A stretch of DNA of 64,000 bases. Source: Promethearchaeota archaeon. GTDB taxonomy: Archaea; Asgardarchaeota; Lokiarchaeia; Sigyniarchaeales; SOKP01. Shown piece by piece: positions 1 to 64,000 of the stretch. Made by a program: the position numbers and the translations under genes. The notes under the pieces are model-generated. The model did not search any database, had not been told where the DNA came from, and was given only the letters and a program-made list of their open reading frames with translations. Location of the stretch: positions 62,001-126,000 of the forward strand of contig JAUWGH010000006.1 in the NCBI GenBank assembly GCA_030606485.1. Direction: 5' to 3'. The first letter of the stretch is position 1. The number at the start of each line of letters is the position of its first letter.

Positions 1-156
1 TAAGATAATCCTTCTCTTTATTTTTCTTTGATATTGAACTCACAATTTTCACCTATAATATGATCTTTTAAATTAATTTAATTAAATTTCTTGTTAAGAT
101 TTAAATAAATATTAATTATACAAAAAAATAATTTTCCTATTTTTTTCTCAAATTTT

Positions 157-780
157 TTATCTTTCCTTCGATTTTTTTCGTTTAAACTTTAAGCATGCAA
201 TACCGTTCTTTAATTCTAAAGTATAATCTTTGATATCAAGCTTTATAGGCAATTTAATTTCCTTATAAAACTTTCTACCATCTCTCTTAGCCTCTACTGT
301 TAATTCTTCTCCTTTCTCATCAAAATTCAACTTAAGATCTTCCTTTTCAACGCCTGGAAGCTCTAAACAAATTTCAATTTGATCTTCAAAATCCGTAATT
401 TCTGTATATGGTTCGATACTGGTTTTTAACTCTCTCATCTCTTCCTTACTTTCAGGTACTAATGATATTTTCCTTATCGTAGGTCGTTCTGTAATGAATT
501 TCGGAATCCCTTTTAAGAATATAGAAAGCATTTCATCATCAACATCTCCATTTACCCTGATCTCAGGTTTATCCATCCCCGTTTGATAATGATATGATAT
601 AGAATACGACTTTGTATTATTCTTCTTGTAATTAAGATCTTTATCTAAATCAATTCTTGGAAACACTGAAAAATCCGAAAAACCGAAATCTCTATCAAAA
701 AAATCCGAAAATCCTTCAAATAAATTGCGAAATCTTTTCATAAATTTCTTGTAATTCTCATCATATATATCATCATTCAC
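157..780 (-). CDS. hsp20: Small heat-shock protein, Hsp20/alpha-crystallin family
   Basis: ATP-independent holdase that keeps unfolding cytoplasmic proteins soluble. The last ~88 residues form an alpha-crystallin domain with the hallmark ELPGVEKEDLKL stretch and the C-terminal GIACLKFKRK strand. Residues 1-120 are an unusually long N-terminal arm, rich in Phe (FRNLFEGFSDFF) at its start, of the kind that drives oligomer assembly. At 207 aa it is longer than the usual 140-170 aa. The GTG start is supported by a strong GGAGGT Shine-Dalgarno exactly 8 nt upstream. The upstream region carries direct repeats between a TATA-like box and the start, which fits heat-shock repression. Confidence 0.92.
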   Translation of the reverse strand: MNDDIYDENYKKFMKRFRNLFEGFSDFFDRDFGFSDFSVFPRIDLDKDLNYKKNNTKSYSISYHYQTGMDKPEIRVNGDVDDEMLSIFLKGIPKFITERPTIRKISLVPESKEEMRELKTSIEPYTEITDFEDQIEICLELPGVEKEDLKLNFDEKGEELTVEAKRDGRKFYKEIKLPIKLDIKDYTLELKNGIACLKFKRKKSKER

Positions 781-807
781 TTTTTTTTACCTCCAATTTT
801 TTCAATT

Positions 808-834
808 ATTAATTGTCAATCATTAATTGTCAAT
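808..834 (-). promoter_or_regulatory. Direct repeat upstream of hsp20, probable operator
   Basis: Two perfect 13-bp copies of ATTAATTGTCAAT lie at 808-820 and 822-834 (14-bp period). On the minus strand they sit directly downstream of a TATA-like TTTATAAGG (839-848) and 28-54 nt before the GTG start of the hsp20 gene. That is where archaeal heat-shock repressors usually bind. The regulator is not known. Confidence 0.45.
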
Positions 835-1050
835 TAACCCTTATAAATGTTTCGATTATAAAAATAATATTCTCTAATGATAAATTGGATCTAAAAAACA
901 AAGTTAAACAAAAAAGAATATAAAAATCTAACTAACCTTTTTCTAATTCAGCATGGATTTTTAATGAAAACATAGAAAGAGAGCTATTTCAAAAAAATAA
1001 AAATCTTCGAAAAATGATTATATTTTTGAGAAGAAAATTTTAATAGCGTT

Positions 1051-1926
1051 TTAATTTTTTTCCTTCAATTTTATTATAAATCTATAAACAGAACCCCACA
1101 TATAATCATCTTCTCTTTCTTTTACCTCGAAGTTATTGGTATGTAACCAGTTTCTAAAAGCTTCCTTTGTTTTATTATCATAATCTCCAGTGATTTCTCC
1201 TTCATAGAATCCATCGATTTTTAAAATCTCTTTTACGGTTTTCATCACATCTCCCTCTAACTTGATAATGTCGTTGGGATCATCTCTTTGAAGCAAGCAC
1301 ATATCATAAATCTCAAACACTTTTCGCAGCTCATTGAGGGGATTAGGGTGCTCATCAACTCGAATGTCAATATATCTATCTGTACCTCCATCATATGCTC
1401 CTTTCTCTTTTACTATTAGAATTGCAGCTGATTCTCGACCTCTCTTATCACCACCTTGTTCTTGTCCGGCTTCTAATGTGGCAAATAATTTTTCTATCAA
1501 ATCACCCTTAGTCTCCAGAAATGCCTTTGACATAGCTGATACGACCCGTTCTGAAGCCAAAATATTTCCTTGGCATGCATGGTTTTTTCCGATTATATGT
1601 CCCGCCCAATCAAAACATTCTTTTCCGGTAAATGATGCTGTGTTACCATAAGAATCTACAACACCTACCTGTCTTTGTTCTTTTAGATCATCATGCTCAA
1701 TCAATTTTTCAATCGTTTCTTCAGCTGTGAGACCCTCTTTAAGTAATGATAATCCCTTAGGACCATAACTGGTATTAGCGTAAGCTTGAGTTGCAATTGC
1801 TCCAACACCTGCCTTTGCAAATGGGACTATTGCTCCTACAGCAACAAATTTTGATTGAATTGCAACACCCCATTCATTATTTTTTGGGTCATATGCCACA
1901 ATTGAAAATGTCATAATAAATTTCAT
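1051..1926 (-). CDS. DUF1028 family protein (Ntn-hydrolase-like) with C-terminal peptidoglycan-binding-like domain
   Basis: Residues 5-215 match the DUF1028 family: an N-terminal MTFSIVAYDP strand, KAGVGAIATQAYAN, SYGPKGLSLL and a conserved GGDKRGRESAAILIV block. The fold is Ntn-hydrolase-like and the substrate is unknown. The last ~60 residues (IDGFYEGEITGDYDNKTKEAF) resemble a peptidoglycan-binding-type three-helix domain often appended to this family. Translation could begin at the second Met (position 1914), giving the usual MTFSIVA N-terminus. No clear ribosome binding site decides between the two. It stands alone, divergent from the GNAT gene. Confidence 0.85.
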   Translation of the reverse strand: MKFIMTFSIVAYDPKNNEWGVAIQSKFVAVGAIVPFAKAGVGAIATQAYANTSYGPKGLSLLKEGLTAEETIEKLIEHDDLKEQRQVGVVDSYGNTASFTGKECFDWAGHIIGKNHACQGNILASERVVSAMSKAFLETKGDLIEKLFATLEAGQEQGGDKRGRESAAILIVKEKGAYDGGTDRYIDIRVDEHPNPLNELRKVFEIYDMCLLQRDDPNDIIKLEGDVMKTVKEILKIDGFYEGEITGDYDNKTKEAFRNWLHTNNFEVKEREDDYMWGSVYRFIIKLKEKN

Positions 1927-2077
1927 TTATTTTATTAGATCATATTTTAAAAATGAAATTATACTTTTAAGAAGTAGCATTAAATATTTGTTAAAAGTTA
2001 TTTTGATGAATTTTAATAATATCAACACAGAAAACTAGATATTTACTATTTATTATTTTATCTTTGGAGTGATTTAG

Positions 2078-2950
2078 ATGGAGATATATTTCCGAGAATT
2101 AAAAATTGAAGATATTCCTGCTATTAAAGATATTAGCAATGATATCTGGGAAGGCGATGATTATATTCCAGATGTTATAGAAGAATGGCTTCAACAAAAG
2201 GAATGTATAAATTATGGAGCTTTTAAAGATGAAGAAAAAAAAATTTTAATTGGATTTGGGAGGATTAAAATAATGTCAAAAGATTTGGTGTGGTTGGAAG
2301 GTGGACGAGTAAAATTTTCGCTTCAACACCAAGGGATTGGCAAGGAGATGATAAAATATGCATTGGAATATGCTAGACAAATTAAGGCAAAAACTGCTCA
2401 ATATAGTACTTGGTCTAAAAATTTTGGTTCAATTTCGCTTGCTAAAAAATTTGGATTTCAAAAAAAGAAGATTATGAATATTCTTGAATCAGATATAAAA
2501 ACACTCAAGCTAATTAACAAACCTTCTTCAGAAGTTGAGAATATCACAGCGAAAGAAGCATTAAAAATTTATAGAAATATACCAAATGGTCCAGGAGATG
2601 AATTGTGTGTTGGTTGGTCCTATACCCCCTTAAAATTAGAATATCTTGTTAATAAAAATTGGTCTTGGATAAGAAACTCCGGAGCGATTTTACAAAAAAT
2701 TGAATTTAAAAGAACACACTTTCAAGAAGATCCAAAAAATAATGAAATTTGGATGATTATTTATGGAGAACCAACAGCAGTACCCGAGTTATTACAATAT
2801 ATTATTCAAATTGATCTTCAAACTAAAAATTTTGAGAAATTCATAGTTTTTTGTCATCCTAAAATTACAGCAATTATTAAAGAAATTGGATTCTCATATT
2901 ATGACGATGATCCTTCCGGTGTGTTACTGTTTGAAAAACATTTGGGCTAA
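2078..2950 (+). CDS. GNAT-family N-acetyltransferase, two-domain
   Basis: Residues 1-140 form a GNAT acetyltransferase domain. Strand beta4 is followed by the acetyl-CoA pyrophosphate loop QHQGIGKEM (83-91) and the beta5 region ends SLAKKFGFQKKK. The second half (about 145-290) has no motif I can name and may be a degenerate second GNAT repeat, since its end (FCHPKITAIIKEIGF) again looks like a beta5-alpha4 element. The acceptor substrate is unknown. The 'tttggagtg' before the ATG is a reasonable ribosome binding site. It converges with the acyl-CoA synthetase gene. Confidence 0.8.
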   Translation: MEIYFRELKIEDIPAIKDISNDIWEGDDYIPDVIEEWLQQKECINYGAFKDEEKKILIGFGRIKIMSKDLVWLEGGRVKFSLQHQGIGKEMIKYALEYARQIKAKTAQYSTWSKNFGSISLAKKFGFQKKKIMNILESDIKTLKLINKPSSEVENITAKEALKIYRNIPNGPGDELCVGWSYTPLKLEYLVNKNWSWIRNSGAILQKIEFKRTHFQEDPKNNEIWMIIYGEPTAVPELLQYIIQIDLQTKNFEKFIVFCHPKITAIIKEIGFSYYDDDPSGVLLFEKHLG

Positions 2951-3079
2951 AAAAAACAATTTCTATATTTCAACTTGTAGTGAATGCTTTATAATAAGTG
3001 AAACAATTAAAATCACCTACAATAAAAAGAACTTACGTTGTATTACATAGCAGTATTAGATATATAATGAATATTTTAG

Positions 3080-3093
3080 AAAAAAAAAAAAAA
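3080..3093 (-). terminator. U-tract terminator of the acyl-CoA synthetase gene
   Basis: A run of 14 A on the plus strand gives a 14-U tract immediately after the TAA stop of the minus-strand synthetase gene. Archaeal transcription terminates at such U-tracts without needing a hairpin. It also separates the gene from the convergent GNAT gene. Confidence 0.6.
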
Positions 3094-4827
3094 TTACATT
3101 TTTCTTAAAGATTTTTTATCAATTTTTCCAACAGAAGTTAAGGGCATTTGTTCAAGAATTTCTATTAATTTAGGTACCTTATATTTGGCTAAATTTTCTT
3201 CAGCAAATTTTAAAATATCTGCTTTTATTTCTTCAGAGTCTTTATATCCTTCTTTTAGAAGTACAAATAATTTTACTATTTCAGAGCCCGGACGGTCTGG
3301 GTCAGGAAGGCCAACGGTCGACGCAAGTTCAATTGCTGGATGTTTATTTATTTTATCGTCAACCTCAACACTGAAAACTTTATAGCCGCTAACTATTATC
3401 ATATCTTTTGTTCGGTCAACTATTTTTATATAACCATCTTCATCCATTATCCCTACATCTCCAGAATAAAACCATCCATCCTTAAGAGCATTTTTTGTCT
3501 CCTCTGGTTTATTCCAATAACCCTTAAAAATTTGAGGACCCTTTATAACAATCTCACCAGCCTTTCCAATATGTACTTCTTTTTCTCTATCACTAACATC
3601 TACCAATTTGACTTCTGTATTTGGAAGAGGAACACCAACAGTTCCAATTTTTTTTTCCCCAAGATAGGGATTCATGGTAACACCGGGAGATGCCTCTGTC
3701 ATACCGTAAGCTTCTAATACTTTACTTTTTCCAACTACTTCTTCAAATTCTTTGATACTTTCTGTTGCAAAAGGAGCTGCGCCAGAAATAAAACCTTTGA
3801 TAGAACTGAAATCTAACTTTTTAAATTTTCGATTGGTTAAAAGCATTAAATAAAGAGTGGGAACGTTATATGCTAAGGAAATTTTACCTTCATATTCTTT
3901 CATTTTATTTGCAATATAAGCTGTATCCCTGGGATTAGCTACTAAGATTTGAGCTGCCGCGTTATATACAGTTTGTAAATTGAATTGTAATCCCGCTAAA
4001 TGAAAGAAAGGAAACCCAGAAATATAATAATCATCTCCTGGATTAGCAGCTGGTTCAAACCAATGATAAATTAATTGCATCATCGATATCATATTTTCAT
4101 GTGTAAGTATTGCTCCCTTTGGAGGACCGGTGGTTCCACCTGTATATTGAAGTAATGCAATGTCTTTTTTGGGATCAATTTTAATTTCAGGAGTTTTTTC
4201 ACCTGAATAATTTGCTAAAATTTCTTTAAAGGTAAAGAATTTTATACCTTCTATTGGTACGACTTCACCGTAAGGAATCTTACCGATTTTTATTAATTGT
4301 TCTTTCATTTCAGGTTCTAAATCTAAAGTATCTGCAATATTTGTTGTTATTACGATTTTAACATAAGCCCCTCCCCTAGAAAGAGCTTCACGCACATTTT
4401 CTTCGTAAAAAGAATCCATTGTTATTAGAGCAACCGCTCCGCTGTCTTTTAATTGATAAGATATTTCATTTGATTTTAAAAGAAAATTCATCCCACTTTG
4501 AACACATCCAGCGTAAAAGGTTCCAAATAGGGCAATAATATATTGAGGACAATTAGGTAGATTTATTACAACTCTTTCACCCTTCTTAACGCCATTCTCT
4601 ACAAGAAAATTAGCAAAACTAATAATTAATTTTTCTGCTTCCTGAAATGTTTTACAATCTCCTTGAAAATCGTAACAAAGGCTATTTGGAAATTCTCTTG
4701 CTGTTTTCTTCATCATATCAGCCAAAGACATTAACTCTAAATCAATCTCTGGCTTTACATGCTCATCATAAGATTTTAACCATATTTTTGAAGCATAGGG
4801 ACTTTTTTCGTTAGAATTTTTACTCAT
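3094..4827 (-). CDS. AMP-binding acyl-CoA synthetase (fatty/carboxylic acid-CoA ligase)
   Basis: ATP-dependent ligase forming acyl-CoA via an acyl-adenylate. The ANL-family signatures are all present: the phosphate loop YTGGTTGPPKGAILTH at about residue 230, AYGMTEASPG, YSGDVGIMDEDGYIKIVDRTKD and the catalytic lysine K568 in SVGKIDKKSLRKM. The 577-aa length is typical of medium- or long-chain acyl-CoA synthetases (FadD-like). The acyl specificity cannot be read from sequence. It is monocistronic, with no clear partner, although hot-dog hydratase-like genes occur about 10 kb away. Confidence 0.92.
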   Translation of the reverse strand: MSKNSNEKSPYASKIWLKSYDEHVKPEIDLELMSLADMMKKTAREFPNSLCYDFQGDCKTFQEAEKLIISFANFLVENGVKKGERVVINLPNCPQYIIALFGTFYAGCVQSGMNFLLKSNEISYQLKDSGAVALITMDSFYEENVREALSRGGAYVKIVITTNIADTLDLEPEMKEQLIKIGKIPYGEVVPIEGIKFFTFKEILANYSGEKTPEIKIDPKKDIALLQYTGGTTGPPKGAILTHENMISMMQLIYHWFEPAANPGDDYYISGFPFFHLAGLQFNLQTVYNAAAQILVANPRDTAYIANKMKEYEGKISLAYNVPTLYLMLLTNRKFKKLDFSSIKGFISGAAPFATESIKEFEEVVGKSKVLEAYGMTEASPGVTMNPYLGEKKIGTVGVPLPNTEVKLVDVSDREKEVHIGKAGEIVIKGPQIFKGYWNKPEETKNALKDGWFYSGDVGIMDEDGYIKIVDRTKDMIIVSGYKVFSVEVDDKINKHPAIELASTVGLPDPDRPGSEIVKLFVLLKEGYKDSEEIKADILKFAEENLAKYKVPKLIEILEQMPLTSVGKIDKKSLRKM

Positions 4828-4925
4828 TTTTGATCAATTTAAAAAAATTTTTATTGATTTTGATTAATTCTAATAATAAGATTTGCGATAAATTAATATT
4901 TAAAATTAACCAACTTTGAAGTTCG

Positions 4926-6728
4926 TTATACGGAATAATATTTAGAAATAAGATCTTCTATTATTTTTTCATCTAAATCAAAAAAAGTAAAAATTAATTT
5001 ATCAATGTCTCTTTTATATAATTCTATTTTTTCTAAATCTTGCAAGGAGTTAGCAATTAATTCTTTTGAAAGTTTCCGAATAGTTTTATAAATGTCCCTT
5101 TTTTCTTGAGTTTTAAGATTCTCATAACTGATAATGGGTATCTCATTTTCAAGCTTACTTTTGGATCTTTTAATTTCTAATCCTTTCGCGTAAAAAATGA
5201 ATTTCATTAATTTAGAATTTAAATAGGCAATTAAAAAAAGATAATCCGCTTTCTTTCCATCATTGTGTAAAAAATAGGTATCTGATGTGGCATAAAAAGG
5301 GACTCTTGCAAATCCAAATACATTTTCCTTTGAAATATAGGAAAAAAATATTTTCTTTTGGTTCTCATAATAAGGTTCTAAGTATTCAATTCCACTTTTA
5401 TTTCTCAAGTTATGAATTTTAAAACCACGTCTTGGGAATAGCCAATTTCTTGGAGATTCTTTGCATTTAATCAAGGTGTTTTTCAGTTCATCTTCAAATT
5501 GATATAAATATCTCATTAAAACAGGATATTTTTTATCTGGGTTAAAATTATCAGATTGAAATTCAATCTTATCAAAAAATATCATCCATCCTAAATAATC
5601 ATCTTCAATAAAACCATACGGACGAATGGCTCTTCCTTTATATATTTTCTTTAAGCGATTTTTTTCAAATTCATTTAGTTTTAAATGATCTTTTTCTATT
5701 TTGAGGAAAAAATCTCCATTTTTTCTAATGATATCCTCATTTTCCTTCAAAATAAATATTCTATCTTTAATAGAAATTATACCATTTCTTATTTGAAAAA
5801 AATCTTTTAGATAAATAACTTTCCCACTCTCATTTTTACATGTATTCTCGATTTTATCTATAATTACTTTTACCTCCCAAGGAAAAAGAAGATTCCAACT
5901 CCCTTTTTTTTTCAAATTTTGATTTGTTATCGCACTATCATAAGATATACAGTTAAGATCGGCAGATTGGAAAATAGAATTACAATCTTGAAATTTCGAG
6001 CTGTTCTTGAATTGAATAATTTTAATTTTTTTATCTATTTTATTTGTTTTTTCCTCGTTGTTTTTCTTTTGTAAGATGAAAATGCAATTATGCTGCCCTG
6101 GAGCGTCTTTAAAAACTTTCAAATTTGATAATTCTACATAAGTCTTGAGAAAGCATTCTTCTATAATATTGGGTTTTAATTTTGCTACACCTGTTTTTTC
6201 TCCCTTTTTTATCCAATAATTCGTCGTAATGAAGCATAATAAACCTCCAGGTCTTAATTTTCGAATACCTAAATGAAGAAACCAGTAAAATAAATCCATA
6301 TTTCCACAAAAAAATTCTTTACAAATTGGATATTTACGAATATAGCCTTGGAATATTTCTGAAGCATAATTTTGTCCAAGATAAGGAGGGTTTCCTATTA
6401 TTAAATCATAATTTTCTTCTTCACTTGATTCTAAAAAATTAGAATTTTTTAATTTAATATTGTTTCCAAATTTATTTTTTAGCAGATTATAATAATATTT
6501 ATCAATTTCAAACGCTGTAATGTTTTTAAAACCATATTCAATGAGTGTTTCAAGAAAAGCACCATCGCCAGCCGCAGGTTCTAAAAGAGATAAATTAAAA
6601 ACTTTAAAATCATCCAGTTTATTCTCCTCTTTAAACTCCTCCATAACCAAATTTACCATAAATTCAGTAATCGAGGTGGAGGTAAAATATTGACCAAAGT
6701 TTTGTTTCTGACTGGCTTTTAAAGTCAT
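4926..6728 (-). CDS. Eco57I/TaqI-like N6-adenine DNA methyltransferase, solitary
   Basis: Methylates adenine N6 in DNA. Motif X is FGQYFTS (11-17), the SAM-binding motif I is LLEPAAGDGAF (48-58) and catalytic motif IV is NPPY (113-116). The C-terminal half resembles the TaqI-type target-recognition domain: KIYKGRAIRPYG, then LIAYLNSKLMKFIF and KLENEIPI. The 600-aa length is that of a methylase plus specificity domain. I see no added nuclease motif, and no restriction, BREX or DISARM gene is adjacent. It may be an orphan methylase, a remnant of a type IIG system, or partner a distant nuclease. Confidence 0.88.
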   Translation of the reverse strand: MTLKASQKQNFGQYFTSTSITEFMVNLVMEEFKEENKLDDFKVFNLSLLEPAAGDGAFLETLIEYGFKNITAFEIDKYYYNLLKNKFGNNIKLKNSNFLESSEEENYDLIIGNPPYLGQNYASEIFQGYIRKYPICKEFFCGNMDLFYWFLHLGIRKLRPGGLLCFITTNYWIKKGEKTGVAKLKPNIIEECFLKTYVELSNLKVFKDAPGQHNCIFILQKKNNEEKTNKIDKKIKIIQFKNSSKFQDCNSIFQSADLNCISYDSAITNQNLKKKGSWNLLFPWEVKVIIDKIENTCKNESGKVIYLKDFFQIRNGIISIKDRIFILKENEDIIRKNGDFFLKIEKDHLKLNEFEKNRLKKIYKGRAIRPYGFIEDDYLGWMIFFDKIEFQSDNFNPDKKYPVLMRYLYQFEDELKNTLIKCKESPRNWLFPRRGFKIHNLRNKSGIEYLEPYYENQKKIFFSYISKENVFGFARVPFYATSDTYFLHNDGKKADYLFLIAYLNSKLMKFIFYAKGLEIKRSKSKLENEIPIISYENLKTQEKRDIYKTIRKLSKELIANSLQDLEKIELYKRDIDKLIFTFFDLDEKIIEDLISKYYSV

Positions 6729-6875
6729 ATTTGGAATTTAATTATTTTGTATCTTTTAAAATATCGAAAATATCTTCATATGATACTATAAAAATATTTA
6801 AAATCTATTAAAGTTCTAAAATTCTTTTAGATTAAATATATAATTATGTGAATTGTTTACTACATTTTTTTAATT

Positions 6876-6917
6876 CTATAGCTTATACACAATAAGTATA
6901 ATCTTTTTAAGCTATAG
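6876..6917 (+). promoter_or_regulatory. Nested inverted repeats upstream of chelatase operon
   Basis: A perfect 10-bp inverted repeat, CTATAGCTTA (6876-6885) and TAAGCTATAG (6908-6917), encloses a second repeat, TTATAC (6883-6888) and GTATAA (6896-6901). The two stems share bases 6883-6885, so they cannot both form fully. The element lies about 105-145 nt before the chelatase ATG in a 293-bp gap between divergent genes. It could be a dimer operator or a switching RNA leader. No known riboswitch consensus is recognised. Confidence 0.35.
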
Positions 6918-7021
6918 GTCTTTTCTATTTATAGTAATACTGAATTATAAGAAAATCATACTAAATAATTGAAATGTTTTTTGTTTAAGGAAAAAATAAA
7001 ATTTATGTTTGAACTGTTAAA

Positions 7022-9049
7022 ATGACGCATTATAAAGCATATCCTTTTACTGCTATTGTTGGACAAGATTTAATGAAATTAGCTTTGTTATTAAATGCAA
7101 TAAATCCAAAAATCGGTGGAATTTTAATAAAAGGTACAAAAGGAACTGGAAAATCTACGGCAGTAAGGGCATTAGCAGATCTACTCCCAGAAATTGAAGT
7201 TATAAAAGATTGCCCATTTAATTGCAACCCTAAGAATTTGAAAGAATCATGTCATCCTTGTCAAGATAGGATAATTGCTGCAGATTTAAAAGAAGAAGAT
7301 ACAGAATTTCGAAAAATGCGAGTGATAAATCTTCCAATTAATGCTACTGAAGATAGAGTTATTGGTACAATAGATATTAAGAAAGCTTTGGAGGAAGGTA
7401 TAAAAGCCTTAGAACCCGGAATTTTAGCAGAAGCAAATAGAAATATTCTTTATATTGATGAGGTGAATCTTCTTGCCGATAATGTTGCTGATGTTCTGTT
7501 AGATAGTGCAGCAATGGGAATAAATATAATTGAAAGGGAGGGAATAAGCCTTCATCACCCATCAAACTTTATTTTAGTAGGCACGATGAATCCTGAAGAA
7601 GGAAATTTAAGACCTCAGCTTTTAGACCGCTTTGGATTAAGTATTGATGTAGACCGTATTGAAGATATCGATATGAGGGTTCTCATTACGAAATATGCAG
7701 AAGAATATCAAAATGATCCTAATGAGTTCTATAAAAAATTTATACAAAAACAAAAAGAATTAAAGAATAAAATAATAAATGCTCGAAAAATTTTACACTC
7801 AGTAGAGATTTCAGATAATCAGCTAAAAAAAATAAGTAAGATCTGTGTGAAATTGCAAGTTGACGGTCATAGGGCAGATATTACAATAAATAGAACCGCT
7901 AAATCAATCGCTGTATTCTATGGCCGAAAATTTGTAGAGGATGATGATATTAAGACAGCAGCAAAATTGGCTTTATCACATCGCTTAAGACGATTACCCT
8001 TTGAAGATAAAACATTAGATGAGAGCGAACTCGAAACCTTATTTGATAATGAAGAAAATGAAGTAAAAAAAGAATCAAATGATACCCAACAAGAAGAAAA
8101 ACAGTTAGAAATGGAGCCTAATCAAATTGATTACAATCTGTTAAATAATATACAGAATGATAATCAAACTTATAATCTACGGGAAGAAACATTTGGAATA
8201 AAAGAAAATGTTATAGCCGATCAAATCATAAAGAATAAAAAAATAAGAGAGGTTATGAATACTTCTGGAAAAAGAGTATTACACCCAACATATAGCCCTC
8301 ATGGGAAATATGTAGGTTCTAAGAAAAAACGAGAGATAAATATACCTAATTTGATGGATATTGCCTTTAATGAGACATTAAATGAAGCTGCTTTGGATGA
8401 ACAAAACCTTAGAGCTTTTAAAAATGGTAATAAATTAGAAATAAAAGGAAAGCACATTCACATTAAAAAAAGAATGGGAAAATCTAGTTATTTAATTATT
8501 TTCTGTGTAGATGCCTCTGGATCTATGGGAATTAAGGACAGAATGGAAACTGTTAAAGGAGCAATTTATTCTATTTTACAAACTAATTATATTCATCGTG
8601 ATAAAGTTTCTCTTATTGTGTTTCGTCAAGATAGTGCTGAAACTATTTTGCCACCCACCAGAAGTACTGATTTAGCTTATAAGTTATTAAAAGATATTCC
8701 TACAGGAGGGACAACACCTCTAGCGGCGGGATTGTTAAAGGCGTTGGATGTAGCTAAAGAAGAAATTCGAAAAAAAAGTGGTTATATCCCTCTAATTATT
8801 CTATTAACTGATGCAAGAGGCAACGTCTATTTTAAAGATGCAATTGAAGATGTATTAAAAATTGGCAAGGAAATTGCTCAACAAGAAATAAATTTAATTC
8901 TTGTGGATACAGAATTTTCAGATGTAAAATTGGATTTCTCTAAAAAATTAGCAAACGTTGCAAACGCCATATATTACCATATAGATCATCTAGATCAGGA
9001 AAATTTAAATGAAATTTTAACCATTGAAGGAATTTTTGAAAATATTTAA
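7022..9049 (+). CDS. BchI-BchD-type metal chelatase subunit (AAA+ plus VWA fusion)
   Basis: Motor subunit of a class I chelatase that powers Mg2+ or Co2+ insertion into a tetrapyrrole by CobN/BchH. Residues 1-335 are the AAA+ domain: Walker A GTKGTGKS (38-45), a Cys pair region CPFNCNP/CHPCQD (64-80), Walker B ILYIDE (142-147) and arginine-rich sensor RAD. An acidic, Gln/Asn-rich linker (about 340-410) follows. A von Willebrand A domain carries the MIDAS motif D497-A-S-G-S501, T in GGTTPL and DARG. This single-gene I+D fusion is the usual archaeal form. The cobN-like gene follows 20 nt later, so the two form an operon. Confidence 0.92.
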
Positions 9050-9069
9050 CTTTTTTTTAGTGTATTATT

Positions 9070-12000
9070 ATGGAAAAAAAAATTGATATTGATAGAAAAA
9101 TCCCTAAAATCACACTTATTTCAGCTAGTATTTTTATGAAACACATAACCGATGGTATTCAAGAAATTTATAATAAATTAGGCAAAATATTTGAATTTAA
9201 GAGTTATTTTTTAAATGATGTAGATTCTGGAAAAGTCAAGAAAGAGGACTTTATCAAAGAAATCTATGAATCAGAAGTTATGCTCATTGACATTCGTGGA
9301 AATTGTCCTACTGTTGAAATTTTAGTTGAAACCTACAAAGAAATGGAAAATGAAAACCCTGAACTCTTTGAAGAAAAAACTATTGTTGCACTTGTTGGAG
9401 GTAATAGCGAAATTAGGAGGCTTACAAAGATGGGCCCCTTTTTGGCACGAAAAATACCAGCTCCTAAAGGAACAGAATATGGAATTGATGAGATACCCGA
9501 TTTAACTGACGCGGTAAGGTTTGGGCAAAAAATGACTGAAATGATGAAATTATTAGGAAAAATATTACCAATTAAATCGCTTAGACATGCACGTTATTGG
9601 GTGCTAATGATGAACTATTGGGTTTATGGCTTTGCTGGGATGGCTTCAAATCATAAAAATATGATATTATTTCTTTTAAAACAATATTTAGGTTATAAGG
9701 ACTTAGATGTACCAAAACCAGTGAAGATTCCATCTTACGGAATTTATGATATTAAATTGAATAAATATTTTAATAAAATTGAAAATTACTTATCTGAAAA
9801 ACCTCTTAATCCGAGTAAACAAACAATTGGCCTTTTTTATTATGGAGGTCTTTATTTTGAACAATCATTACCTATTGTTGAGGAATTTACTAATTATTTA
9901 TCAGATTATAATATAATTCCCGTGTTTTCAGATATTTTGACTAATGTGGAAGCACATGAGAAATTCTTTTTTAAAAAAGGATTAAAAATTGTTAGTTTAA
10001 TCATAAATCTTCAATATTTTCAACTAAATGGCGGACCTCTGGGAGGTGATGGCTCAGTTACATTAGAATTATTCAAAAAAATGGATATACAACATTTCAA
10101 TCCAATTATTCAATTTGATATGTCTTACGAGGAATATCAAAATTCACAAGAAGGACTTATTCCAATTAATCAAATAATTGCGGTAGTAATGCCCGAATTG
10201 GACGGACGAATCGAAATGCTAACAGTTGGATGTATGAAAAATTTGGGTTATTCAGAAGAGATACATTCAGATGTCTTAGAAGTGGCGCCATTACCAGAAA
10301 ATATTCAATTCACCACTGAAAGAATAAAAAAATGGCTTAATTTACGAGAAAAATTAAATTCCGAGAAAAAAATTGCAATTATTATATATAATTACCCCCC
10401 TGGAGAAGATAAAATAGGAAATGCTGCATATTTAGATGTTTCAGAGTCATTGAGAAATTTATTAAACACATTAATAAAAGAAGGATATACTTTAGAAAGT
10501 TTGCCCGAAGATAAAAACCTTGCAGAAATTTTTATCAAAAATGGTTCTGTTAATAGTCCAAAATATACAAGTGTAGATAATTTTAATGGAAAACTCTTAA
10601 GTAAAGGCAAATATTTAGAGTATTTTAATAGTTTGCCTATTAACCTTCAACAAGAAATCATAGAATTTTGGGGTGAACCAATTGGAAAGATTATGATTGA
10701 AAATTCAAGCATAAAATTACCGATTATTCAACTTAAAAATATTTATATCTGTTTACAGCCTTCCAGAAGTACTGTTTCAGGAGATCCCAATGAGTATCAC
10801 AATAAAAATCTGCCTCCTCATCATCAATATCTTACCTTTTATAGATATATCGAAGATATAATAAAAGCTGATGCGATAATTCACATTGGAACTCATGGTA
10901 CAGAAGAATTTTTACCAGGAAAGGAATGTGCCGGAAACTGTAATGATTATAATCTTAATTTATTAGGGTCCTTACCGAACATATATTATTATCATATAAC
11001 CAATACAAGCGAATCAGCCATCGCGAAAAGAAGGGCAAATGCAGTAATAATTAATCATGCAGGGCCTTCCTTTAAAAATTCTGATTTATATGAAGATCTT
11101 GAAAGACTTGAATCTTTAATCGTAGAATATCAAAATCAATTTTCATTAGGTACTTCTAGCTCCTTTGAATCAGTTAAATCAGAAAGAATTCAAGATCTAG
11201 AAAAAGAAATAGATGAAATTGCAAAAGACTTAAATTTAGAATATAGGAGTATTTCAGAGCTTGAAGATCTCTTGTATAGATATAAAGTCTCAATAATACC
11301 AATGGGGCTACATGTTTTAGGAAAAAATTATAATTTGGAAGAAAAGTTCGATTTAATACTAATGATTCTGATAAATTCTGGTGAAATACCTCCGGCTATC
11401 GAAAATAATGTTTCAAAATTTGGAATTAATGAAAAAGAGCAGTCAGAAAATATAAAAGAGTATCTAATGAATATTATTGAAAAATTATCCTCATTTGTTG
11501 AGATTAACAAGAATATAGTTAAAAAAATTAGTAAGGAATTGGAAACTGAATATGATTTAACTCAAGAAGACCACTATTTAATGATTGAATGGATAGGAAA
11601 TCTCTTGAATAGAATGGATAATTCAATGGAAATGAGTAACATTATCCATGCATTAGAAGGAGGTTATATTGAACCGGGACTTGGAGGAGACCCAATAAGA
11701 TCACCTCATATTTTTCCAACAGGTCGAAATTCTTTTGGATTTGATCCGCGACTTATACCAAACACAACTGCTTATAGGAGAGGAGGAGAAATCGCTGAAA
11801 AATTGATTCAAAATTATAAAAAAGAAAATAATAAATGGCCTGAAACTGTAAGTGTAGTTTTATGGGCTTTCGAAACGATGAAAACCGGTGGTGAAACAGT
11901 AGGGCAAATATTTAACTACTTGGGCGTGAGGGCTGTTAAAAATAAATCTATTTGGACTACTGAACTTGAGGTAATACCGCTTGAAGAATTAAATCATCCT

Positions 12001-12891
12001 CGAATTAACGTTATAACAACTATTTGTGGCATCTTTCGAGACACATTTCCATATATTTTAGATTTAATAAATCATGCAGTTGAATTGGTTTTTGATTTGG
12101 ATGAACCTTTAGAGCAAAATTATGTAAAGAAATCAGCAATGGAATTAAAAGAGCAAGGTGCTGAAAATCCAGAAGCAAGAGTTTTTGGTCCACCTCCAGG
12201 CAAATATAATACAAATTTAACTGATATTATTTCTGCTGGTCAATGGGAAAATGAAAAAGAACTAATCGATGATTACCTTAATAATATGAGCTATGCATAT
12301 ATGCGAAATCAAAAAGTAAAGAGGAGCGTTAAAACATTTTCTGAAAATATAAGAAAAATAAACCTTATGAGTCAGATTCGGGATTCAAGTGAATATCATA
12401 TAACGGATTTAGACCATTATTATGAATTTACCGGTGGATTAGCCAGAACCTATGAAGAACTAAGTGGTAAAAAGGCTAATATATATATTGCGGATACCTC
12501 CAGTAAAAAAATTAAAGTTGATACCATAGAAAAAAGCATAAAAGAGGGAGCAATTACAAGAACTTTAAATCCTCGCTGGATTAAAGGGCTGTTAGTTCAT
12601 AAATACCATGGAGGACAAAAAATTGCAGAAAAAGTTGAAAATATATTAGGTTTGGCTGCAACAACACATAGTGTGGATAATTGGATTTGGGATAAATCAT
12701 ACGAACAATACTTCGAAAATGAAGAAATACGAGAGGCATTGATTGAAAATAATAGGTTTGCTATGATGGATATTATAAAAAATATGCTCCAAGCGGACCA
12801 AAGAGGTTATTGGGATGCACCTGAGGAAAAGATTGATAACCTAAAGAAGCTATTCCTAGAACTAGAAAATTGGGTTGAAATGACATATTAA
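9070..12891 (+). CDS. cobN: Cobaltochelatase CobN / Mg-chelatase BchH-like large subunit
   Basis: Porphyrin- or corrin-binding large subunit of a class I chelatase. The 1273-aa length is typical of CobN/BchH. Diagnostic blocks are NYPPGEDKIGNAAYLD, DAIIHIGTHGTEEFLPGKE (about 602-620), ALEGGYIEPGLGGDPIRSP and VVLWAFETMKTGGETVGQ. It directly follows the BchI/BchD fusion gene, separated by a T-rich 20-nt spacer. Corrinoid demand fits the Wood-Ljungdahl-type genes elsewhere in the window, so cobalt is the likelier metal. Magnesium or another late tetrapyrrole substrate cannot be excluded because no other cobalamin genes are adjacent. Confidence 0.9.
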   Translation: MEKKIDIDRKIPKITLISASIFMKHITDGIQEIYNKLGKIFEFKSYFLNDVDSGKVKKEDFIKEIYESEVMLIDIRGNCPTVEILVETYKEMENENPELFEEKTIVALVGGNSEIRRLTKMGPFLARKIPAPKGTEYGIDEIPDLTDAVRFGQKMTEMMKLLGKILPIKSLRHARYWVLMMNYWVYGFAGMASNHKNMILFLLKQYLGYKDLDVPKPVKIPSYGIYDIKLNKYFNKIENYLSEKPLNPSKQTIGLFYYGGLYFEQSLPIVEEFTNYLSDYNIIPVFSDILTNVEAHEKFFFKKGLKIVSLIINLQYFQLNGGPLGGDGSVTLELFKKMDIQHFNPIIQFDMSYEEYQNSQEGLIPINQIIAVVMPELDGRIEMLTVGCMKNLGYSEEIHSDVLEVAPLPENIQFTTERIKKWLNLREKLNSEKKIAIIIYNYPPGEDKIGNAAYLDVSESLRNLLNTLIKEGYTLESLPEDKNLAEIFIKNGSVNSPKYTSVDNFNGKLLSKGKYLEYFNSLPINLQQEIIEFWGEPIGKIMIENSSIKLPIIQLKNIYICLQPSRSTVSGDPNEYHNKNLPPHHQYLTFYRYIEDIIKADAIIHIGTHGTEEFLPGKECAGNCNDYNLNLLGSLPNIYYYHITNTSESAIAKRRANAVIINHAGPSFKNSDLYEDLERLESLIVEYQNQFSLGTSSSFESVKSERIQDLEKEIDEIAKDLNLEYRSISELEDLLYRYKVSIIPMGLHVLGKNYNLEEKFDLILMILINSGEIPPAIENNVSKFGINEKEQSENIKEYLMNIIEKLSSFVEINKNIVKKISKELETEYDLTQEDHYLMIEWIGNLLNRMDNSMEMSNIIHALEGGYIEPGLGGDPIRSPHIFPTGRNSFGFDPRLIPNTTAYRRGGEIAEKLIQNYKKENNKWPETVSVVLWAFETMKTGGETVGQIFNYLGVRAVKNKSIWTTELEVIPLEELNHPRINVITTICGIFRDTFPYILDLINHAVELVFDLDEPLEQNYVKKSAMELKEQGAENPEARVFGPPPGKYNTNLTDIISAGQWENEKELIDDYLNNMSYAYMRNQKVKRSVKTFSENIRKINLMSQIRDSSEYHITDLDHYYEFTGGLARTYEELSGKKANIYIADTSSKKIKVDTIEKSIKEGAITRTLNPRWIKGLLVHKYHGGQKIAEKVENILGLAATTHSVDNWIWDKSYEQYFENEEIREALIENNRFAMMDIIKNMLQADQRGYWDAPEEKIDNLKKLFLELENWVEMTY

Positions 12892-12905
12892 ATTAGAATA
12901 AAAAA

Positions 12906-13220
12906 TTATGTTAATTTTTTGAAAAGAGCTTGGAATTCTGCTTTAACATTTGATAATCCAAGGGTTCCAAGTAAATGTATAGATCTTTTATTTAAGGAAT
13001 AAAAAGAGCGTTGTTCATTACGTTTATATTCTTTTCTCTTTTCATTTTTAATGAAATTTTTCTCTCTCAGTATTTTTAGATGATAGTTTAATTTATTTTC
13101 TTGGACAGATGATAACAAATTTTTCAATTGGCTGAAAGATAAAGGTTGTTCACTTGCAAAGAGAGTTAGAAGAATTTTATATCGTGTCTTTTCGGAAATG
13201 ATTTCTAAATCTTTTCTCAC
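12906..13220 (-). CDS. ArsR-like winged-helix transcriptional regulator
   Basis: A 104-aa single-domain DNA-binding protein. Helix-turn-helix residues run from RYKILLTLF through LSFSQLKNLL to the recognition helix ENKLNYHLKILREKNFI (about 42-58), followed by a basic beta-wing (KNEKRKEYKRNEQRSFYSL). No cysteine pair for a metal sensor is visible. The GTG start lacks a strong ribosome binding site. The gene converges with cobN (15-nt gap) and diverges from the gene at 13420, across a region with an inverted repeat that could be its own operator. Confidence 0.8.
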   Translation of the reverse strand: MRKDLEIISEKTRYKILLTLFASEQPLSFSQLKNLLSSVQENKLNYHLKILREKNFIKNEKRKEYKRNEQRSFYSLNKRSIHLLGTLGLSNVKAEFQALFKKLT

Positions 13221-13326
13221 ATTCTCAAAGTTTTTGGGGGTCTGTATTTTTTCTCACTCCTATGGTTTTTAAAAAAAGTTTCATTGTTTTCTAAGTAAAA
13301 TATGAAAAAATTAATATTTAAATTTA

Positions 13327-13344
13327 ACTCAAATCTGATTGAGT
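13327..13344. promoter_or_regulatory. Inverted repeat between divergent genes, candidate operator
   Basis: Perfect 6-bp arms ACTCAA (13327-13332) and TTGAGT (13339-13344) with a 6-nt spacer lie just downstream of a TATA-like TATTTAAATTT. The site is between the winged-helix gene (minus) and the small Rossmann-like gene (plus). The spacing suits a dimeric winged-helix repressor such as the neighbouring one. Confidence 0.4.
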
Positions 13345-13419
13345 CAATTCATTTCAACATATAATAATTCAAAAGGATCAATGAATTTATAACCAATTTC
13401 ATATAATAAAGGCAAAAAA

Positions 13420-13917
13420 ATGGAAATCTCACATGATGACACATGGGAACAATTCTTAGATGAATTTCTAGAGATATTCTCTGGCGATGGATTTTTTAAG
13501 CATAAAATTTTCATATGCGGCTCATATATAAATGAAAACTTTGCGAATTTAAAAGAAATTCAAAATATAATTAATACTAATAGGAATTTGTTAGGTTTTT
13601 TTGAGAATCAATTTAAGAGAACTCATAATGAAAATTTGGTGTTTAAATTCGATTTATTAGCGAAATTTTCTGAAGAGATACTCATAGTAATTGAGCATGA
13701 TAAGGGTGGACATATGGTAGAGATGGGAATAATTATTGCAATAGAAGAATTTCTAAAAAAAACAAAAGTGTTTGTGCTAAAAGATGCTCCGATTACCTAT
13801 ATGTTAAAAAGTGGTGGACTTTTATCTCCATTTTTTTCCGAAGAAAAGAATTTATATTATTTTCGGAATAATGATGATTTGAAATCTATCGTGTTAAAAT
13901 TATATAGCATGAAATAA
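13420..13917 (+). CDS. Uncharacterised protein, nucleoside-deoxyribosyltransferase/TIR-like Rossmann fold suspected
   Basis: A 165-aa soluble protein not assignable with certainty. The layout is an N-terminal strand HKIFICGSYI, a central strand-loop SEEILIVIEHDKGGHMVEMGIIIA, then KKTKVFVLKDAP. This resembles nucleoside 2-deoxyribosyltransferase or TIR-like folds, in which an acidic residue and a 'G..VE.G' loop contact the nucleotide. The Glu in MVEMG (residue 107) would be the catalytic candidate. It is divergent from the winged-helix regulator and may be regulated by it. The function is unknown. Confidence 0.6.
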   Translation: MEISHDDTWEQFLDEFLEIFSGDGFFKHKIFICGSYINENFANLKEIQNIINTNRNLLGFFENQFKRTHNENLVFKFDLLAKFSEEILIVIEHDKGGHMVEMGIIIAIEEFLKKTKVFVLKDAPITYMLKSGGLLSPFFSEEKNLYYFRNNDDLKSIVLKLYSMK

Positions 13918-14026
13918 CTTATCTTTTAAAAGTGTTTTGAAGTTATTTTTATTTAATTCTAATTAATAAATATCATAAATTATTATCTTAATCACTTAAA
14001 AAATTTTTAAATATTATTTTATCAAT

Positions 14027-14052
14027 CTTGGACACCAAGTTATATAATAACT
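14027..14052 (+). promoter_or_regulatory. Two abutting palindromes upstream of the cyclase gene
   Basis: CTTGG-ACA-CCAAG (14027-14039) is followed with a 2-nt overlap by AGTTAT-ATA-ATAACT (14038-14052). Both have perfect arms and a 3-nt centre. They lie between a TATA-like TTTTTAAATATT (14004-14015) and the ATG at 14067, around the expected transcription start. This is a typical repressor site position. Confidence 0.4.
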
Positions 14053-14066
14053 AAGGTAGTTAAAAA

Positions 14067-14876
14067 ATGTCGAAAAAAGTTAAATATATTGATTTGTCAA
14101 TACCTATAGCAAATGATACATTATGTGATCCTCCACTCACGACGCCTAAAATTGAATATAGCGATCATATTAGAGGAGCTGAAGAAATGGCTTTCGCATT
14201 TCCAAAATTGAAACCTGAAGAGCACTTACCCGATGGAAAAGGATGGGCGACTGAATTAATTACTCTATCAACCCATAGCGGGTCCCATATGGACGCTCCA
14301 TGGCATTATGCTCCTTTGCAAGATAGAGAGATTGGGGAAAGAAAGGCAATGACAATCGATGAAATTCCACTGGAATGGTGTGTAGGACCTTTAATTGTTC
14401 TTGATTGTACCGATTTTGAAGAAGGTTATGTAATGACACCAGAAGATATAGATCAAAAATTAAATCAAATAAACCATAAATTACAGGAAGGAGATATCGT
14501 TTGTGTTCATACTAATGCTCCGAAATATTTTGGGACCAGAGAATATATAAATCATGGAGTAGGTGTTGGAAAAGAAGCAACATTACATATTGTTAGACAA
14601 GGCGTGCACGTAGTTGGAATCGATGCCTGGACGTGGGACGCTCCGTTTTTGATTACAGCGAAAAAATGGAAGAAATCAGTTAAAGAGAAAAAACCCGATC
14701 CCAGTATAATATGGGAGGGTCATTTTGCTGGTATCGAATTAGGATATTTCCAAATGGAAAAATTAACAAACTTAGACAAAGTTCCTCCCGTGGGAGCCAC
14801 GATTTATTGCTTTCCTATAAAAATAACCGGAGCTAGCGGAGGATGGGTGCGTGCAGTGGCAACAATACCTAAGTAA
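14067..14876 (+). CDS. Cyclase-family (kynurenine formamidase-like) metal hydrolase
   Basis: Member of the cyclase/kynurenine formamidase-like superfamily, metal-dependent amidohydrolases acting on small amides or lactones. The signature metal site is THSGSHMDAPWHYAP (about 72-86), matching the H-x-G-T-H-x-D-x-P-x-H pattern with Ser in place of Thr. N-terminal DLSIPIANDT and C-terminal GASGGWVRAVA are also family features. At 269 aa it is full length. No tryptophan or other pathway genes are adjacent, so the substrate is unknown. It is preceded by two palindromes that suggest dedicated control. Confidence 0.85.
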   Translation: MSKKVKYIDLSIPIANDTLCDPPLTTPKIEYSDHIRGAEEMAFAFPKLKPEEHLPDGKGWATELITLSTHSGSHMDAPWHYAPLQDREIGERKAMTIDEIPLEWCVGPLIVLDCTDFEEGYVMTPEDIDQKLNQINHKLQEGDIVCVHTNAPKYFGTREYINHGVGVGKEATLHIVRQGVHVVGIDAWTWDAPFLITAKKWKKSVKEKKPDPSIIWEGHFAGIELGYFQMEKLTNLDKVPPVGATIYCFPIKITGASGGWVRAVATIPK

Positions 14877-14890
14877 TTTTCAATAATAAA

Positions 14891-14897
14891 TTTTTTT
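14891..14897 (+). terminator. T-tract between convergent genes
   Basis: A seven-T run 14 nt after the cyclase stop codon could end its transcript. It overlaps the stop codon of the convergent hot-dog gene, so the two transcripts would overlap at their ends. Confidence 0.35.
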
Positions 14898-15330
14898 ACT
14901 TATTATTTATAAAAATAAGATTTATAATACCATTCATCACTGTTTCCCCACTTAATTTTTCAACTAAATACTTGCAGATTATTATCTTTTTATTACCAAC
15001 ATTCTGGATCTCCACAATTTTTCCCTTATAAACTATTTCCTCATCAATATAAACAGGTTTTTCAAATTGCATGGTAATACTTTTTATTAATTTTATATCA
15101 TCAACCCAATCAATTATCCACTTGGTGATAAAAGAAAATAAAAAATTACCAGCAATAACAATATTATCAAAACCCAATTTTTTAGCATAATTTAAATTCA
15201 AATGAAGCGGATTAATCTCATGAATCAATCTATTATACTTTCCGTATACTTTTTTTTCAATTTTTACTTTAAACGGAGGTATTTCTTGGCCAATTTCAAT
15301 ATTAATTGGATTTTTACTTTTCAATTTCAT
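14896..15330 (-). CDS. MaoC-like hot-dog dehydratase, C-terminal half type
   Basis: A 144-aa hot-dog-fold protein of the MaoC/R-specific hydratase group. The motif YNRLIHEINPLHLNLNYAKKLGFDNIVIAGNF matches the hydratase-2 pattern D-x-N-P-x-H, with Glu-Ile-Asn-Pro-Leu-His here (about 37-42). The start overlaps the stop of the upstream hot-dog gene by 4 nt (ATGA), implying translational coupling. The two probably make a heterodimer equivalent to one double hot-dog enzyme, hydrating enoyl-CoA or dehydrating hydroxyacyl-CoA. The substrate is not readable. Confidence 0.75.
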   Translation of the reverse strand: MKLKSKNPINIEIGQEIPPFKVKIEKKVYGKYNRLIHEINPLHLNLNYAKKLGFDNIVIAGNFLFSFITKWIIDWVDDIKLIKSITMQFEKPVYIDEEIVYKGKIVEIQNVGNKKIIICKYLVEKLSGETVMNGIINLIFINNK

Positions 15331-15830
15331 CTATCACCAGCCAATTTAATAAAAAATTCATGATTATCTATCGCATAAATAGTATCATTCTCGTCTAAAA
15401 TAAATGTTTTAAAAACGACAGAATAATATGTTCCTTTTTTACCTGTTTTTTTAACCGGTTCCGTTAAATCAATTTTTACTTTATATTTTTTATTCAATAA
15501 CATGGGACTATAAAATTCAACTTCCGAACTTGTATGTATAACTCCCGTAGCAAATTTTTGATAAAATTCAGGCCCAATTATAATAAAAAATTGACTTATT
15601 GCCCTGTTAGTTATGCTCATAAAATAACCCGGTGGGATTAATCTTCCTTTATAGCCCGTTTTTATTGCTACTGCATCATCTAGGTAAATTGAATTATTAT
15701 CATCAATCAACTCACAGAATTTATTGATTTCTCTCTCATCTATGTCAATCTCTTGAGTTCCCATTTCTCTTACTACTTCTTTTATTCGAGTCTTAAATTT
15801 TTTTACTAATTGAGTTTTACTTCCCGCCAT
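15327..15830 (-). CDS. MaoC N-terminal-like (FAS1-type) hot-dog protein
   Basis: A 167-aa protein resembling the N-terminal dehydratase half of MaoC-like double hot-dog enzymes. It has INKFCELIDDNNSIYLDDAVAIKTGYKGRLIPPGYF, the usual 'Y.D...A...GY....PP' signature, then VIHTSSEVEFYSPMLLNKKYKV. Its stop overlaps the start of the C-terminal-half gene by 4 nt. Splitting one double hot-dog hydratase over two coupled genes is known in archaea and actinobacteria. A role in polyketide or isoprenoid/fatty-acyl metabolism is possible, and the isoprenoid-reductase-like gene lies just across the divergent promoter. Confidence 0.75.
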   Translation of the reverse strand: MAGSKTQLVKKFKTRIKEVVREMGTQEIDIDEREINKFCELIDDNNSIYLDDAVAIKTGYKGRLIPPGYFMSITNRAISQFFIIIGPEFYQKFATGVIHTSSEVEFYSPMLLNKKYKVKIDLTEPVKKTGKKGTYYSVVFKTFILDENDTIYAIDNHEFFIKLAGDR

Positions 15831-15921
15831 TATTTTACTTCTGTTAAATAATTGGATAATTTAATAAAAATTAAATTTAGATATTTAAAAAAATTCTTTA
15901 TCTAACTTATTTGATAAATGG

Positions 15922-15933
15922 ATTCTATAGAAT
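15922..15933. promoter_or_regulatory. 12-bp perfect palindrome between divergent operons
   Basis: ATTCTATAGAAT reads identically on both strands. It lies between the hot-dog pair (minus) and the flavoprotein gene (plus), 73 nt before the latter's ATG and upstream of its T/A-rich TATA region. It is a candidate operator for either side, although a 12-bp palindrome can arise by chance in AT-rich DNA. Confidence 0.25.
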
Positions 15934-16005
15934 TTTTTTTATTTAATATTTATACTTTTTTTTCTGAAATATAAATATATAATTAAGAAAAAAGAAAAAA
16001 AATAT

Positions 16006-17193
16006 ATGTTTGATGTAATAATTTCAGGAGCAGGACCAGCAGGGTCAAAATGTGCCGAAATTTTGGCTAAAAATGGTTTTAAAGTAGCTCTAATTGAAAG
16101 AGATATTAGTTGGCGAAAACCTGGTGGCGGAGGTTTAAGTGTAAGGCTTTTTAAATATTACCCTCAATTAAGAAGCTTAAATCTTCATAAAAAGCACACA
16201 ATGAAGATGTATTCCGCTGATTTTCATAAATTGGAATATAAATATAAAGGATTTGAGGATTACTCAGTAGTAATGGATCGATTGGAATTAGATAATTTGA
16301 TGAGAGAAGTTGCAGTTGACGCTGGGGCAGAACTCTTTGATAAAAATCTTTCGTTTGATTTTATAACTAAAAACCAAAAGAAAATTGGAATTAAAACAAA
16401 AACATCTTTAGGGATGAAAGAATATTTTGGAAAAGTGATTATCATTGCTGATGGAATGAGTTCTAAATTGGCAATAAAATCTGGTTTAAGAAAACGTTGG
16501 AAAACCGAAGACTTAGGTATATCAAAATGTGCAATAATGGAAGGGGAAAATTCAATGGATATTAATACCGTATATTTTTTTTACAAACCATTTTATGGCT
16601 ATGGCTGGATTTTTCCTATTGATGAAAAACGCTTTAATATTGGTGTTATCACATTCTATGAAGATAATTATAATTATAATCCAAATAAACTTTATAATGA
16701 TTTCTTAAAAGAACCAAAAGTAAAAAAATTATTATATAAATCAGATTATAAACAAATTTGGATGAGCTCTTTTCCCTTACCAAGTACAGGAGTATTAGAG
16801 AAAAGTTTATATGGAAATAATTTAATGATCGTGGGTGATGCTGCAGGTTTTACATCTCCAATAAGTGGAGAAGGGCTACATGCTTGTGTAGTATCTGGAA
16901 ATATTGCAGCTGAAACAGCGATTAATGCTTTTGAAGTAGAAGACTTCTCTGAAAAGGCACTAAAAAAATACAAGTTTAATGCAAATATAAAAAAAATAAT
17001 AAGGAATTTTAAATTAAAGCGCTCGCTTGCAGATTTTTTTTATGAAAAAGAGGGGAGCAATCTAAATACAATTTTTAAGTTGGCTGAAAACGATTTAAAA
17101 TTTAGAAAAACGGTTACAGATATCTTTTTATTTAACGCGACTCCTCCAAAAGACTTTTTTTCAAGAATTAAAAATGCAAATTTTAAATTTTAA
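16006..17193 (+). CDS. Geranylgeranyl reductase-family flavoprotein
   Basis: FAD-dependent oxidoreductase of the geranylgeranyl reductase/digeranylgeranylglycerophospholipid reductase type, which saturates isoprenoid chains of archaeal lipids. Residues 1-34 are the FAD dinucleotide fold (VIISGAGPAGSKCAEILAKNG...ALIER). The second FAD motif is MIVGDAAGFTSPISGEGLHAC (about 275-295). The PxxYxWxFP-like element appears as YGYGWIFPIDEKRFNIGV. At 395 aa it is full length. It may act on lipids, menaquinone side chains or other polyprenyls. No lipid genes are adjacent. Confidence 0.85.
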   Translation: MFDVIISGAGPAGSKCAEILAKNGFKVALIERDISWRKPGGGGLSVRLFKYYPQLRSLNLHKKHTMKMYSADFHKLEYKYKGFEDYSVVMDRLELDNLMREVAVDAGAELFDKNLSFDFITKNQKKIGIKTKTSLGMKEYFGKVIIIADGMSSKLAIKSGLRKRWKTEDLGISKCAIMEGENSMDINTVYFFYKPFYGYGWIFPIDEKRFNIGVITFYEDNYNYNPNKLYNDFLKEPKVKKLLYKSDYKQIWMSSFPLPSTGVLEKSLYGNNLMIVGDAAGFTSPISGEGLHACVVSGNIAAETAINAFEVEDFSEKALKKYKFNANIKKIIRNFKLKRSLADFFYEKEGSNLNTIFKLAENDLKFRKTVTDIFLFNATPPKDFFSRIKNANFKF

Positions 17194-17213
17194 TTTTTTT
17201 TTATTAAAAAAAA
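17194..17213. terminator. Bidirectional T/A-tract terminator
   Basis: A nine-T run (17194-17202) is followed after three bases by an eight-A run (17206-17213). It sits directly between the ends of the convergent flavoprotein and aminotransferase genes and so offers a U-tract to both transcripts. Confidence 0.5.
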
Positions 17214-17224
17214 GTAATAATAAT

Positions 17225-18337
17225 TCAACTAATTTCTCGTAACAATTCATCAATTAGGTCTAAACCAGCTAAAAAATATTTTTTTTCAGAACCAATACCA
17301 AGGCGTATATAGTTGTCCATCCCGAAACAGTCCCCGGCTACAACAAAAACATCCTTTTCTTCTCTGAGTCTAGTGGAGAGTTCTGTGGAATTGATTTTTA
17401 TATTATACCGCAAAAATGCCATACCTCCTGCATGCGGGGGTATGAAATGAAAGAGCTCCTTATGTTTTTTAACCCATTCCACTAATGTACCTAGATTTCC
17501 ACTCAATAATTTCCGATTACGACTTAATACTTTCTTCCTTAATTCGGGTTGCAATACTAAAGTTGCAACTCGTTGGCTAATAAGGTTTGTAGCAATAGTT
17601 GTATAATCACTATAACTCCATGCTTTCTCAATAAACTTTTTTGGTCCAACCAACCAACCAATCCTTAAACCTTGAAGCGCATAGGCTTTAGCGAGTCCGC
17701 CGTTAACAATAACTTTTTCATATTGTCCCAAAAAAGTAGGTGTTTCCTTACCACTTAATTCTGCACCACGGTATATTTCATCAACATATAACCAAACATT
17801 TGCCTTTCTCGCTAAATGAACAATAGCCTTCATTGCTTCTTTACTTAATACGGCCCCTGTGGGATTATTCGGATTACAGATGGCAATCATTTTTGTTTTG
17901 AGTGTTATTTGAGATTTTAATTCATCGATATCAGGTTGCCAATTTAATTCTTCTTTTAGATGAAAGGGTTTAATATTAATCCCAAAAGAACGAGCAAGTC
18001 CAAAAATCTGCATATAGTTTGGCAACATGAATATTAATTCATCATTTGGTTCTAAAAGGCTCCATATGGTTAAAAAATTTGCTTCAGCAGAACCATTTGT
18101 CACTAAAACATTATCTAAATCTGCCCCAGGATATAAAGAACTAATTGTTTTTCTTAATTCTATGGGACCATTTGTCTGACCATATCCAAGTCGCATAGTA
18201 AGTATTTTTTCTAATTCATCTTCGTTTAACAACTCTTTTAGTGAATAAGGGTGAACACCACTTTCAGTCAAATTATATTTGACTGTATTTTCCCATAATG
18301 ATTGGGTTCTTTCAAGCATAAATTCTTCTAATTTCAT
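17225..18337 (-). CDS. PLP-dependent class I/II aminotransferase
   Basis: Fold-type I aminotransferase. NPNNPTGAVLSKE (about 155-167) is the canonical substrate/PLP loop. YVDEIYRG contains the Asp-x-x-Tyr pair, and GGLAKAYALQGLRIGWLVGP (about 213-232) holds the Schiff-base lysine. Arg in NYIRLGIG near the C-terminus binds the carboxylate. It lies 57 nt downstream of the ornithine-cyclodeaminase-like gene on the same strand, so the two are probably cotranscribed and act on the same amino acid or its imine/keto form. The exact substrate is unknown. Confidence 0.88.
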   Translation of the reverse strand: MKLEEFMLERTQSLWENTVKYNLTESGVHPYSLKELLNEDELEKILTMRLGYGQTNGPIELRKTISSLYPGADLDNVLVTNGSAEANFLTIWSLLEPNDELIFMLPNYMQIFGLARSFGINIKPFHLKEELNWQPDIDELKSQITLKTKMIAICNPNNPTGAVLSKEAMKAIVHLARKANVWLYVDEIYRGAELSGKETPTFLGQYEKVIVNGGLAKAYALQGLRIGWLVGPKKFIEKAWSYSDYTTIATNLISQRVATLVLQPELRKKVLSRNRKLLSGNLGTLVEWVKKHKELFHFIPPHAGGMAFLRYNIKINSTELSTRLREEKDVFVVAGDCFGMDNYIRLGIGSEKKYFLAGLDLIDELLREIS

Positions 18338-18394
18338 GAAATTTCCTCTTTTTCCTTTTTTCTAAATTTAATTTATTATAAAATTTTATCACTC

Positions 18395-19363
18395 CTAACT
18401 ATTAGAAAGTAAAGCTTCATATACTGCTTTTGAAATTTGAATATCTTGAACAGCTACTCCGGTTAAATCTGCAACGGTAATTTCTTCATCTGAAGCACGT
18501 TGCAATGTTTTATTAGAAATCATAACTCCTAATTCAATTAAATCTTCCTTTGTAATCATACCATTTTTCATTGCACGAAAACATTCCCCGCGTGATTGAG
18601 ACTGATCGATGCTGTCAACTATAACCCTATCTGCTTTTTTTAAGATTGCGGAATCTAACTCTTGTTTTTCAGGAGTATCTGATCCCATAGCTGTGATATG
18701 AGTGCCTTTCTGGATTTGATCCGCATATATCAACGGAGTCTTTGAAGGCGTACATGTGACGATAAGATTACAAGTCGAAGTTACATCCTCTGTATTTAAA
18801 GTCGTTTTAATGTTATAACCTAATGGGCTCATATCTTTTTTGTATGCATCTATTTCCTGTTGTGTTATGCCACAGACAATAACATCCTTACAATCTATAA
18901 TAGTTTTTAAATACTGTAGCTGCATTCTTCCCTGAACGCCGGGGCCAACAATTCCTATTCGATGAACCTTTTTTGGAGCCATATATTTAGCTACAACTGC
19001 ACCCGCAGCCGCAGTTCTCACATTGGTAAGATGCCCCTCATCAAGTAAAATGCAAATTAATTCTCCTGTTTTTTGACTAAATAACAGCATAAGCCCACTA
19101 TATCCGGGGAGCCCTATTTTTGGATTATTGTAAAAACCAGCAGCAATTTTAATTATATAATAATCATCTCCTTTAATATATCCGTATTTAATATGGCAAT
19201 CACCCGGAGGATTCTCAAAAATCATTTCACCAATCGGGGGTACTACTACTTTACCCTGAGAATAAGCAACAAATCCTTCTTCAATTTTTTGTATCGGATC
19301 AATTGATTTCAAAATTTCTTTAATTTGTTCTAATTTTATTATTTTACTCATTTTTTTATTCAT
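18395..19363 (-). CDS. Ornithine cyclodeaminase/mu-crystallin family protein
   Basis: NAD(P)-dependent family that includes ornithine cyclodeaminase, alanine dehydrogenase and ketimine reductase. The Rossmann motif is GIVGPGVQGRMQL (about 137-149), preceded by LDEGHLTNVRTAAAGAVVAKYM, which is a strong family signature. VCTPSKTPLIYADQIQKGTHITAMGSDTPEKQELD matches the mu-crystallin pattern. It is the first gene of a probable two-gene operon with the aminotransferase, suggesting reduction or deamination of an amino-acid-derived imine. True ornithine cyclodeaminase activity is not established by these motifs. Confidence 0.87.
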   Translation of the reverse strand: MNKKMSKIIKLEQIKEILKSIDPIQKIEEGFVAYSQGKVVVPPIGEMIFENPPGDCHIKYGYIKGDDYYIIKIAAGFYNNPKIGLPGYSGLMLLFSQKTGELICILLDEGHLTNVRTAAAGAVVAKYMAPKKVHRIGIVGPGVQGRMQLQYLKTIIDCKDVIVCGITQQEIDAYKKDMSPLGYNIKTTLNTEDVTSTCNLIVTCTPSKTPLIYADQIQKGTHITAMGSDTPEKQELDSAILKKADRVIVDSIDQSQSRGECFRAMKNGMITKEDLIELGVMISNKTLQRASDEEITVADLTGVAVQDIQISKAVYEALLSNS

Positions 19364-19962
19364 ATATTTCTCTCTTTTTAAGAGGATCTAAATATTATTA
19401 TCAATATCAATTTAAATTTTTTAAGATTATAAATCTACCAGAATGAATTTATTAAACTAGTTATAATCATATAAATTGATTTTTCTTCTATTGTATTCTT
19501 TAAAATAAAGTATAATTGAAATTAAAAATTGTTTTTCTAGTTTCATATATTACCGTTTTTAAAAACATCAATGAAAATTTTTGATCTTGATCAATAAAAA
19601 AATTAATATTTATGCAATTTTTAGGAAAAATGGTTTTAAAAAAATCCAAAAAGAATATTCTTCATTCCGATTTCATTTCTTTTTCCTTACTTTTCTGACT
19701 AATTTAGGAATAATTTTATATATTTTGAAATTTTTTTGGAATAATTTTTCAATACCACTATTTTCCCATTTATAACAATTTATATTAAATTCAATTTGAA
19801 CATTCTTCTTTTACCACTTAATATAATATCAAGTTATAATTTATCGATTTTATTAGTATTCAATCTTATTTTTTAAGATAATCCTGTTTAATATGTGGAT
19901 TTTCAAAAATACGAAATTCTTATACAAAATAATAAAATTATGGAAATGAAAAAATCAAAAAT
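19364..19962. other. 599-bp intergenic region, no convincing gene
   Basis: Very AT-rich DNA between divergent genes. The only open frame (19581-19775, 64 codons) has Phe/Ile/Lys low-complexity composition expected from random AT-rich sequence and no supporting ribosome binding site. A perfect palindrome TTGATC-TT-GATCAA occurs at 19581-19594, a possible operator. I see no RNA gene. Confidence 0.5.
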
Positions 19963-20436
19963 GTGAATGAAAAAGGAATAAAAATTAAGAAACTTCATGA
20001 TTTATTAGAAATCAATCAATTTTCTGCTCCAAAAGCTTTAAATACTAGATTGATGTTAATAATTTTAAATAATAAAAAAATTATGAGTGAAAAAAATATG
20101 AGTCAAAAAGTTGAATCAAAAATTGAAAGTGTTTTAACTGAAATTCAGAAAGTTAAAATTTTCAATTTGGTTAGATATGTTTCAAAAAACACTTGTGAGC
20201 GAGTTTGTCCTGAAATCTTAGATCTGCTTTTAAATAGTGAAAAAGGAAAGTTAAAAAGCAACTTAGGTAAAAGTATATTTCATTTACAGCGAGTAGAAAG
20301 ACTTAACTCAACTATTGGTTTAGAAAGATTAATTGAAGCAGGATTATTAGTTGATACTGATGGACTTCTCAAAATTTTAGAATCATCTAAGCAAGATGCA
20401 AAAGACTTAGCAAGTGAAATAAGAGAAATTCTCTAA
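19963..20436 (+). CDS. Hypothetical helical protein
   Basis: A 157-aa (GTG start) or shorter frame. Alternative ATG starts lie at 20053, 20083 and 20098. The second half is predicted all-helical (KIFNLVRYVSKNTCERVCPEILDLLL, then a LERLIEAGLL segment) without a recognisable family motif. Two cysteines five residues apart (CERVC) are the only notable feature. It is followed by a T-rich stretch and then the CDC48-N-like gene on the same strand 92 nt on. The upstream start is uncertain, so the N-terminal 40 residues may be untranslated. Confidence 0.5.
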   Translation: MNEKGIKIKKLHDLLEINQFSAPKALNTRLMLIILNNKKIMSEKNMSQKVESKIESVLTEIQKVKIFNLVRYVSKNTCERVCPEILDLLLNSEKGKLKSNLGKSIFHLQRVERLNSTIGLERLIEAGLLVDTDGLLKILESSKQDAKDLASEIREIL

Positions 20437-20528
20437 TTATATACAAAATTTTTTTAACTTCTTTTACTTTTTTATCTATAATTTTTATTAATATTAATAT
20501 AATCTAGATCTCCTATATAATATATTAA

Positions 20529-21107
20529 ATGAGTATTGAAATGTTTCAGGGCTTTAATGAACAAATATCAGTTTTAGTTTCTCCTGTTAGATTTGATACA
20601 TTTTCTTCATCTAGTTTTTGCGAACTAAAAATAAAAAGTTCTGAGCAAATTAATCTAAATAAAGGCGATTTTATTAAAATTTTTGGAAAAAAAAGGGCAA
20701 CCGTATGCAAGATTAAAAAAATCTCATATGGCTATAAAGATAATAATATATGCCTTCCATATAAGATAAGAAATAAGTATGGTATTAATCTTAATGATTT
20801 CATTCGAATTCAAACTTTTCCTAAAAAGACTGCTAAATATGTTAAGTTAACTCCAGTAGATTTAGATTTTAAACCAACAAAAAAAGTTATAAAATTTATA
20901 AGAAAGAAGCTTTTAGACATGCCATTGGTAAAAAATGATATAATATTAATCAATATTGGTTTTAAAAGACAAATTGATTTTGAGGTTTTGAATATTCAAC
21001 CCACAAGTCCTGCACAAATATCTACAGGAACAGTTATTGATATGGTTTTGTCATATCATCAAGAAGAGAAAATTAAGGAAAAACTTATTTTGACTCTGAC
21101 GATTTAA
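20529..21107 (+). CDS. Free-standing CDC48 N-domain-like protein (double-psi barrel, no AAA ATPase)
   Basis: 192 aa that track the whole N-terminal domain of CDC48/p97/VAT. Residues 10-90 fit the double-psi barrel Nn half: an SPVR start, NLNKGDFIKIFGKKRATVCKI, then NNICLPYKIRNKYGINLNDFIRIQ. Residues 95-190 fit the four-stranded Nc half: KYVKLTPVDLDF, KLLDMPLVKNDIILI, then FEVLNIQPTSPAQISTGTVID. No AAA+ module follows, and the frame ends at a clean stop. In eukaryotes, stand-alone relatives of this fold include Ufd1. It could be a substrate or cofactor-binding adaptor for a Cdc48/VAT unfoldase. It overlaps the convergent WD40 gene by 4 nt. Confidence 0.75.
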   Translation: MSIEMFQGFNEQISVLVSPVRFDTFSSSSFCELKIKSSEQINLNKGDFIKIFGKKRATVCKIKKISYGYKDNNICLPYKIRNKYGINLNDFIRIQTFPKKTAKYVKLTPVDLDFKPTKKVIKFIRKKLLDMPLVKNDIILINIGFKRQIDFEVLNIQPTSPAQISTGTVIDMVLSYHQEEKIKEKLILTLTI

Positions 21108-22045
21108 ACATTTTTTAATTGCCAAATTTTAATGGTTTTGTCTATACTCCCACTTATAATGTAATATTTAGGCGTTTGAGTTTTGTATTGATCAATTTTA
21201 ATTAATTTTATGGATTCAATTTTATCTTCATGAGCAGGAATTTTAAAAATTTCTTGAAACGGCGAAATTGAATAAATATATAAATTGGTACCTCCCAAGA
21301 TTAAAAAAAACTTTCCATCACTTTGAAATATCTCAAGTGAATTTAATGGTTCTTTAAGTTGTTTAGAAATTAATAATTTAACATTATTAATGTCCCAACC
21401 AAATAATCCTCCATAATTGTCAATTCCAACTAGGAGATTTTGACTCGATATAAATTTAAGATCCATAATAGGACCTCCTCCTCTTAGAAACATTTTCTCT
21501 TCATTCATTTTCAAGTCCCACAGTATTATTTTAGAGTTAAAAGTTCCTAAAAATAACGTTAATTCGTTTTCTGTGCAAGAAATTGAAAGAATAGGAGAAT
21601 TATATTCGTCAATATTTGATAAGATGTGGAAATTTTTAAGATCCCAAAATATAATTTGACAATCAAATCCAGTAGAAATTAATTGATTCGATTTTTCAAG
21701 ATAAAAAAGTTTTTGAACATAATCTAAATGACTTTCTAAATATAAATCACAATACAATGTATTTGCTTTATTCTTCCAGATTTTTATAGTTTTATCTAAG
21801 CTAGATGAAAAAAGAGTCGAATATTTCTTAATAAAAAGTATATCGGTTATCCATTTCTTATGTGCATTGATTGAATTTAATAGTTTTGGTGTTCCAATAG
21901 TATTATCTTTATTTATATGTAAATCCCAAATTTTTATCGTTTTATCCAACGATCCACTATATAAAATCCCCTTTTCTTCATCATAAGCTAAAGAACTTAT
22001 CCCTAATGTATGCTCCTGCAACTGATAAAGTTGGGATAATTCCAT
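21104..22045 (-). CDS. WD40-repeat beta-propeller protein
   Basis: A 313-aa protein made of about seven WD40 blades, enough for a closed propeller. Clear blade ends are YSGSLDKTIKIWDL, FSSSLDKTIKIWKN, ISTGFDCQIIFWDL, FLGTFNSKIILWDL and the C-terminal ISGSIDKTIKIWQL. The central blades (about 180-270) are more degenerate. There is no signal peptide or other domain, so it is likely a cytoplasmic protein-interaction scaffold. It converges on the CDC48-N-like gene with a 4-nt stop-codon overlap. WD40 proteins are common in eukaryotes and recurrent in Asgard archaea. Confidence 0.9.
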   Translation of the reverse strand: MELSQLYQLQEHTLGISSLAYDEEKGILYSGSLDKTIKIWDLHINKDNTIGTPKLLNSINAHKKWITDILFIKKYSTLFSSSLDKTIKIWKNKANTLYCDLYLESHLDYVQKLFYLEKSNQLISTGFDCQIIFWDLKNFHILSNIDEYNSPILSISCTENELTLFLGTFNSKIILWDLKMNEEKMFLRGGGPIMDLKFISSQNLLVGIDNYGGLFGWDINNVKLLISKQLKEPLNSLEIFQSDGKFFLILGGTNLYIYSISPFQEIFKIPAHEDKIESIKLIKIDQYKTQTPKYYIISGSIDKTIKIWQLKNV

Positions 22046-22078
22046 TTTTTAATTTACATTATTTATTTTTAATATGAA

Positions 22079-22885
22079 TTAATCAGGTTTGTTAAATAAA
22101 TACTTTTTAATTAATAGATTTTTTTCCTGTGGTAGAATTAAAAAAATCCCATCGATTTCAAGAACACTTAAAAAATCTATATACTCTTTTGCAAATTTTA
22201 GACTTACATTTAATTGATTTTCTGAATTTTTCATCTCTTTTAATAGATCATCTGGAATATTTAAATTTAAAAATTTTTGAGCAAATTTTAGCTGTTGCGC
22301 ATCTAAAAAAATGCCAAGTTTGATAAATACTGATAATTCTAATGATTTCGCCTCTTGGATGAATGGAATAAAAATTGAGGGGTCATAATTTTCAGGTAGA
22401 AGTATAAAATCAAATCCTGCAATTTTTAAATCGCTAAAGAACATTGTATCTTCGGTAATCTCATCAAAAGATAAACCAAAACAAATATTTGATACATCAC
22501 TTGTTAAATCCGATTTGATTTCTGATACTATATCAAGGAAATCCCCAGAAATTAAGTCTAATTTCTCACTAAAAAAAATAATAGTTTTAATACCTAACTC
22601 ATGAGCTGAATAAATATTTGAAATAACCACATTAATATCTCTATTATCTAAATTAATCTCATATATGAGATTTTCATAATCTTTAATAAGCAATTCAATA
22701 GTTGAAAGTGGAGCTAATGAAAACCGATTTTCTACATTTTCATCAATTATTGCTATACCATCAACAGAATTTGTGATTTTTTCAATTTGTTTGAGAAAAA
22801 TGTCTTGGTTATTTTTCTCTGGAGCATCCAGAAATTCTATAAGAACTAAGTCGTCTCTTTCACGTAGTAAATCATTTAGGTTGAT
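22079..22885 (-). CDS. Strongly diverged MetF-like TIM-barrel protein, noncanonical ATC start suspected
   Basis: The frame is open from a TAG at 22886-22888. Colinear MetF features are VLIEFLDAP (compare FTGELEP), FSLAPLST, a degenerate NLDNRDIN for TVRDRN, LGIKTIIFFSE for GIKNVLALTGD, and a C-terminal NIPDDLLKEMKNSE like VPKDLLKSLKSA. The TGD Asp and the IQTQ Gln of true MetF are absent, so catalysis is doubtful. There is no ATG, GTG or TTG before a TTG at 22693, which would delete the first 64 residues. A GGTGA ribosome binding site lies 7 nt before an ATC at 22885-22883, which I take as the likely start. It may be a regulatory or structural paralogue, or a decaying gene. Confidence 0.55.
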   Translation of the reverse strand: MNLNDLLRERDDLVLIEFLDAPEKNNQDIFLKQIEKITNSVDGIAIIDENVENRFSLAPLSTIELLIKDYENLIYEINLDNRDINVVISNIYSAHELGIKTIIFFSEKLDLISGDFLDIVSEIKSDLTSDVSNICFGLSFDEITEDTMFFSDLKIAGFDFILLPENYDPSIFIPFIQEAKSLELSVFIKLGIFLDAQQLKFAQKFLNLNIPDDLLKEMKNSENQLNVSLKFAKEYIDFLSVLEIDGIFLILPQEKNLLIKKYLFNKPD

Positions 22886-22996
22886 CTATTTTTCACCAAA
22901 TATTATATTAATAGAAATTCAGAATTCAAATGTAATTAATATTCAAAATAAATTAAATCTATTATTTTGCAAAATAATATGAAAATAATACATGGT

Positions 22997-23533
22997 TTAA
23001 ATCTTATAATAATTGAATATTAAACCATCTTCAATTGAACCCCAATGAACCATAGGTACCTGTAATTTCCTTTTAAAAACAATATTGTTATTAATTAATT
23101 GATTATTAACTTCTTCTAAATCTATATCGTACTCTTTAGTATGAGTTATATAATAAGATAGAAAACCTCCTATCTTTAAAAGACGATTAACTTCTTGTAA
23201 AAACACATGCCGGTTCTCTTTATTTAAAAGGTGAAACACATCATAAATTAAAATAACATTGAGCGAATTATTTTCCAAGGGAACTGGAATCTCACCGGTA
23301 GTCTCAATAATTTCAATATTTTTTATTTTTAAAGAATTGATCTTTCTTTTTAATTCCTTTATTTTTTCTCCATTCTTATCAAGAGCATAAATTTTACCAC
23401 TCAAACCAACAATTTTTGATGCAACTATTGAATATATTCCTGAACCACACCCGAAATCCAATATTTTTTGTCCTTTTTTAATTCCTATTTGCTTAAGAAT
23501 ATTTTCTCCTTCAGATTTTAACCATTTTTCCAT
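22997..23533 (-). CDS. Class I SAM-dependent methyltransferase
   Basis: A 178-aa methyltransferase with motif I ILDFGCGSGIYSIVA (24-38), motif II strand IYALDK, then VILIYDVFHLL (motif IV region) and LLKIGGFLSYYI. The start is set at the ATG at 23533 because the upstream 22 codons are Phe/Lys-rich and unlike the family. It is closest in pattern to ubiquinone/arsenite-type small-molecule methyltransferases, but the substrate is unknown. It sits 72 nt downstream of the Lrp-like gene on the same strand and may belong to the tail of the metV-metF transcript. Confidence 0.8.
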   Translation of the reverse strand: MEKWLKSEGENILKQIGIKKGQKILDFGCGSGIYSIVASKIVGLSGKIYALDKNGEKIKELKRKINSLKIKNIEIIETTGEIPVPLENNSLNVILIYDVFHLLNKENRHVFLQEVNRLLKIGGFLSYYITHTKEYDIDLEEVNNQLINNNIVFKRKLQVPMVHWGSIEDGLIFNYYKI

Positions 23534-23605
23534 AATATTGACTAATCTTAAAAAATAATTATTTTTTTTTAAAAAATGACGAATAAATATAAAAAACAAA
23601 AATTA

Positions 23606-24055
23606 TTAAGAAATTCTATCTTCCTTAATTCGACGCAATACAACACAAACTGATTCTACTTGTTCTATATCGCCTCTTGCCTTGAATGATTCAATCAATG
23701 CATCAAGTTCTGTAAGATCTGAGACATTCACCTTGACTAATAAACCACATTTTCCCGCTAATGAATAGATCTCGGCTAATTCTGGATATGGCCGTATATC
23801 CCTTATTAAATCTTTTAGATTCTCGGATTTTGGGAGAACTGTAATAAATGCATGAATTTTTTTTTCATCGAGGTTCTCCCCTAAACGAATTGTAAATTTA
23901 TCTATGATTCCCTTTTCTTGAAGTTTTATAACTCTCTTTCTAATTGTGGATTCGGAAAGCTCCACCACATCCGCTATTTCCCTGAAAGGACGACGCGAAT
24001 TTTCTAAAAGCATTTCGATTATTTTTCTATCCATTCTATCGAGTTTTTTTAACAT
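23606..24055 (-). CDS. Lrp/AsnC-family transcriptional regulator
   Basis: A 149-aa regulator. N-terminal winged helix: MDRKIIEMLLENSRRPFREIADVVELSESTIRKRVIKLQEKGII. The C-terminal part (about 65-145) is a RAM/AsnC ligand-binding ferredoxin-like fold. I choose the ATG at 24055, because the apparent GTG at 24067 is itself part of a GGAGTG ribosome binding site 9 nt upstream of that ATG. It follows metF by 34 nt on the same strand and is a good candidate regulator of the metVF-hdr operon, perhaps responding to an amino acid. Confidence 0.88.
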   Translation of the reverse strand: MLKKLDRMDRKIIEMLLENSRRPFREIADVVELSESTIRKRVIKLQEKGIIDKFTIRLGENLDEKKIHAFITVLPKSENLKDLIRDIRPYPELAEIYSLAGKCGLLVKVNVSDLTELDALIESFKARGDIEQVESVCVVLRRIKEDRIS

Positions 24056-24101
24056 TAAGGAAAACACTCCGTTTGCTTTGAACTTTAAGACTTCATTAGT
24101 T

Positions 24102-25034
24102 TTACCTAAAATCCTTCAGTAGGGGCTCGAATAAACGTTCATAATGAACTGCCATACAGTGTATTCCCGCGGCTGGCGTTGATTTTTTAATCTCACGAAT
24201 AAAGGGAACAAAGAATTCCAGATTTATTTCATCGACTTTTTTATTTCTTTCTTTTTTATCTTTAATACTTTTCTTTGCTGACTTTAAACTTTTTAGTAAA
24301 TCTTTTGGCACTGAAACTCCCGGGATATATTTATCAAAATATGAAGCAATACCGTAATTTTTTAATGGGAATAATCCTAGTAAAATTGGACAATTATATC
24401 GTGACAATTCTTTAATAAAATCTTTTGCATCATCTATATCAAATGCAGTTTGAGTTTGTATATAATCTGCACCAACTGCTACTTTTCTTCCAACTTTAAG
24501 AATTTCTGCTTCCCGAGGACTTGCATTTGGATTGGCTGCAATTGCTACATTCATCTCAACTTTTCCAGTCTCAATTTCATTTCCATATACGTCTGTATTT
24601 TCATCAATCATTTTGCTTAATAGATATACAAATTGGGTAGAATCCAAATCAAAGACAGGCTTCGCACCTGGATTATCACCTAAAGCACTATGGTCTCCAG
24701 TTAGAGCAAGTACATTTTTAATCCCTACACAAGCGGCGGCTAAAATATCCCCAAATAATGCAATACGATTTCTATCACGAACAGTCATCTGATATACTGT
24801 CTCAAGACCAACCTTTTCTTGAACTAGATATGATGGGATTAAACTATTAACATATGCCATTCCTTGTGGGCCGTCAGTAACATTAGCTGCTACAACATAT
24901 TCTTTCATAGCTTCTGCCGAGTGAATGATTTCACTTATATCAACCATTTTAGTTGGTTCAAGCTCTCCAGTAAAGAGGAACTTGCCAGTTTTTATTTCTT
25001 TCATCAGATTACTGAAAGCTGGACGATTTCCCAT
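24102..25034 (-). CDS. metF: Methylenetetrahydrofolate reductase-type protein MetF (copy 1)
   Basis: Flavin-dependent reduction of methylene-tetrahydropterin to the methyl form. At 310 aa it is a single TIM barrel without the eukaryotic regulatory domain. Signatures: FTGELEPTK (catalytic Glu), VAANVTDGPQGMAYV, MTVRDRNRIAL, LALTGDHSALGD (Asp near the flavin N1), IAANPNASPREAE, and YIQTQTAFD (substrate Gln). It begins 1 nt after the metV stop and shares the operon with hdrABC. That pairing matches acetogen MetFV-HdrABC-MvhD complexes. The carrier could be H4folate or H4methanopterin, and the sequence alone does not decide. Confidence 0.93.
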   Translation of the reverse strand: MGNRPAFSNLMKEIKTGKFLFTGELEPTKMVDISEIIHSAEAMKEYVVAANVTDGPQGMAYVNSLIPSYLVQEKVGLETVYQMTVRDRNRIALFGDILAAACVGIKNVLALTGDHSALGDNPGAKPVFDLDSTQFVYLLSKMIDENTDVYGNEIETGKVEMNVAIAANPNASPREAEILKVGRKVAVGADYIQTQTAFDIDDAKDFIKELSRYNCPILLGLFPLKNYGIASYFDKYIPGVSVPKDLLKSLKSAKKSIKDKKERNKKVDEINLEFFVPFIREIKKSTPAAGIHCMAVHYERLFEPLLKDFR

Positions 25035-25035
25035 T

Positions 25036-25731
25036 TTACTTCTCCACCTCCTCTTCTTCTATTGCATTGGTATATTCCTGGATTAACTCTAAATGACCAG
25101 GAGATGTCATTAGTCGATAATCCTTTGGGGGTCTAAACTTATTAAAAAGATCCAACCTATTAAACTTTTTTAATCTCTCGTAAATTTGTATCCAAGCACA
25201 AGGATACTTATATCCTCCTACTTCACAAAAGCCATCAACTTGACCACCACAAGGTCCATTATGGAGTCCCTTTGCACAACTGGCGACTGGACAAATGCCT
25301 GCTGTTTCACCGAGCAAACATTCTCCACAAGTATCGCAATATTGCTCATAAAGATTATCCCCGTGATTTTCAGAAGCTCCAAACATACTATCTTGGGCTG
25401 GAAAAGTAAGTGTATCCTCAAAAATCCTATTGAGCATAGAAACACCTAATCCACAAGCAAGTGATACAATTGCTTCATATTCATCTATATAAGGTCTAAC
25501 TGTTGTGCCTGCAATTCTATCATCACACTGACGTAATACAGTGATTGCTTTCCAAGTCAAATTTTTACCATTCATTTTTGATTTAAGTTCCAACATTTGC
25601 CCTAAAATTTTTGCTTCGTTTATACTTCTTGGAGGTTGACAACAACCATCACAACCTGCAATGAGGATCTTTGAATATGGTTTAATCATTTCATAGATCT
25701 CATCAATATCTTTTAGTTTTGTAATTATCAT
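25036..25731 (-). CDS. metV: MetV, zinc/Fe-S partner of MetF (copy 1)
   Basis: A 231-aa partner subunit of short-form MetF, also called the methylenetetrahydrofolate reductase C-terminal domain protein. Cysteines C27, C30 and C31 (GCDGCCQPP) form an N-terminal site. A C-terminal Cys cluster runs through CDTCGECLLGETAGICPVASCAKGLHNGPCGGQ (about 136-168) and is typical of MetV. In acetogens MetV links MetF to an electron donor. It ends 1 nt before metF, so translation is coupled. It lies 99 nt downstream of hdrB. Confidence 0.9.
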   Translation of the reverse strand: MIITKLKDIDEIYEMIKPYSKILIAGCDGCCQPPRSINEAKILGQMLELKSKMNGKNLTWKAITVLRQCDDRIAGTTVRPYIDEYEAIVSLACGLGVSMLNRIFEDTLTFPAQDSMFGASENHGDNLYEQYCDTCGECLLGETAGICPVASCAKGLHNGPCGGQVDGFCEVGGYKYPCAWIQIYERLKKFNRLDLFNKFRPPKDYRLMTSPGHLELIQEYTNAIEEEEVEK

Positions 25732-25830
25732 CTATTTACACGTTTATAGTTTTTTTCTCATAAATCATTTTATTAAAATTTATTTTCTATTTTGATTAAT
25801 TTTTTTAACTCATACAACAAATTAAATAAT

Positions 25831-26718
25831 TTAAATTTCTATTTTCAATTTTTCCAGTAATTTTCTTGGTTTAATTGCTCTTTTCATTATGTCCATATTT
25901 TCACTTTTTGGATTGATTCCAAATGCTAGAGCCATAATTTCTGGTAAATGGATAACTGGAATCTCCATCGGTTTATCTGATTTTCGTGCAATTTTTCTTC
26001 CATGTAAATCATATTGAGTTGTACATGCCGGGCAGACTGTTATTAGAGCATCTATTTGATTTTTCACCAAATCATTAAATTTCATCTCGCATAAGTTATC
26101 TCCAATATCTTCATTCAACCTTGCACAATAACCGCAACAAGTGACTTTTTCAGCATATTGTTTAACCTCAGCACCTAATGTCTGTAAAATTTTATCCATC
26201 ACTTCAGGACGTTCGGGATCATCGAATTCTAAAATTTTACTTGGTCGAATTAAATGACATCCTGGATGTGAAGCTAATGTTATGCCTTCCAATGGAACTT
26301 TTACCGAATCTTTTATTTTTTCTAACATTTTTTCATCCGAAAGAATTTCAGTTAAATGATATACCTTAGATGTTCCTCTAAATTCATAACCAATTTTACC
26401 TAAAATTTCATTAACCATTTCAAAGTATCTTTTATCTCTTTTTAACATCACATGAACGGTTTTTAATGTTTCAAAACATCCTGAACAAATAGTCATCACA
26501 TTCAATCCCATCTTTTCTGCAATACAAAGATTCCTAGCACCTATTGTTAGCCATGTTTCTATTCCTAACGATTGTATAGCAACAGGATCTGGGCAACAAC
26601 TTGCTCCGTGCATCTCTTTTAATCCTATGCCTAAAATCTCACAATCCTTTCTTGCTGCTGCTTCTAATTGTGGAGATCTTAAAGGTATCATACATCCTAA
26701 GAAAAATGCATAATCCAT
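25831..26718 (-). CDS. hdrB: Heterodisulfide reductase subunit B-like, HdrB
   Basis: A 295-aa protein with two CCG domains, each predicted to hold a noncubane [4Fe-4S] cluster. Domain 1 cysteines are in FLGCM, HGASCCPDP (C41-C42) and CSGCFETL. Domain 2 cysteines are in ASHPGCH, VTCCGYCARLNED and VCPACTTQYD. In methanogens HdrB reduces CoM-S-S-CoB. Here, beside metVF, it more likely passes electrons toward MetV/MetF. The ATG overlaps the hdrC stop by one base (TAATG), giving tight coupling. Confidence 0.92.
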   Translation of the reverse strand: MDYAFFLGCMIPLRSPQLEAAARKDCEILGIGLKEMHGASCCPDPVAIQSLGIETWLTIGARNLCIAEKMGLNVMTICSGCFETLKTVHVMLKRDKRYFEMVNEILGKIGYEFRGTSKVYHLTEILSDEKMLEKIKDSVKVPLEGITLASHPGCHLIRPSKILEFDDPERPEVMDKILQTLGAEVKQYAEKVTCCGYCARLNEDIGDNLCEMKFNDLVKNQIDALITVCPACTTQYDLHGRKIARKSDKPMEIPVIHLPEIMALAFGINPKSENMDIMKRAIKPRKLLEKLKIEI

Positions 26719-27272
26719 TATGTCTTAACCTCCTTTTTTTTTCCTTTCTTAGCATCTTCAAGAATCTTTTTTAGCCCTGTCTCTTTAACAATAAATTCAA
26801 TTTCTTCTAAATTTGGTGTAACAATCTCTGGTAAATTAAATTTTTCTCTGTTTCTATCAATAGATTTTTTCAGCATTCCAGCATAAGGGACTGTAAATCC
26901 ATGTTCTAGGAGACTATTTATAGTTATTTCATATTCTGGTGGGATATGTCCCTCCTTTACAGCCATATTTCGCAACAATGCTAATATAAACGAATAATCT
27001 ACATTTTTTGGACACCGTTCGGTACAACGATGACATAAAGAGCAGTACCATATTGCGTTACTATTAAGGATTTTATCTTTTAAACCCAGCAATAGACAAG
27101 CAACAACTCTATGGGGTTGTAAATCTATATACTCTGATACTGTACAGCTACTACTACAGACACCACATTGAATGCATGCTAAAAGAGACTTAGCGCCAAT
27201 CTGATTACTAATCTGGTATCTTAAATCAGAAATTAAATCTGTTGATTTAATTATTTCTTGTGTTTTTTCCAT
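26718..27272 (-). CDS. hdrC: Heterodisulfide reductase subunit C-like, HdrC
   Basis: A 184-aa two-[4Fe-4S] electron carrier linking HdrA to HdrB. Cluster 1 is C33-x2-C-x2-C-x3-C43 (CIQCGVCSSSC) and cluster 2 is C77-x2-C-x2-C-x3-C87 (CSLCHRCTERCP). The remainder is helical. It starts 1 nt after hdrA ends and overlaps hdrB by one base, so hdrA-hdrC-hdrB are translated as a unit. Confidence 0.92.
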   Translation of the reverse strand: MEKTQEIIKSTDLISDLRYQISNQIGAKSLLACIQCGVCSSSCTVSEYIDLQPHRVVACLLLGLKDKILNSNAIWYCSLCHRCTERCPKNVDYSFILALLRNMAVKEGHIPPEYEITINSLLEHGFTVPYAGMLKKSIDRNREKFNLPEIVTPNLEEIEFIVKETGLKKILEDAKKGKKKEVKT

Positions 27273-27273
27273 T

Positions 27274-30200
27274 TTATGCCTTCACCTCCGGTGTTAAAGG
27301 ACCTATTTCTTTAACTTTATTTATAAATTCCTTCATAACCTCTGCAAATATTTTACCTTCACTCGCTGAAATCCATTCAAGCCGGAGTCTTTCAGTGTCA
27401 ATACCTAATTTTGTAATTATATTTTTAATCTCATTAACTCTCCTTAATGTATCATGATTTCCCGCAATATAATGGCAATCACCGATATGACAGCCTCCAA
27501 TAAAAACACCATCTGCTCCTTCTAAAAATGCCTGTAAAATGAAACTTTTAGGAATTCTTCCAGAACACATTACTCTTATTGGTCTTACATTAGTTGGGTA
27601 TTGAAATCGGCTTACTCCACATGTATCCGCACCTGCATAACTACACCAATTACAAAGAAATGCTACAATTCTTGGGCGTTCATCCACAAAATCACCTCTT
27701 ACAGCTTCAACAATCATTGGCTCAACTTGTTCATTGCTAAAATGGCTCATTTTAATAGCATCTGCTGGACATTCAGCCGCACAATCACCACATCCCTTAC
27801 ATAATAATGGATTCACTTCAGAAATCATCTTACTGTTATCCATTGGAACCCCAATAGCACCAAAGCTGCAAACTTCTGCGCATCTATTACAACCTATACA
27901 TAACGCGGGATTTACATTAGAAATAATTGGTTCATTTTCTACAATTCCAGCAAATAAGGGAATTAACGCGTGTGAAGCAGTTGCACGTCCTTGACTAATC
28001 GAATCAGCAATACCTTTTGGACCATGTGCAGTTCCGCATAAAAAGATTCCATCTGTTGCAAAATCAAAAGGTCTTAGTTTGATGTGTGCTTCAAAAAAGA
28101 AACCATTTTTACCTAGAGGAACTTTTAATAACTCTGCTAATTGTTTATTTTTTTCATCGGGAATTAAGGGTGTAGATAAAACCACCTTATCCGCTTTAAT
28201 GTGTAAATTAATCTGTGTTAACATATCATGAACTCTAACGGTAATTTTATCATCATTAAAATCCAGTTCAGGGTATTCTGAAAACCTAAGGTAGTTAATA
28301 TCTTCTCTTGCTTTCCAATAATATTGCTCTTCTTCTGTTCCAACACGAATATCGCGATATAATACAAAAATATTTGAATTTGGATAATTTTCTTTAACAT
28401 ACAATGCATGCCGTATTGATTCACTACAACAAATAAGAGAACAATAACTTCTTCCTGATTCTTGCCTAGAACCGACGCAATGAATAAACACAAGAGTTTC
28501 TCCATCCGTTAATTCATTATTGCGTAATTTTTCTGATAATTCTAATTGAGTAAAAACCCTTGGATCTTTTCCATAATTGTACCAATCCGTAGGTTTATAT
28601 TCTGAAGCACCAGTAGCAACAATAATTGCACCAACTCTAATTTCTGATGTGCTTTTTTCTGAATCTTCTATTTTAATCGAAAAATCTCCGATTGAGCCTT
28701 TCACATCAACGATATTAGATGATAAATAAGTATTAATATTCTTTTGTTCTTTAATTTCTTTAATAAATTTTGAAATAAATTCCATAGAATCGATTCTATC
28801 GAAATTTATTTTATAGATTAAATTCAATTGCCCTCCAAGTTTGTCCATTTTTTCAACTAAATGGACTTTAAATCCACTTTTTGCTATTTCTAATGCCGCA
28901 CTCATACCTGCAATACCTCCACCAATGACCAAAGCTTCAGGAATTACATCTCCCTTTATTTTAAATTCCGGTTTTAAATTTCTTGCCCTTGCTATACCCA
29001 TTCTGATTAAATCTTTTGCTTTATCAGTGGCTTTTGGTTTATCTTTCATATGAACCCAAGAGTCAAGTTCTCGTATGCTCACAAAATTAAACAGATATGG
29101 ATTTAAACCTACTTCTCGTAGTGTATTTTGAAAAAGTGGTTCGTGAGTTCTTGGAGTACAAGCAGCTACAATAACTCGATTTAAATCCTCCTCAATAATC
29201 TTATCTTTGATTATTTGTTGAGTCTGTTCAGAGCAACTGTATTTGTTGTTCATAGCAAAAACCACGTTGGGGAGTGTCTTTAAATATTCAACGATTTCTT
29301 CATTATCCATATATCCTGCAATATTAACACCACAATCACATACAAAGACTCCAATTCTAGGCTCATCAAATGGAGATACATACTTTAAAGGAGGTAGTTC
29401 AATCACTCTTTCTTCCTCGGGAATTTGAACTGCATGTTGAGCAGCAAGGGAAGCTGCACCACTCGCTTTTGCTACTGAATTTGGAATATCATCAGGACTT
29501 TGACATGAACCTGTTATATATATTCCTGGAATAGTGGATTTTAAATCCTCTAAAGAATTCTCTGTTTTAAAGAATCCAAAATCATTTTGTTCAATTCCAA
29601 GAATCTTAGCTAACTCATCCGCATCTCTTCTTGGTATTACGGCATTAGCTAAAATTATCATATCAAAGATCTTTTCTTCTACCTCTCCCGTATCTAGATT
29701 TGCATATTTGACAATTAAATCCTGAGTTAATGGATCTTCTCTAATATCTCCTGGAATTCCACGATTATATTTAACTCCATATTCATCTTTTGCGCGTTCT
29801 ATAAATTCCTCTTGGTTTTTTCCAATTGTTCTTGTATCATTAAAGAAAATCGTTGGAGAAATCTCTGGAGCGTGTTCTTTTGCCACAACGGCTTCTTTTA
29901 CCATGTACATACAACAAAATTTGGAACAATAAGCGCATATATTGACATTTCTTGAGCCAACACAAGCGATAAACGCAATATTTTTAACATGTTTTCTATC
30001 AGAAGGACGTATTAACTCCCCAACTGTTGGTCCAGAAGCACACAATAAACGCTCAAATTTCATTCCTGTAATGACATTTTTATATTCTCCATAATGATAG
30101 CGTGCCAAAATACTTGGATCAATCAAATCAAATCCAGTTGCAACAATAATTGAAGCAACACTATATTCTAATACCTCATCTTTTTGTGTGAAATCTATAG

Positions 30201-30717
30201 CTTCTGCTCCACAAATCTTAGCACATAACGCACAAATCCCATGATTTAAATATAAGCATTTTTCCTTGTCAATTAGATAAACTGAAGGTACTGCTGAAGG
30301 AAAAGAAATATACGCTGCATGATTATATTTTAATCCTTCATCAAATTGGTTTGGAAGTCCTCTAACGGGGCAAATTGTTGCACAGTCTCCACAACCAGTA
30401 CATTTTTCTTCATTAACATAGCGTGCCTTTTTTAGAATTTTTACTGTAAAATTTCCCATTGATCCCGATACTTCAGAAACTTCTGAATATGTAAAGAGTT
30501 TAATGTTAGGGTGTCGACCAACCTCAACCATTTTGGGAGCTAAAATACAAATAGAACAATCCAATGTGGGAAAAGTCTTATCTAATTGTGCCATCCTTCC
30601 TCCAATTGTAGAATCCTTTTCTACTAATATTACCCGATATCCTTGTTCTGCTAAATCCAATGAAGCTGATATACCAGATATTCCTGCTCCAATAACTAAA
30701 ATATTACTATTTTTCAT
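27274..30717 (-). CDS. hdrA: HdrA-HdrA-MvhD fusion: double heterodisulfide reductase subunit A
   Basis: About 1147 aa, near double the usual HdrA. Order: FAD fold 1 (VIGAGISG), inserted ferredoxin clusters (CTGCGDCATICP, then CALCAKICG), a GSRNVNICAYCSKFCCMYM block, a middle element CDCGVNIAGYM at about 460, FAD fold 2 (VIGGGIAG, about 600), a second GSRQESGRSYCSLICC block, two [4Fe-4S] ferredoxins (about 935-995), and a C-terminal MvhD domain with CNWCSYAGADTCG and GGCHIGDCHY (about 1015-1145). HdrA hosts flavin-based electron bifurcation. Fused MvhD normally relays electrons from a hydrogenase, but none is encoded here. The ATG at 30717 has a GGGTG site 6 nt upstream and overlaps the end of the frhB-like gene by 11 nt. 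Confidence 0.92.
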   Translation of the reverse strand: MKNSNILVIGAGISGISASLDLAEQGYRVILVEKDSTIGGRMAQLDKTFPTLDCSICILAPKMVEVGRHPNIKLFTYSEVSEVSGSMGNFTVKILKKARYVNEEKCTGCGDCATICPVRGLPNQFDEGLKYNHAAYISFPSAVPSVYLIDKEKCLYLNHGICALCAKICGAEAIDFTQKDEVLEYSVASIIVATGFDLIDPSILARYHYGEYKNVITGMKFERLLCASGPTVGELIRPSDRKHVKNIAFIACVGSRNVNICAYCSKFCCMYMVKEAVVAKEHAPEISPTIFFNDTRTIGKNQEEFIERAKDEYGVKYNRGIPGDIREDPLTQDLIVKYANLDTGEVEEKIFDMIILANAVIPRRDADELAKILGIEQNDFGFFKTENSLEDLKSTIPGIYITGSCQSPDDIPNSVAKASGAASLAAQHAVQIPEEERVIELPPLKYVSPFDEPRIGVFVCDCGVNIAGYMDNEEIVEYLKTLPNVVFAMNNKYSCSEQTQQIIKDKIIEEDLNRVIVAACTPRTHEPLFQNTLREVGLNPYLFNFVSIRELDSWVHMKDKPKATDKAKDLIRMGIARARNLKPEFKIKGDVIPEALVIGGGIAGMSAALEIAKSGFKVHLVEKMDKLGGQLNLIYKINFDRIDSMEFISKFIKEIKEQKNINTYLSSNIVDVKGSIGDFSIKIEDSEKSTSEIRVGAIIVATGASEYKPTDWYNYGKDPRVFTQLELSEKLRNNELTDGETLVFIHCVGSRQESGRSYCSLICCSESIRHALYVKENYPNSNIFVLYRDIRVGTEEEQYYWKAREDINYLRFSEYPELDFNDDKITVRVHDMLTQINLHIKADKVVLSTPLIPDEKNKQLAELLKVPLGKNGFFFEAHIKLRPFDFATDGIFLCGTAHGPKGIADSISQGRATASHALIPLFAGIVENEPIISNVNPALCIGCNRCAEVCSFGAIGVPMDNSKMISEVNPLLCKGCGDCAAECPADAIKMSHFSNEQVEPMIVEAVRGDFVDERPRIVAFLCNWCSYAGADTCGVSRFQYPTNVRPIRVMCSGRIPKSFILQAFLEGADGVFIGGCHIGDCHYIAGNHDTLRRVNEIKNIITKLGIDTERLRLEWISASEGKIFAEVMKEFINKVKEIGPLTPEVKA

Positions 30718-31849
30718 TTTTTTCACCCAATTTTCCTTTTTTAGTTTTAAGAGAAGTCATTTTTCTAAACCAATTGATTTTTTTTGTTTTCCATTCAGAA
30801 ATCTCTTTTGCTGGAATATTATATTTGTCTATAAACCCTTCTGAAAGAAGAGAATTAATTAGATTTTGTCCTTCATTTGTACGTATGATTATAATAGAAT
30901 GCCCTTCTGGAGCTCCAGATGCTCCTACACTAAAATCTGAAAATCTTCCAGTAAATTCATCACATTCATGGCAATGATCTCTTACAGCTTCATCAAGTTT
31001 TTTAATATCCACTTCAAATACTTTATTTTCCCTCGAAGTAACAAAAAAATTCTTCTTTATCTGTGCTTTTAAAACATTCGCTGGTACTAATTTGGTTTCT
31101 TTTTCTATGATCTCAAATAATTTTTCATAATCAAAATTTTCGAAACAAAACAAGCCTATAACAAATCTGATACTATAAGTCGGACTTATTCTTAAATATT
31201 GCATTTTTCTAATAGCTCTACACTGACACGGAGTTCCAACAAATGCTAAAGATAAATCTTCAATATTAAGAATATCTTTTTTATTCATTATTTCTTGGGA
31301 GATTTTATTGAAATCTTTTAATGGTAAAATATTTGATGAGATGGAATAACGAGTTCCCGCGGATTTTAATAAATCTTTTTTATCATAAATGATTTTTGGT
31401 TCAGGTTTAAAATTCTCGTCATATTCCGATACAATCGCTGCGTCTATTCTATCTTGTTCAAATAAATACGTCAAAACAGTTGTAACTATTCCCCCATCTT
31501 GTCCGAGTTTCTTAATTTCTTGATCAGTCGTTTTTGCAGCAATTACAGTAATTATATGTCCCAGTTCGTCTTTAATTTGAAATTCTTCATTTATTTGATC
31601 TAATAACGGTGTTGTATTGGGGCATATATAATAGCAAATTCCGCATTCTTTACAATTATCAATATTTGCATCTGTTATGTATATAGGTTTATTACCATCC
31701 ATTTTAATAACATCAAAACCCTGACTTGTACAATAAGCAACACATGCTCCACAAGCACAACATTTATTATTATCGATGATCTCTTTTTCAAGTTCTTTAA
31801 AAGTTTTTATCTCTTTTAGCAATAAGTTCTTTGATTTAACTTCTTCCAT
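30707..31849 (-). CDS. F420-interacting FrhB/FdhB-like flavoprotein with two ferredoxin clusters
   Basis: A 380-aa protein of the coenzyme F420 hydrogenase/dehydrogenase beta-subunit family. N-terminal [4Fe-4S] motifs are CCACGACVAYC (30-40) and CKECGICYYICP (66-77). FrhB features follow: LGQDGGIVTTVLTYL, SAGTRYSISSNI, FVGTPCQCRAIRKMQ, IGLFCFENF and CHECDEFTGRFSDFSVG. The family binds FAD and exchanges hydride with F420 or electrons with ferredoxin. As the first gene of the hdr-met operon it probably feeds or drains electrons of HdrA through the MvhD domain. It ends in TAG inside the start region of hdrA. Confidence 0.88.
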   Translation of the reverse strand: MEEVKSKNLLLKEIKTFKELEKEIIDNNKCCACGACVAYCTSQGFDVIKMDGNKPIYITDANIDNCKECGICYYICPNTTPLLDQINEEFQIKDELGHIITVIAAKTTDQEIKKLGQDGGIVTTVLTYLFEQDRIDAAIVSEYDENFKPEPKIIYDKKDLLKSAGTRYSISSNILPLKDFNKISQEIMNKKDILNIEDLSLAFVGTPCQCRAIRKMQYLRISPTYSIRFVIGLFCFENFDYEKLFEIIEKETKLVPANVLKAQIKKNFFVTSRENKVFEVDIKKLDEAVRDHCHECDEFTGRFSDFSVGASGAPEGHSIIIIRTNEGQNLINSLLSEGFIDKYNIPAKEISEWKTKKINWFRKMTSLKTKKGKLGEKNEK

Positions 31850-32454
31850 AAATTTTCAATTTCGTTCCATTAATCAATTTTTTTTTTAAATTAAATCAAA
31901 TTATTTAATAGTTAATGCTAAATTAAATTAATTAAGTACTTATTTTTATACAAGATCGTTAGTAATATTTAAAATTTATTCTTTTTTTTGTAAAATTTCG
32001 ATTTTTTTAGTAATTCTTTTTCCTATTTTTGTATATAATTAATAAAAAGTATATTATTGATTGATTAAAATGAGAAAAAAAACATGATCTAATTTGATCT
32101 TTTATGATAAATTTAATGACGAGATCTAAAAATAAAATTTAAAATCCTCGACATAATTTTTAAATTAATTTCAAGATTGATTTATTAATTTCAAGGTTGA
32201 TCTGTTAATTGCTAGACTGATATGTTTAATATTAGAATTATTAAATGTATATTATGTATGATAGAAAAATTAATTTCAAATATGACTCTTTTTTGAGTTT
32301 TTGAAATGAGATATTATTTGATCTTTTCCAAAATTGATCATGTTATTATCGTAACTTAAAATTAAAATTATCAAAAAACTTAAATTGACTATTTAATTTA
32401 CCTACATAGCTATTTAATTATAATAATAAAAAGAAAAAGAATATTGTCGTAAAT
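31850..32454. promoter_or_regulatory. 605-bp shared upstream region of the two divergent metV-metF operons
   Basis: No plausible gene. It must hold the promoters of the frhB-hdr-met operon (minus) and of metV2-metF2 (plus). Near metV2 a direct repeat CTATTTAATT occurs at 32389-32398 and 32410-32419, either copy of which could be the TATA element. On the minus side a TTTAATTTAAAA box lies roughly 40 nt before frhB. The region also holds 20-bp tandem repeats, listed separately. Confidence 0.55.
32165..32224. repeat. Three 20-bp tandem direct repeats
   Basis: Units at 32165-32184, 32185-32204 and 32205-32224 begin TTAATTTCAAGATTGAT, TTAATTTCAAGGTTGAT and TTAATTGCTAGACTGAT. Units 1 and 2 differ at only four positions. 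A possible fourth, degraded copy follows. The exact 20-bp period is close to two helical turns, which suits cooperative binding of a regulator on one DNA face. They lie in the middle of the divergent region. Confidence 0.6.
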
Positions 32455-33120
32455 ATGATTGTTACAACTAAAAAAGATTTTGAAGAAATTGAAGATGCAC
32501 TAAAAAGATATAACAATATTATATTGATCTATTGTGGTACATGTTCCGTTACTGCTCAATGTTCAGATGAAAAATCTGTAAATGAAATGTTGGAACATCT
32601 CAAAAATGCAGGAAAAAACGTAGTTTATCATCAAGAGTTTAAAGAACCTTGCGATTTTAGACAAGATCTTCAAGATTGGAGGAATGTTCCACAAGAGGCC
32701 TTAGATAAAGTTGATGCATTTCTTATTTTATCTTGTGGAGCTGGTCTTCAAGCAATGCTTGATTTGTTTGATAGAAAAAACATTGTTAAGCCAATCTTTA
32801 TAGGTTTAAATACGCATGGAATTGCTGAAACTGAACGTATCGGTCGTTTTCACGTAAAATGTGCTGGTTGTGGGGATTGTTTATTAAATTACACCGGTGG
32901 AATATGTCCAGTAACCTCTTGCGCAAAAGGTCTAATGAACGGTCCTTGTGGCGGCCAGCTCGATGGCAAATGTGAAGTAGGAAACTACGAAAAGGATTGC
33001 GGGTGGATTTTAATATATGAGCGTTTGAAAAAAATTGGACGTTTGGATTTATTTAAACAGCTTAGACCTGCTTTCAATTGGACTGATAGAGGCCATCAAA
33101 AAAGTGTAGTATTTAGGTAG
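32455..33120 (+). CDS. metV: MetV, partner of MetF (copy 2)
   Basis: A 221-aa paralogue of the MetV at 25036. The N-terminal Cys set is C27, C30 and C36 (YCGTCSVTAQC), arranged differently from copy 1. The C-terminal cluster CAGCGDCLLNYTGGICPVTSCAKGLMNGPCGGQLDGKC is nearly the same. The gene ends in TAG within the ribosome binding site of metF2. Its start lies 605 bp from the divergent frhB-hdr operon. A second MetVF set lacking its own hdr genes may share the HdrABC module or use ferredoxin directly. Confidence 0.88.
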   Translation: MIVTTKKDFEEIEDALKRYNNIILIYCGTCSVTAQCSDEKSVNEMLEHLKNAGKNVVYHQEFKEPCDFRQDLQDWRNVPQEALDKVDAFLILSCGAGLQAMLDLFDRKNIVKPIFIGLNTHGIAETERIGRFHVKCAGCGDCLLNYTGGICPVTSCAKGLMNGPCGGQLDGKCEVGNYEKDCGWILIYERLKKIGRLDLFKQLRPAFNWTDRGHQKSVVFR

Positions 33121-33134
33121 GAGGTTGGAAAAAA

Positions 33135-34067
33135 ATGGCAGAAAAAAAAGTTTATTCAAAATTGGGCGAAATGTTAGCTAAAGGAGAATTTATTTTAACT
33201 GGAGAATTGGAGCCGGAAAAAACTTGCGATCTCTCTCACACAATTCAAGAAGCTAAGGAAATGGCGCCTTATGTGGTAGCTGCAAATGTAACTGATAGTC
33301 CTTTAGGGATCGTTACTATTAATTCATTGGCAGCTTCTCATATCATCCAAAAGGAAGCAAATATTGAAGTTATTTGGCAATTAACCGTTAGAGATGTTAA
33401 CAAGCTTGGCATTGCTGGCATGATCATGGGCGGACACGCTTTGGGGTTAAGAAATATCCTCTCACTCACTGGGGATCATCCTAACATGGGTGACATGCCT
33501 GAAAGCAAACCTGTTTTTGACCTTGATTCCGCAACATTATGCATGCTTGTGAGAGAAATGGTCGACAAGGGCACAATAAACGGTTACGAGATCGAATCTC
33601 CTCCAAAGTTTCATGTTGGGGCTGCTGCAAACCCCAATTCAAACCCCATGGAGGCGGAAGTCTTGAAAGTTGGGCGTAAGGTAGAGGCGGGATGCGAATT
33701 TATTCAAACCCAAGTTGCGTACGATCTCGAAAAAACAATAGAATTTCTGACCGCAATTAATAAATATAACGTTCCGGTGTTATTGGGCATCTTTCCAATG
33801 AAGTCGTACGCTATGGCAAAAGGTTTTGATACCTTTGTTCCAGGAGTTGATGTACCTAAGGACGTGCTTGCGAAATGGAAATCCATCAAAAATGATTATA
33901 AAACGGACAAAGCCAAGCAAAAAAAAATTTATGACCAAGCTAATTATGAATTTTTCAAGCCTTTCATAACCGAGCTCAAGAATAAAGATCTTTTGGGTGG
34001 CGTTCATTGTATGGCTGTTCATTATCCGCGCATCTTTCCGAAATTAATAGAAGTAATTAAAGGTTAA
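33135..34067 (+). CDS. metF: Methylenetetrahydrofolate reductase-type protein MetF (copy 2)
   Basis: 310 aa, the same length as copy 1. It has FILTGELEPEKT, VAANVTDSPLGIV, LTVRDVNKLGI (Arg-Asp kept, Asn shifted), LSLTGDHPNMGD, AAANPNSNPMEAEVLKVG, FIQTQVAYD and the C-terminal GGVHCMAVHYPRIFP. A GGAGG ribosome binding site overlaps the metV2 stop region. Base composition and codon choice look noticeably richer in G and C than in neighbouring genes. It is functionally redundant with, or specialised relative to, copy 1, and the two could use different pterins or electron donors. Confidence 0.92.
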   Translation: MAEKKVYSKLGEMLAKGEFILTGELEPEKTCDLSHTIQEAKEMAPYVVAANVTDSPLGIVTINSLAASHIIQKEANIEVIWQLTVRDVNKLGIAGMIMGGHALGLRNILSLTGDHPNMGDMPESKPVFDLDSATLCMLVREMVDKGTINGYEIESPPKFHVGAAANPNSNPMEAEVLKVGRKVEAGCEFIQTQVAYDLEKTIEFLTAINKYNVPVLLGIFPMKSYAMAKGFDTFVPGVDVPKDVLAKWKSIKNDYKTDKAKQKKIYDQANYEFFKPFITELKNKDLLGGVHCMAVHYPRIFPKLIEVIKG

Positions 34068-34088
34068 TTTCTTTTTTTTTCTTTTTTC
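34068..34088 (+). terminator. Double T-tract after metF2
   Basis: Runs of nine T (34072-34080) and six T (34082-34087) follow the metF2 stop codon almost at once. This is a typical archaeal U-tract terminator separating metVF2 from the PEP carboxykinase gene. Confidence 0.55.
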
Positions 34089-34269
34089 CTATTTCTATTT
34101 TTATCGCTCATTATGTTTTTATTTATATTAATTGAAAAAAATAGAATTTTTTTTGTTTTTAATCGATTTTTTCTGCGAAATTGAAAAAAAGTTTTATAAA
34201 TTTTACCGAATATACTATTTTGAGAAAAATAATTTATTTTATATAAATTGTAATATTCACTTAAATGAA

Positions 34270-36159
34270 ATGAAAGACTTTGATTTGGATAATTTAACTG
34301 AAACAACAAAAACCCTTTTATCGGAAGAAGATCTCCAAAAATTGGTTGCTCTCAAGAACCCAAAAGTATTGAAAATTGTAAATGAATTTGTGGATTTATG
34401 TAAACCAGCCAAAGTTAAAGTAATTACTGATAATCCAAAAGAAATTGAATATGTCCGCCAAGGTGCGCTTAGGGAGGGGGAAGAAGAAAAGTTGACTATG
34501 GAAGGTCATACAATCCATTATGATGGGTATTATGACCAAGCGAGAGATGTAGGAAATACTGCTGTATTAATACGGAAAGGAACTAAATTAAGTAAAGTAA
34601 TTAATACAAAAAGCAGGGAAGAAGGTTTAAATGAAATATTTCAAATTATGGATGGTGTGATGAGAGGTAAGGAAGTTCTTGTCCGTTTTTTTTGTCTTGG
34701 TCCAACAAATTCTCGTTTTTCAATATCTGCTCTCCAATTAACAGATTCATTTTATGTTGCTCATTCTGAAGATCTCTTATATAGAACAGGATATAAAGAG
34801 TTTAAACGTCTTAAAGGATCTGAAGATTTCTTTTATTTTATTCACTCTGCGGGACCATTAGAAAAAAATGTTTCAAAAAATATTGATGATAGAAGAATCT
34901 ATATTGACTTAAAAGAAAGTCGTGTTTTATCTGTAAATAATCAATATGCAGGTAATAGTATAGGTTTGAAGAAGTTAGCATTACGACTTGGAATATATAA
35001 AGCAAATCATGAGGAATGGTTAACAGAGCATATGTTTATTATGGGTGTAAAACCAGAAGGTAAAAATCGCGTAACTTATTTTACAGGAGCTTATCCAAGT
35101 GCATGCGGGAAAACATCTACTGCAATGATTCCCGGTCAACAAATTGTTGGAGATGATATTGCTTACCTTAGAGAAGATAATGAAGGATATGCTCGTGCAG
35201 TCAATATAGAGTCAGGAATTTTCGGAATTATAAGAGATGTTAATGAGATTGATGATCCATTAATTTTTAAAGCTTTAACATCACCTAGAGAGTTAATTTT
35301 TTCTAATGTATTAATTAAAGATGGAAAACCTTTTTGGCTCGGTGATGGACGAGAACCATTAAAATCGGGAATTAATCACTCTGGTGAATGGTTTGAAGGA
35401 AAGAAAGATAAAGAAGGAAATAAAATCCCTCTTGCACATCCGAACGCTCGTTATACAATGAGAATAAAAGAACTTGAAAATTTTGATCCAGCATTAAATG
35501 ATCCGGACGGAATCAGAGTGAGCGGAATTTTATATGGAGGTAGAGATTCAGATACTTCGATACCAATTCTTGAAAGTCTTAATTGGGAGCATGGAGTATT
35601 TTTTGGCGCAATTATTGAGTCCGAATCTACTTCTGCAACTCTTGGTAAGGTTGGGGTAAGAAAAGCGAGTCCGATGGCTAACTTAGATTTTATGGTTATT
35701 CCTTTAGGGTTATACCTTGATAATCATCGAAAATTTGGAAATCAATTAACTCATTGTCCAAAAATTTTTGCCACAAATTATTTCTTAAAAAAGGACGGTA
35801 AATATTGTAATGGAATGCTTGATAAGAAAATTTGGGTTTTATGGGCAGAAGGAAGGAGTCATGGTGAATTTAATGCAATAAAAACACCCATAGGATTTAT
35901 TCCAAAATATGAAGATTTAAAAGAACTCTTCCGAACTGTTCTAAATCAAAATTATAAAGAAGAAGATTACAATTTTCAATTTTCAATTCGCGTTTCTAAA
36001 TGGTTAGAGAAATATGATCGAATGGAGAAGATGTATCAAGAAGAAATTGAAATTCCTAAATTTTTCTGGATATGGTTAAAATCCCAAAAAAAAGAAATTC
36101 TTGATGCAAAGCAGAAATTTAATTTGAACATTATTCCGCCAGATTACTTTTCTAATTAA
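34270..36159 (+). CDS. pckG: Phosphoenolpyruvate carboxykinase (GTP)
   Basis: Converts oxaloacetate and GTP to PEP, CO2 and GDP for gluconeogenesis. The kinase-1a loop with reactive Cys is YPSACGKTSTAM (about 275-286). Further GTP-PEPCK features are FCLGPTNSRFSI, EGWLTEHMFIMGV-type and MPNLDFMVIPLG-type segments. The length of 629 aa is normal. I set the start at 34270 because the frame upstream is Phe/Tyr/Lys low-complexity, and MKDFDLDNLTE begins the conserved part. It follows metF2 after a terminator, so it is probably its own transcript. It links C1-derived or acetate carbon to sugar synthesis. Confidence 0.93.
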   Translation: MKDFDLDNLTETTKTLLSEEDLQKLVALKNPKVLKIVNEFVDLCKPAKVKVITDNPKEIEYVRQGALREGEEEKLTMEGHTIHYDGYYDQARDVGNTAVLIRKGTKLSKVINTKSREEGLNEIFQIMDGVMRGKEVLVRFFCLGPTNSRFSISALQLTDSFYVAHSEDLLYRTGYKEFKRLKGSEDFFYFIHSAGPLEKNVSKNIDDRRIYIDLKESRVLSVNNQYAGNSIGLKKLALRLGIYKANHEEWLTEHMFIMGVKPEGKNRVTYFTGAYPSACGKTSTAMIPGQQIVGDDIAYLREDNEGYARAVNIESGIFGIIRDVNEIDDPLIFKALTSPRELIFSNVLIKDGKPFWLGDGREPLKSGINHSGEWFEGKKDKEGNKIPLAHPNARYTMRIKELENFDPALNDPDGIRVSGILYGGRDSDTSIPILESLNWEHGVFFGAIIESESTSATLGKVGVRKASPMANLDFMVIPLGLYLDNHRKFGNQLTHCPKIFATNYFLKKDGKYCNGMLDKKIWVLWAEGRSHGEFNAIKTPIGFIPKYEDLKELFRTVLNQNYKEEDYNFQFSIRVSKWLEKYDRMEKMYQEEIEIPKFFWIWLKSQKKEILDAKQKFNLNIIPPDYFSN

Positions 36160-36196
36160 ACTAAGTTTTTAATAAAAAAGAAAAAAATAATAGATT

Positions 36197-37801
36197 TTAC
36201 ATTCCAGGTGGCATACCACCAGCTCCTGGTGCTTCCATTTTTTTAGAAGATATGATATTATCAATCCTAAGAATTAAGATGGCTAATTCTGTTGCACCTT
36301 TGAACAATTGTGATTTTATTACTGTAGGTTCAATTATTCCTTTTTTAAGGTTATCGCCAATTTTTCCATCTGAAATATCTATACCAATAAATTCATTTCC
36401 CAATTTGGAATGAGCAGCACTTATTTCACCGATCACATCGATTTCATCCATCCCAGCATTCCTTACCAATGTCTTGGGAAGTTCCTCTATTGCATCAGCA
36501 TATACTTGAATAGCAATTTGTTCTTTGCCTCCTGACTTAATTGCAAAATCTCTAATCCTTTTTGAAAGTTCCATTTCAAAAGCTCCACCACCACCAACAA
36601 TGCTCTTTGTATCCATAAGTTTAGCTAAAACCTTAATTGCACTTTTAACAGCAATTTCTGCCTCATTTATGCTATGTTCTAATCCACCGCGTAATAGTAA
36701 AGTCGCTGCTTTTGGATTTTTACATTTTGTAATAAAGCTATAATCATTTTCTCCTAATTTAGTAAATTCTACTCTCCCGGCAAATCCTAAATCATCCTCA
36801 GTTAAATCATCAATCTTTTGAAGTTTTTTTGCTCCTGTAGCTTTAACAATTGCTTTAGCATCAGATGATTTTACAGATTTAATGGCAGCAATACCTACTT
36901 GACTTAAATAATTTGCGACCTTATCATCAATCGAATTCTCATTAATCACTAAATTAACTCCTAAATTAGAAAATATCTCAGCATAACCTTTCAAAATATC
37001 TGTTTCCTGGTCAACGAATTTTTGAATATCCTCAGGTTTATAAATTTGGATTTCTGCTCCAAATTCTGTTTTTTTAACTTCTAATGACATCTTTATAACT
37101 GCGATCTTGGCATCATTAATGATATCTGGCATACCTACGTTGATTTTTTCTTTTTGTATATAGATTCCATTGATTAATTCTGATTCTTGTAAGGATTTTC
37201 CTTTCTCCTTTATAATACCTATATTTTCAACGTTGTTAAAAATTTCTCCTTCATCTTTAATTATTTTAACTGCATCTAGAATTATTTTAGCGAAATACTC
37301 ACTCAAGCCAGATATACTTTTTGTATTTAATGTCGTTTTAACAGCGTTAATAAGTGATTTTTCATCATCTTCTAAAATTTCTTGTCCAATTTCTTCAAAT
37401 TCCTTTAAAGTTCTTTTTAACGCAAGATTAAAACCTTTAATTATAATCGATGGATGTACCCCTCTTTCTATTAACTCTAAAGCCCTTCTTAATAAATCAC
37501 CAGCAAATATTACAACACTTGTTGTTCCATCGCCCATCTTTTCATTTTGTACTTTTGATAAATCAACTGCCATTTTTGCGGAAGCATTCTCAATATCTAT
37601 GCCATCAAGTATAGTAAATCCATCATTAGTAATTGTAATGTCGCCCAGCGACTCCACAATCATTTTATCCATACCCTTTGGGCCATATGTTGATTTTATT
37701 GCTTCAGAAACCGCCATAACGGCATTAACATTTGCTTTTAAAGCATTTCTTTTGCCAGATTCTTCAGTTCCTTCTCTTACTATGATAATTGGTTGTCCCA
37801 T
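36197..37801 (-). CDS. ths: Thermosome (group II chaperonin) subunit
   Basis: Subunit of the archaeal CCT-like double-ring chaperonin that folds cytosolic proteins by ATP hydrolysis. Signatures: TYGPKGMDKMIV, ITNDGFTILDGID, EKMGDGTTSVVIFAGDLL (about 88-105) and SIVGGGGAFEMELSKRI (catalytic-domain return, about 397). The tail ends in a Gly/Met-rich MEAPGAGGMPPGM, as in other thermosomes. At 534 aa it is full length. It is a single gene with its own promoter region, and other subunits must lie elsewhere if the ring is hetero-oligomeric. Confidence 0.97.
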   Translation of the reverse strand: MGQPIIIVREGTEESGKRNALKANVNAVMAVSEAIKSTYGPKGMDKMIVESLGDITITNDGFTILDGIDIENASAKMAVDLSKVQNEKMGDGTTSVVIFAGDLLRRALELIERGVHPSIIIKGFNLALKRTLKEFEEIGQEILEDDEKSLINAVKTTLNTKSISGLSEYFAKIILDAVKIIKDEGEIFNNVENIGIIKEKGKSLQESELINGIYIQKEKINVGMPDIINDAKIAVIKMSLEVKKTEFGAEIQIYKPEDIQKFVDQETDILKGYAEIFSNLGVNLVINENSIDDKVANYLSQVGIAAIKSVKSSDAKAIVKATGAKKLQKIDDLTEDDLGFAGRVEFTKLGENDYSFITKCKNPKAATLLLRGGLEHSINEAEIAVKSAIKVLAKLMDTKSIVGGGGAFEMELSKRIRDFAIKSGGKEQIAIQVYADAIEELPKTLVRNAGMDEIDVIGEISAAHSKLGNEFIGIDISDGKIGDNLKKGIIEPTVIKSQLFKGATELAILILRIDNIISSKKMEAPGAGGMPPGM

Positions 37802-38052
37802 TTTTTTTTAATTCCTCTAAAATTTTTAATCTAATTTTATACATATCTTTGTAATTATTTTTAATATCTAAAATGCACTTTAAATTAAAAATTTTTTGTC
37901 GATAAGAATTTAAAACTTATCTTTCAAAAAAAAGTAGATAAGTTTTAATTTTAATCTTAAACTGATTGATTTCTGGGTAAATATGGAAGCTTTTTGCTTA
38001 AAAAATGATAAAAATGAAAAAAAAGTTTATATTCTTATTTAATTCTGAAATT

Positions 38053-38628
38053 TTAGTCAGTTGTCCAGTCATAAGGTTTAGGACCCATGAAAATTAATAA
38101 TACTGCTGGAATTAGAATTGGCAGACCGCCCCACAAATTTCCAAGTATCTCTATTATTATTCCCCAAATTAACATCCACGGAATTCTTAAATTTCCGAGT
38201 GTCAAGACATCATTTAGCAGATAATCCCAATCCTTGGCAGCACATTTATTTGAAAATCTTGGTTTTACAATGATGATAGCGAGTATTATTACAGCTATTC
38301 CGCTAATAATATTCCATATATCAAATGGGGATACAAAAGTAAAAGGAGGAGGGAATGATAATCCTACTATTAACCCATAAATCCCCCAAAAGAGGTAGAT
38401 CAGTCCATTTATAATTACAATTACCCATGCCCATTTCCCAAGAATAGTAACAAATGATTCTATATTCTCCCAATTGGGATTACCTTCACCAATGGAAGCT
38501 TTTTGGGTCTTTTCTTTTTGTATTACAGTTTGCGATGTATCATATCCACATTTTTCACATATTTTATTTCCGCTTAAATCCGCTCCACATTCAGGACAGA
38601 ATTTTGGTGTTTTTGCCATTGATTTCAC
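38053..38628 (-). CDS. Zinc-ribbon membrane protein
   Basis: A 191-aa protein beginning with a zinc ribbon (CPECGADL...ICEKCGYD, about 11-31). A charged linker leads to about four transmembrane helices: WAWVIVIINGLIYLFWGIYG, IWNIISGIAVIILAIIIV, PWMLIWGIIIEILGNLW and LPILIPAVLLIFMG. The zinc ribbon would be cytoplasmic. This architecture is frequent in Asgard and other archaea and its function is unknown. It stands alone between the thermosome and an Lrp regulator. Confidence 0.75.
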   Translation of the reverse strand: MKSMAKTPKFCPECGADLSGNKICEKCGYDTSQTVIQKEKTQKASIGEGNPNWENIESFVTILGKWAWVIVIINGLIYLFWGIYGLIVGLSFPPPFTFVSPFDIWNIISGIAVIILAIIIVKPRFSNKCAAKDWDYLLNDVLTLGNLRIPWMLIWGIIIEILGNLWGGLPILIPAVLLIFMGPKPYDWTTD

Positions 38629-38808
38629 GATTTTTTTTTAAATTTATTTGAAATATAATAACCAAATAAAATATTAAAACATTATAACATTCTGATATTT
38701 AGCTTTTTTGAACTTGGGTCTATTTTAAAATAAATTTTTAGATTTAATGATTATACCGAAAAAAAGGAAATTTCTGCCATTAGATTAATTTTATTTTATA
38801 TCAAATAA

Positions 38809-39261
38809 TTATAATAAAACATCCGACGAATTTTTATATTCTCTAAGCACCATATTTGAAACTGTGCGAAGAATATGTTTTTCTTTATTTAAATCCTGAA
38901 TAAAATTTTGAACATCTTCTAAATTTTCGAATCGACAAATTAAAGCAGCACTTTGTTCTCCGGTAATATGAAAACAAGATAATATCTCTTTTCTATCTTT
39001 TAATTCCTCAAGCACTTCAGCAGAATGTTTTCCATCAATTCTGAGAAGAATTATAAAACAAAGATTATAACCTAATTTTTCATTATTTATGTTAACAGTA
39101 AATCCATTAATTATTTCCATTTTTTTTAATTTTGAAATCCGATTGTGTACTGTCCCAATTGAAACTCCTAAGTCATTAGCAATCTCTTTATATGGTCTCC
39201 TACCATCCTTTTGAAGTAATGAAATTATTTCATAATCTAAATCATCTGTTTTTACTTTCAT
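38809..39261 (-). CDS. Lrp/AsnC-family transcriptional regulator
   Basis: A 150-aa protein with a winged helix (LDYEIISLLQKDGRRPYKEIANDLGVSIGTVHNRISKLKKMEII) and a RAM-type effector domain (about 65-140). It is divergent from the FAD oxidase/Fe-S operon across 327 bp and is a natural candidate for its regulator. The DNA-recognition helix differs from that of the Lrp protein at 23606. Confidence 0.88.
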   Translation of the reverse strand: MKVKTDDLDYEIISLLQKDGRRPYKEIANDLGVSIGTVHNRISKLKKMEIINGFTVNINNEKLGYNLCFIILLRIDGKHSAEVLEELKDRKEILSCFHITGEQSAALICRFENLEDVQNFIQDLNKEKHILRTVSNMVLREYKNSSDVLL

Positions 39262-39588
39262 GTGATTATTTTAAAAAATAATTTGATTTTATTTCAAAAA
39301 ATATTAATATATATTTAATTGATCAGAATTATTAAAATATTCTTCAATTAATTTCTATTGAGTTAAAAAACTTAGAATAAAAAGTTAAAAATATAAAAAT
39401 TTTCAATTTTTAATACTGTCTAAATTCAATAATAAATTATATCCTTTAATAATATTTTACAACTTATATTGAAACATCAAGATAAAAATAATACAAACAA
39501 GTCTATATATATAAAAATCTAAGAGTCAAACTTATAATTAAAAATAAGGTAATAACAAATAGTTCAAATTTATATATGTGAGCAAAAA
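39262..39588. promoter_or_regulatory. 327-bp divergent promoter region
   Basis: AT-rich spacer between the Lrp gene (minus) and the FAD oxidase gene (plus). TATA-like stretches include TATATATTTAATT near 39308 and TATATATATAAAAA near 39507. No gene or strong palindrome is visible. It probably carries both promoters and an Lrp-binding site. Confidence 0.4.
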
Positions 39589-41001
39589 ATGAACAATAGT
39601 AAAATAGTTTCTGAATTAGAAAAAGTTGTTGGAGAAAAATATGTCTCAGCACAACCTGAAATACAATTTTTGTATCATTATGATTTCATTACAGCTGAAC
39701 CTGAAGGAAAATGTGATATTGCAATAATTCCAAATTCTGCAGAAGAAGTTCAAGAAATTGTCAAAATTGCTAATAAATATAAAACTCCAGTTGTTCCATG
39801 GGTTTCTGGGATAAATTTCGGTTCAATTGCTACTCCCAGAAAAGGAGGAATTGTAGTTGATTTACGGCGATTAAATCGCGTAATTGAAGTAAATGAAGAT
39901 GATATGTATGCTGTTATTGAAGGAGGAGTTACATGGGCTGATTTGAAAGGATATCTTGAAAAAAACCACCCAGATTTGAGGGCAGGAATAACTTGGTCGC
40001 CCCCTGGAACAGGAGTGGTTCCAGCATGTCTATGTTATGGAATGTTTGATCTGGGAATGCTGGGTGGTACAGGTGCTGAATTTATCAATGGAATGGAAGT
40101 TGTATTGGGGTCAGGAGATTTAATAAAAGTTGGTTCTTGCAGTCTTTCTAATTACTGGTATGGAAGACAACCCCTTCCAGATTTAGCCGGATTATTTATT
40201 GGTTGGGAAGGAACTACAGGGATTGTAACTAAAATGGCTGTAAAATTATGGCCAAAATTACCCTATCGAACTACTTATCTTGCTATAGGTGCAAAAATGA
40301 AATTTGGCGTTCCTGTAATGTTAAAACTATCGAAAGCTGGGTTAGGCATTTGTGATATTTATTTTGTAAATCTCGGGTGGCTTCAATCGGTTCAAGAATT
40401 AAATGAAAAGGATGTAATCAAAGATCCAGTAAAAAATAAAATGCCGGATTTTTTTGGACTTTTAACAACCCAAGCTTATACTGAAAAACAACATAAAGCG
40501 CAATGTGAAGCAATTGAAGCTATTTGCACGGAAAGTAAACTTAGAATGAGACCTACAGAAGAGACTCAGGCCCCAATTCAATTATGGGGTTGTTGGAATT
40601 TCGCCAGAGGAGGTGGAGGACAATGGATTGGCTCTTACTGCTCAACTCGAGACATAGTAAAATATTATGAACAATCAAGAGAAATCTGTATTAAATATGG
40701 AAGACCTCCACAATTTTATAGCAGACTTATGTTTGGTGGTCATTATTGCGTTGCTCGCACAAATATTAACTTCAATAAAAATGATCCAAATGAGATAAAA
40801 ATTGCTCGTAAACTTTTAAAAGAAATACATGATGTAGTTCAGGAATTAGATGGTGTTGTTATGTATAAACCTCCAAAATGGGCCGTTCAGACTTATCATG
40901 ACAAAACACTTCCCGCAACAAGTGATTTAATAAGAAAAATCAAGCAACTTCTGGATCCTAATAATATTATGAACCCAGGACAGGGAATTGGAGGTGATTA
41001 A
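39589..41001 (+). CDS. FAD-binding (PCMH-type) oxidase, GlcD/lactate-dehydrogenase-like
   Basis: A 470-aa flavoenzyme of the FAD-linked oxidase family (glycolate/D-lactate dehydrogenase, cresol-methylhydroxylase-like). Residues about 45-220 form the PCMH FAD domain, with IIPNSAEEVQEIVKIANKY, VVPWVSGINFG and IVVDLRRLNRVIEVNEDD. A C-terminal FAD-oxidase domain ends GVVMYKPPKWAV...LLDPNNIMNPGQG, which is the family hallmark. It is cotranscribed with the CCG Fe-S protein gene that starts 1 nt after its stop. The pair likely oxidises a 2-hydroxy acid or similar and passes electrons to the Fe-S partner. Confidence 0.88.
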   Translation: MNNSKIVSELEKVVGEKYVSAQPEIQFLYHYDFITAEPEGKCDIAIIPNSAEEVQEIVKIANKYKTPVVPWVSGINFGSIATPRKGGIVVDLRRLNRVIEVNEDDMYAVIEGGVTWADLKGYLEKNHPDLRAGITWSPPGTGVVPACLCYGMFDLGMLGGTGAEFINGMEVVLGSGDLIKVGSCSLSNYWYGRQPLPDLAGLFIGWEGTTGIVTKMAVKLWPKLPYRTTYLAIGAKMKFGVPVMLKLSKAGLGICDIYFVNLGWLQSVQELNEKDVIKDPVKNKMPDFFGLLTTQAYTEKQHKAQCEAIEAICTESKLRMRPTEETQAPIQLWGCWNFARGGGGQWIGSYCSTRDIVKYYEQSREICIKYGRPPQFYSRLMFGGHYCVARTNINFNKNDPNEIKIARKLLKEIHDVVQELDGVVMYKPPKWAVQTYHDKTLPATSDLIRKIKQLLDPNNIMNPGQGIGGD

Positions 41002-41002
41002 A

Positions 41003-42247
41003 ATGGAGAAAGAGAAAAAAATTGAATATATTAAAGAAAAAGGGATATCCAAACTCGTTTTAGAACACGAGAATCATAAACTTGAAAGAAATAAACAGTT
41101 GGAACATTATGAAGATGTTATGTATCAGTGTGGAAAATGTGGTACTTGCAGAACTATTTTTAAAGAAGCAGGTTGGGAACGCGTTTGTCCATCCGGTGAA
41201 TTTGGAGGATTTGAAGCCTTTTATCTCGGAGGAAAAAATCTTCTAACATGGGGAATAACCTCTGGTCAGATTAAATGGACTGAATATTTGGCTAAGATTT
41301 TTTATCAATGTTCAGTTTGCTTGGCTTGTACTCAACAATGTCAAATCCCAGAAATCCATCATTATGCGGGTGAATGGCTTATGGCAATGAGGGAAGAAGC
41401 TGTCCGTTTAGGTTTTGGACCCATGTCAGAACAAAAACGATATACTGAACATATCATGAAAGAAAATAATCCCTACTTAGAAAAACATGAAAATCGATTG
41501 GATTGGTTGCCATCAAACATTAAACAATCACCAGATGCAAAATTATTATATTTTGTTGGGTGTACTACCAGTTATAGAGAACAAAATGTTGCAATTGCCA
41601 CAGCCGAAATATTGAATTCATTACAGATAGAATTTAAAATTCTTAAAGATGAATATTGCTGTGGATCTCCAGTGTATATGACGGGACAAACTCAAAAAGC
41701 AAAAAAAATAGCTGAAAAAAACATAGAGATCTTTAAAGACTCTGGGATTGAGAAAATTATTACATCTTGCGCTGGATGTTATAGAACATTGAAAGATACT
41801 TACCCAAAAAAATTTGGTCTTGACCACGGAATTGAAGTTATTCACTTACCTGAATTTTTATTGGACAAATTAAATAGTGGCACATTGAAATTTAACAACC
41901 AAATCAACATGAAAATAACATATCATGATCCATGCCATATTGGACGGCATATGGGTATATATGAAACTCCAAGAGAAATTTTAAAGAAAATACCGGGAAT
42001 TGAATTAGTTGAAATGATTCGAAATAGACATAATGCTTGGTGTTGTGGTTCAGGTGGTGGGGTTCGATCAGCTTTCAAGGATTTATCTGCCTTTGCTGCA
42101 AATGAACGAATTGAAGAAGCAAAAAAAACTTCAGCTAAGGCGATTGTTTCATGTTGTCCTTTCTGTTTAAACCAATTTAAAACACATATTAAAAATAATG
42201 AAATTAAAGCTTTTGATATTTCTGAGTTGGTTAGAAAAGTAATTTAA
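41003..42247 (+). CDS. Fe-S oxidoreductase with CCG domains (GlpC/HdrD-like)
   Basis: A 414-aa partner of the FAD oxidase. Two N-terminal cluster motifs are CGKCGTC followed by VCP, and CSVCLACTQQC. Two C-terminal CCG domains follow: FVGCTTSY, DEYCCGSPVYMTG, SCAGCYRTL; then HDPCHIGRHMG, WCCGSGGGVR and CCPFCLNQF. HdrD and GlpC relatives accept electrons from flavoproteins. The ATG at 41003 is favoured over an upstream TTG because GGAGGTGA (40990-40997) lies 5 nt before it. Confidence 0.88.
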   Translation: MEKEKKIEYIKEKGISKLVLEHENHKLERNKQLEHYEDVMYQCGKCGTCRTIFKEAGWERVCPSGEFGGFEAFYLGGKNLLTWGITSGQIKWTEYLAKIFYQCSVCLACTQQCQIPEIHHYAGEWLMAMREEAVRLGFGPMSEQKRYTEHIMKENNPYLEKHENRLDWLPSNIKQSPDAKLLYFVGCTTSYREQNVAIATAEILNSLQIEFKILKDEYCCGSPVYMTGQTQKAKKIAEKNIEIFKDSGIEKIITSCAGCYRTLKDTYPKKFGLDHGIEVIHLPEFLLDKLNSGTLKFNNQINMKITYHDPCHIGRHMGIYETPREILKKIPGIELVEMIRNRHNAWCCGSGGGVRSAFKDLSAFAANERIEEAKKTSAKAIVSCCPFCLNQFKTHIKNNEIKAFDISELVRKVI

Positions 42248-42304
42248 TTCCTCTCAAATAAATAAAAATTTTAAAAAAATCGAGAACAAAACATTTAAAA
42301 CCAA

Positions 42305-42319
42305 TTTTTTTATTTTTTA
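42305..42319 (+). terminator. T-tract after the Fe-S oxidoreductase gene
   Basis: Two T runs (TTTTTTT-A-TTTTTT) lie about 58 nt after the stop codon and about 64 nt before the TrpRS start, and would end the upstream transcript. Confidence 0.4.
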
Positions 42320-42382
42320 ATACCTTCTATAAATCAATTGTTCAGATTTTTAAAAATATATAAATGAAAAGCTTGAAAAAAA

Positions 42383-43483
42383 TTGCCTGATGATTTCAGA
42401 ATTGATCCATGGGGCTCATCCGTTCTTTATGATGAAGACTACGAGAGATTAATTAAAGAATTTGGTATTCAAGAAGTTAGTTTTACGGATAAGGAAAAAA
42501 TGAGCACAAATCGGTTTTTTAGGAGAAAAATAATTTTTGGACATCGTGATTTGGATGCAATATTTAAAGCTATAGATAATAAAAAACCTTGGGCAGTCAT
42601 GTCAGGAATAAAACCTAGCGGCCCCTTTCACTTGGGTACGCTCACAACAGCATTAGAGATTGTGGAATTTCAAAAAATGGGTGCAAAAGCCTATTACTGC
42701 ATCGCGGATATCGAATCTTATGAAGATAATGGAATTTCTTATAAAGACGCTGAACCAGATGCCGTTGATAACTTAGCTGATATATTAGCTTTAGGTTTGG
42801 ATCCTGACCCAAAAAAAACCTATATTTGGCGCCAATCAGAGGAAAGAATAGTAAAGGACGTAGCGTTTAAAGTAGGAAGATTAGTAACACAAAATATGGT
42901 AAATGCTATCTATGGAGAAAAACCTTTTGGATTATATTTAGCGGCGTTGATTCAAGTTGGTGATATTGTTTTACCGCAAGTATTAGATGGACCGCAACCT
43001 ACAATTGTTCCCGTCGGAATTGATCAAGATCCTCATCTTAGACTAACCAGAGATTTAACACGACGTTATTATAAAAACTTTTTTGTGCCAGGAGCAACAT
43101 ATCACAAATTACTTCAAGGGCTTGATGGCTCTGATAAAATGGCTAAGAGAAATCCAAATAGCTATTTTGATTTCAACGAATCGCTAGAATCTATTGAAAA
43201 GAAAATAAAAGGTGCGTTTACTGGTGGGCGTAAAGATAAAAAGGAGCAAGAACAATTAGGTGGTCAACCTGACATTTGTATGATCTATAAAATTGAAATG
43301 TATCATTTTGAAGAAGATGATAAAAAATTAGAAGAAATCTATAAAAAATGCGTTTCAGGTCAATTAATGTGTGGAGATCATAAGAACCACTGCGTGGAGA
43401 AAGTTTTGAAATTTATTAAAGAACATAGAAAAAAGAAAGAAAAATTAATTGACAGAGCGAGAATGCTTTTAAATATAGAATAA
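42383..43483 (+). CDS. trpS: Tryptophanyl-tRNA synthetase
   Basis: A class I aminoacyl-tRNA synthetase charging tRNA-Trp. The HIGH-equivalent is PSGPFHLGT (78-86), and the KMSKS-equivalent is SDKMAKRNPNSY (about 249-260). FGLYLAALIQVGDI and VPVGIDQDPHLRLTRDL are archaeal/eukaryotic TrpRS signatures. At 366 aa it is of normal archaeal length. The TTG start is supported because the first residues (DFRIDPWGSS) belong to the conserved N-terminal extension, and the first ATG (codon 40) would delete them. The KMSKS loop reads KMAKR, a modest deviation. Confidence 0.93.
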   Translation: MPDDFRIDPWGSSVLYDEDYERLIKEFGIQEVSFTDKEKMSTNRFFRRKIIFGHRDLDAIFKAIDNKKPWAVMSGIKPSGPFHLGTLTTALEIVEFQKMGAKAYYCIADIESYEDNGISYKDAEPDAVDNLADILALGLDPDPKKTYIWRQSEERIVKDVAFKVGRLVTQNMVNAIYGEKPFGLYLAALIQVGDIVLPQVLDGPQPTIVPVGIDQDPHLRLTRDLTRRYYKNFFVPGATYHKLLQGLDGSDKMAKRNPNSYFDFNESLESIEKKIKGAFTGGRKDKKEQEQLGGQPDICMIYKIEMYHFEEDDKKLEEIYKKCVSGQLMCGDHKNHCVEKVLKFIKEHRKKKEKLIDRARMLLNIE

Positions 43484-43491
43484 ATAATTAA

Positions 43492-44427
43492 TTATATAAT
43501 CTCTTTTAAAATTGCAATAGTTTCATCCTTTAAATTTACAAATTCTTCTTCAAACTTATCTTTTGAATCTCTATCAAAAAGGCTTGATATGAAAAAATTC
43601 TCATTCCCCACTTCGATTCTATGTAAATAGGAAATAATATTCCCCTCCATTTCTGTAAGTTCGTTCATTAAAGTGTTTTCCTCTTCCATTCTTTTCAATA
43701 AAAAGAGATGTTCTCTAATATCTTCTAAAAACTCAATATACATATCTGAATTGATATTTTCACTATAAAATTCACTTATAATTATTCCATTTTTATCAAA
43801 AAGAATAAGTGATAAACAATTTAAAATCCCTATATATTTTTCTAATAACTCTGATAACTCAAAAAACTTCTCGTCAAACAGAGAGAGTCCATATGAAACC
43901 AATTGCACTATTGATATGATATCATAAATCGATGTTTGTTGGAATAAAATCTTTAAATCAGGAAAATCATCTGCAATCTTTTGTTTTAATTCCATAACCC
44001 AATTTATTAATTTATCATCAATTCTTAAGTCGGGATCGAATTTATGAAAGGTTACAATTACAGGAACGTCCATATCATTATCTGAAAAAAATTCTAGAAT
44101 CTCACTTAAATATTCTAGTGATTGTGGGATTCTTGGTTTATCCTGAATATCTATTAAATAAACTAGTAAATCAGTATCTGCAAAATAAAATTCCGCTTTC
44201 GCCTTATATAGTTCACGATACTGACTCTGACCACCCATATCCCAAAATTTTACGTCATTTCCTAAAAATTTTGTGCTCTGATAATTTACTTTTATTGTGG
44301 GTTTTAATTCCGAAATTTCCTTTTCAAAATTATATTTTCTCTCTAAAGCGGTAAGTATACTCGTCTTACCCGCATTGTCCAAGCCTGAAAAAATGATTTT
44401 AACAAAATTATCTTTGCTTTCACTCAA
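43492..44427 (-). CDS. Rag/Gtr-like small GTPase with C-terminal roadblock/longin-like domain
   Basis: A 311-aa Ras-superfamily GTPase. G1 is GLDNAGKTS (15-23), switch I Thr is T44, G3 is WDMGGQ (62-67), G4 is HKFD (128-131) and G5 is TSI (165-167). His-Lys-x-Asp replaces the usual Asn-Lys-x-Asp, a feature of eukaryotic Rag GTPases (HKMD/HKVD). Residues about 190-311 form an extra alpha/beta domain (LSLILFDKNGIIISEFYS, then GNENFFISSLFDR) of roadblock/longin type, again the Rag/Gtr layout. Arf-like ancestry is an alternative given GLDNAGKT. No lipid-anchor site is seen. It may sense nutrients or organise membranes. Confidence 0.82.
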   Translation of the reverse strand: MSESKDNFVKIIFSGLDNAGKTSILTALERKYNFEKEISELKPTIKVNYQSTKFLGNDVKFWDMGGQSQYRELYKAKAEFYFADTDLLVYLIDIQDKPRIPQSLEYLSEILEFFSDNDMDVPVIVTFHKFDPDLRIDDKLINWVMELKQKIADDFPDLKILFQQTSIYDIISIVQLVSYGLSLFDEKFFELSELLEKYIGILNCLSLILFDKNGIIISEFYSENINSDMYIEFLEDIREHLFLLKRMEEENTLMNELTEMEGNIISYLHRIEVGNENFFISSLFDRDSKDKFEEEFVNLKDETIAILKEII

Positions 44428-44515
44428 AATATTTTACCTCTAAAATAATAATCGAGATTTAAATCATATATAAAAAAATTGGCTTATATTATTATCATTT
44501 TATATAATGCTTCTC

Positions 44516-44863
44516 TTAATCATATTCATCTATATTAAAGTCATTAACAATTTTAATCCTTTCATCAATTCCAAAAACAATCGCCATTAACTTTTCACTC
44601 TCGGGGTCTGGGTCTTCCATAACAAAATAAAACTCTTTATCTCTAATATTAATGCCGATTTCCATATCCCCGCACCTTTCTGGTAATATTTTTGCAACCT
44701 CTGGAGTAGCCTTCTCTTTTAATATCTCATAAACATCATCTTCAGTCTTGCTTTGTTCCATCCTAAGCTTTTTTATCTCAGTCATTTCGAGCGACCCTAA
44801 TTTCTCTCCTACTTTTATATTAAGATCTTTCCAGAAATTAAATAACTCCTTAATTTTATTCAT
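44516..44863 (-). CDS. Hypothetical acidic protein upstream of the Rag-like GTPase
   Basis: A 115-aa alpha/beta protein with no recognised family. The N-terminal half is helical (FNFWKDLNIKVGEKLGSLEMTEIKKLRM). The C-terminal half is predicted beta-strands (DMEIGINIRDKEFYFVMEDPDPESEKLMAIVFGID). It lies 88 nt upstream of the Rag-like GTPase on the same strand, so it could be cotranscribed, but no interaction is demonstrated. Confidence 0.65.
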   Translation of the reverse strand: MNKIKELFNFWKDLNIKVGEKLGSLEMTEIKKLRMEQSKTEDDVYEILKEKATPEVAKILPERCGDMEIGINIRDKEFYFVMEDPDPESEKLMAIVFGIDERIKIVNDFNIDEYD

Positions 44864-45037
44864 AAATAATTTGTCTTTTTCATGGTATTTTTAATTTTTT
44901 ATTTATATCGTAATATCCCGATAACATAACGTATTATGTGCAAGACATCCAAATATTTTGTTCTTTTATAAATAGAGTTGAGAAATGTTCTATAACTCAA
45001 AATAGAATAAGTAAAAAAAAATAAAAGGTGGTTATGG

Positions 45038-45253
45038 GTGAGTTATTCTATAAATAGCTTTTTAGAATCATTACAATATCAAATTTTTTCAATGAAAAAT
45101 GTACTCGTTAAAGACAATTCTTATAAAAGTCAATTAGAAAGAATGAAGAAAAGTGTTCAAGAAATAGGTGAAAGTCTGGAATTAATCAGACGTCGAAGTG
45201 ATTTTAGGTTAGTCATGGCAGAATTAACTAAAATGATCGAAAAAATTAAATAA
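45038..45253 (+). CDS. Small helical hypothetical protein
   Basis: 71 aa, predicted as two amphipathic helices with coiled-coil character (LERMKKSVQEIGESLELIRRR, then RLVMAELTKMIEKI). The GTG start has a good AAAAGGTGG ribosome binding site 5-6 nt upstream. An overlapping ATG at 45034 leads to a stop after seven codons. It is followed directly by a ten-T terminator. The function is unknown. Confidence 0.6.
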   Translation: MSYSINSFLESLQYQIFSMKNVLVKDNSYKSQLERMKKSVQEIGESLELIRRRSDFRLVMAELTKMIEKIK

Positions 45254-45263
45254 TTTTTTTTTT
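45254..45263 (+). terminator. Ten-T terminator after the 71-aa gene
   Basis: An uninterrupted T10 run directly follows the TAA stop and lies 20 nt from the end of the convergent yjbQ-like gene. Confidence 0.55.
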
Positions 45264-45282
45264 CCATTATAGAGAAAATTAG

Positions 45283-45717
45283 TTATTCCCCAATTATTGT
45301 AATGTAAATTTTTCTCTGTCGACTTTTCTCATCACACTCTATAAAAATTAGTTGCTGCCACGTGCCCAATAGTAAGCTTCTGTTGTTAATTGGAATAGTA
45401 ATTGATGTTTTTAAGAGGAAACTTCTCAGATGCCCCGCTCCATTATGGTCTCCCCAAGTATTATGGTGTTTATAGTTTCGATCATATGGAATAATTCTTT
45501 CTAAAAATTCTTCTATATCATGTTTGACTAATCCAGGTTCGTACTCTACAGTTGAGATTGCTCCTGTAGAGCCAGCGACATGAATATTTACGATTCCATT
45601 ATCGATAGAACTTTCTTTTACAGCATTACTAACTTGTTCTGTTATATTTACTACATCGCAATAGCTTTTAGTTCGAATTGAGAATTGAGAATTTTTTACA
45701 GTCATTTTAATATACAC
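45283..45717 (-). CDS. YjbQ/UPF0047 family protein
   Basis: A 144-aa member of the UPF0047 (YjbQ) family, small trimeric proteins. Some members have weak thiamine-phosphate-synthase activity, but the physiological role is unsettled. Signatures: NIHVAGSTGAISTVEYEPGL, HNTWGDHNGAGHLRSFLL (metal/phosphate site His residues) and LLLGTWQQLIFIECDEKSRQRKIYITIIG. It is full length and a single-gene unit between terminators. Confidence 0.88.
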   Translation of the reverse strand: MYIKMTVKNSQFSIRTKSYCDVVNITEQVSNAVKESSIDNGIVNIHVAGSTGAISTVEYEPGLVKHDIEEFLERIIPYDRNYKHHNTWGDHNGAGHLRSFLLKTSITIPINNRSLLLGTWQQLIFIECDEKSRQRKIYITIIGE

Positions 45718-45807
45718 CTATTGAATTTATTTATTATATTAATTTAATTAATTTATACTATTAATTTAATCAGTAAGCATAATAAAAAAATAAGTTTTGA
45801 TTGGATT

Positions 45808-46233
45808 TTGAGCGAAGATAAACTCAAGGAATTTTTAAGTAAAATAACTAATCCCAAGAATGAGATACCTTATTATTTGAATATCTTAGTTAAACCGGGG
45901 AAGAAATTATTTGATTTTAAAATAAAAAAATTGCCTTCAAATATTTTTAAGCTTACAGCACATGAAGATAAAAGTGGTTGGTTCGTGCGTTCTTATCATA
46001 TTCCTCTAGATAATTTAGCCCTTACATTAGATTCGAAAAAAAAAGAAGTTTTAAGATTATTAAATGAACCAAAGAAAGTATTTAATCGAGATACAAGAGA
46101 AGTATTAGAAGAGATTTCAAGAAGATATGAGGAAATACTTCAAGGAAGTGGAACAGGGAAATTTAATTTTAAAACTTCACGATTTAAAAAAAAGAAAGAA
46201 TTTAAAATGGGTGTTCAAAAGAAAGGTTTTTGA
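45808..46233 (+). CDS. Hypothetical basic protein
   Basis: A 141-aa protein with a TTG start and no family I recognise. The middle (FDFKIKKLPSNIFKLTAHEDKSGWFVRSYHIPLDNLALTL) is predicted beta-rich. The last 30 residues are strongly basic (FKTSRFKKKKEFKMGVQKKGF), suggesting nucleic-acid or ribosome contact. It converges with the tRNA-binding OB protein gene (4-nt gap). No clear ribosome binding site precedes the TTG, so the start is tentative. Confidence 0.55.
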   Translation: MSEDKLKEFLSKITNPKNEIPYYLNILVKPGKKLFDFKIKKLPSNIFKLTAHEDKSGWFVRSYHIPLDNLALTLDSKKKEVLRLLNEPKKVFNRDTREVLEEISRRYEEILQGSGTGKFNFKTSRFKKKKEFKMGVQKKGF

Positions 46234-46237
46234 ATTT

Positions 46238-46576
46238 TCATCTAATTTTACTTCCAGGCGGAACCAAATCTTTCTTATCTTCTTCTAATTTAAGTAGAAA
46301 TGGTTTATTCTCCACATCTGCCGCCAATACCATGCCATTAGATTGAACTCCCATTAATTTTCTTGGTTTTAAATTCAGGAGCACAACTACTTTTTGCCCC
46401 ATAAGTTCTTCGGGAGTATAATTTTGAGCCATGCCAGCAACTATCTGGCGAGGTCGGTCTTCCCCACAATCAACCATCATTTTTAATAAATTTTTCGATT
46501 TGGGGATTCTTTCACATTCTATAATTAGACCTATTCGAAGATCTAGATTCATAAATTCTTCATAAGTTATTTCCAT
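46238..46576 (-). CDS. tRNA-binding OB-fold protein (MetRS beta / Trbp111-like)
   Basis: 112 aa, a stand-alone EMAPII/Trbp111-type tRNA-binding domain homologous to the C-terminus of MetRS. Signatures: LDLRIGLIIECERIPKSKNLLKMMVDCGED, RQIVAGMAQNYTPEELMGQKVVVLLNLKPRKLMGVQSNGMVLAA and the C-terminal VPPGSKI. It probably acts in trans as a MetRS beta-like subunit or general tRNA chaperone. It follows trmI by 12 nt on the same strand, a tRNA-maturation operon. Confidence 0.92.
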   Translation of the reverse strand: MEITYEEFMNLDLRIGLIIECERIPKSKNLLKMMVDCGEDRPRQIVAGMAQNYTPEELMGQKVVVLLNLKPRKLMGVQSNGMVLAADVENKPFLLKLEEDKKDLVPPGSKIR

Positions 46577-46588
46577 AATTACAACTTT

Positions 46589-47443
46589 TTATAATTTTAT
46601 TATATCTGATAAATCTGATAAATCGACCTTTTCTGCTTTTTTGGGTTTTTTTGCTTGATAAGGATTTTCTATTTCTTGAATCCTTCGAGCAAATGTTAAA
46701 TATCCAGTATGACCAATCATTCTTGTTGTTGGTCTGGTTGCATTTTCTTTCACAATAATTTTTCTTTTTATTAACTCAAAGGTATTTATATCATAAAATT
46801 CTTCACTTTCCAAGGCTACTACGGTTTTTTTTACTTGCTCTATTGTTGGTGAGAATGACGCAAAAGTTCCACTTAATTTCAGAAAGTTTTTAACTCTCTT
46901 TATTGCTAACCATGGTGTTGCGAGATCCAAAACTACAGCATCAAGATCACTATGTTCAACATCTTTTAGAATATCTCCATATTCAATAGAAACCACATTT
47001 TCAAGTTTTGCTTTTTGAATATTTTTTTTTGCTTGTTCTAATGATTTTTCTCTTATATCATACGAAAAAACATGCCCATTAGGTCTAACATAATTGCCTA
47101 AGATACATGTTAAAGCTCCAGAGCCTGTTCCTGCTTCTAAAACTAAAGACCCAGGACCAATCCCAGTATACATCAAAATTAATCCACAATCTTCGGGATA
47201 AAGAATTTGTGTAGTTCTTCCCATTTTTAAAATAAAATCACTTGGCAGTGGCTTAAAAACTCTCATTTTAAAACCTTGAGGCTTTGTAAAAATACAAGTT
47301 CCATATTGTTTTCCAATTATATCATCAAAATAGACTATTCCCTTATGAGTCGCAAAATTCTCACCTTGTCGAACTTTTAGCAGCCATTTCCTTTTTCCAT
47401 CATACATAAGTAGGATATGGTCAGTATCCTTAATTATATTCAA
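46589..47443 (-). CDS. trmI: tRNA (adenine-N1)-methyltransferase TrmI
   Basis: Makes m1A at positions 57/58 of the tRNA T-loop. 284 aa with the N-terminal OB-like domain (about 1-75), RTTQILYPEDCGLI, motif I VLEAGTGSGALTCILG (about 96-111), acidic motif II YDIRE and motif IV DAVVLDLATPWLAI. The C-terminal part includes ATRPTTRMIGHTGYLTFARR. It is first of a two-gene unit with the tRNA-binding OB protein. The lysine-rich tail (KAKKPKKAEKVD) is a minor addition. Confidence 0.93.
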   Translation of the reverse strand: MNIIKDTDHILLMYDGKRKWLLKVRQGENFATHKGIVYFDDIIGKQYGTCIFTKPQGFKMRVFKPLPSDFILKMGRTTQILYPEDCGLILMYTGIGPGSLVLEAGTGSGALTCILGNYVRPNGHVFSYDIREKSLEQAKKNIQKAKLENVVSIEYGDILKDVEHSDLDAVVLDLATPWLAIKRVKNFLKLSGTFASFSPTIEQVKKTVVALESEEFYDINTFELIKRKIIVKENATRPTTRMIGHTGYLTFARRIQEIENPYQAKKPKKAEKVDLSDLSDIIKL

Positions 47444-47592
47444 ATTTAGGTCGATTATTTATTTTATTTATATATTATTTAATTGTTAGGTTTTGTAATG
47501 GTTTAAATTTTTTCAATATTTTAATAATCATGATACACAATCTATACTTATAGAATTGAAAATAAAATTCAAATTCACTCATAAGTCAATAT

Positions 47593-47835
47593 ATGGAAAA
47601 TATCAAAAATATTAAAGTCATTAAGGCTTCAAATTTATTAAACCTTCAATGTTATGATATTGCCACTGGAAACATAATCGGTAAGATTATTGATCTCAAT
47701 TATAATCCCCAATCTGGTAAAATTGAGGATTTACAGATTAAATTGGCTAAAAAAATAGAAGATAAAAAAAATTTAATTGTAAATTTTAACAAAGTCACCA
47801 CCATCGGAGATATTTGCTTGATTGATTTGTTCTAA
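47593..47835 (+). CDS. PRC-barrel domain protein
   Basis: 80 aa comprising one PRC-barrel: ASNLLNLQCYDIATGNIIGKIIDLNYNPQSGKIEDLQI, ending TIGDICLIDLF. Stand-alone PRC-barrels are common in archaea, and some bind cell-division or RNA-processing partners. The function here is unknown. The ATG lies in a short divergent spacer from trmI. Confidence 0.75.
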   Translation: MENIKNIKVIKASNLLNLQCYDIATGNIIGKIIDLNYNPQSGKIEDLQIKLAKKIEDKKNLIVNFNKVTTIGDICLIDLF

Positions 47836-47943
47836 TAATTTTATTCTCAAATAATAATTTGTAAAATTTAAAAAATAAAGGTAAATTTTTTCACTATAGA
47901 GAATGCAAATTTTATCTTTTTCTGGTTAAAGGTATTTAAATAA

Positions 47944-48834
47944 ATGAGTAGAAATAATTCTCGTAGGCAACCGCAACACCTCTCATTCGGTGAGATTCAG
48001 TCTCAGGCTGATGACTACAAAAAACTTCGGGATGAACTCAATGAAAAAACCAAGCAAATTTTTAAGTATCTTAATTCAACAAATAAAGAGATTGAACAAT
48101 ACCGAAAAGAGGCAAAAGATTTAAGAAAAAATAGGGATGAAATAAACCAAAAGATAAAAGAGCTAAAAAAAAAGAAGTATAAATTAATAGACAAAATCAA
48201 GGAACTAAAAAATCAAAGAAATAATCTGAAAAGTAAAGATAAAGTTAATGGTAAGAATTATTCATTAATAAAAAAATATGAAGCAGAGACTGAACGTTTA
48301 GAACGAAGTATTGAAACTGACCAATTAACCATTAAAGAAGAAAATCGTATAATTGAGCGAATTACTGAATTAGCTGAAAAACGGAAGGAACTATTGAAAT
48401 ATATGGAAGAAAACGATGAATTATATCAAACCGAAAAGGATATTGATTCTATTGGAATTGAGCTGGATAATATTAAAATAGATTTTGACGTTTTATCAAA
48501 AGAATCTCAAGAATACCATGAGAAAATGATTACTCTGTATAAAGAAATAGATTACATTATTGACAAGAGGAAATTTAAAGAAGAAGAATTAATCAACAAT
48601 AAAATAAAAGCGGATGAATACCATGAATTATTCATAAAAATGCTAAATCAAAAGAAGAGAGTCAGGAAACCAAAAAAACTCTACGCTTATAAGAGACAAA
48701 TGGAAAGAAAAACAATTGAAGATGAAATTATTAAAAAAAATTTAGCTGCTGCCATTGAAAAACAAAAGAAAGGGCAGAAGTTAAATATGTTTGAAGCACG
48801 CCTTTTATTAGAGAGAGGTACTAAAGAAAAATAA
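47944..48834 (+). CDS. Archaeal coiled-coil protein
   Basis: A 296-aa protein almost entirely predicted as long coiled coil (about 20-245), with Lys/Glu/Leu-rich heptads, e.g. KIKELKKKKYKLIDKIKELKNQ. The N-terminus is short and basic (SRNNSRRQPQ). The C-terminus (about 250-296) is a basic helix with MFEARLLLERG. It resembles the uncharacterised conserved archaeal coiled-coil family COG1340, which is a tentative match from pattern only. There is no ATPase motif, so it is not an SMC. The ATG follows a TATTTAAAT box very closely. Confidence 0.75.
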   Translation: MSRNNSRRQPQHLSFGEIQSQADDYKKLRDELNEKTKQIFKYLNSTNKEIEQYRKEAKDLRKNRDEINQKIKELKKKKYKLIDKIKELKNQRNNLKSKDKVNGKNYSLIKKYEAETERLERSIETDQLTIKEENRIIERITELAEKRKELLKYMEENDELYQTEKDIDSIGIELDNIKIDFDVLSKESQEYHEKMITLYKEIDYIIDKRKFKEEELINNKIKADEYHELFIKMLNQKKRVRKPKKLYAYKRQMERKTIEDEIIKKNLAAAIEKQKKGQKLNMFEARLLLERGTKEK

Positions 48835-49011
48835 AAATATTCTTTTGGCCAATTTAAATCTTTTTTTAAGAAATTACCCATTATTGGAATTTAACCAGTA
48901 AAATTGTAAATTTGATATTCAAAAATTTTTCGGATAAACTTTAATTTTAGTTTTACTTATTCTAAAAAAATTAATTATTTATTTACAAATATCGAAGGAA
49001 ATGAGATAATT

Positions 49012-50340
49012 TTGATAAAAACAATTGAGTCCATAAGAAATATTCTACATACTCATCATGAATTATTTAGAAATTGCATTCCTCTGATTGCTTCTGAAAA
49101 TATTACAAGCCCGGCCGTAAAGGAAGCATGTTCTTGTGACTTCTCTCACAGATATGCAGAGGGTTGGAGTGGTCAACGTGTATATGCTGGCTGCAAATTC
49201 ATCGATGATATTGAAGACTTATGTATGGAACTTGCCAGAAAGTTTTTCAAAGCAAAATTTGCTGATGTAAGACCAATATCTGGTGTAGTTGCAAATTTAG
49301 CATTATATAATGCATTTACATCTCGTAATAATGGGAAGATGATGGTCATGCCAATCCCTAAAGGTGGTCATATCAGCCACGCACCCATGTTTACCAAATC
49401 AGGCATGCAAATCAATGGAACAGCAGGAACTGTTCGAGGATTAGAAATTGAATATTTTAAATTTGATCAAGAGAACATGAATTTAGACATAGATGGTTCT
49501 GCTGAGTTAATGAGAGAATTTAAGCCCGAATTGATTTTATTTGGAGGATCCGTTTTCTTGTTTCCACACCCGGTAAAAGAACTGAGTGAAGTAGCAAAAG
49601 AAGTAGGTGCCCATGTTGCATATGATGGAGCCCATGTTGCTGGATTGATTGGTGCTGGATTCTTTCAAGATCCACTACGTGAAGGTGCTGAAGCAATGAG
49701 TTTAAGCACCCACAAAACACTTCCTGGACCACAACATGGCATGGTAGTGGCTGATGATGAAAGTATTGTTGATAATTTGAAATTTTCCTCGTTTCCAGCA
49801 TTGCTATCAAACCATCACTTACATAATGTTGCTGGTTTAGCCGTGGCACTAGCTGAGATGATTGAATTCGGTAAGGAATATTGTGAGCAAATAATAAAGA
49901 ATGCCAAGGCTTTGGGAAAAGCATTATATGATAGAGGGTTCAACGTCTTACAAAAAGATAATGGCTTTACCGCTTCACATCAAATAGTTATAGATATAAC
50001 GAATTTTGAAAATAATGTTGGTTTAGGTGGAGATATTGAAAGACTAGTAGAAAGGGCTAACATTATTCTCAATCGAAATCTTCTTCCGTGGGATATCATG
50101 CAGGGAAGACATTATCAAAACCCAGGTGGTTTACGTATAGGGACATCAGAAATCACACGTTTGGGAATGAAAGAAAAGGAAATGGACCAAATAGCAGAAT
50201 TTATAAAACAAGTTCTCATCGATAAAAAAGACCCAAATAAAGTAAAAGAAGAGATCAAAGAGTTTCGGAGGGGCTTCCAAGAAGTAAAATATTGCTTCCA
50301 GTCACCCAATGAAGCCTATGAATACCATAAATTTTATTGA
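49012..50340 (+). CDS. glyA: Serine hydroxymethyltransferase-like PLP enzyme GlyA
   Basis: Interconverts serine and glycine with a tetrahydropterin C1 unit. PLP fold-type I features: LIASENITSPAVKEA, HRYAEGWSGQRVYAGCKFIDDIE, VAYDGAHVAGLI and the Schiff-base lysine K235 in SLSTHKTLPGPQHG. LRIGTSEITRLGMKEKEM near the C-terminus matches SHMT. 442 aa is standard. The start is TTG with AAGGAAATGAGATAATT before it, because an ATG at 49001 is followed at once by TAA. It produces or consumes the methylene-pterin used by MetFV, although it is 15 kb away. Confidence 0.9.
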   Translation: MIKTIESIRNILHTHHELFRNCIPLIASENITSPAVKEACSCDFSHRYAEGWSGQRVYAGCKFIDDIEDLCMELARKFFKAKFADVRPISGVVANLALYNAFTSRNNGKMMVMPIPKGGHISHAPMFTKSGMQINGTAGTVRGLEIEYFKFDQENMNLDIDGSAELMREFKPELILFGGSVFLFPHPVKELSEVAKEVGAHVAYDGAHVAGLIGAGFFQDPLREGAEAMSLSTHKTLPGPQHGMVVADDESIVDNLKFSSFPALLSNHHLHNVAGLAVALAEMIEFGKEYCEQIIKNAKALGKALYDRGFNVLQKDNGFTASHQIVIDITNFENNVGLGGDIERLVERANIILNRNLLPWDIMQGRHYQNPGGLRIGTSEITRLGMKEKEMDQIAEFIKQVLIDKKDPNKVKEEIKEFRRGFQEVKYCFQSPNEAYEYHKFY

Positions 50341-50344
50341 ACTC

Positions 50345-50365
50345 TTTTTTTTGAATTTTTTTTCT
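50345..50365 (+). terminator. Double T-tract after glyA
   Basis: Two eight-T runs (50345-50352 and about 50358-50365) start 4 nt after the glyA stop codon and would terminate the glyA transcript. Confidence 0.5.
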
Positions 50366-50488
50366 AATTTTATTAATATAGAATTTTTTTGATAACTGTG
50401 AGATTGAATAGTTCTAAATCGATATAAAAAAGTAATTTTCAAATAGTAGTTGAATTTCAAATATAATTAAATAAAAGTTGGTTATGAA

Positions 50489-50935
50489 ATGAAATTAAAA
50501 AAAGAACAATTTAAAATTTACAACTTTTTTATTTTACTAATAAATCTAATAACTTTAGTTCTGGGGATCATATACTTTACTTACCCAATTTGCTCAATAC
50601 TATGGGATATTCTTGGAGTAATAATGATAATCGCTTGGTTTGGGACTTTTGGACTAATTTTTATTATTGATATAGTTCTCGTAAAGACTGATAAGATTGG
50701 TAAAAAAATTAATCATTTCTGTTATTACTGTCTTGTATTTTATGTTTTAGCTTGGATTTTCTTATTAATAAACGCCGGTTTATCAAGTATAGTTCACACT
50801 GCGGATATGGCCATGTTTACTATACTTGGTCTTATAACTTACATTGGGTTTTTCGGTATGGCCCTTTTTGGGATATATTTAGCTTATCTTGATATTAAGT
50901 ATCTAGAGAATCGAGGTGCATGGAATTTTGAATAA
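50489..50935 (+). CDS. Four-helix membrane protein
   Basis: 148 aa with four predicted transmembrane helices (about 11-33, 38-62, 78-98 and 108-132) and a short charged tail. No family is recognised. The end overlaps the start of the membrane-anchored esterase frame by 20 nt, so the two are probably cotranscribed and may form a membrane unit. Confidence 0.65.
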   Translation: MKLKKEQFKIYNFFILLINLITLVLGIIYFTYPICSILWDILGVIMIIAWFGTFGLIFIIDIVLVKTDKIGKKINHFCYYCLVFYVLAWIFLLINAGLSSIVHTADMAMFTILGLITYIGFFGMALFGIYLAYLDIKYLENRGAWNFE

Positions 50936-52205
50936 ATTAGGAATTGTAAAGATCATTTTGGCAATTCTTTGCGCTTTAGCATTTATCATAGGGGTCTATT
51001 CTATTTTTCAGATATATGTGGGCGGGACGGATGCAATTTCTCGAGTTGCTAATTGGTTTATGGCACAAATTGGTGAATTTCTCTTATTCATCGTGATTGC
51101 TGCAATATTTATTTTATTAAAATTAACAGGTAAAAGAAATCATCCAAAAACATATTTTGCGATTATGATTATTGGCTTTACAATTGCAGGATTAAACTCA
51201 GTACCACTTTTTTTAACACCAATCTCGATTTCTAATGCAAATGCCGAATTTAGCGCAGGATTTGGTGAAAATTGGGAAACTACAATTCCAGATGATGTTA
51301 AGTCTTTTTTTATGCATTCTCCTTTTAATATTCCACAACAATTTTTAGGAGTTCCACATAAAGAATGCCAGATCATAGAAAATGTACTATATTATGAAGA
51401 TCCTGATGAGGAAGTTTCTCTATATTTCGATGTATATATGCCTAAGGAACCTGATGAAAATTTACCGGGGAATAGGAGCACAATCATAAAAATTCACGGA
51501 GGAGCTTGGGTTGCGGGAGATAAAAGTACTGGTAATATGCCAGTTGTAAACAAATATCTTGCAGCTTAGGGATATGTAGTATTTGATATACAATATGGCT
51601 TAAGAGATATGGGTTCATTAGGAGCATTAGCAATCATTACACCAGAAAACGTTATTGGGAATTATACTTTTATTGATATGGTCAAACAAATCGGAATTTT
51701 CACAAAACTCTTAGAAAGCAATTATTCTGCAGAGTACAATGCAAATCTTGAAAGTGTTTATATTATGGGAGGTTCTGCAGGAGGTCATTTAACCTGTGTT
51801 ACCGGATTTGGTTATAATGAGAATTATTTTAATGGAATTTTTAGTGAAAATATAAATATAAAAGGAATAATTCCATTATATCCTCCAAGTAATGTTTCAT
51901 GGGCGGGAGCGAGTGGATTTTTACCAGGCAGTCCTGAAACTGACCCAGAACTATTCGATGCATATTCACCAACCACCTTAATCGATTCCAATGATCCTCC
52001 TGTTCTGATTTTCCAAGGCACAGCTGATAAGCTTGTTGATTTTTCTAATTCTATTGAAATTGAAAGTACTTGCGATAATGTGGGAGTAACATGCTGTAAT
52101 TTATTATTTCCTCTAGCGGGACATGCAAGTGATATATTTTTTAGTACAAATTTTGGTCAAGTCTGGTTGTATTATTTAGAACGATTCCTATATTTGACCC
52201 AGTAA
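50916..52205 (+). pseudogene. Membrane-anchored alpha/beta-hydrolase (esterase) interrupted by one in-frame TAG
   Basis: 430 codons read straight through except for a TAG at 51567-51569. The first part (50916-51566) has three N-terminal membrane helices and the oxyanion element KIHGGAWVAGDK. The second part, in the same frame, continues GYVVFDIQYGLRDMG, then nucleophile GGSAGGHLT, DPPVLIFQGTADKLVDF with the acid, and AGHASD with the His, so the catalytic set is complete. Related esterases have a charged or polar residue at the TAG position before GYVV. A recent nonsense mutation, a sequencing/assembly error or readthrough are possible. Internal ATG at 51609 could restart only a non-functional remnant. 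Confidence 0.7.
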
Positions 52206-52227
52206 AGATAAAATTAATTTTTACTTC

Positions 52228-52235
52228 TTTTTTTT
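52228..52235 (+). terminator. T-tract upstream of rpoD
   Basis: An eight-T run 23 nt after the esterase stop separates that transcript from the RNA-polymerase/ribosomal operon. Confidence 0.4.
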
Positions 52236-52322
52236 ATTCTAAATTAGAATTAACCAAGTTTAAATGAAAAAGTAGTTAAAAAAATCAAAAATTTTATCTT
52301 TATTGCCACTTTTAAAATTTCA

Positions 52323-53162
52323 ATGAGTATTGAAATTATAGAAAAAGACGACCGCCTTATTCGTTTTATACTCTCAGATATATCGACTGAAATGGCTAAT
52401 GCCTTCAGAAGGATAATCTTAATTGAAATACCTGTAATGGCAATTGATGAGGTAATAATGTTAAGGAATGATAGTCCACTTTATGATGAAATTCTTGCAC
52501 ATAGACTTGCAATGATTCCAATAGTTACAGACTTAAAACATTATAATTTTCAACAAGAATGTTCTTGCGGAGGTGCTGGTTGCGCATTATGTTCAGTTAC
52601 CTTGACATGTGATATAAAAAACGATACAGATGAAACCATTCTCGTCACCTCGGGAGACTTAATCTCAAATGATCCAAAAATTGTCCCAGTAAGTCCTAAT
52701 ATACCAATTGTAAAATTAGAACATGGCTCTTCATTAACATTTGAGGCCTTTACAGTATTAGGGAGGGCTAAAGAGCACGCTAAATTCCAAAGTATTGCTA
52801 ATATTGGATATAGATTTTATCCTAAAATTGAAATTGATGAACGTAAATGTGAAAAATGTACTCAAAAATGTATAGCTTCAGATTACTGCTCAAAAAAATT
52901 ATTCGAAGTTGGAACTGAAAAAAGTAATCCGAAATTAATTCCGGATTTTTGGAAAAATTGTGATTTATGTGAAGCATGTTCTCATGAATGTCCTGAAGGG
53001 GCTATTAAGGTCGAATGGGATGATAATAAATTCATTTTTTCAATTGAATCTGATGGAGTTCTCCCATTCGGTACTCTTTTAAAAAAAAGTTGGGAAATAT
53101 TTAAAGAAAAAATTGATGATTTTAAAGAACAATTAAAAAATTTAGAAATAGAAATAGAATAA
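52323..53162 (+). CDS. rpoD: DNA-directed RNA polymerase subunit D (Rpo3) with Fe-S domain
   Basis: Assembly subunit of archaeal RNA polymerase, homologous to Rpb3/bacterial alpha. Residues 1-60 hold the dimerisation signature ALRMANAFRRI-like EMANAFRRIILIEIPVMAIDEV and LAHRLAMIPI. An insert CSCGGAGCALCSVTLTC follows. The ferredoxin-like domain (about 173-235) carries KCEKCTQKC, YCSKK and CDLCEACSHECPEGAI, so at least one [4Fe-4S] cluster is likely. 279 aa is normal. It leads the operon with L18e, L13 and S9. Confidence 0.95.
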   Translation: MSIEIIEKDDRLIRFILSDISTEMANAFRRIILIEIPVMAIDEVIMLRNDSPLYDEILAHRLAMIPIVTDLKHYNFQQECSCGGAGCALCSVTLTCDIKNDTDETILVTSGDLISNDPKIVPVSPNIPIVKLEHGSSLTFEAFTVLGRAKEHAKFQSIANIGYRFYPKIEIDERKCEKCTQKCIASDYCSKKLFEVGTEKSNPKLIPDFWKNCDLCEACSHECPEGAIKVEWDDNKFIFSIESDGVLPFGTLLKKSWEIFKEKIDDFKEQLKNLEIEIE

Positions 53163-53241
53163 ATTATCTAAGTAGTCATATTCATAAATTTAAAAAATAA
53201 TGCAAAATATTAAAGTTCATAAATTTTAAGGGAATTATATT

Positions 53242-53604
53242 ATGTCTCATAAACCAACGGGTCCAAGCGACTATTATAAAAGGAAATTAGCTCGGACTCT
53301 CTGGAAAACTAAGAGAAGAATCTGGAGAGATGTTTCAAAAAGAATTTTTAAACCAAGAAAGGATAAAGTAGAAGTAAATCTCTTTAAAATTAATAATAAG
53401 ACTAAAAACGGAGATGTAATTGTTGTTCCTGGGAAAATTCTTAGTATGGGAAGTCTGGATCACACGGTAATAATTGCATGTTTAAATGCATCGAAATCTG
53501 CTAGACAAAATGTAAAAAATTCCTCGACTGAAAGTAAAATTATTTCTATTGAAGAGTTATTAGATACGAATCCTAGCGGTTCAAACGTAAAAATAATTGT
53601 TTAA
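53242..53604 (+). CDS. rpl18e: Large ribosomal subunit protein L18e (eL18)
   Basis: 120 aa and full length for archaeal eL18. Features are YYKRKLARTLWKTKRRIWRDVSKRIFKPRKDKVEVNLFKI and GDVIVVPGKILSMGSLDHTVIIAC. It is second in the rpoD operon, 79 nt after rpoD and 20 nt before L13. Confidence 0.95.
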   Translation: MSHKPTGPSDYYKRKLARTLWKTKRRIWRDVSKRIFKPRKDKVEVNLFKINNKTKNGDVIVVPGKILSMGSLDHTVIIACLNASKSARQNVKNSSTESKIISIEELLDTNPSGSNVKIIV

Positions 53605-53624
53605 ATGGTAAAAATGAATCCATA

Positions 53625-54086
53625 ATGGTTGAATATAAATTAATAGATGTAAAAGATAAAATCCTTGGAAGAGCTTGCACTCAAATCGCAAAAAAAGCAC
53701 TTTTAGGGAAATATATTGTCGTCATTAATGCAAAAGACTGTGTGATTTCAGGTAAAAAAAATCAAATTCAAAAGAAATATTTAGAGAAGCTTAATATTCA
53801 TACTGCCACAAATCCTAGACGCGGTCCTTTTTGGCCGAGACGTCCAGATCGTTTTTTTAGAAAAATTGTTTGGGGCATGCTCCCAAGAAATAGAAGAGGT
53901 CGGGATGCACTTGCGAGAATACATGTTTATATCTCTAATATACCTGAACGATTTAAAAATCGATATCAAAATTTAACTCCACTTGATATACAAAATGCCG
54001 ACGTTTCTCGATTGCAGAATAAATTTATTCATCTTGAAACTATATGCACACGAATTGGATGGAAAAATAGAGAGGTTGAGATTTAG
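53625..54086 (+). CDS. rpl13: Large ribosomal subunit protein L13 (uL13)
   Basis: 153 aa. The YKLIDVKDKILGRACTQIAKKALLGKYIVVINAKDCVISGKK start is diagnostic, followed by GPFWPRRPDRFFRKIVWGMLPRNRRGRDAL. It ends in TAG, 4 nt before the S9 ATG. It shows that TAG functions as an ordinary stop in this genome. Confidence 0.96.
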   Translation: MVEYKLIDVKDKILGRACTQIAKKALLGKYIVVINAKDCVISGKKNQIQKKYLEKLNIHTATNPRRGPFWPRRPDRFFRKIVWGMLPRNRRGRDALARIHVYISNIPERFKNRYQNLTPLDIQNADVSRLQNKFIHLETICTRIGWKNREVEI

Positions 54087-54090
54087 ATAA

Positions 54091-54498
54091 ATGGTTAAAT
54101 ATATTAATGCATCAGGTAAAAGAAAAACTGCAATTGCTCGAGCTGTTTTAAATACTGAAGGAAAGGGAGTAGTTAGAATAAATTCTGTTCCATTAGAAGC
54201 ATACGAACCGAGTATTGCTAAAGAACGGATTAAAGAATTATTTAAAATCCTTGATGAACCAAAACTTAAAGATGTTGATATAAAAGTAAAAGTTAAATCT
54301 GGTGGGATAATGGCTCAAACTGATGCTATTAGAATAGCTTTAGCAAGAGTGATTTATAAATACTTAAGGCGCAAATCCACTGCCAATTTATTTAAAGACT
54401 ATGATAGTTCATTATTAAGTGGAGATAGTCGAAGAAAAGAACCAAAAAAATTTGGTGGTAGAGGTGCCAGAGCGAGACGACAAAAATCTTTTCGATAA
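54091..54498 (+). CDS. rps9: Small ribosomal subunit protein S9 (uS9)
   Basis: 135 aa. Signature ends: ASGKRKTAIARAVLNTEGKG at the N-terminus, KSGGIMAQTDAIRIALARVIYKYL in the middle and the C-terminal EPKKFGGRGARARRQKSFR that reaches the ribosomal P-site. It is the last gene of the operon here, with the convergent aroA stop 2 nt downstream. Confidence 0.97.
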   Translation: MVKYINASGKRKTAIARAVLNTEGKGVVRINSVPLEAYEPSIAKERIKELFKILDEPKLKDVDIKVKVKSGGIMAQTDAIRIALARVIYKYLRRKSTANLFKDYDSSLLSGDSRRKEPKKFGGRGARARRQKSFR

Positions 54499-54500
54499 TT

Positions 54501-55823
54501 CTATTTGATTTTAAAGTGTGCTCCTAATTTTTGCAAATCCTCTATAAATGTTGGATAAGAATCCTCAATGATCTCTACATTTGAAATATGGGAGTTTGAT
54601 TCTGCAAACATTGCGGCAACAATTAATGCCATGGCTATGCGATGATCATCACCATGATTTAAATCTGCCCCATTTAATTTTGTATTCTCCTTTATTATCA
54701 ATTGATCTTCATGCTCTTCTAAATTTGCTCCCATTTTTTTCAACTCTCGAGCTATTCCAGAAACTCTATCTGATTCTTTACTCCTAATATTCTTGATATT
54801 AGTTAATTTCATAACTTTATTAGTGAAACAACCCATTACTGCTAGAATTGGAAATAAGTCAGGAGTTTCCCTACAATCAATTGAAAAATCTTCTAAAGGG
54901 CTTTTATTTATTCCTTTTTTAATTTTTACCATCTTTTCATGTGGATTTATTAATATATTAGCTCCCATTTCTCTCAGATATGAAATGATCTCCCTGTCAC
55001 CTTGGGGGCTATCAAAATCCAAATTAGAAATAATAACATTAAGATCATTCTCAGCTAACGTTGCGGCTCCAAAGATATAAGCCGCTGAAGAGAAATCCCC
55101 GGGAATATCATAAACTTGACCACGATAGTTCTGAGAACATGGGATTATTAAATTTCCCATTAAACTTTTTGAAATCTCTTGTTTAATTGTGATTCCAGCT
55201 CTATCCAACATATCTAAGGTTAAATAAATATATGGATGGGATGTAAGTGGTGTAGTTAGCTCTATAATTGTAGCATCACTCCCTTTACATTTCAATAACG
55301 GTGTAATAAGTAGTAAAGCAGTTATGAATTGAGAACTAACATCTCCTGGAAGTTTTATTCTTTTAGGAATTACATTTACTGGTTTGATGCTAATTTCATC
55401 CTCATTAACCTCAATTACTGCGCCTAATTGTTTTATAGCTTCTAATAATGGTTGGATTGGACGTTTTCTTTTTAAAAATTCCCCTGTTAGTCGGATTCCA
55501 TTTTCCAATAATAATCCCAGAGCACATAGGATCCTAAAAGTTGTACCAGAATTTTTACAATCTATCGGCACTTCGGGAGCAATAAATTTAGATTTTTGAA
55601 AATTAACTAAAAATTTATTCTCCTTTTCTTTTAGAATTTTAACTCCTAAACTCTTAAGAGCATTGATTGTTACCTCCACATCTCCAACTGTTAGAGGATT
55701 ATTTATAACTGAGATTGCCTCAGCTAACCCTGCAATGAAAAAAGCTCTATGAGAATAACTTTTTGAGGGAGGAACCTTAACTTTACCGCTTAGAGTCTTG
55801 ATTGGAAATATTTCTAAGTCCAT
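54501..55823 (-). CDS. aroA: 3-phosphoshikimate 1-carboxyvinyltransferase (EPSP synthase)
   Basis: Transfers the enolpyruvyl group of PEP to shikimate 3-phosphate. Signatures: KVPPSKSYSHRAFFIAGLAE (residues 16-35), NSGTTFRILCALG, FLKRKRPIQPLLEAIKQLGA, LPGDVSSQFITALLL and KESDRVSGIARELKKMGA. The C-terminal GDDHRIAMALIVAAM is also conserved. 440 aa is normal. It ends in TAG. The other shikimate gene, aroC, is 1.5 kb away on the opposite strand. Confidence 0.96.
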   Translation of the reverse strand: MDLEIFPIKTLSGKVKVPPSKSYSHRAFFIAGLAEAISVINNPLTVGDVEVTINALKSLGVKILKEKENKFLVNFQKSKFIAPEVPIDCKNSGTTFRILCALGLLLENGIRLTGEFLKRKRPIQPLLEAIKQLGAVIEVNEDEISIKPVNVIPKRIKLPGDVSSQFITALLLITPLLKCKGSDATIIELTTPLTSHPYIYLTLDMLDRAGITIKQEISKSLMGNLIIPCSQNYRGQVYDIPGDFSSAAYIFGAATLAENDLNVIISNLDFDSPQGDREIISYLREMGANILINPHEKMVKIKKGINKSPLEDFSIDCRETPDLFPILAVMGCFTNKVMKLTNIKNIRSKESDRVSGIARELKKMGANLEEHEDQLIIKENTKLNGADLNHGDDHRIAMALIVAAMFAESNSHISNVEIIEDSYPTFIEDLQKLGAHFKIK

Positions 55824-55914
55824 AATTTTATTAAGTATAAAAATAGTAATTAAGATTTTTTAATAATTCGTTAATTTCAAATTTCTATAATAAAAGTAAA
55901 AAAAATAGTTTAAT

Positions 55915-56238
55915 TTATTCATCATCTTGAAGAAATAATTTCAATTTTTGTAATATGGTCTCAGTTGTATCATATTCTTCATCTAAATCTGGAATTTTAA
56001 TCTTTGGTTTAGATTTAGCCTCCTGTATTACAATTTCTACTCTCCTTCCTTTAAATTTGCGGTAAATATCCTCAAGCTTAGTATTTAATATAATTGCTTC
56101 CTTCTCGTCTATAAGAAAAAATAAAGTATCTTTAATCTTTTCCCAGAATTTTTGTATTTTTTCATCATCTTTTGCCCACTTTGAAATATCTCTCTTGATT
56201 AAAGTCCCCTCATATTTTAAAATCTTTTTTCTGGCCAT
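55915..56238 (-). CDS. Hypothetical small basic/acidic protein
   Basis: 107 aa from the ATG at 56238. A TTG at 56254-56256 is possible but overlaps the GGAAGAG ribosome binding site, so I prefer the ATG. Predicted helices flank a beta segment (RRVEIVIQEAKSKPKIKIPDLDEEYDTTE). No known family. It starts about 40 nt downstream of the zinc-finger protein gene on the same strand, suggesting cotranscription. Confidence 0.6.
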   Translation of the reverse strand: MARKKILKYEGTLIKRDISKWAKDDEKIQKFWEKIKDTLFFLIDEKEAIILNTKLEDIYRKFKGRRVEIVIQEAKSKPKIKIPDLDEEYDTTETILQKLKLFLQDDE

Positions 56239-56278
56239 TATTTTTCGCTCTTCCAAGATTCTATTTTAACATTAGATT

Positions 56279-57298
56279 CTATCGCCTTAGAGCACGAGGG
56301 TTCCGATATAATTTTGTTTCTTGGGCAGAGACACTCAAAAGAATTTTCCCATTTTTAAGTAATTTTCTAGTTCTTAGTAATTTATGCTTAATCGGTTGTA
56401 AAAATTTGAGCATCATTGTAAATAGTAATATTACACTCTTCAATGATTCATTTTTATATGCTTTTTCAGTATAAAATTTAACAACATACTTTCCACCTAC
56501 ATTAACAACTTTCTCATCAATTTTTGCAATTAATTTATCTTGTCCATCAAAAATATCCCAATCACTACCGATAGAGAGCACATCCTCATCAAATGTAAAA
56601 ATATCCCACTCTTTTTTCTTCTCATTCATTAAAAGTGGAAATGTATGAATTTCTCCAAATAATCTCTTTGGAAATCGCAGATTTTGCTTAGCCAAATCAA
56701 CGATATATTTGTATTTTCTAACCATCATTTTAAATTCAGGGAGTGAATGTTCTGCACCAAATGTAGATTTTAAACTATTTAAAACCATTTCCTCTATTGT
56801 ACCTTGCCAAGCAATCGAGTCGGAATCAAACCATTTAATGACTAATCTCTTTTTACAAGGATTTTCTTCTTGTTCTTCCCAATCCTTCTTCATAAAACCA
56901 AAAAATCCAACAACATCATTATCTTCCTTCACAGAACCACAAAGATCTAGGTTTTTAGGAAACTGACGGGACTTTGCCATGAGTCTCTGTTTTTGGAATA
57001 TTCCAATTTCTGGACCATGTAAACTCGTTAACCAGAAGTCAACTGTGATCTTTTTAAGGTATTTCTTTTTAGATTTCTTTGGTTTTTCAACTTTCTTCTT
57101 TTCAACTTTTGTCTTTCCTCTGGTTTCTCCGAATATTTTTTCCTCGATATAAGATTCTAAATCTTCTTCTTTTTTCTTCCTAACTGACTTCTTCTTTTCA
57201 TAATCTGGGTTAAGTCTACAATAAGGTAGATGTGAATTCAATCTCCTATATTGCCTTCCGCAATAAGGACATTTTTCAAGTTCTATAGATTTAGACAT
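56279..57298 (-). CDS. Zinc-finger protein with LURP/scramblase-like C-terminal region suspected
   Basis: A 339-aa protein starting at the ATG at 57298. The longer frame would overlap aroC. N-terminal zinc finger: CPYCGRQYRRLNSHLPYC (about 9-26). It is followed by a Lys/Glu-rich linker (about 30-85, KKVEKPKKSKKK). The C-terminal part has FTFDEDVLSIGSDWDIFDGQDKLIAKIDEKVVNVGGKYVVKF, whose repeated strands and 'D..G..I..I' pattern recall LURP-one/tubby-type barrels. That resemblance is only suggestive. It is divergent from aroC (58 nt between starts). The function is unknown. Confidence 0.65.
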   Translation of the reverse strand: MSKSIELEKCPYCGRQYRRLNSHLPYCRLNPDYEKKKSVRKKKEEDLESYIEEKIFGETRGKTKVEKKKVEKPKKSKKKYLKKITVDFWLTSLHGPEIGIFQKQRLMAKSRQFPKNLDLCGSVKEDNDVVGFFGFMKKDWEEQEENPCKKRLVIKWFDSDSIAWQGTIEEMVLNSLKSTFGAEHSLPEFKMMVRKYKYIVDLAKQNLRFPKRLFGEIHTFPLLMNEKKKEWDIFTFDEDVLSIGSDWDIFDGQDKLIAKIDEKVVNVGGKYVVKFYTEKAYKNESLKSVILLFTMMLKFLQPIKHKLLRTRKLLKNGKILLSVSAQETKLYRNPRALRR

Positions 57299-57356
57299 AA
57301 CTAAATATAATCCAATAATTATATTTAAATATATAATATAATACTTTAAAAAAAAT

Positions 57357-58460
57357 ATGGTTGGAAATTCTTTAGGAACACTCTTTAAAATCATTTCTTT
57401 TGGGGAAAGTCATGGGGAAGTAATTGGTGTAATCATAGATGGTTGTCCTGCTGGACTTAAGATAGATGCGGATTTAATTCAAAAAGAGTTGAACAGAAGG
57501 CGCCCCGGTCAAACAGCTTTATCTACACCTCGTTCTGAAGAGGATAAAGTTAAAATTATTTCAGGAATATTTAATAATTTTACGACCGGAGCACCAATTT
57601 GCTTAATTATTGAAAATAAAGATGTAGATTCTTCTAAATATGAGAAAATTAAGAACATATTGAGACCATCTCATGCAGATTTTTCTAGATTGATGCGTTA
57701 TGGTGAATCTGCAGATTATCGTGGTGGAGGACGATTTTCTGGAAGAATAACCGCGGGGTTTGTTATGGCGGGAGCAATAGCAAAACAAATACTATCTTTA
57801 AATAATATTAAAATTATCGCTTATACTAAAGAAATTGGTGGAATTATTGATGATAAAGAATATGATTTCAAAAAGATAAAAATTCTTCGTGATAAATCTG
57901 ATGTAGGGGTGTTGGATAATGGTAACTCTCAGAAAATCAGTGAATTAATCCCTAAAATGAAAGAGGAAAAGAATTCAGTAGGAGGTATTGTAAAATGTAA
58001 CGTGGAGAATTTTCCTGCCGGTGTAGGTAATCCAATTTTCAATAATCTCCAATCTGATATAAGTAAAGCAATATTTTCAATTCCAGCTGTCAAAGGAATT
58101 GAATTTGGAGCTGGTTTTAAAGCCGCAAGAATGAAAGGTTCGGAGCACAATGATCCATGGATCATTAAAGATGGGAAAATAAAAACCTCTAAAAATGATG
58201 CAGGTGGAATAATTGGGGGTATATCAACCGGAATGCCTATTGAATTTAATGTATGCTTTAAACCGACAGCATCAATCTCCAAATCCCAAAAGACGATTGA
58301 TATTAAGCTGATGGAGGAGACAGAACTGATAATCGAAGGAAGGCATGATCCATGCATTGTTCCTCGAGTTATCCCTGTTGTAGAGGCTATGACTGCAGTT
58401 GTTTTATTGGATCATCTCTTAATGGCTCAAAAAATTCCGCTTGTCCTTGAAGAGAAATAA
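57357..58460 (+). CDS. aroC: Chorismate synthase
   Basis: Converts EPSP to chorismate using reduced FMN. Signatures: GNSLGTLFKIISFGESHGEVIGVIIDGCPAG (residues 3-33), LNRRRPGQTALSTPRSEEDKV, SADYRGGGRFSGRITAGFVMAGAIA, GSEHNDPW, GGIIGGISTG and GRHDPCIVPRVIPVVEAM. 367 aa is full length. It starts 58 nt from the divergent zinc-finger gene. Together with aroA it indicates a local shikimate/aromatic amino acid function. Confidence 0.96.
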   Translation: MVGNSLGTLFKIISFGESHGEVIGVIIDGCPAGLKIDADLIQKELNRRRPGQTALSTPRSEEDKVKIISGIFNNFTTGAPICLIIENKDVDSSKYEKIKNILRPSHADFSRLMRYGESADYRGGGRFSGRITAGFVMAGAIAKQILSLNNIKIIAYTKEIGGIIDDKEYDFKKIKILRDKSDVGVLDNGNSQKISELIPKMKEEKNSVGGIVKCNVENFPAGVGNPIFNNLQSDISKAIFSIPAVKGIEFGAGFKAARMKGSEHNDPWIIKDGKIKTSKNDAGGIIGGISTGMPIEFNVCFKPTASISKSQKTIDIKLMEETELIIEGRHDPCIVPRVIPVVEAMTAVVLLDHLLMAQKIPLVLEEK

Positions 58461-58542
58461 TTATCCATTAAGTGAAAAATTATAAAATTATAAATATAGT
58501 TTAAAAATAATTTAAATAAGAAAAAACTATTAACTTTAAACA

Positions 58543-58770
58543 ATGCCGATAGAAGATACTTCATCGCAATTTATTGAATTTTATAAGAAAAAAGCAAGAA
58601 ATTTAGTTGAAATTGCAATGAATCATTATAAAAATAGAGAATTAAAAAAGTCTTGCGAGTTATTAAGTCAAGCATATACTTTCTATAAGAAAGCTGGTGA
58701 ATCAGATAATGCAGAGCAAGTGAAAAAAAGGTTTGAAGAGATTAAAGCCGAATTAAAGAGTGGCGTATAA
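58543..58770 (+). CDS. Small MIT/TPR-like three-helix protein
   Basis: 75 aa, predicted as three amphipathic helices: FIEFYKKKARNLVEIAMNHYKNR, LKKSCELLSQAYTFYKKAGE and AEQVKKRFEEIKAEL. The spacing and small-residue pattern resemble a MIT domain or a single TPR motif with capping helix. MIT domains bind ESCRT-III tails, and Asgard archaea have ESCRT, but no ESCRT gene is here, so a role is speculative. It converges with the Mut7-C gene. Confidence 0.6.
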   Translation: MPIEDTSSQFIEFYKKKARNLVEIAMNHYKNRELKKSCELLSQAYTFYKKAGESDNAEQVKKRFEEIKAELKSGV

Positions 58771-58778
58771 AAAAACCT

Positions 58779-59267
58779 TCAATCTATTTCTATCTTTTTA
58801 ATTTTAAGCAAAATATCTTCTATATGAGTTCCATACCAATATATCTTATTGCAAGTACGGTTAGAACATCGAAAAAATTCATTTATGTGATTATAAGTTC
58901 CTTTATTCACTAAATCTTTTACATCTTCTTTATTCTCTATTCTAAATAATGTATGATTACAAACGGAACATCTTGCTTTTTCGGCTTTATACTTAAAATC
59001 GTTTTTAAACCTGATTTTAATCTGTTTTAAATATCCATATACACTTTCTCCCTCTAGAAATAAACTATTTGGAGCGGCTTTTCTGCTTAATAACTTATCT
59101 TTTGTAAGAATTATTCTATTTTCTCCATTTGCAAATTTAACGAGCTCATCATCAGGAACTGGAGTGTTATTATCACTTTCTAAATCTTTAGCATAAACCG
59201 TATCATATGCGAATATTCTCAAAAAGCGAGTTAGCCTACCTAGCATAAGGTCAGTAAGAAATTTCAT
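58779..59267 (-). CDS. Mut7-C RNase-domain protein (PIN-like) with zinc ribbon
   Basis: 162 aa of the Mut7-C family. The N-terminal PIN-like part starts KFLTDLMLGRLTRFLRIFAYDTVYAKD, with Asp residues of a putative nuclease site, and includes NRIILTKDKLL. The C-terminal zinc ribbon has CSVCNHTLF and CSNRTCNKIYWYGTH. The family is predicted to have RNase activity. It is full length and monocistronic. Confidence 0.88.
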   Translation of the reverse strand: MKFLTDLMLGRLTRFLRIFAYDTVYAKDLESDNNTPVPDDELVKFANGENRIILTKDKLLSRKAAPNSLFLEGESVYGYLKQIKIRFKNDFKYKAEKARCSVCNHTLFRIENKEDVKDLVNKGTYNHINEFFRCSNRTCNKIYWYGTHIEDILLKIKKIEID

Positions 59268-59388
59268 AGAACTATTATTTTAAACTTTTTTGTGAAAATT
59301 TTCTCATTATGGGATATAAATCTGAAATTTTAATTAAAATTATACTTTAAAACAATTACTCATTTTCGATTGTAAAAAGTTGATAATA

Positions 59389-60486
59389 ATGTCCAAAAAT
59401 TTATGGAATAAAGTAACGGAAACAATTGTAAAAGCTGGCCAAATGCCTATGCCCATTAGCGATACCCTTATTGAACTATTGAAAATTATCATTACTGAAG
59501 AACAAGCTAAATTTCTGATAATTTTTAAAGAACCCTCTTTAAATCTTAACCAAATCAAAGAAAAAACAGATTTGGAGGAATCCCAGTTAGAAAAAATATT
59601 AAATGATTTAATGCATAACGGAATTATTACAGGAACAACCAGTAGAAGTACAGGGGTTAAAGTATATCGTTTAATGGGTCCTTTTCCCGGCATCTTTGAA
59701 TTTACCTTGATGAGAGGTGAAACAACAGAAAAAGAAAAGAAACTTGTAATATTATTTGATAAATTATTTGAGGAAATGAGTCAAGCAACTCAAAAAAATT
59801 ATGATATATTAATCCCACAATATAAAAAAATAATTCCTGCTATCGCTAGGGTTGTGCCAGTTGAGAAAGAGATCGAGACTCCGAAAGAAGTAGTATTACC
59901 ATTTGATGAAATCTCAAAAATTGTTGAAAAATATGATTATATTGCCTTAACTCACTGTTATTGCCGTCATGAGAAAGATCTATTGGGCGATCCATGTAAA
60001 GTTACGGATGAAAGATTAAATTGCTTTTTGTTTGGAAAAACTGCACAATTTGCCATTGAACAAAATTTTGGTAAGCCAATTTCAAAAGAAGAAGCAAAAA
60101 AAATCTTTCAAAAAGCGGAAGATGAGGGCCTTGTTCATAAGGCTTTTCACGTTCATCTAGACCCTCAAAAGGAAGAGGAAGCAATTTGTAATTGTTGCAA
60201 ATGTTGTTGTGGAATTTTTCAAATGTATTACCGAGGCGCTATGCCATACCACACGAAAACCTCATATTTAGCGGTGGTTAATGAAGAAGAATGCATAGGT
60301 TGTGGAACATGCGTTGAAAAATGTCCAATGGAAACGATTTCTTTAATAGATGATATTGCGAAAATTAATAATGAAAAATGTATTGGATGTGGGGTTTGTG
60401 CTCATCATTGTCCTCAAGAAGCAATAAAGTTAGAGTATAATAAAAGAGATGTTTTTATTCCTCCTAAAAAAATTGCAGTCAATTAA
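59389..60486 (+). CDS. Winged-helix/ferredoxin fusion protein
   Basis: 365 aa (ATG at 59389, in preference to a TTG 9 nt upstream). Residues about 20-95 form a winged helix (EEQAKFLIIFKEPSLNLNQIKEKTDLEESQLEKILNDLMHNGIITG). The middle carries a Cys-rich section: THCYCRHEKDLLGDPC and ICNCCKCCCGIFQMYY. The C-terminus has two [4Fe-4S] ferredoxin motifs, CIGCGTCVEKCP and CIGCGVCAHHCP. The combination suggests redox-responsive DNA binding or an electron-transfer protein with a helical platform. Related proteins occur in anaerobes, with no settled function. Confidence 0.8.
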   Translation: MSKNLWNKVTETIVKAGQMPMPISDTLIELLKIIITEEQAKFLIIFKEPSLNLNQIKEKTDLEESQLEKILNDLMHNGIITGTTSRSTGVKVYRLMGPFPGIFEFTLMRGETTEKEKKLVILFDKLFEEMSQATQKNYDILIPQYKKIIPAIARVVPVEKEIETPKEVVLPFDEISKIVEKYDYIALTHCYCRHEKDLLGDPCKVTDERLNCFLFGKTAQFAIEQNFGKPISKEEAKKIFQKAEDEGLVHKAFHVHLDPQKEEEAICNCCKCCCGIFQMYYRGAMPYHTKTSYLAVVNEEECIGCGTCVEKCPMETISLIDDIAKINNEKCIGCGVCAHHCPQEAIKLEYNKRDVFIPPKKIAVN

Positions 60487-60603
60487 TATTTTAAATGATT
60501 TAAATCATTATGATAGAATGCTTACTGGAAAATTTAATAATAAATCTTGATTTTAATCTTAATTCACTTCTAAAATTAGTAAATAATTGAGAGTTGATGC
60601 GAA

Positions 60604-61287
60604 TTGATAAAGGAAGGTATATTAAAAGGAGCAAAACGTAAGGATCCAGGCTGGAATAAGGTTAAATTTGGGGAACCATTTAAAAAAGCACTGGATCGAT
60701 TTAGAGAAGAAGTTCTCGGCCGAGATGATTTCGATCCCACATCATTATTGCAGTTTGGGCTTTTTATGTCGATGGCTGTTATTAATATATTGAAAGAAGC
60801 TGAAAAAAATTTTGGTATAGATGGTCAGAAAATGGTAAATGATGCCTTGATTAAAACTGGCTATGAAGTTGGTAAACAAATACTTAAAGATATTAAAATC
60901 CAATTTGATATTTCAGATATCGAATTAATAAGCTTTTTTGCGACCATTATAAATACTCAGGCTTGGACATCAATTGAAGATCCCCGAATTGTTAATGATG
61001 ATGAATGCTCATTTGATATTTTGTGGTGCCCGCTTCAGGATGTTTATTCTGCATTTGATTGTCGAGTTCAACGTTATTTGGTGCAAGGCCTTATTAATTA
61101 CTTCAGAGAGGTATATACTAAATCTGATTTTCAAGTGGAATTTAAATCAACGATTCCAGCCGGAGCAGATTGTTGTAAATTTATTTTTTCTCGGAAAAAG
61201 CATGGTGAATCTGATAAATGGGAGATCTATTCAAAGGAATTAGAAAAAAGAGCAATAAGAAGGTTAGAAAAAAGAAAAAATAAATAA
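60604..61287 (+). CDS. ATC-hydrolase-like / V4R-related uncharacterised protein
   Basis: 227 aa with a TTG start. Residues about 100-215 resemble the L-2-amino-thiazoline-4-carboxylate hydrolase family: DDECSFDILWCPLQDVYSAFDCRVQRYLVQGLINYF and a final GADCCKFIFSRK strand. The paired cysteines (CPL, DC, DCC) could bind a ligand or metal. The family also relates to V4R-type sensory domains. It lies 117 nt downstream of the winged-helix ferredoxin gene on the same strand, so a functional link is possible. The assignment is moderate. Confidence 0.6.
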   Translation: MIKEGILKGAKRKDPGWNKVKFGEPFKKALDRFREEVLGRDDFDPTSLLQFGLFMSMAVINILKEAEKNFGIDGQKMVNDALIKTGYEVGKQILKDIKIQFDISDIELISFFATIINTQAWTSIEDPRIVNDDECSFDILWCPLQDVYSAFDCRVQRYLVQGLINYFREVYTKSDFQVEFKSTIPAGADCCKFIFSRKKHGESDKWEIYSKELEKRAIRRLEKRKNK

Positions 61288-61298
61288 TCTCTTTTATA

Positions 61299-63491
61299 TT
61301 AGATATGGAGTTTCATTTTCCAAAAAACCAATTTTTTTTGGATTTCATTTATTCCTGCTTCATCTAATACTCCTGGAACACTATTAAGATCAGATATACT
61401 TCGATTAATCGCATCTAAAACACCTGAAAATCCCTTTATCTTTAAAATAGTATCATGTAGCTTTCCTAACAATATGGAAATTTCAACCGCAGATTTTTTA
61501 TTAAGAGATTCTTTGATAAAGTTAAAATATTCGGATAGAACTTCAATAGTAGTTATTTCCATCTTTTCAAAATCCATTATTGAGACGGTTTTTTGTTCTT
61601 CAATAATCTTTTGTTTAGAAACTAAAGACTCTTCCGAAATTGGTGCAGGAGGCTCTATTTCTTCTTGAACTTTAATCTCCTCTTTACTAGGCTCAGGTGG
61701 AAATTCTTTTTTTATCTCTTTTTGAGGTATTTTTGGTTTTTCAAGTGATATTTGAAGTTTTACTGGCTTTTCAATTTCTGATTTAACCACACCTTTATGA
61801 GGACTGTAAAAAACATCTTTTTGAGCTCCGACCCAAGCATCCTCCAAAATTGGTACAAAGATTTTAATATGTTCTTCAATAATACTGCCAATTCCGGCGA
61901 TTTCAGTTTTCATTTCACCTCGAATTTCCGTTTTCGAGATAACACAAATAACCACCTCTTCATAATCTCTATTAATTGCCCATAGATTCTGTAATCTTCT
62001 ATGTCTATAAGAAACATTAGTCATTTGATCTAATTCTTGTAAGATTGCCATATGAGCTGAGGAAGATGGATTAATATTTGCAGCAATTCTAATATTTACA
62101 TGTGATCGTAGTGCTTTTAATGCATCAATATCTATATCCGTAATCTCAGGGGCTACAATTAATATTCTCATTTTAGCCTTTGAAATTTCTTCGTTGATAT
62201 GGGCTTTAGCACCTTCAATAGATCGTATAAACCAAATATCCCTCATAGAAAATAAGGTCACTCTTTTAGCCCTTTCCCAGAATTCAGCGGTAACCTTTTC
62301 ATTAATTTCCAACCTTCTGAGAATATCATCTAAAACATCATCTAAGGTTTTCATTACTTGGTTTGTAAATATATTTTTTAAACCAATAAGTGGTGCTGAA
62401 ATGTTGTCAGTAATTCCAGAGAGTTTCTCTTCCGCCATTACGATTGTTTTACTAAAGCTTTTACTCATATCGGCAAAAATTTCATTTATATTCTCTCCAG
62501 AACTTGCCGTTGTTTTAGTGATCTCATTAATATTGGTAATTAAATTACCCAATAAAGTATTTAATTTTAAACCAAATTTAGAGCTCATTTTTTCATTAAT
62601 TCGCTCTAATCCCACCGCAAAAACTTTTTCTATTACTTGATCTACGGTTTCTTGAATAACTCCAAGTCGTAACTTTTTTAGATTTTCTGAAATTGTACTT
62701 CGAATATCCTCAAAATTCTTACTTAAATCTCCAATTTCTGTTACCATAATTTTTTTTGATTCTTCCTCAATATCCTCAAGTACTTGGGTAACCGGTCTAA
62801 TTTTATCAATTTCAGATAATCTTTTTTCAAAAGCAACTTTTTGAGCATTCATCTTTGATAGCATGTCTTGTTTTAAAGTATTCATGAAATCACCGTAATC
62901 TCGTAATGTCTTAAGACCTTCAGTTTTTTCTTCAAATTGAGAAAATGATCCCTCTAACTGAGGTGAAATATTTTCTTTAATATTTCTTATATAAGAATTA
63001 AAATCTTGTAATTGACTAATTAATGCAGCATAAGGAGGTAATGCAGAATAGTGGGGAGTAGCTCCAATAATTTTTTTATATAATCCTTTTTGAACAAATT
63101 TTTCCGCAATAACTTCGCAATCTTCTTTTGGTTTGCCAATTAAGATTGACATTTCTCCAAGAGATACAGCATCTCTACCTGTTGTTAAAAAATATAATTC
63201 TATTTCATCATCAGATAATTCAATATCACTTAATACTTGTTTTGTTAGTTCCTGAGAATAGGATACATCCTTCTCTAAAATATCTTCGACTTTGAAATTT
63301 ACAATTTCCAAGTATTTATTTAAATACACTATTAATCTATGAGGAGGTGTTCCATGAACATCCACTTTTTTAATAGGAAATTTGGTTGTATTATTATATT
63401 CATCAGCTTTAATTTCAAACTTGATCTCTTCCAAACAAAGCTTACATGTGAAGGGAATTGAAACTTTATCTTTACCATTAAATAAATCCAT
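61299..63491 (-). CDS. Large coiled-coil protein with winged-helix and TrmB-like C-terminal domain
   Basis: 730 aa. Layout: N-terminal CKLCLEEIKFEI domain (1-75), winged helix (about 90-155; DAVSLGEMSILIGKPKEDCEVIAEKFVQKGLY), long coiled coil (about 160-400), a domain like the effector region of TrmB regulators (about 410-570; SKAKMRILIVAPEITDIDIDALKAL...VNIRIAANINPSSSAHMAI), a Pro/Lys/Glu linker (about 575-645) and a helical C-terminus. It has no transmembrane helix. It could be a DNA-organising or sensory scaffold. A second wHTH-like partial frame lies 39 nt upstream in the same orientation. Confidence 0.7.
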   Translation of the reverse strand: MDLFNGKDKVSIPFTCKLCLEEIKFEIKADEYNNTTKFPIKKVDVHGTPPHRLIVYLNKYLEIVNFKVEDILEKDVSYSQELTKQVLSDIELSDDEIELYFLTTGRDAVSLGEMSILIGKPKEDCEVIAEKFVQKGLYKKIIGATPHYSALPPYAALISQLQDFNSYIRNIKENISPQLEGSFSQFEEKTEGLKTLRDYGDFMNTLKQDMLSKMNAQKVAFEKRLSEIDKIRPVTQVLEDIEEESKKIMVTEIGDLSKNFEDIRSTISENLKKLRLGVIQETVDQVIEKVFAVGLERINEKMSSKFGLKLNTLLGNLITNINEITKTTASSGENINEIFADMSKSFSKTIVMAEEKLSGITDNISAPLIGLKNIFTNQVMKTLDDVLDDILRRLEINEKVTAEFWERAKRVTLFSMRDIWFIRSIEGAKAHINEEISKAKMRILIVAPEITDIDIDALKALRSHVNIRIAANINPSSSAHMAILQELDQMTNVSYRHRRLQNLWAINRDYEEVVICVISKTEIRGEMKTEIAGIGSIIEEHIKIFVPILEDAWVGAQKDVFYSPHKGVVKSEIEKPVKLQISLEKPKIPQKEIKKEFPPEPSKEEIKVQEEIEPPAPISEESLVSKQKIIEEQKTVSIMDFEKMEITTIEVLSEYFNFIKESLNKKSAVEISILLGKLHDTILKIKGFSGVLDAINRSISDLNSVPGVLDEAGINEIQKKLVFWKMKLHI

Positions 63492-63530
63492 CTTTTATCT
63501 TACACCTGTTTTTTCTTTCTAATTTTTTAA

Positions 63531-64000
63531 TCACCAATCAACCTTTTCAGGGTAAGTAACCTCTAATAATTCCAAGGCTTTTTTTGCAATTTCAATTGAT
63601 ATCTTTTGTTCTTTATCTTCAGATTTAAAAAATTCTCTAATTTTAGGTAATAAAAATTCGGGAAAAATAATAAGTGGCTTAATATCAGTAAGTAATATTA
63701 CCCAACCTTGATCTTCTTTATCTTTAAGTGTAGTAACTATTTTTAAATCTTCTAAAATGCTTAATATAACCTCAATGTCAAACCAATCCGAAAAAATTTT
63801 AGGGAGTTTGTCCAATGGATAATAAGAATTTCTCATTAATGCTAAAAAATCATAACTATCCGGATTTAGAAGTAATCCGGAAATTTTTTTCAACTCTTCA
63901 ACAGATTGTTTATTAACATCATAAGTTGAAAAATAATCTGCAACTTTATCTTTATATATATCATATAAATTTTTCTTATTTTCCCTTAAACGATTTAAAA
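63531..64000 (-). CDS. Uncharacterised protein, 5' end beyond the window
   Basis: The frame is open through position 64000, so the protein is truncated at its N-terminus by the window edge. A TTG at 63893 exists, but the upstream sequence reads as normal protein (DIYKDKVADYFSTYDVNKQSVEEL), so the true start is further out. The visible part is helical with a winged-helix-like stretch (NSYYPLDKLPKIF...VILSILEDLKIVTTL). It is likely cotranscribed with the 730-aa coiled-coil protein. The function is unknown. Confidence 0.6.
   Translation of the reverse strand, partial: LNRLRENKKNLYDIYKDKVADYFSTYDVNKQSVEELKKISGLLLNPDSYDFLALMRNSYYPLDKLPKIFSDWFDIEVILSILEDLKIVTTLKDKEDQGWVILLTDIKPLIIFPEFLLPKIREFFKSEDKEQKISIEIAKKALELLEVTYPEKVDW

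Follow-up and report, generated by a model that had tools for sequence, protein, structure and literature searches.

A Cdc48 N-domain protein without ATPase domains in one genus of Lokiarchaeia

Introduction

Eukaryotic Ufd1 shares the fold of the Cdc48 N-domain and serves apart from the motor. How Cdc48 came by its adaptors is among the unsettled questions about the rise of eukaryotes. A short gene in a Lokiarchaeia genome bears on this question because its product resembles a Cdc48 N-domain and then stops. Is the protein a decaying piece of a cdc48 gene, an archaeal counterpart of Ufd1, or a separate protein that has put the N-domain to use on its own? A 2026 paper (PMC13328587) credits Asgard archaea with Cdc48, the 20S proteasome, and a primitive ubiquitin cascade, and its relevant passages name no archaeal adaptors. 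Full-text searches of the open literature turned up no account of Asgard proteins that consist of a stand-alone Cdc48 N-domain.

Reading Frame and Domain Content of P0001

The window analysed here is a 64,000-nucleotide stretch of contig JAUWGH010000006.1 from a Promethearchaeota archaeon, and the protein under study is referred to as P0001 (Table 1). Translation probably starts at M5 rather than at the first ATG, because an orthologue with 90% identity (G016) has GGAGTATTGAAATG at the M5 position and lacks the upstream ATG, and AAAGGAG lies shortly ahead of its second ATG. The M5 start is common to the relatives compared.

Sequence profiles place both halves of the Cdc48 N-domain in P0001. 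Pfam CDC48_2, which describes the Nc subdomain, matches residues 123-171 (E 4.2e-5) with 23.6 bits, exceeding the curated cut-off of 22.4. CDC48_N, which describes Nn, matches residues 36-96 (E 9.8e-5) with 22.9 bits, below its cut-off of 35.1. The NCBIfam model TIGR01243 (CDC48) aligns residues 36-175 to model positions 24-162 of 733 (E 2.5e-11), and the restriction of the match to this part of the model indicates that P0001 contains the N-domain alone. Against PDB sequences, phmmer pairs residues 29-171 with the p97 N-domain (E 2.6e-7), and profile-profile comparison of the P0001 family with Loki Cdc48 N-domains gives E 2e-17. Residues 1-28 have no detectable Cdc48 likeness. No D1 or D2 AAA domain is present in P0001, and a tblastn search with Cdc48 D1/D2 over 7 kb (~3 kb on each side of the gene) detected no AAA remnant (best E 5.2). 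AlphaFold models were of low confidence, with pLDDT 37 for full-length P0001 with three orthologues and 41 for the core, each from four near-identical alignment rows; for the core, Foldseek gave no match under E 0.08, an uninformative outcome at this model quality. As judged from profiles rather than from a model, P0001 is thus a complete CDC48 N-domain (Nn plus Nc) without an ATPase, which bears out the initial annotation of a stand-alone N-domain.

P0001 shares its subdomain order and length, over residues ~29-175, with the N-domains of archaeal Cdc48/VAT and p97 (PF02359 plus PF02933; PDB 1cz4, 5epp). Unlike these proteins, it lacks the D1 and D2 ATPases, the YxDIGG linker, and most Nn signature residues, and it has a family-specific N-terminal segment and C-terminal tail.

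Table 1. Features of the P0001 locus, in window coordinates.
Feature	Position	Strand	Details
5' end of full-length Cdc48 (745 aa, third paralogue, ...SLYG)	1..52	-	Gene left of window
Co-directional small protein, 157 aa, family unrecognised	19963..20436	+	Directly upstream of P0001 gene
P0001, CDC48 N-domain protein without ATPase	20529..21107	+	ORF, 192 aa, ATG to TAA
Probable true start codon of P0001 (M5)	20541..20543	+	188 aa if used
Nn subdomain, residues 29-98, double-psi beta-barrel by homology	20613..20822	+	Pfam, PDB phmmer
Nc subdomain, residues 100-174	20826..21050	+	CDC48_2 above cut-off
Family-specific C-terminal tail SYHQEEKIKEKLILTLTI, 18 residues	21051..21104	+	Alignment
Convergent WD40 protein, 313 aa	21104..22045	-	4-base overlap with 3' end of P0001 gene

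Conservation and Gene Neighbourhood

Orthologues of P0001 are found in all five genomes of the genus in the data set (G000, G015 at 99% identity, G014 at 98%, G016 at 90%, and G017 at 53%, the last value taken over a copy truncated at a contig end). Relative to G000, the dN/dS of the gene is 0.13-0.18 (Nei-Gojobori), out to the 53% orthologue. The value of 0.65 between G015 and G014 comes from near-identical copies with 2 synonymous changes and is uninformative. The P0001 gene is a genuine conserved gene under purifying selection and not a chance frame. The P0001 family is limited to this genus. The remaining 78 Lokiarchaeia genomes yielded no orthologue, and a profile of the family together with L052, a stand-alone N-domain of genome G013, recovered no further Lokiarchaeia member, with scores dropping from 207 bits to 116 at full-length Cdc48s.

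The neighbours of the gene are metabolic genes, the convergent WD40 gene, and the small gene of unrecognised family. The WD40 gene and the gene next to it (204 aa) stay beside the P0001 gene in all five genomes, and the upstream 157-aa gene is also found in G014, G015, and G016. None of these neighbours ties the P0001 gene directly to Cdc48 or ubiquitin genes.

A full-length Cdc48 gene, the third paralogue of the genome, lies just 20.5 kb from the P0001 gene. Its proximity would fit a recent truncation, which the initial annotation named as grounds for refutation, or a decaying cdc48 fragment with no function of its own. This origin is exceedingly improbable, being ruled out by conservation and selection. 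Identity to the genome's own Cdc48s is at most ~26-31%; the frames of the five orthologues are intact, one being cut by the contig end; and the low dN/dS relative to G000 is accompanied by retained synteny. Neither the missing AAA remnant nor the conservation of a new tail fits a fragment in decay.

Retained and Lost Residues

For comparison, 55 Asgard Cdc48 N-domains, mostly from Lokiarchaeia, provided 51 columns with at least 70% conservation. P0001 retains 12 of the 16 conserved columns in Nc and 9 of the 35 in Nn (Fisher p 0.0017). The Nn signatures DxGRxIxRID, the WPxYPxD loop, and RIDxxxRxN are largely gone, whereas the stand-alone N-domains of genus g7 preserve far more of the Nn signature residues. 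Retention of Nc with loss of most conserved Nn residues would be expected if constraints imposed by the attached motor have been relaxed. Where Cdc48 has the linker to the D1 ATPase, the P0001 family has a tail of the form ...IKExxILTLT[I/M], whose end is kept in the 53% orthologue as IKEDIILTLTM.

In a manual alignment, K61 and K63 of P0001 coincide with what we take to be I70 and L72 of the p97 pocket. Eukaryotic UBX-type binding is therefore unlikely in P0001.

The P0001 family also carries a net charge of +15 to +18, which makes its members the most basic N-domains of the set. With this charge, a stem branch that reaches 3.8 changes per site in a tree of 81 N-domains, and adjoining genes that are mostly metabolic, the protein may have been exapted to an unrelated job with no tie to Cdc48; its basic double-psi barrel might, for example, bind nucleic acids or metabolites. 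We rate this as unlikely, since the Cdc48 N-domains of these archaea are themselves basic (~+10) and the Nc half has been retained.

Relationship to Ufd1

The UT3 domain of Ufd1 (PF24842; PDB 1zc1, 2yuj) uses the Cdc48-N fold apart from the motor. UT3 binds ubiquitin (PMC5559722). An archaeal counterpart of Ufd1 would be a UT3-type protein of shared Ufd1 ancestry that recruits Ub-like chains to Cdc48. Several observations invite this comparison. The P0001 stretch YVKLTPVDLDF (residues 104-114; [YF]VK[LI]TP.D.DF in the family) resembles FVKLEPQSVDF of yeast Ufd1, the two sharing VK[LI]xP...DF, and LP at residues 76-77 of P0001 recalls the YLP of Ufd1. With a two-sequence Ufd1 profile, for which the human sequence was checked against PDB 9yrc_H, members of the P0001 family rank on top (20.5 and 18.5 bits) and fill most of the next ranks, and the best Cdc48 scores 17.7. 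Pfam UFD1_N2 matches P0001 with E 0.0085 and 16.5 bits, under its curated cut-off of 37.

The likeness, striking by eye, does not stand clearly above that of Cdc48 N-domains in profile tests. The margin in the Ufd1 ranking is slim, and UFD1_N2 weakly matches 9 of 25 N-domain rows, P0001 family members among them. In profile-profile comparison, the P0001 family matches Ufd1 with E 3.6e-5, which is no better than Cdc48 N-domains do, versus 2.2e-17 for Cdc48-N. The LP pair belongs to the common grammar of the barrel. P0001, which ends at 192 residues, has neither an SHP motif nor an Npl4-binding C-terminus, and no Npl4 was found in the source genome. Together with the restriction to a single genus, these differences make a Ufd1 counterpart improbable.

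Possible Role of P0001

The source genome encodes a Ub-like protein of 84 aa ending in AGGI (C10:752621), an E2-like protein, five JAB-domain frames, five proteasome-family genes (20S subunits), and three Cdc48s ending in FFV, FYK, and LYG, of which FYK and LYG are HbYX-type. With Ub-like, E2, JAB, and proteasome genes and Cdc48s all present, delivery of clients to Cdc48 and 20S is plausible.

The reading that we prefer, tentatively and as having slightly less than an even chance, is that P0001 is a functional, motor-free adaptor or competitor derived from a Cdc48 N-domain by duplication and separation. The sequences establish which domain this is, that the ATPase and the linker are gone, that the gene is conserved under purifying selection, and that the Nc core has been kept while most Nn signature residues have not; the rest of the scheme is conditional. 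An N-domain would have been duplicated and separated from a Cdc48 gene, followed by fast divergence. The Nc half and the groove between the N and C halves may bind a partner otherwise met by the Cdc48 N-domain, whether this is a substrate or cofactor or else a Ub-like tag. P0001 might then hand this partner to one of the three Cdc48 motors, or compete for it. Such an action, and a tie to Cdc48, 20S, and the Ub-like system, would follow by analogy from the fold, from the precedent of Ufd1 (PMC5559722), and from the neighbours of other stand-alone N-domains. Counted against an adaptor are the gene neighbours, which include no Cdc48 or ubiquitin genes, the one-genus distribution, K61 and K63, and the low-confidence models.

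That P0001 has kept its Nc core and no longer has the covalent linker would also suit a dominant-negative protein that damps Cdc48, either by occupying its cofactors and substrates or by docking on D1 in place of the resident N-domain. The N-domain of VAT is reported to be autoinhibitory (PMC5559722), which lends this alternative some appeal. The most conserved Nn residues of Cdc48, some of which possibly contact D1, are largely lost from P0001, which argues against D1 docking, and we regard a dominant-negative role as rather unlikely.

Stand-Alone N-Domains Across Asgard Archaea

The adaptor reading gains context from a census in which Lokiarchaeia and other Asgard genomes were searched with P0001 or CDC48_N; all architecture counts are to be taken as "at least". 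Single N-domains without an ATPase, and in this respect like P0001, comprise at least five proteins of g7 (L064-L068, 171-186 aa) and L052 (167 aa). Unlike P0001, the g7 proteins branch with another Cdc48 paralogue. The genes of L064 and L066-L068 abut TPR genes and that of L052 a JAB gene, whereas the P0001 gene adjoins neither. At least one protein (L050) has tandem N-domains without an ATPase, at least two (L074 and L047) join the N-domain to a C-terminus labelled winged-helix-like by eye (the C-termini are related, E 4e-6), and at least one (L049) carries an extra region. Assembly gaps are present in L051, L052 (outside the N gene), and L083; L071 ends near a contig end, L081 adjoins a frameshifted cdc48, and L069 and L070 appear broken. 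Three scans of viral contigs for Cdc48 relatives returned AAA genes and no N-domain.

The tree of 81 N-domains requires several origins of stand-alone proteins. With so long a stem, the P0001 family points to no particular Cdc48 paralogue as its parent. A single clade of all Asgard stand-alone N-domains was rejected by the AU test (p-AU 3e-14), as was a clade of the P0001 family with the g7 proteins (p-AU 0.009). A joint origin of the P0001 family and L052, both on long branches, was not rejected (AU p 0.55). Since stand-alone N-domains do not form one lineage, P0001 is not the single forerunner of Ufd1. The initial annotation had entertained a forerunner of Ufd1-type adaptors, a proposal that, as a single forerunner, also fails on the one-genus distribution of the family and on its Ufd1 score, no better than that of Cdc48 N-domains.

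These loci suggest that the Cdc48 N-domain has been repeatedly cut loose from its ATPase and re-used in Asgard archaea, much as in eukaryotic Ufd1. They supply concrete proteins for tests of adaptor origins, some of which adjoin or are fused to JAB, Roadblock, vWA, or TPR parts. A broader proposal, for which we see a rather low probability, is that the P0001 family belongs to a set of archaeal Cdc48-N adaptors, several in number and each of separate origin, that would follow the logic of Ufd1 and bring Ub-like-tagged clients to Cdc48 in a pre-eukaryotic Ub-like/Cdc48/20S pathway. The nearest contextual hint of Ub-like degradation comes from L052, a different stand-alone gene, because a JAB/MPN-domain gene follows it 11 bp downstream (L052:203-1341, minus strand). 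Genome G013 has ~9 JAB genes, so this adjacency could be due to chance. The JAB gene has an HSH...SGID motif that resembles a metal site, with a spacing that falls short of canonical JAMM by one residue.

Other arrangements were noted during the census. In three genomes of g7, the N-domain gene (L064, L066, L067, L068) abuts or overlaps the TPR gene, and a probable membrane protein adjoins. Two genomes of P0001's own genus encode an N-domain fused to Roadblock/LC7 (L072:2049-3011, minus strand; L073:2210-3163, plus strand); the Roadblock call rests on Pfam for L072, with which L073 groups in the tree. Several Asgard lineages outside Lokiarchaeia have proteins of ~440 aa that combine an N-terminal CDC48_N-like barrel with vWA (L076-L079, from G108, G114, G085, and G135), and the barrel of one of them (L078:2661-3998, plus strand) scores 35.7 bits, above the cut-off. 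Proteins with the N-domain and a single AAA ring (N-D1, 463-485 aa) are found at L042, L044, L046, and L048, the first three of which cluster in genus g8 with a Cdc48 cut short at a contig end. In L075 (715-1776, plus strand), three tandem CDC48_N barrels are followed by hydrophobic, probably membrane-spanning segments.
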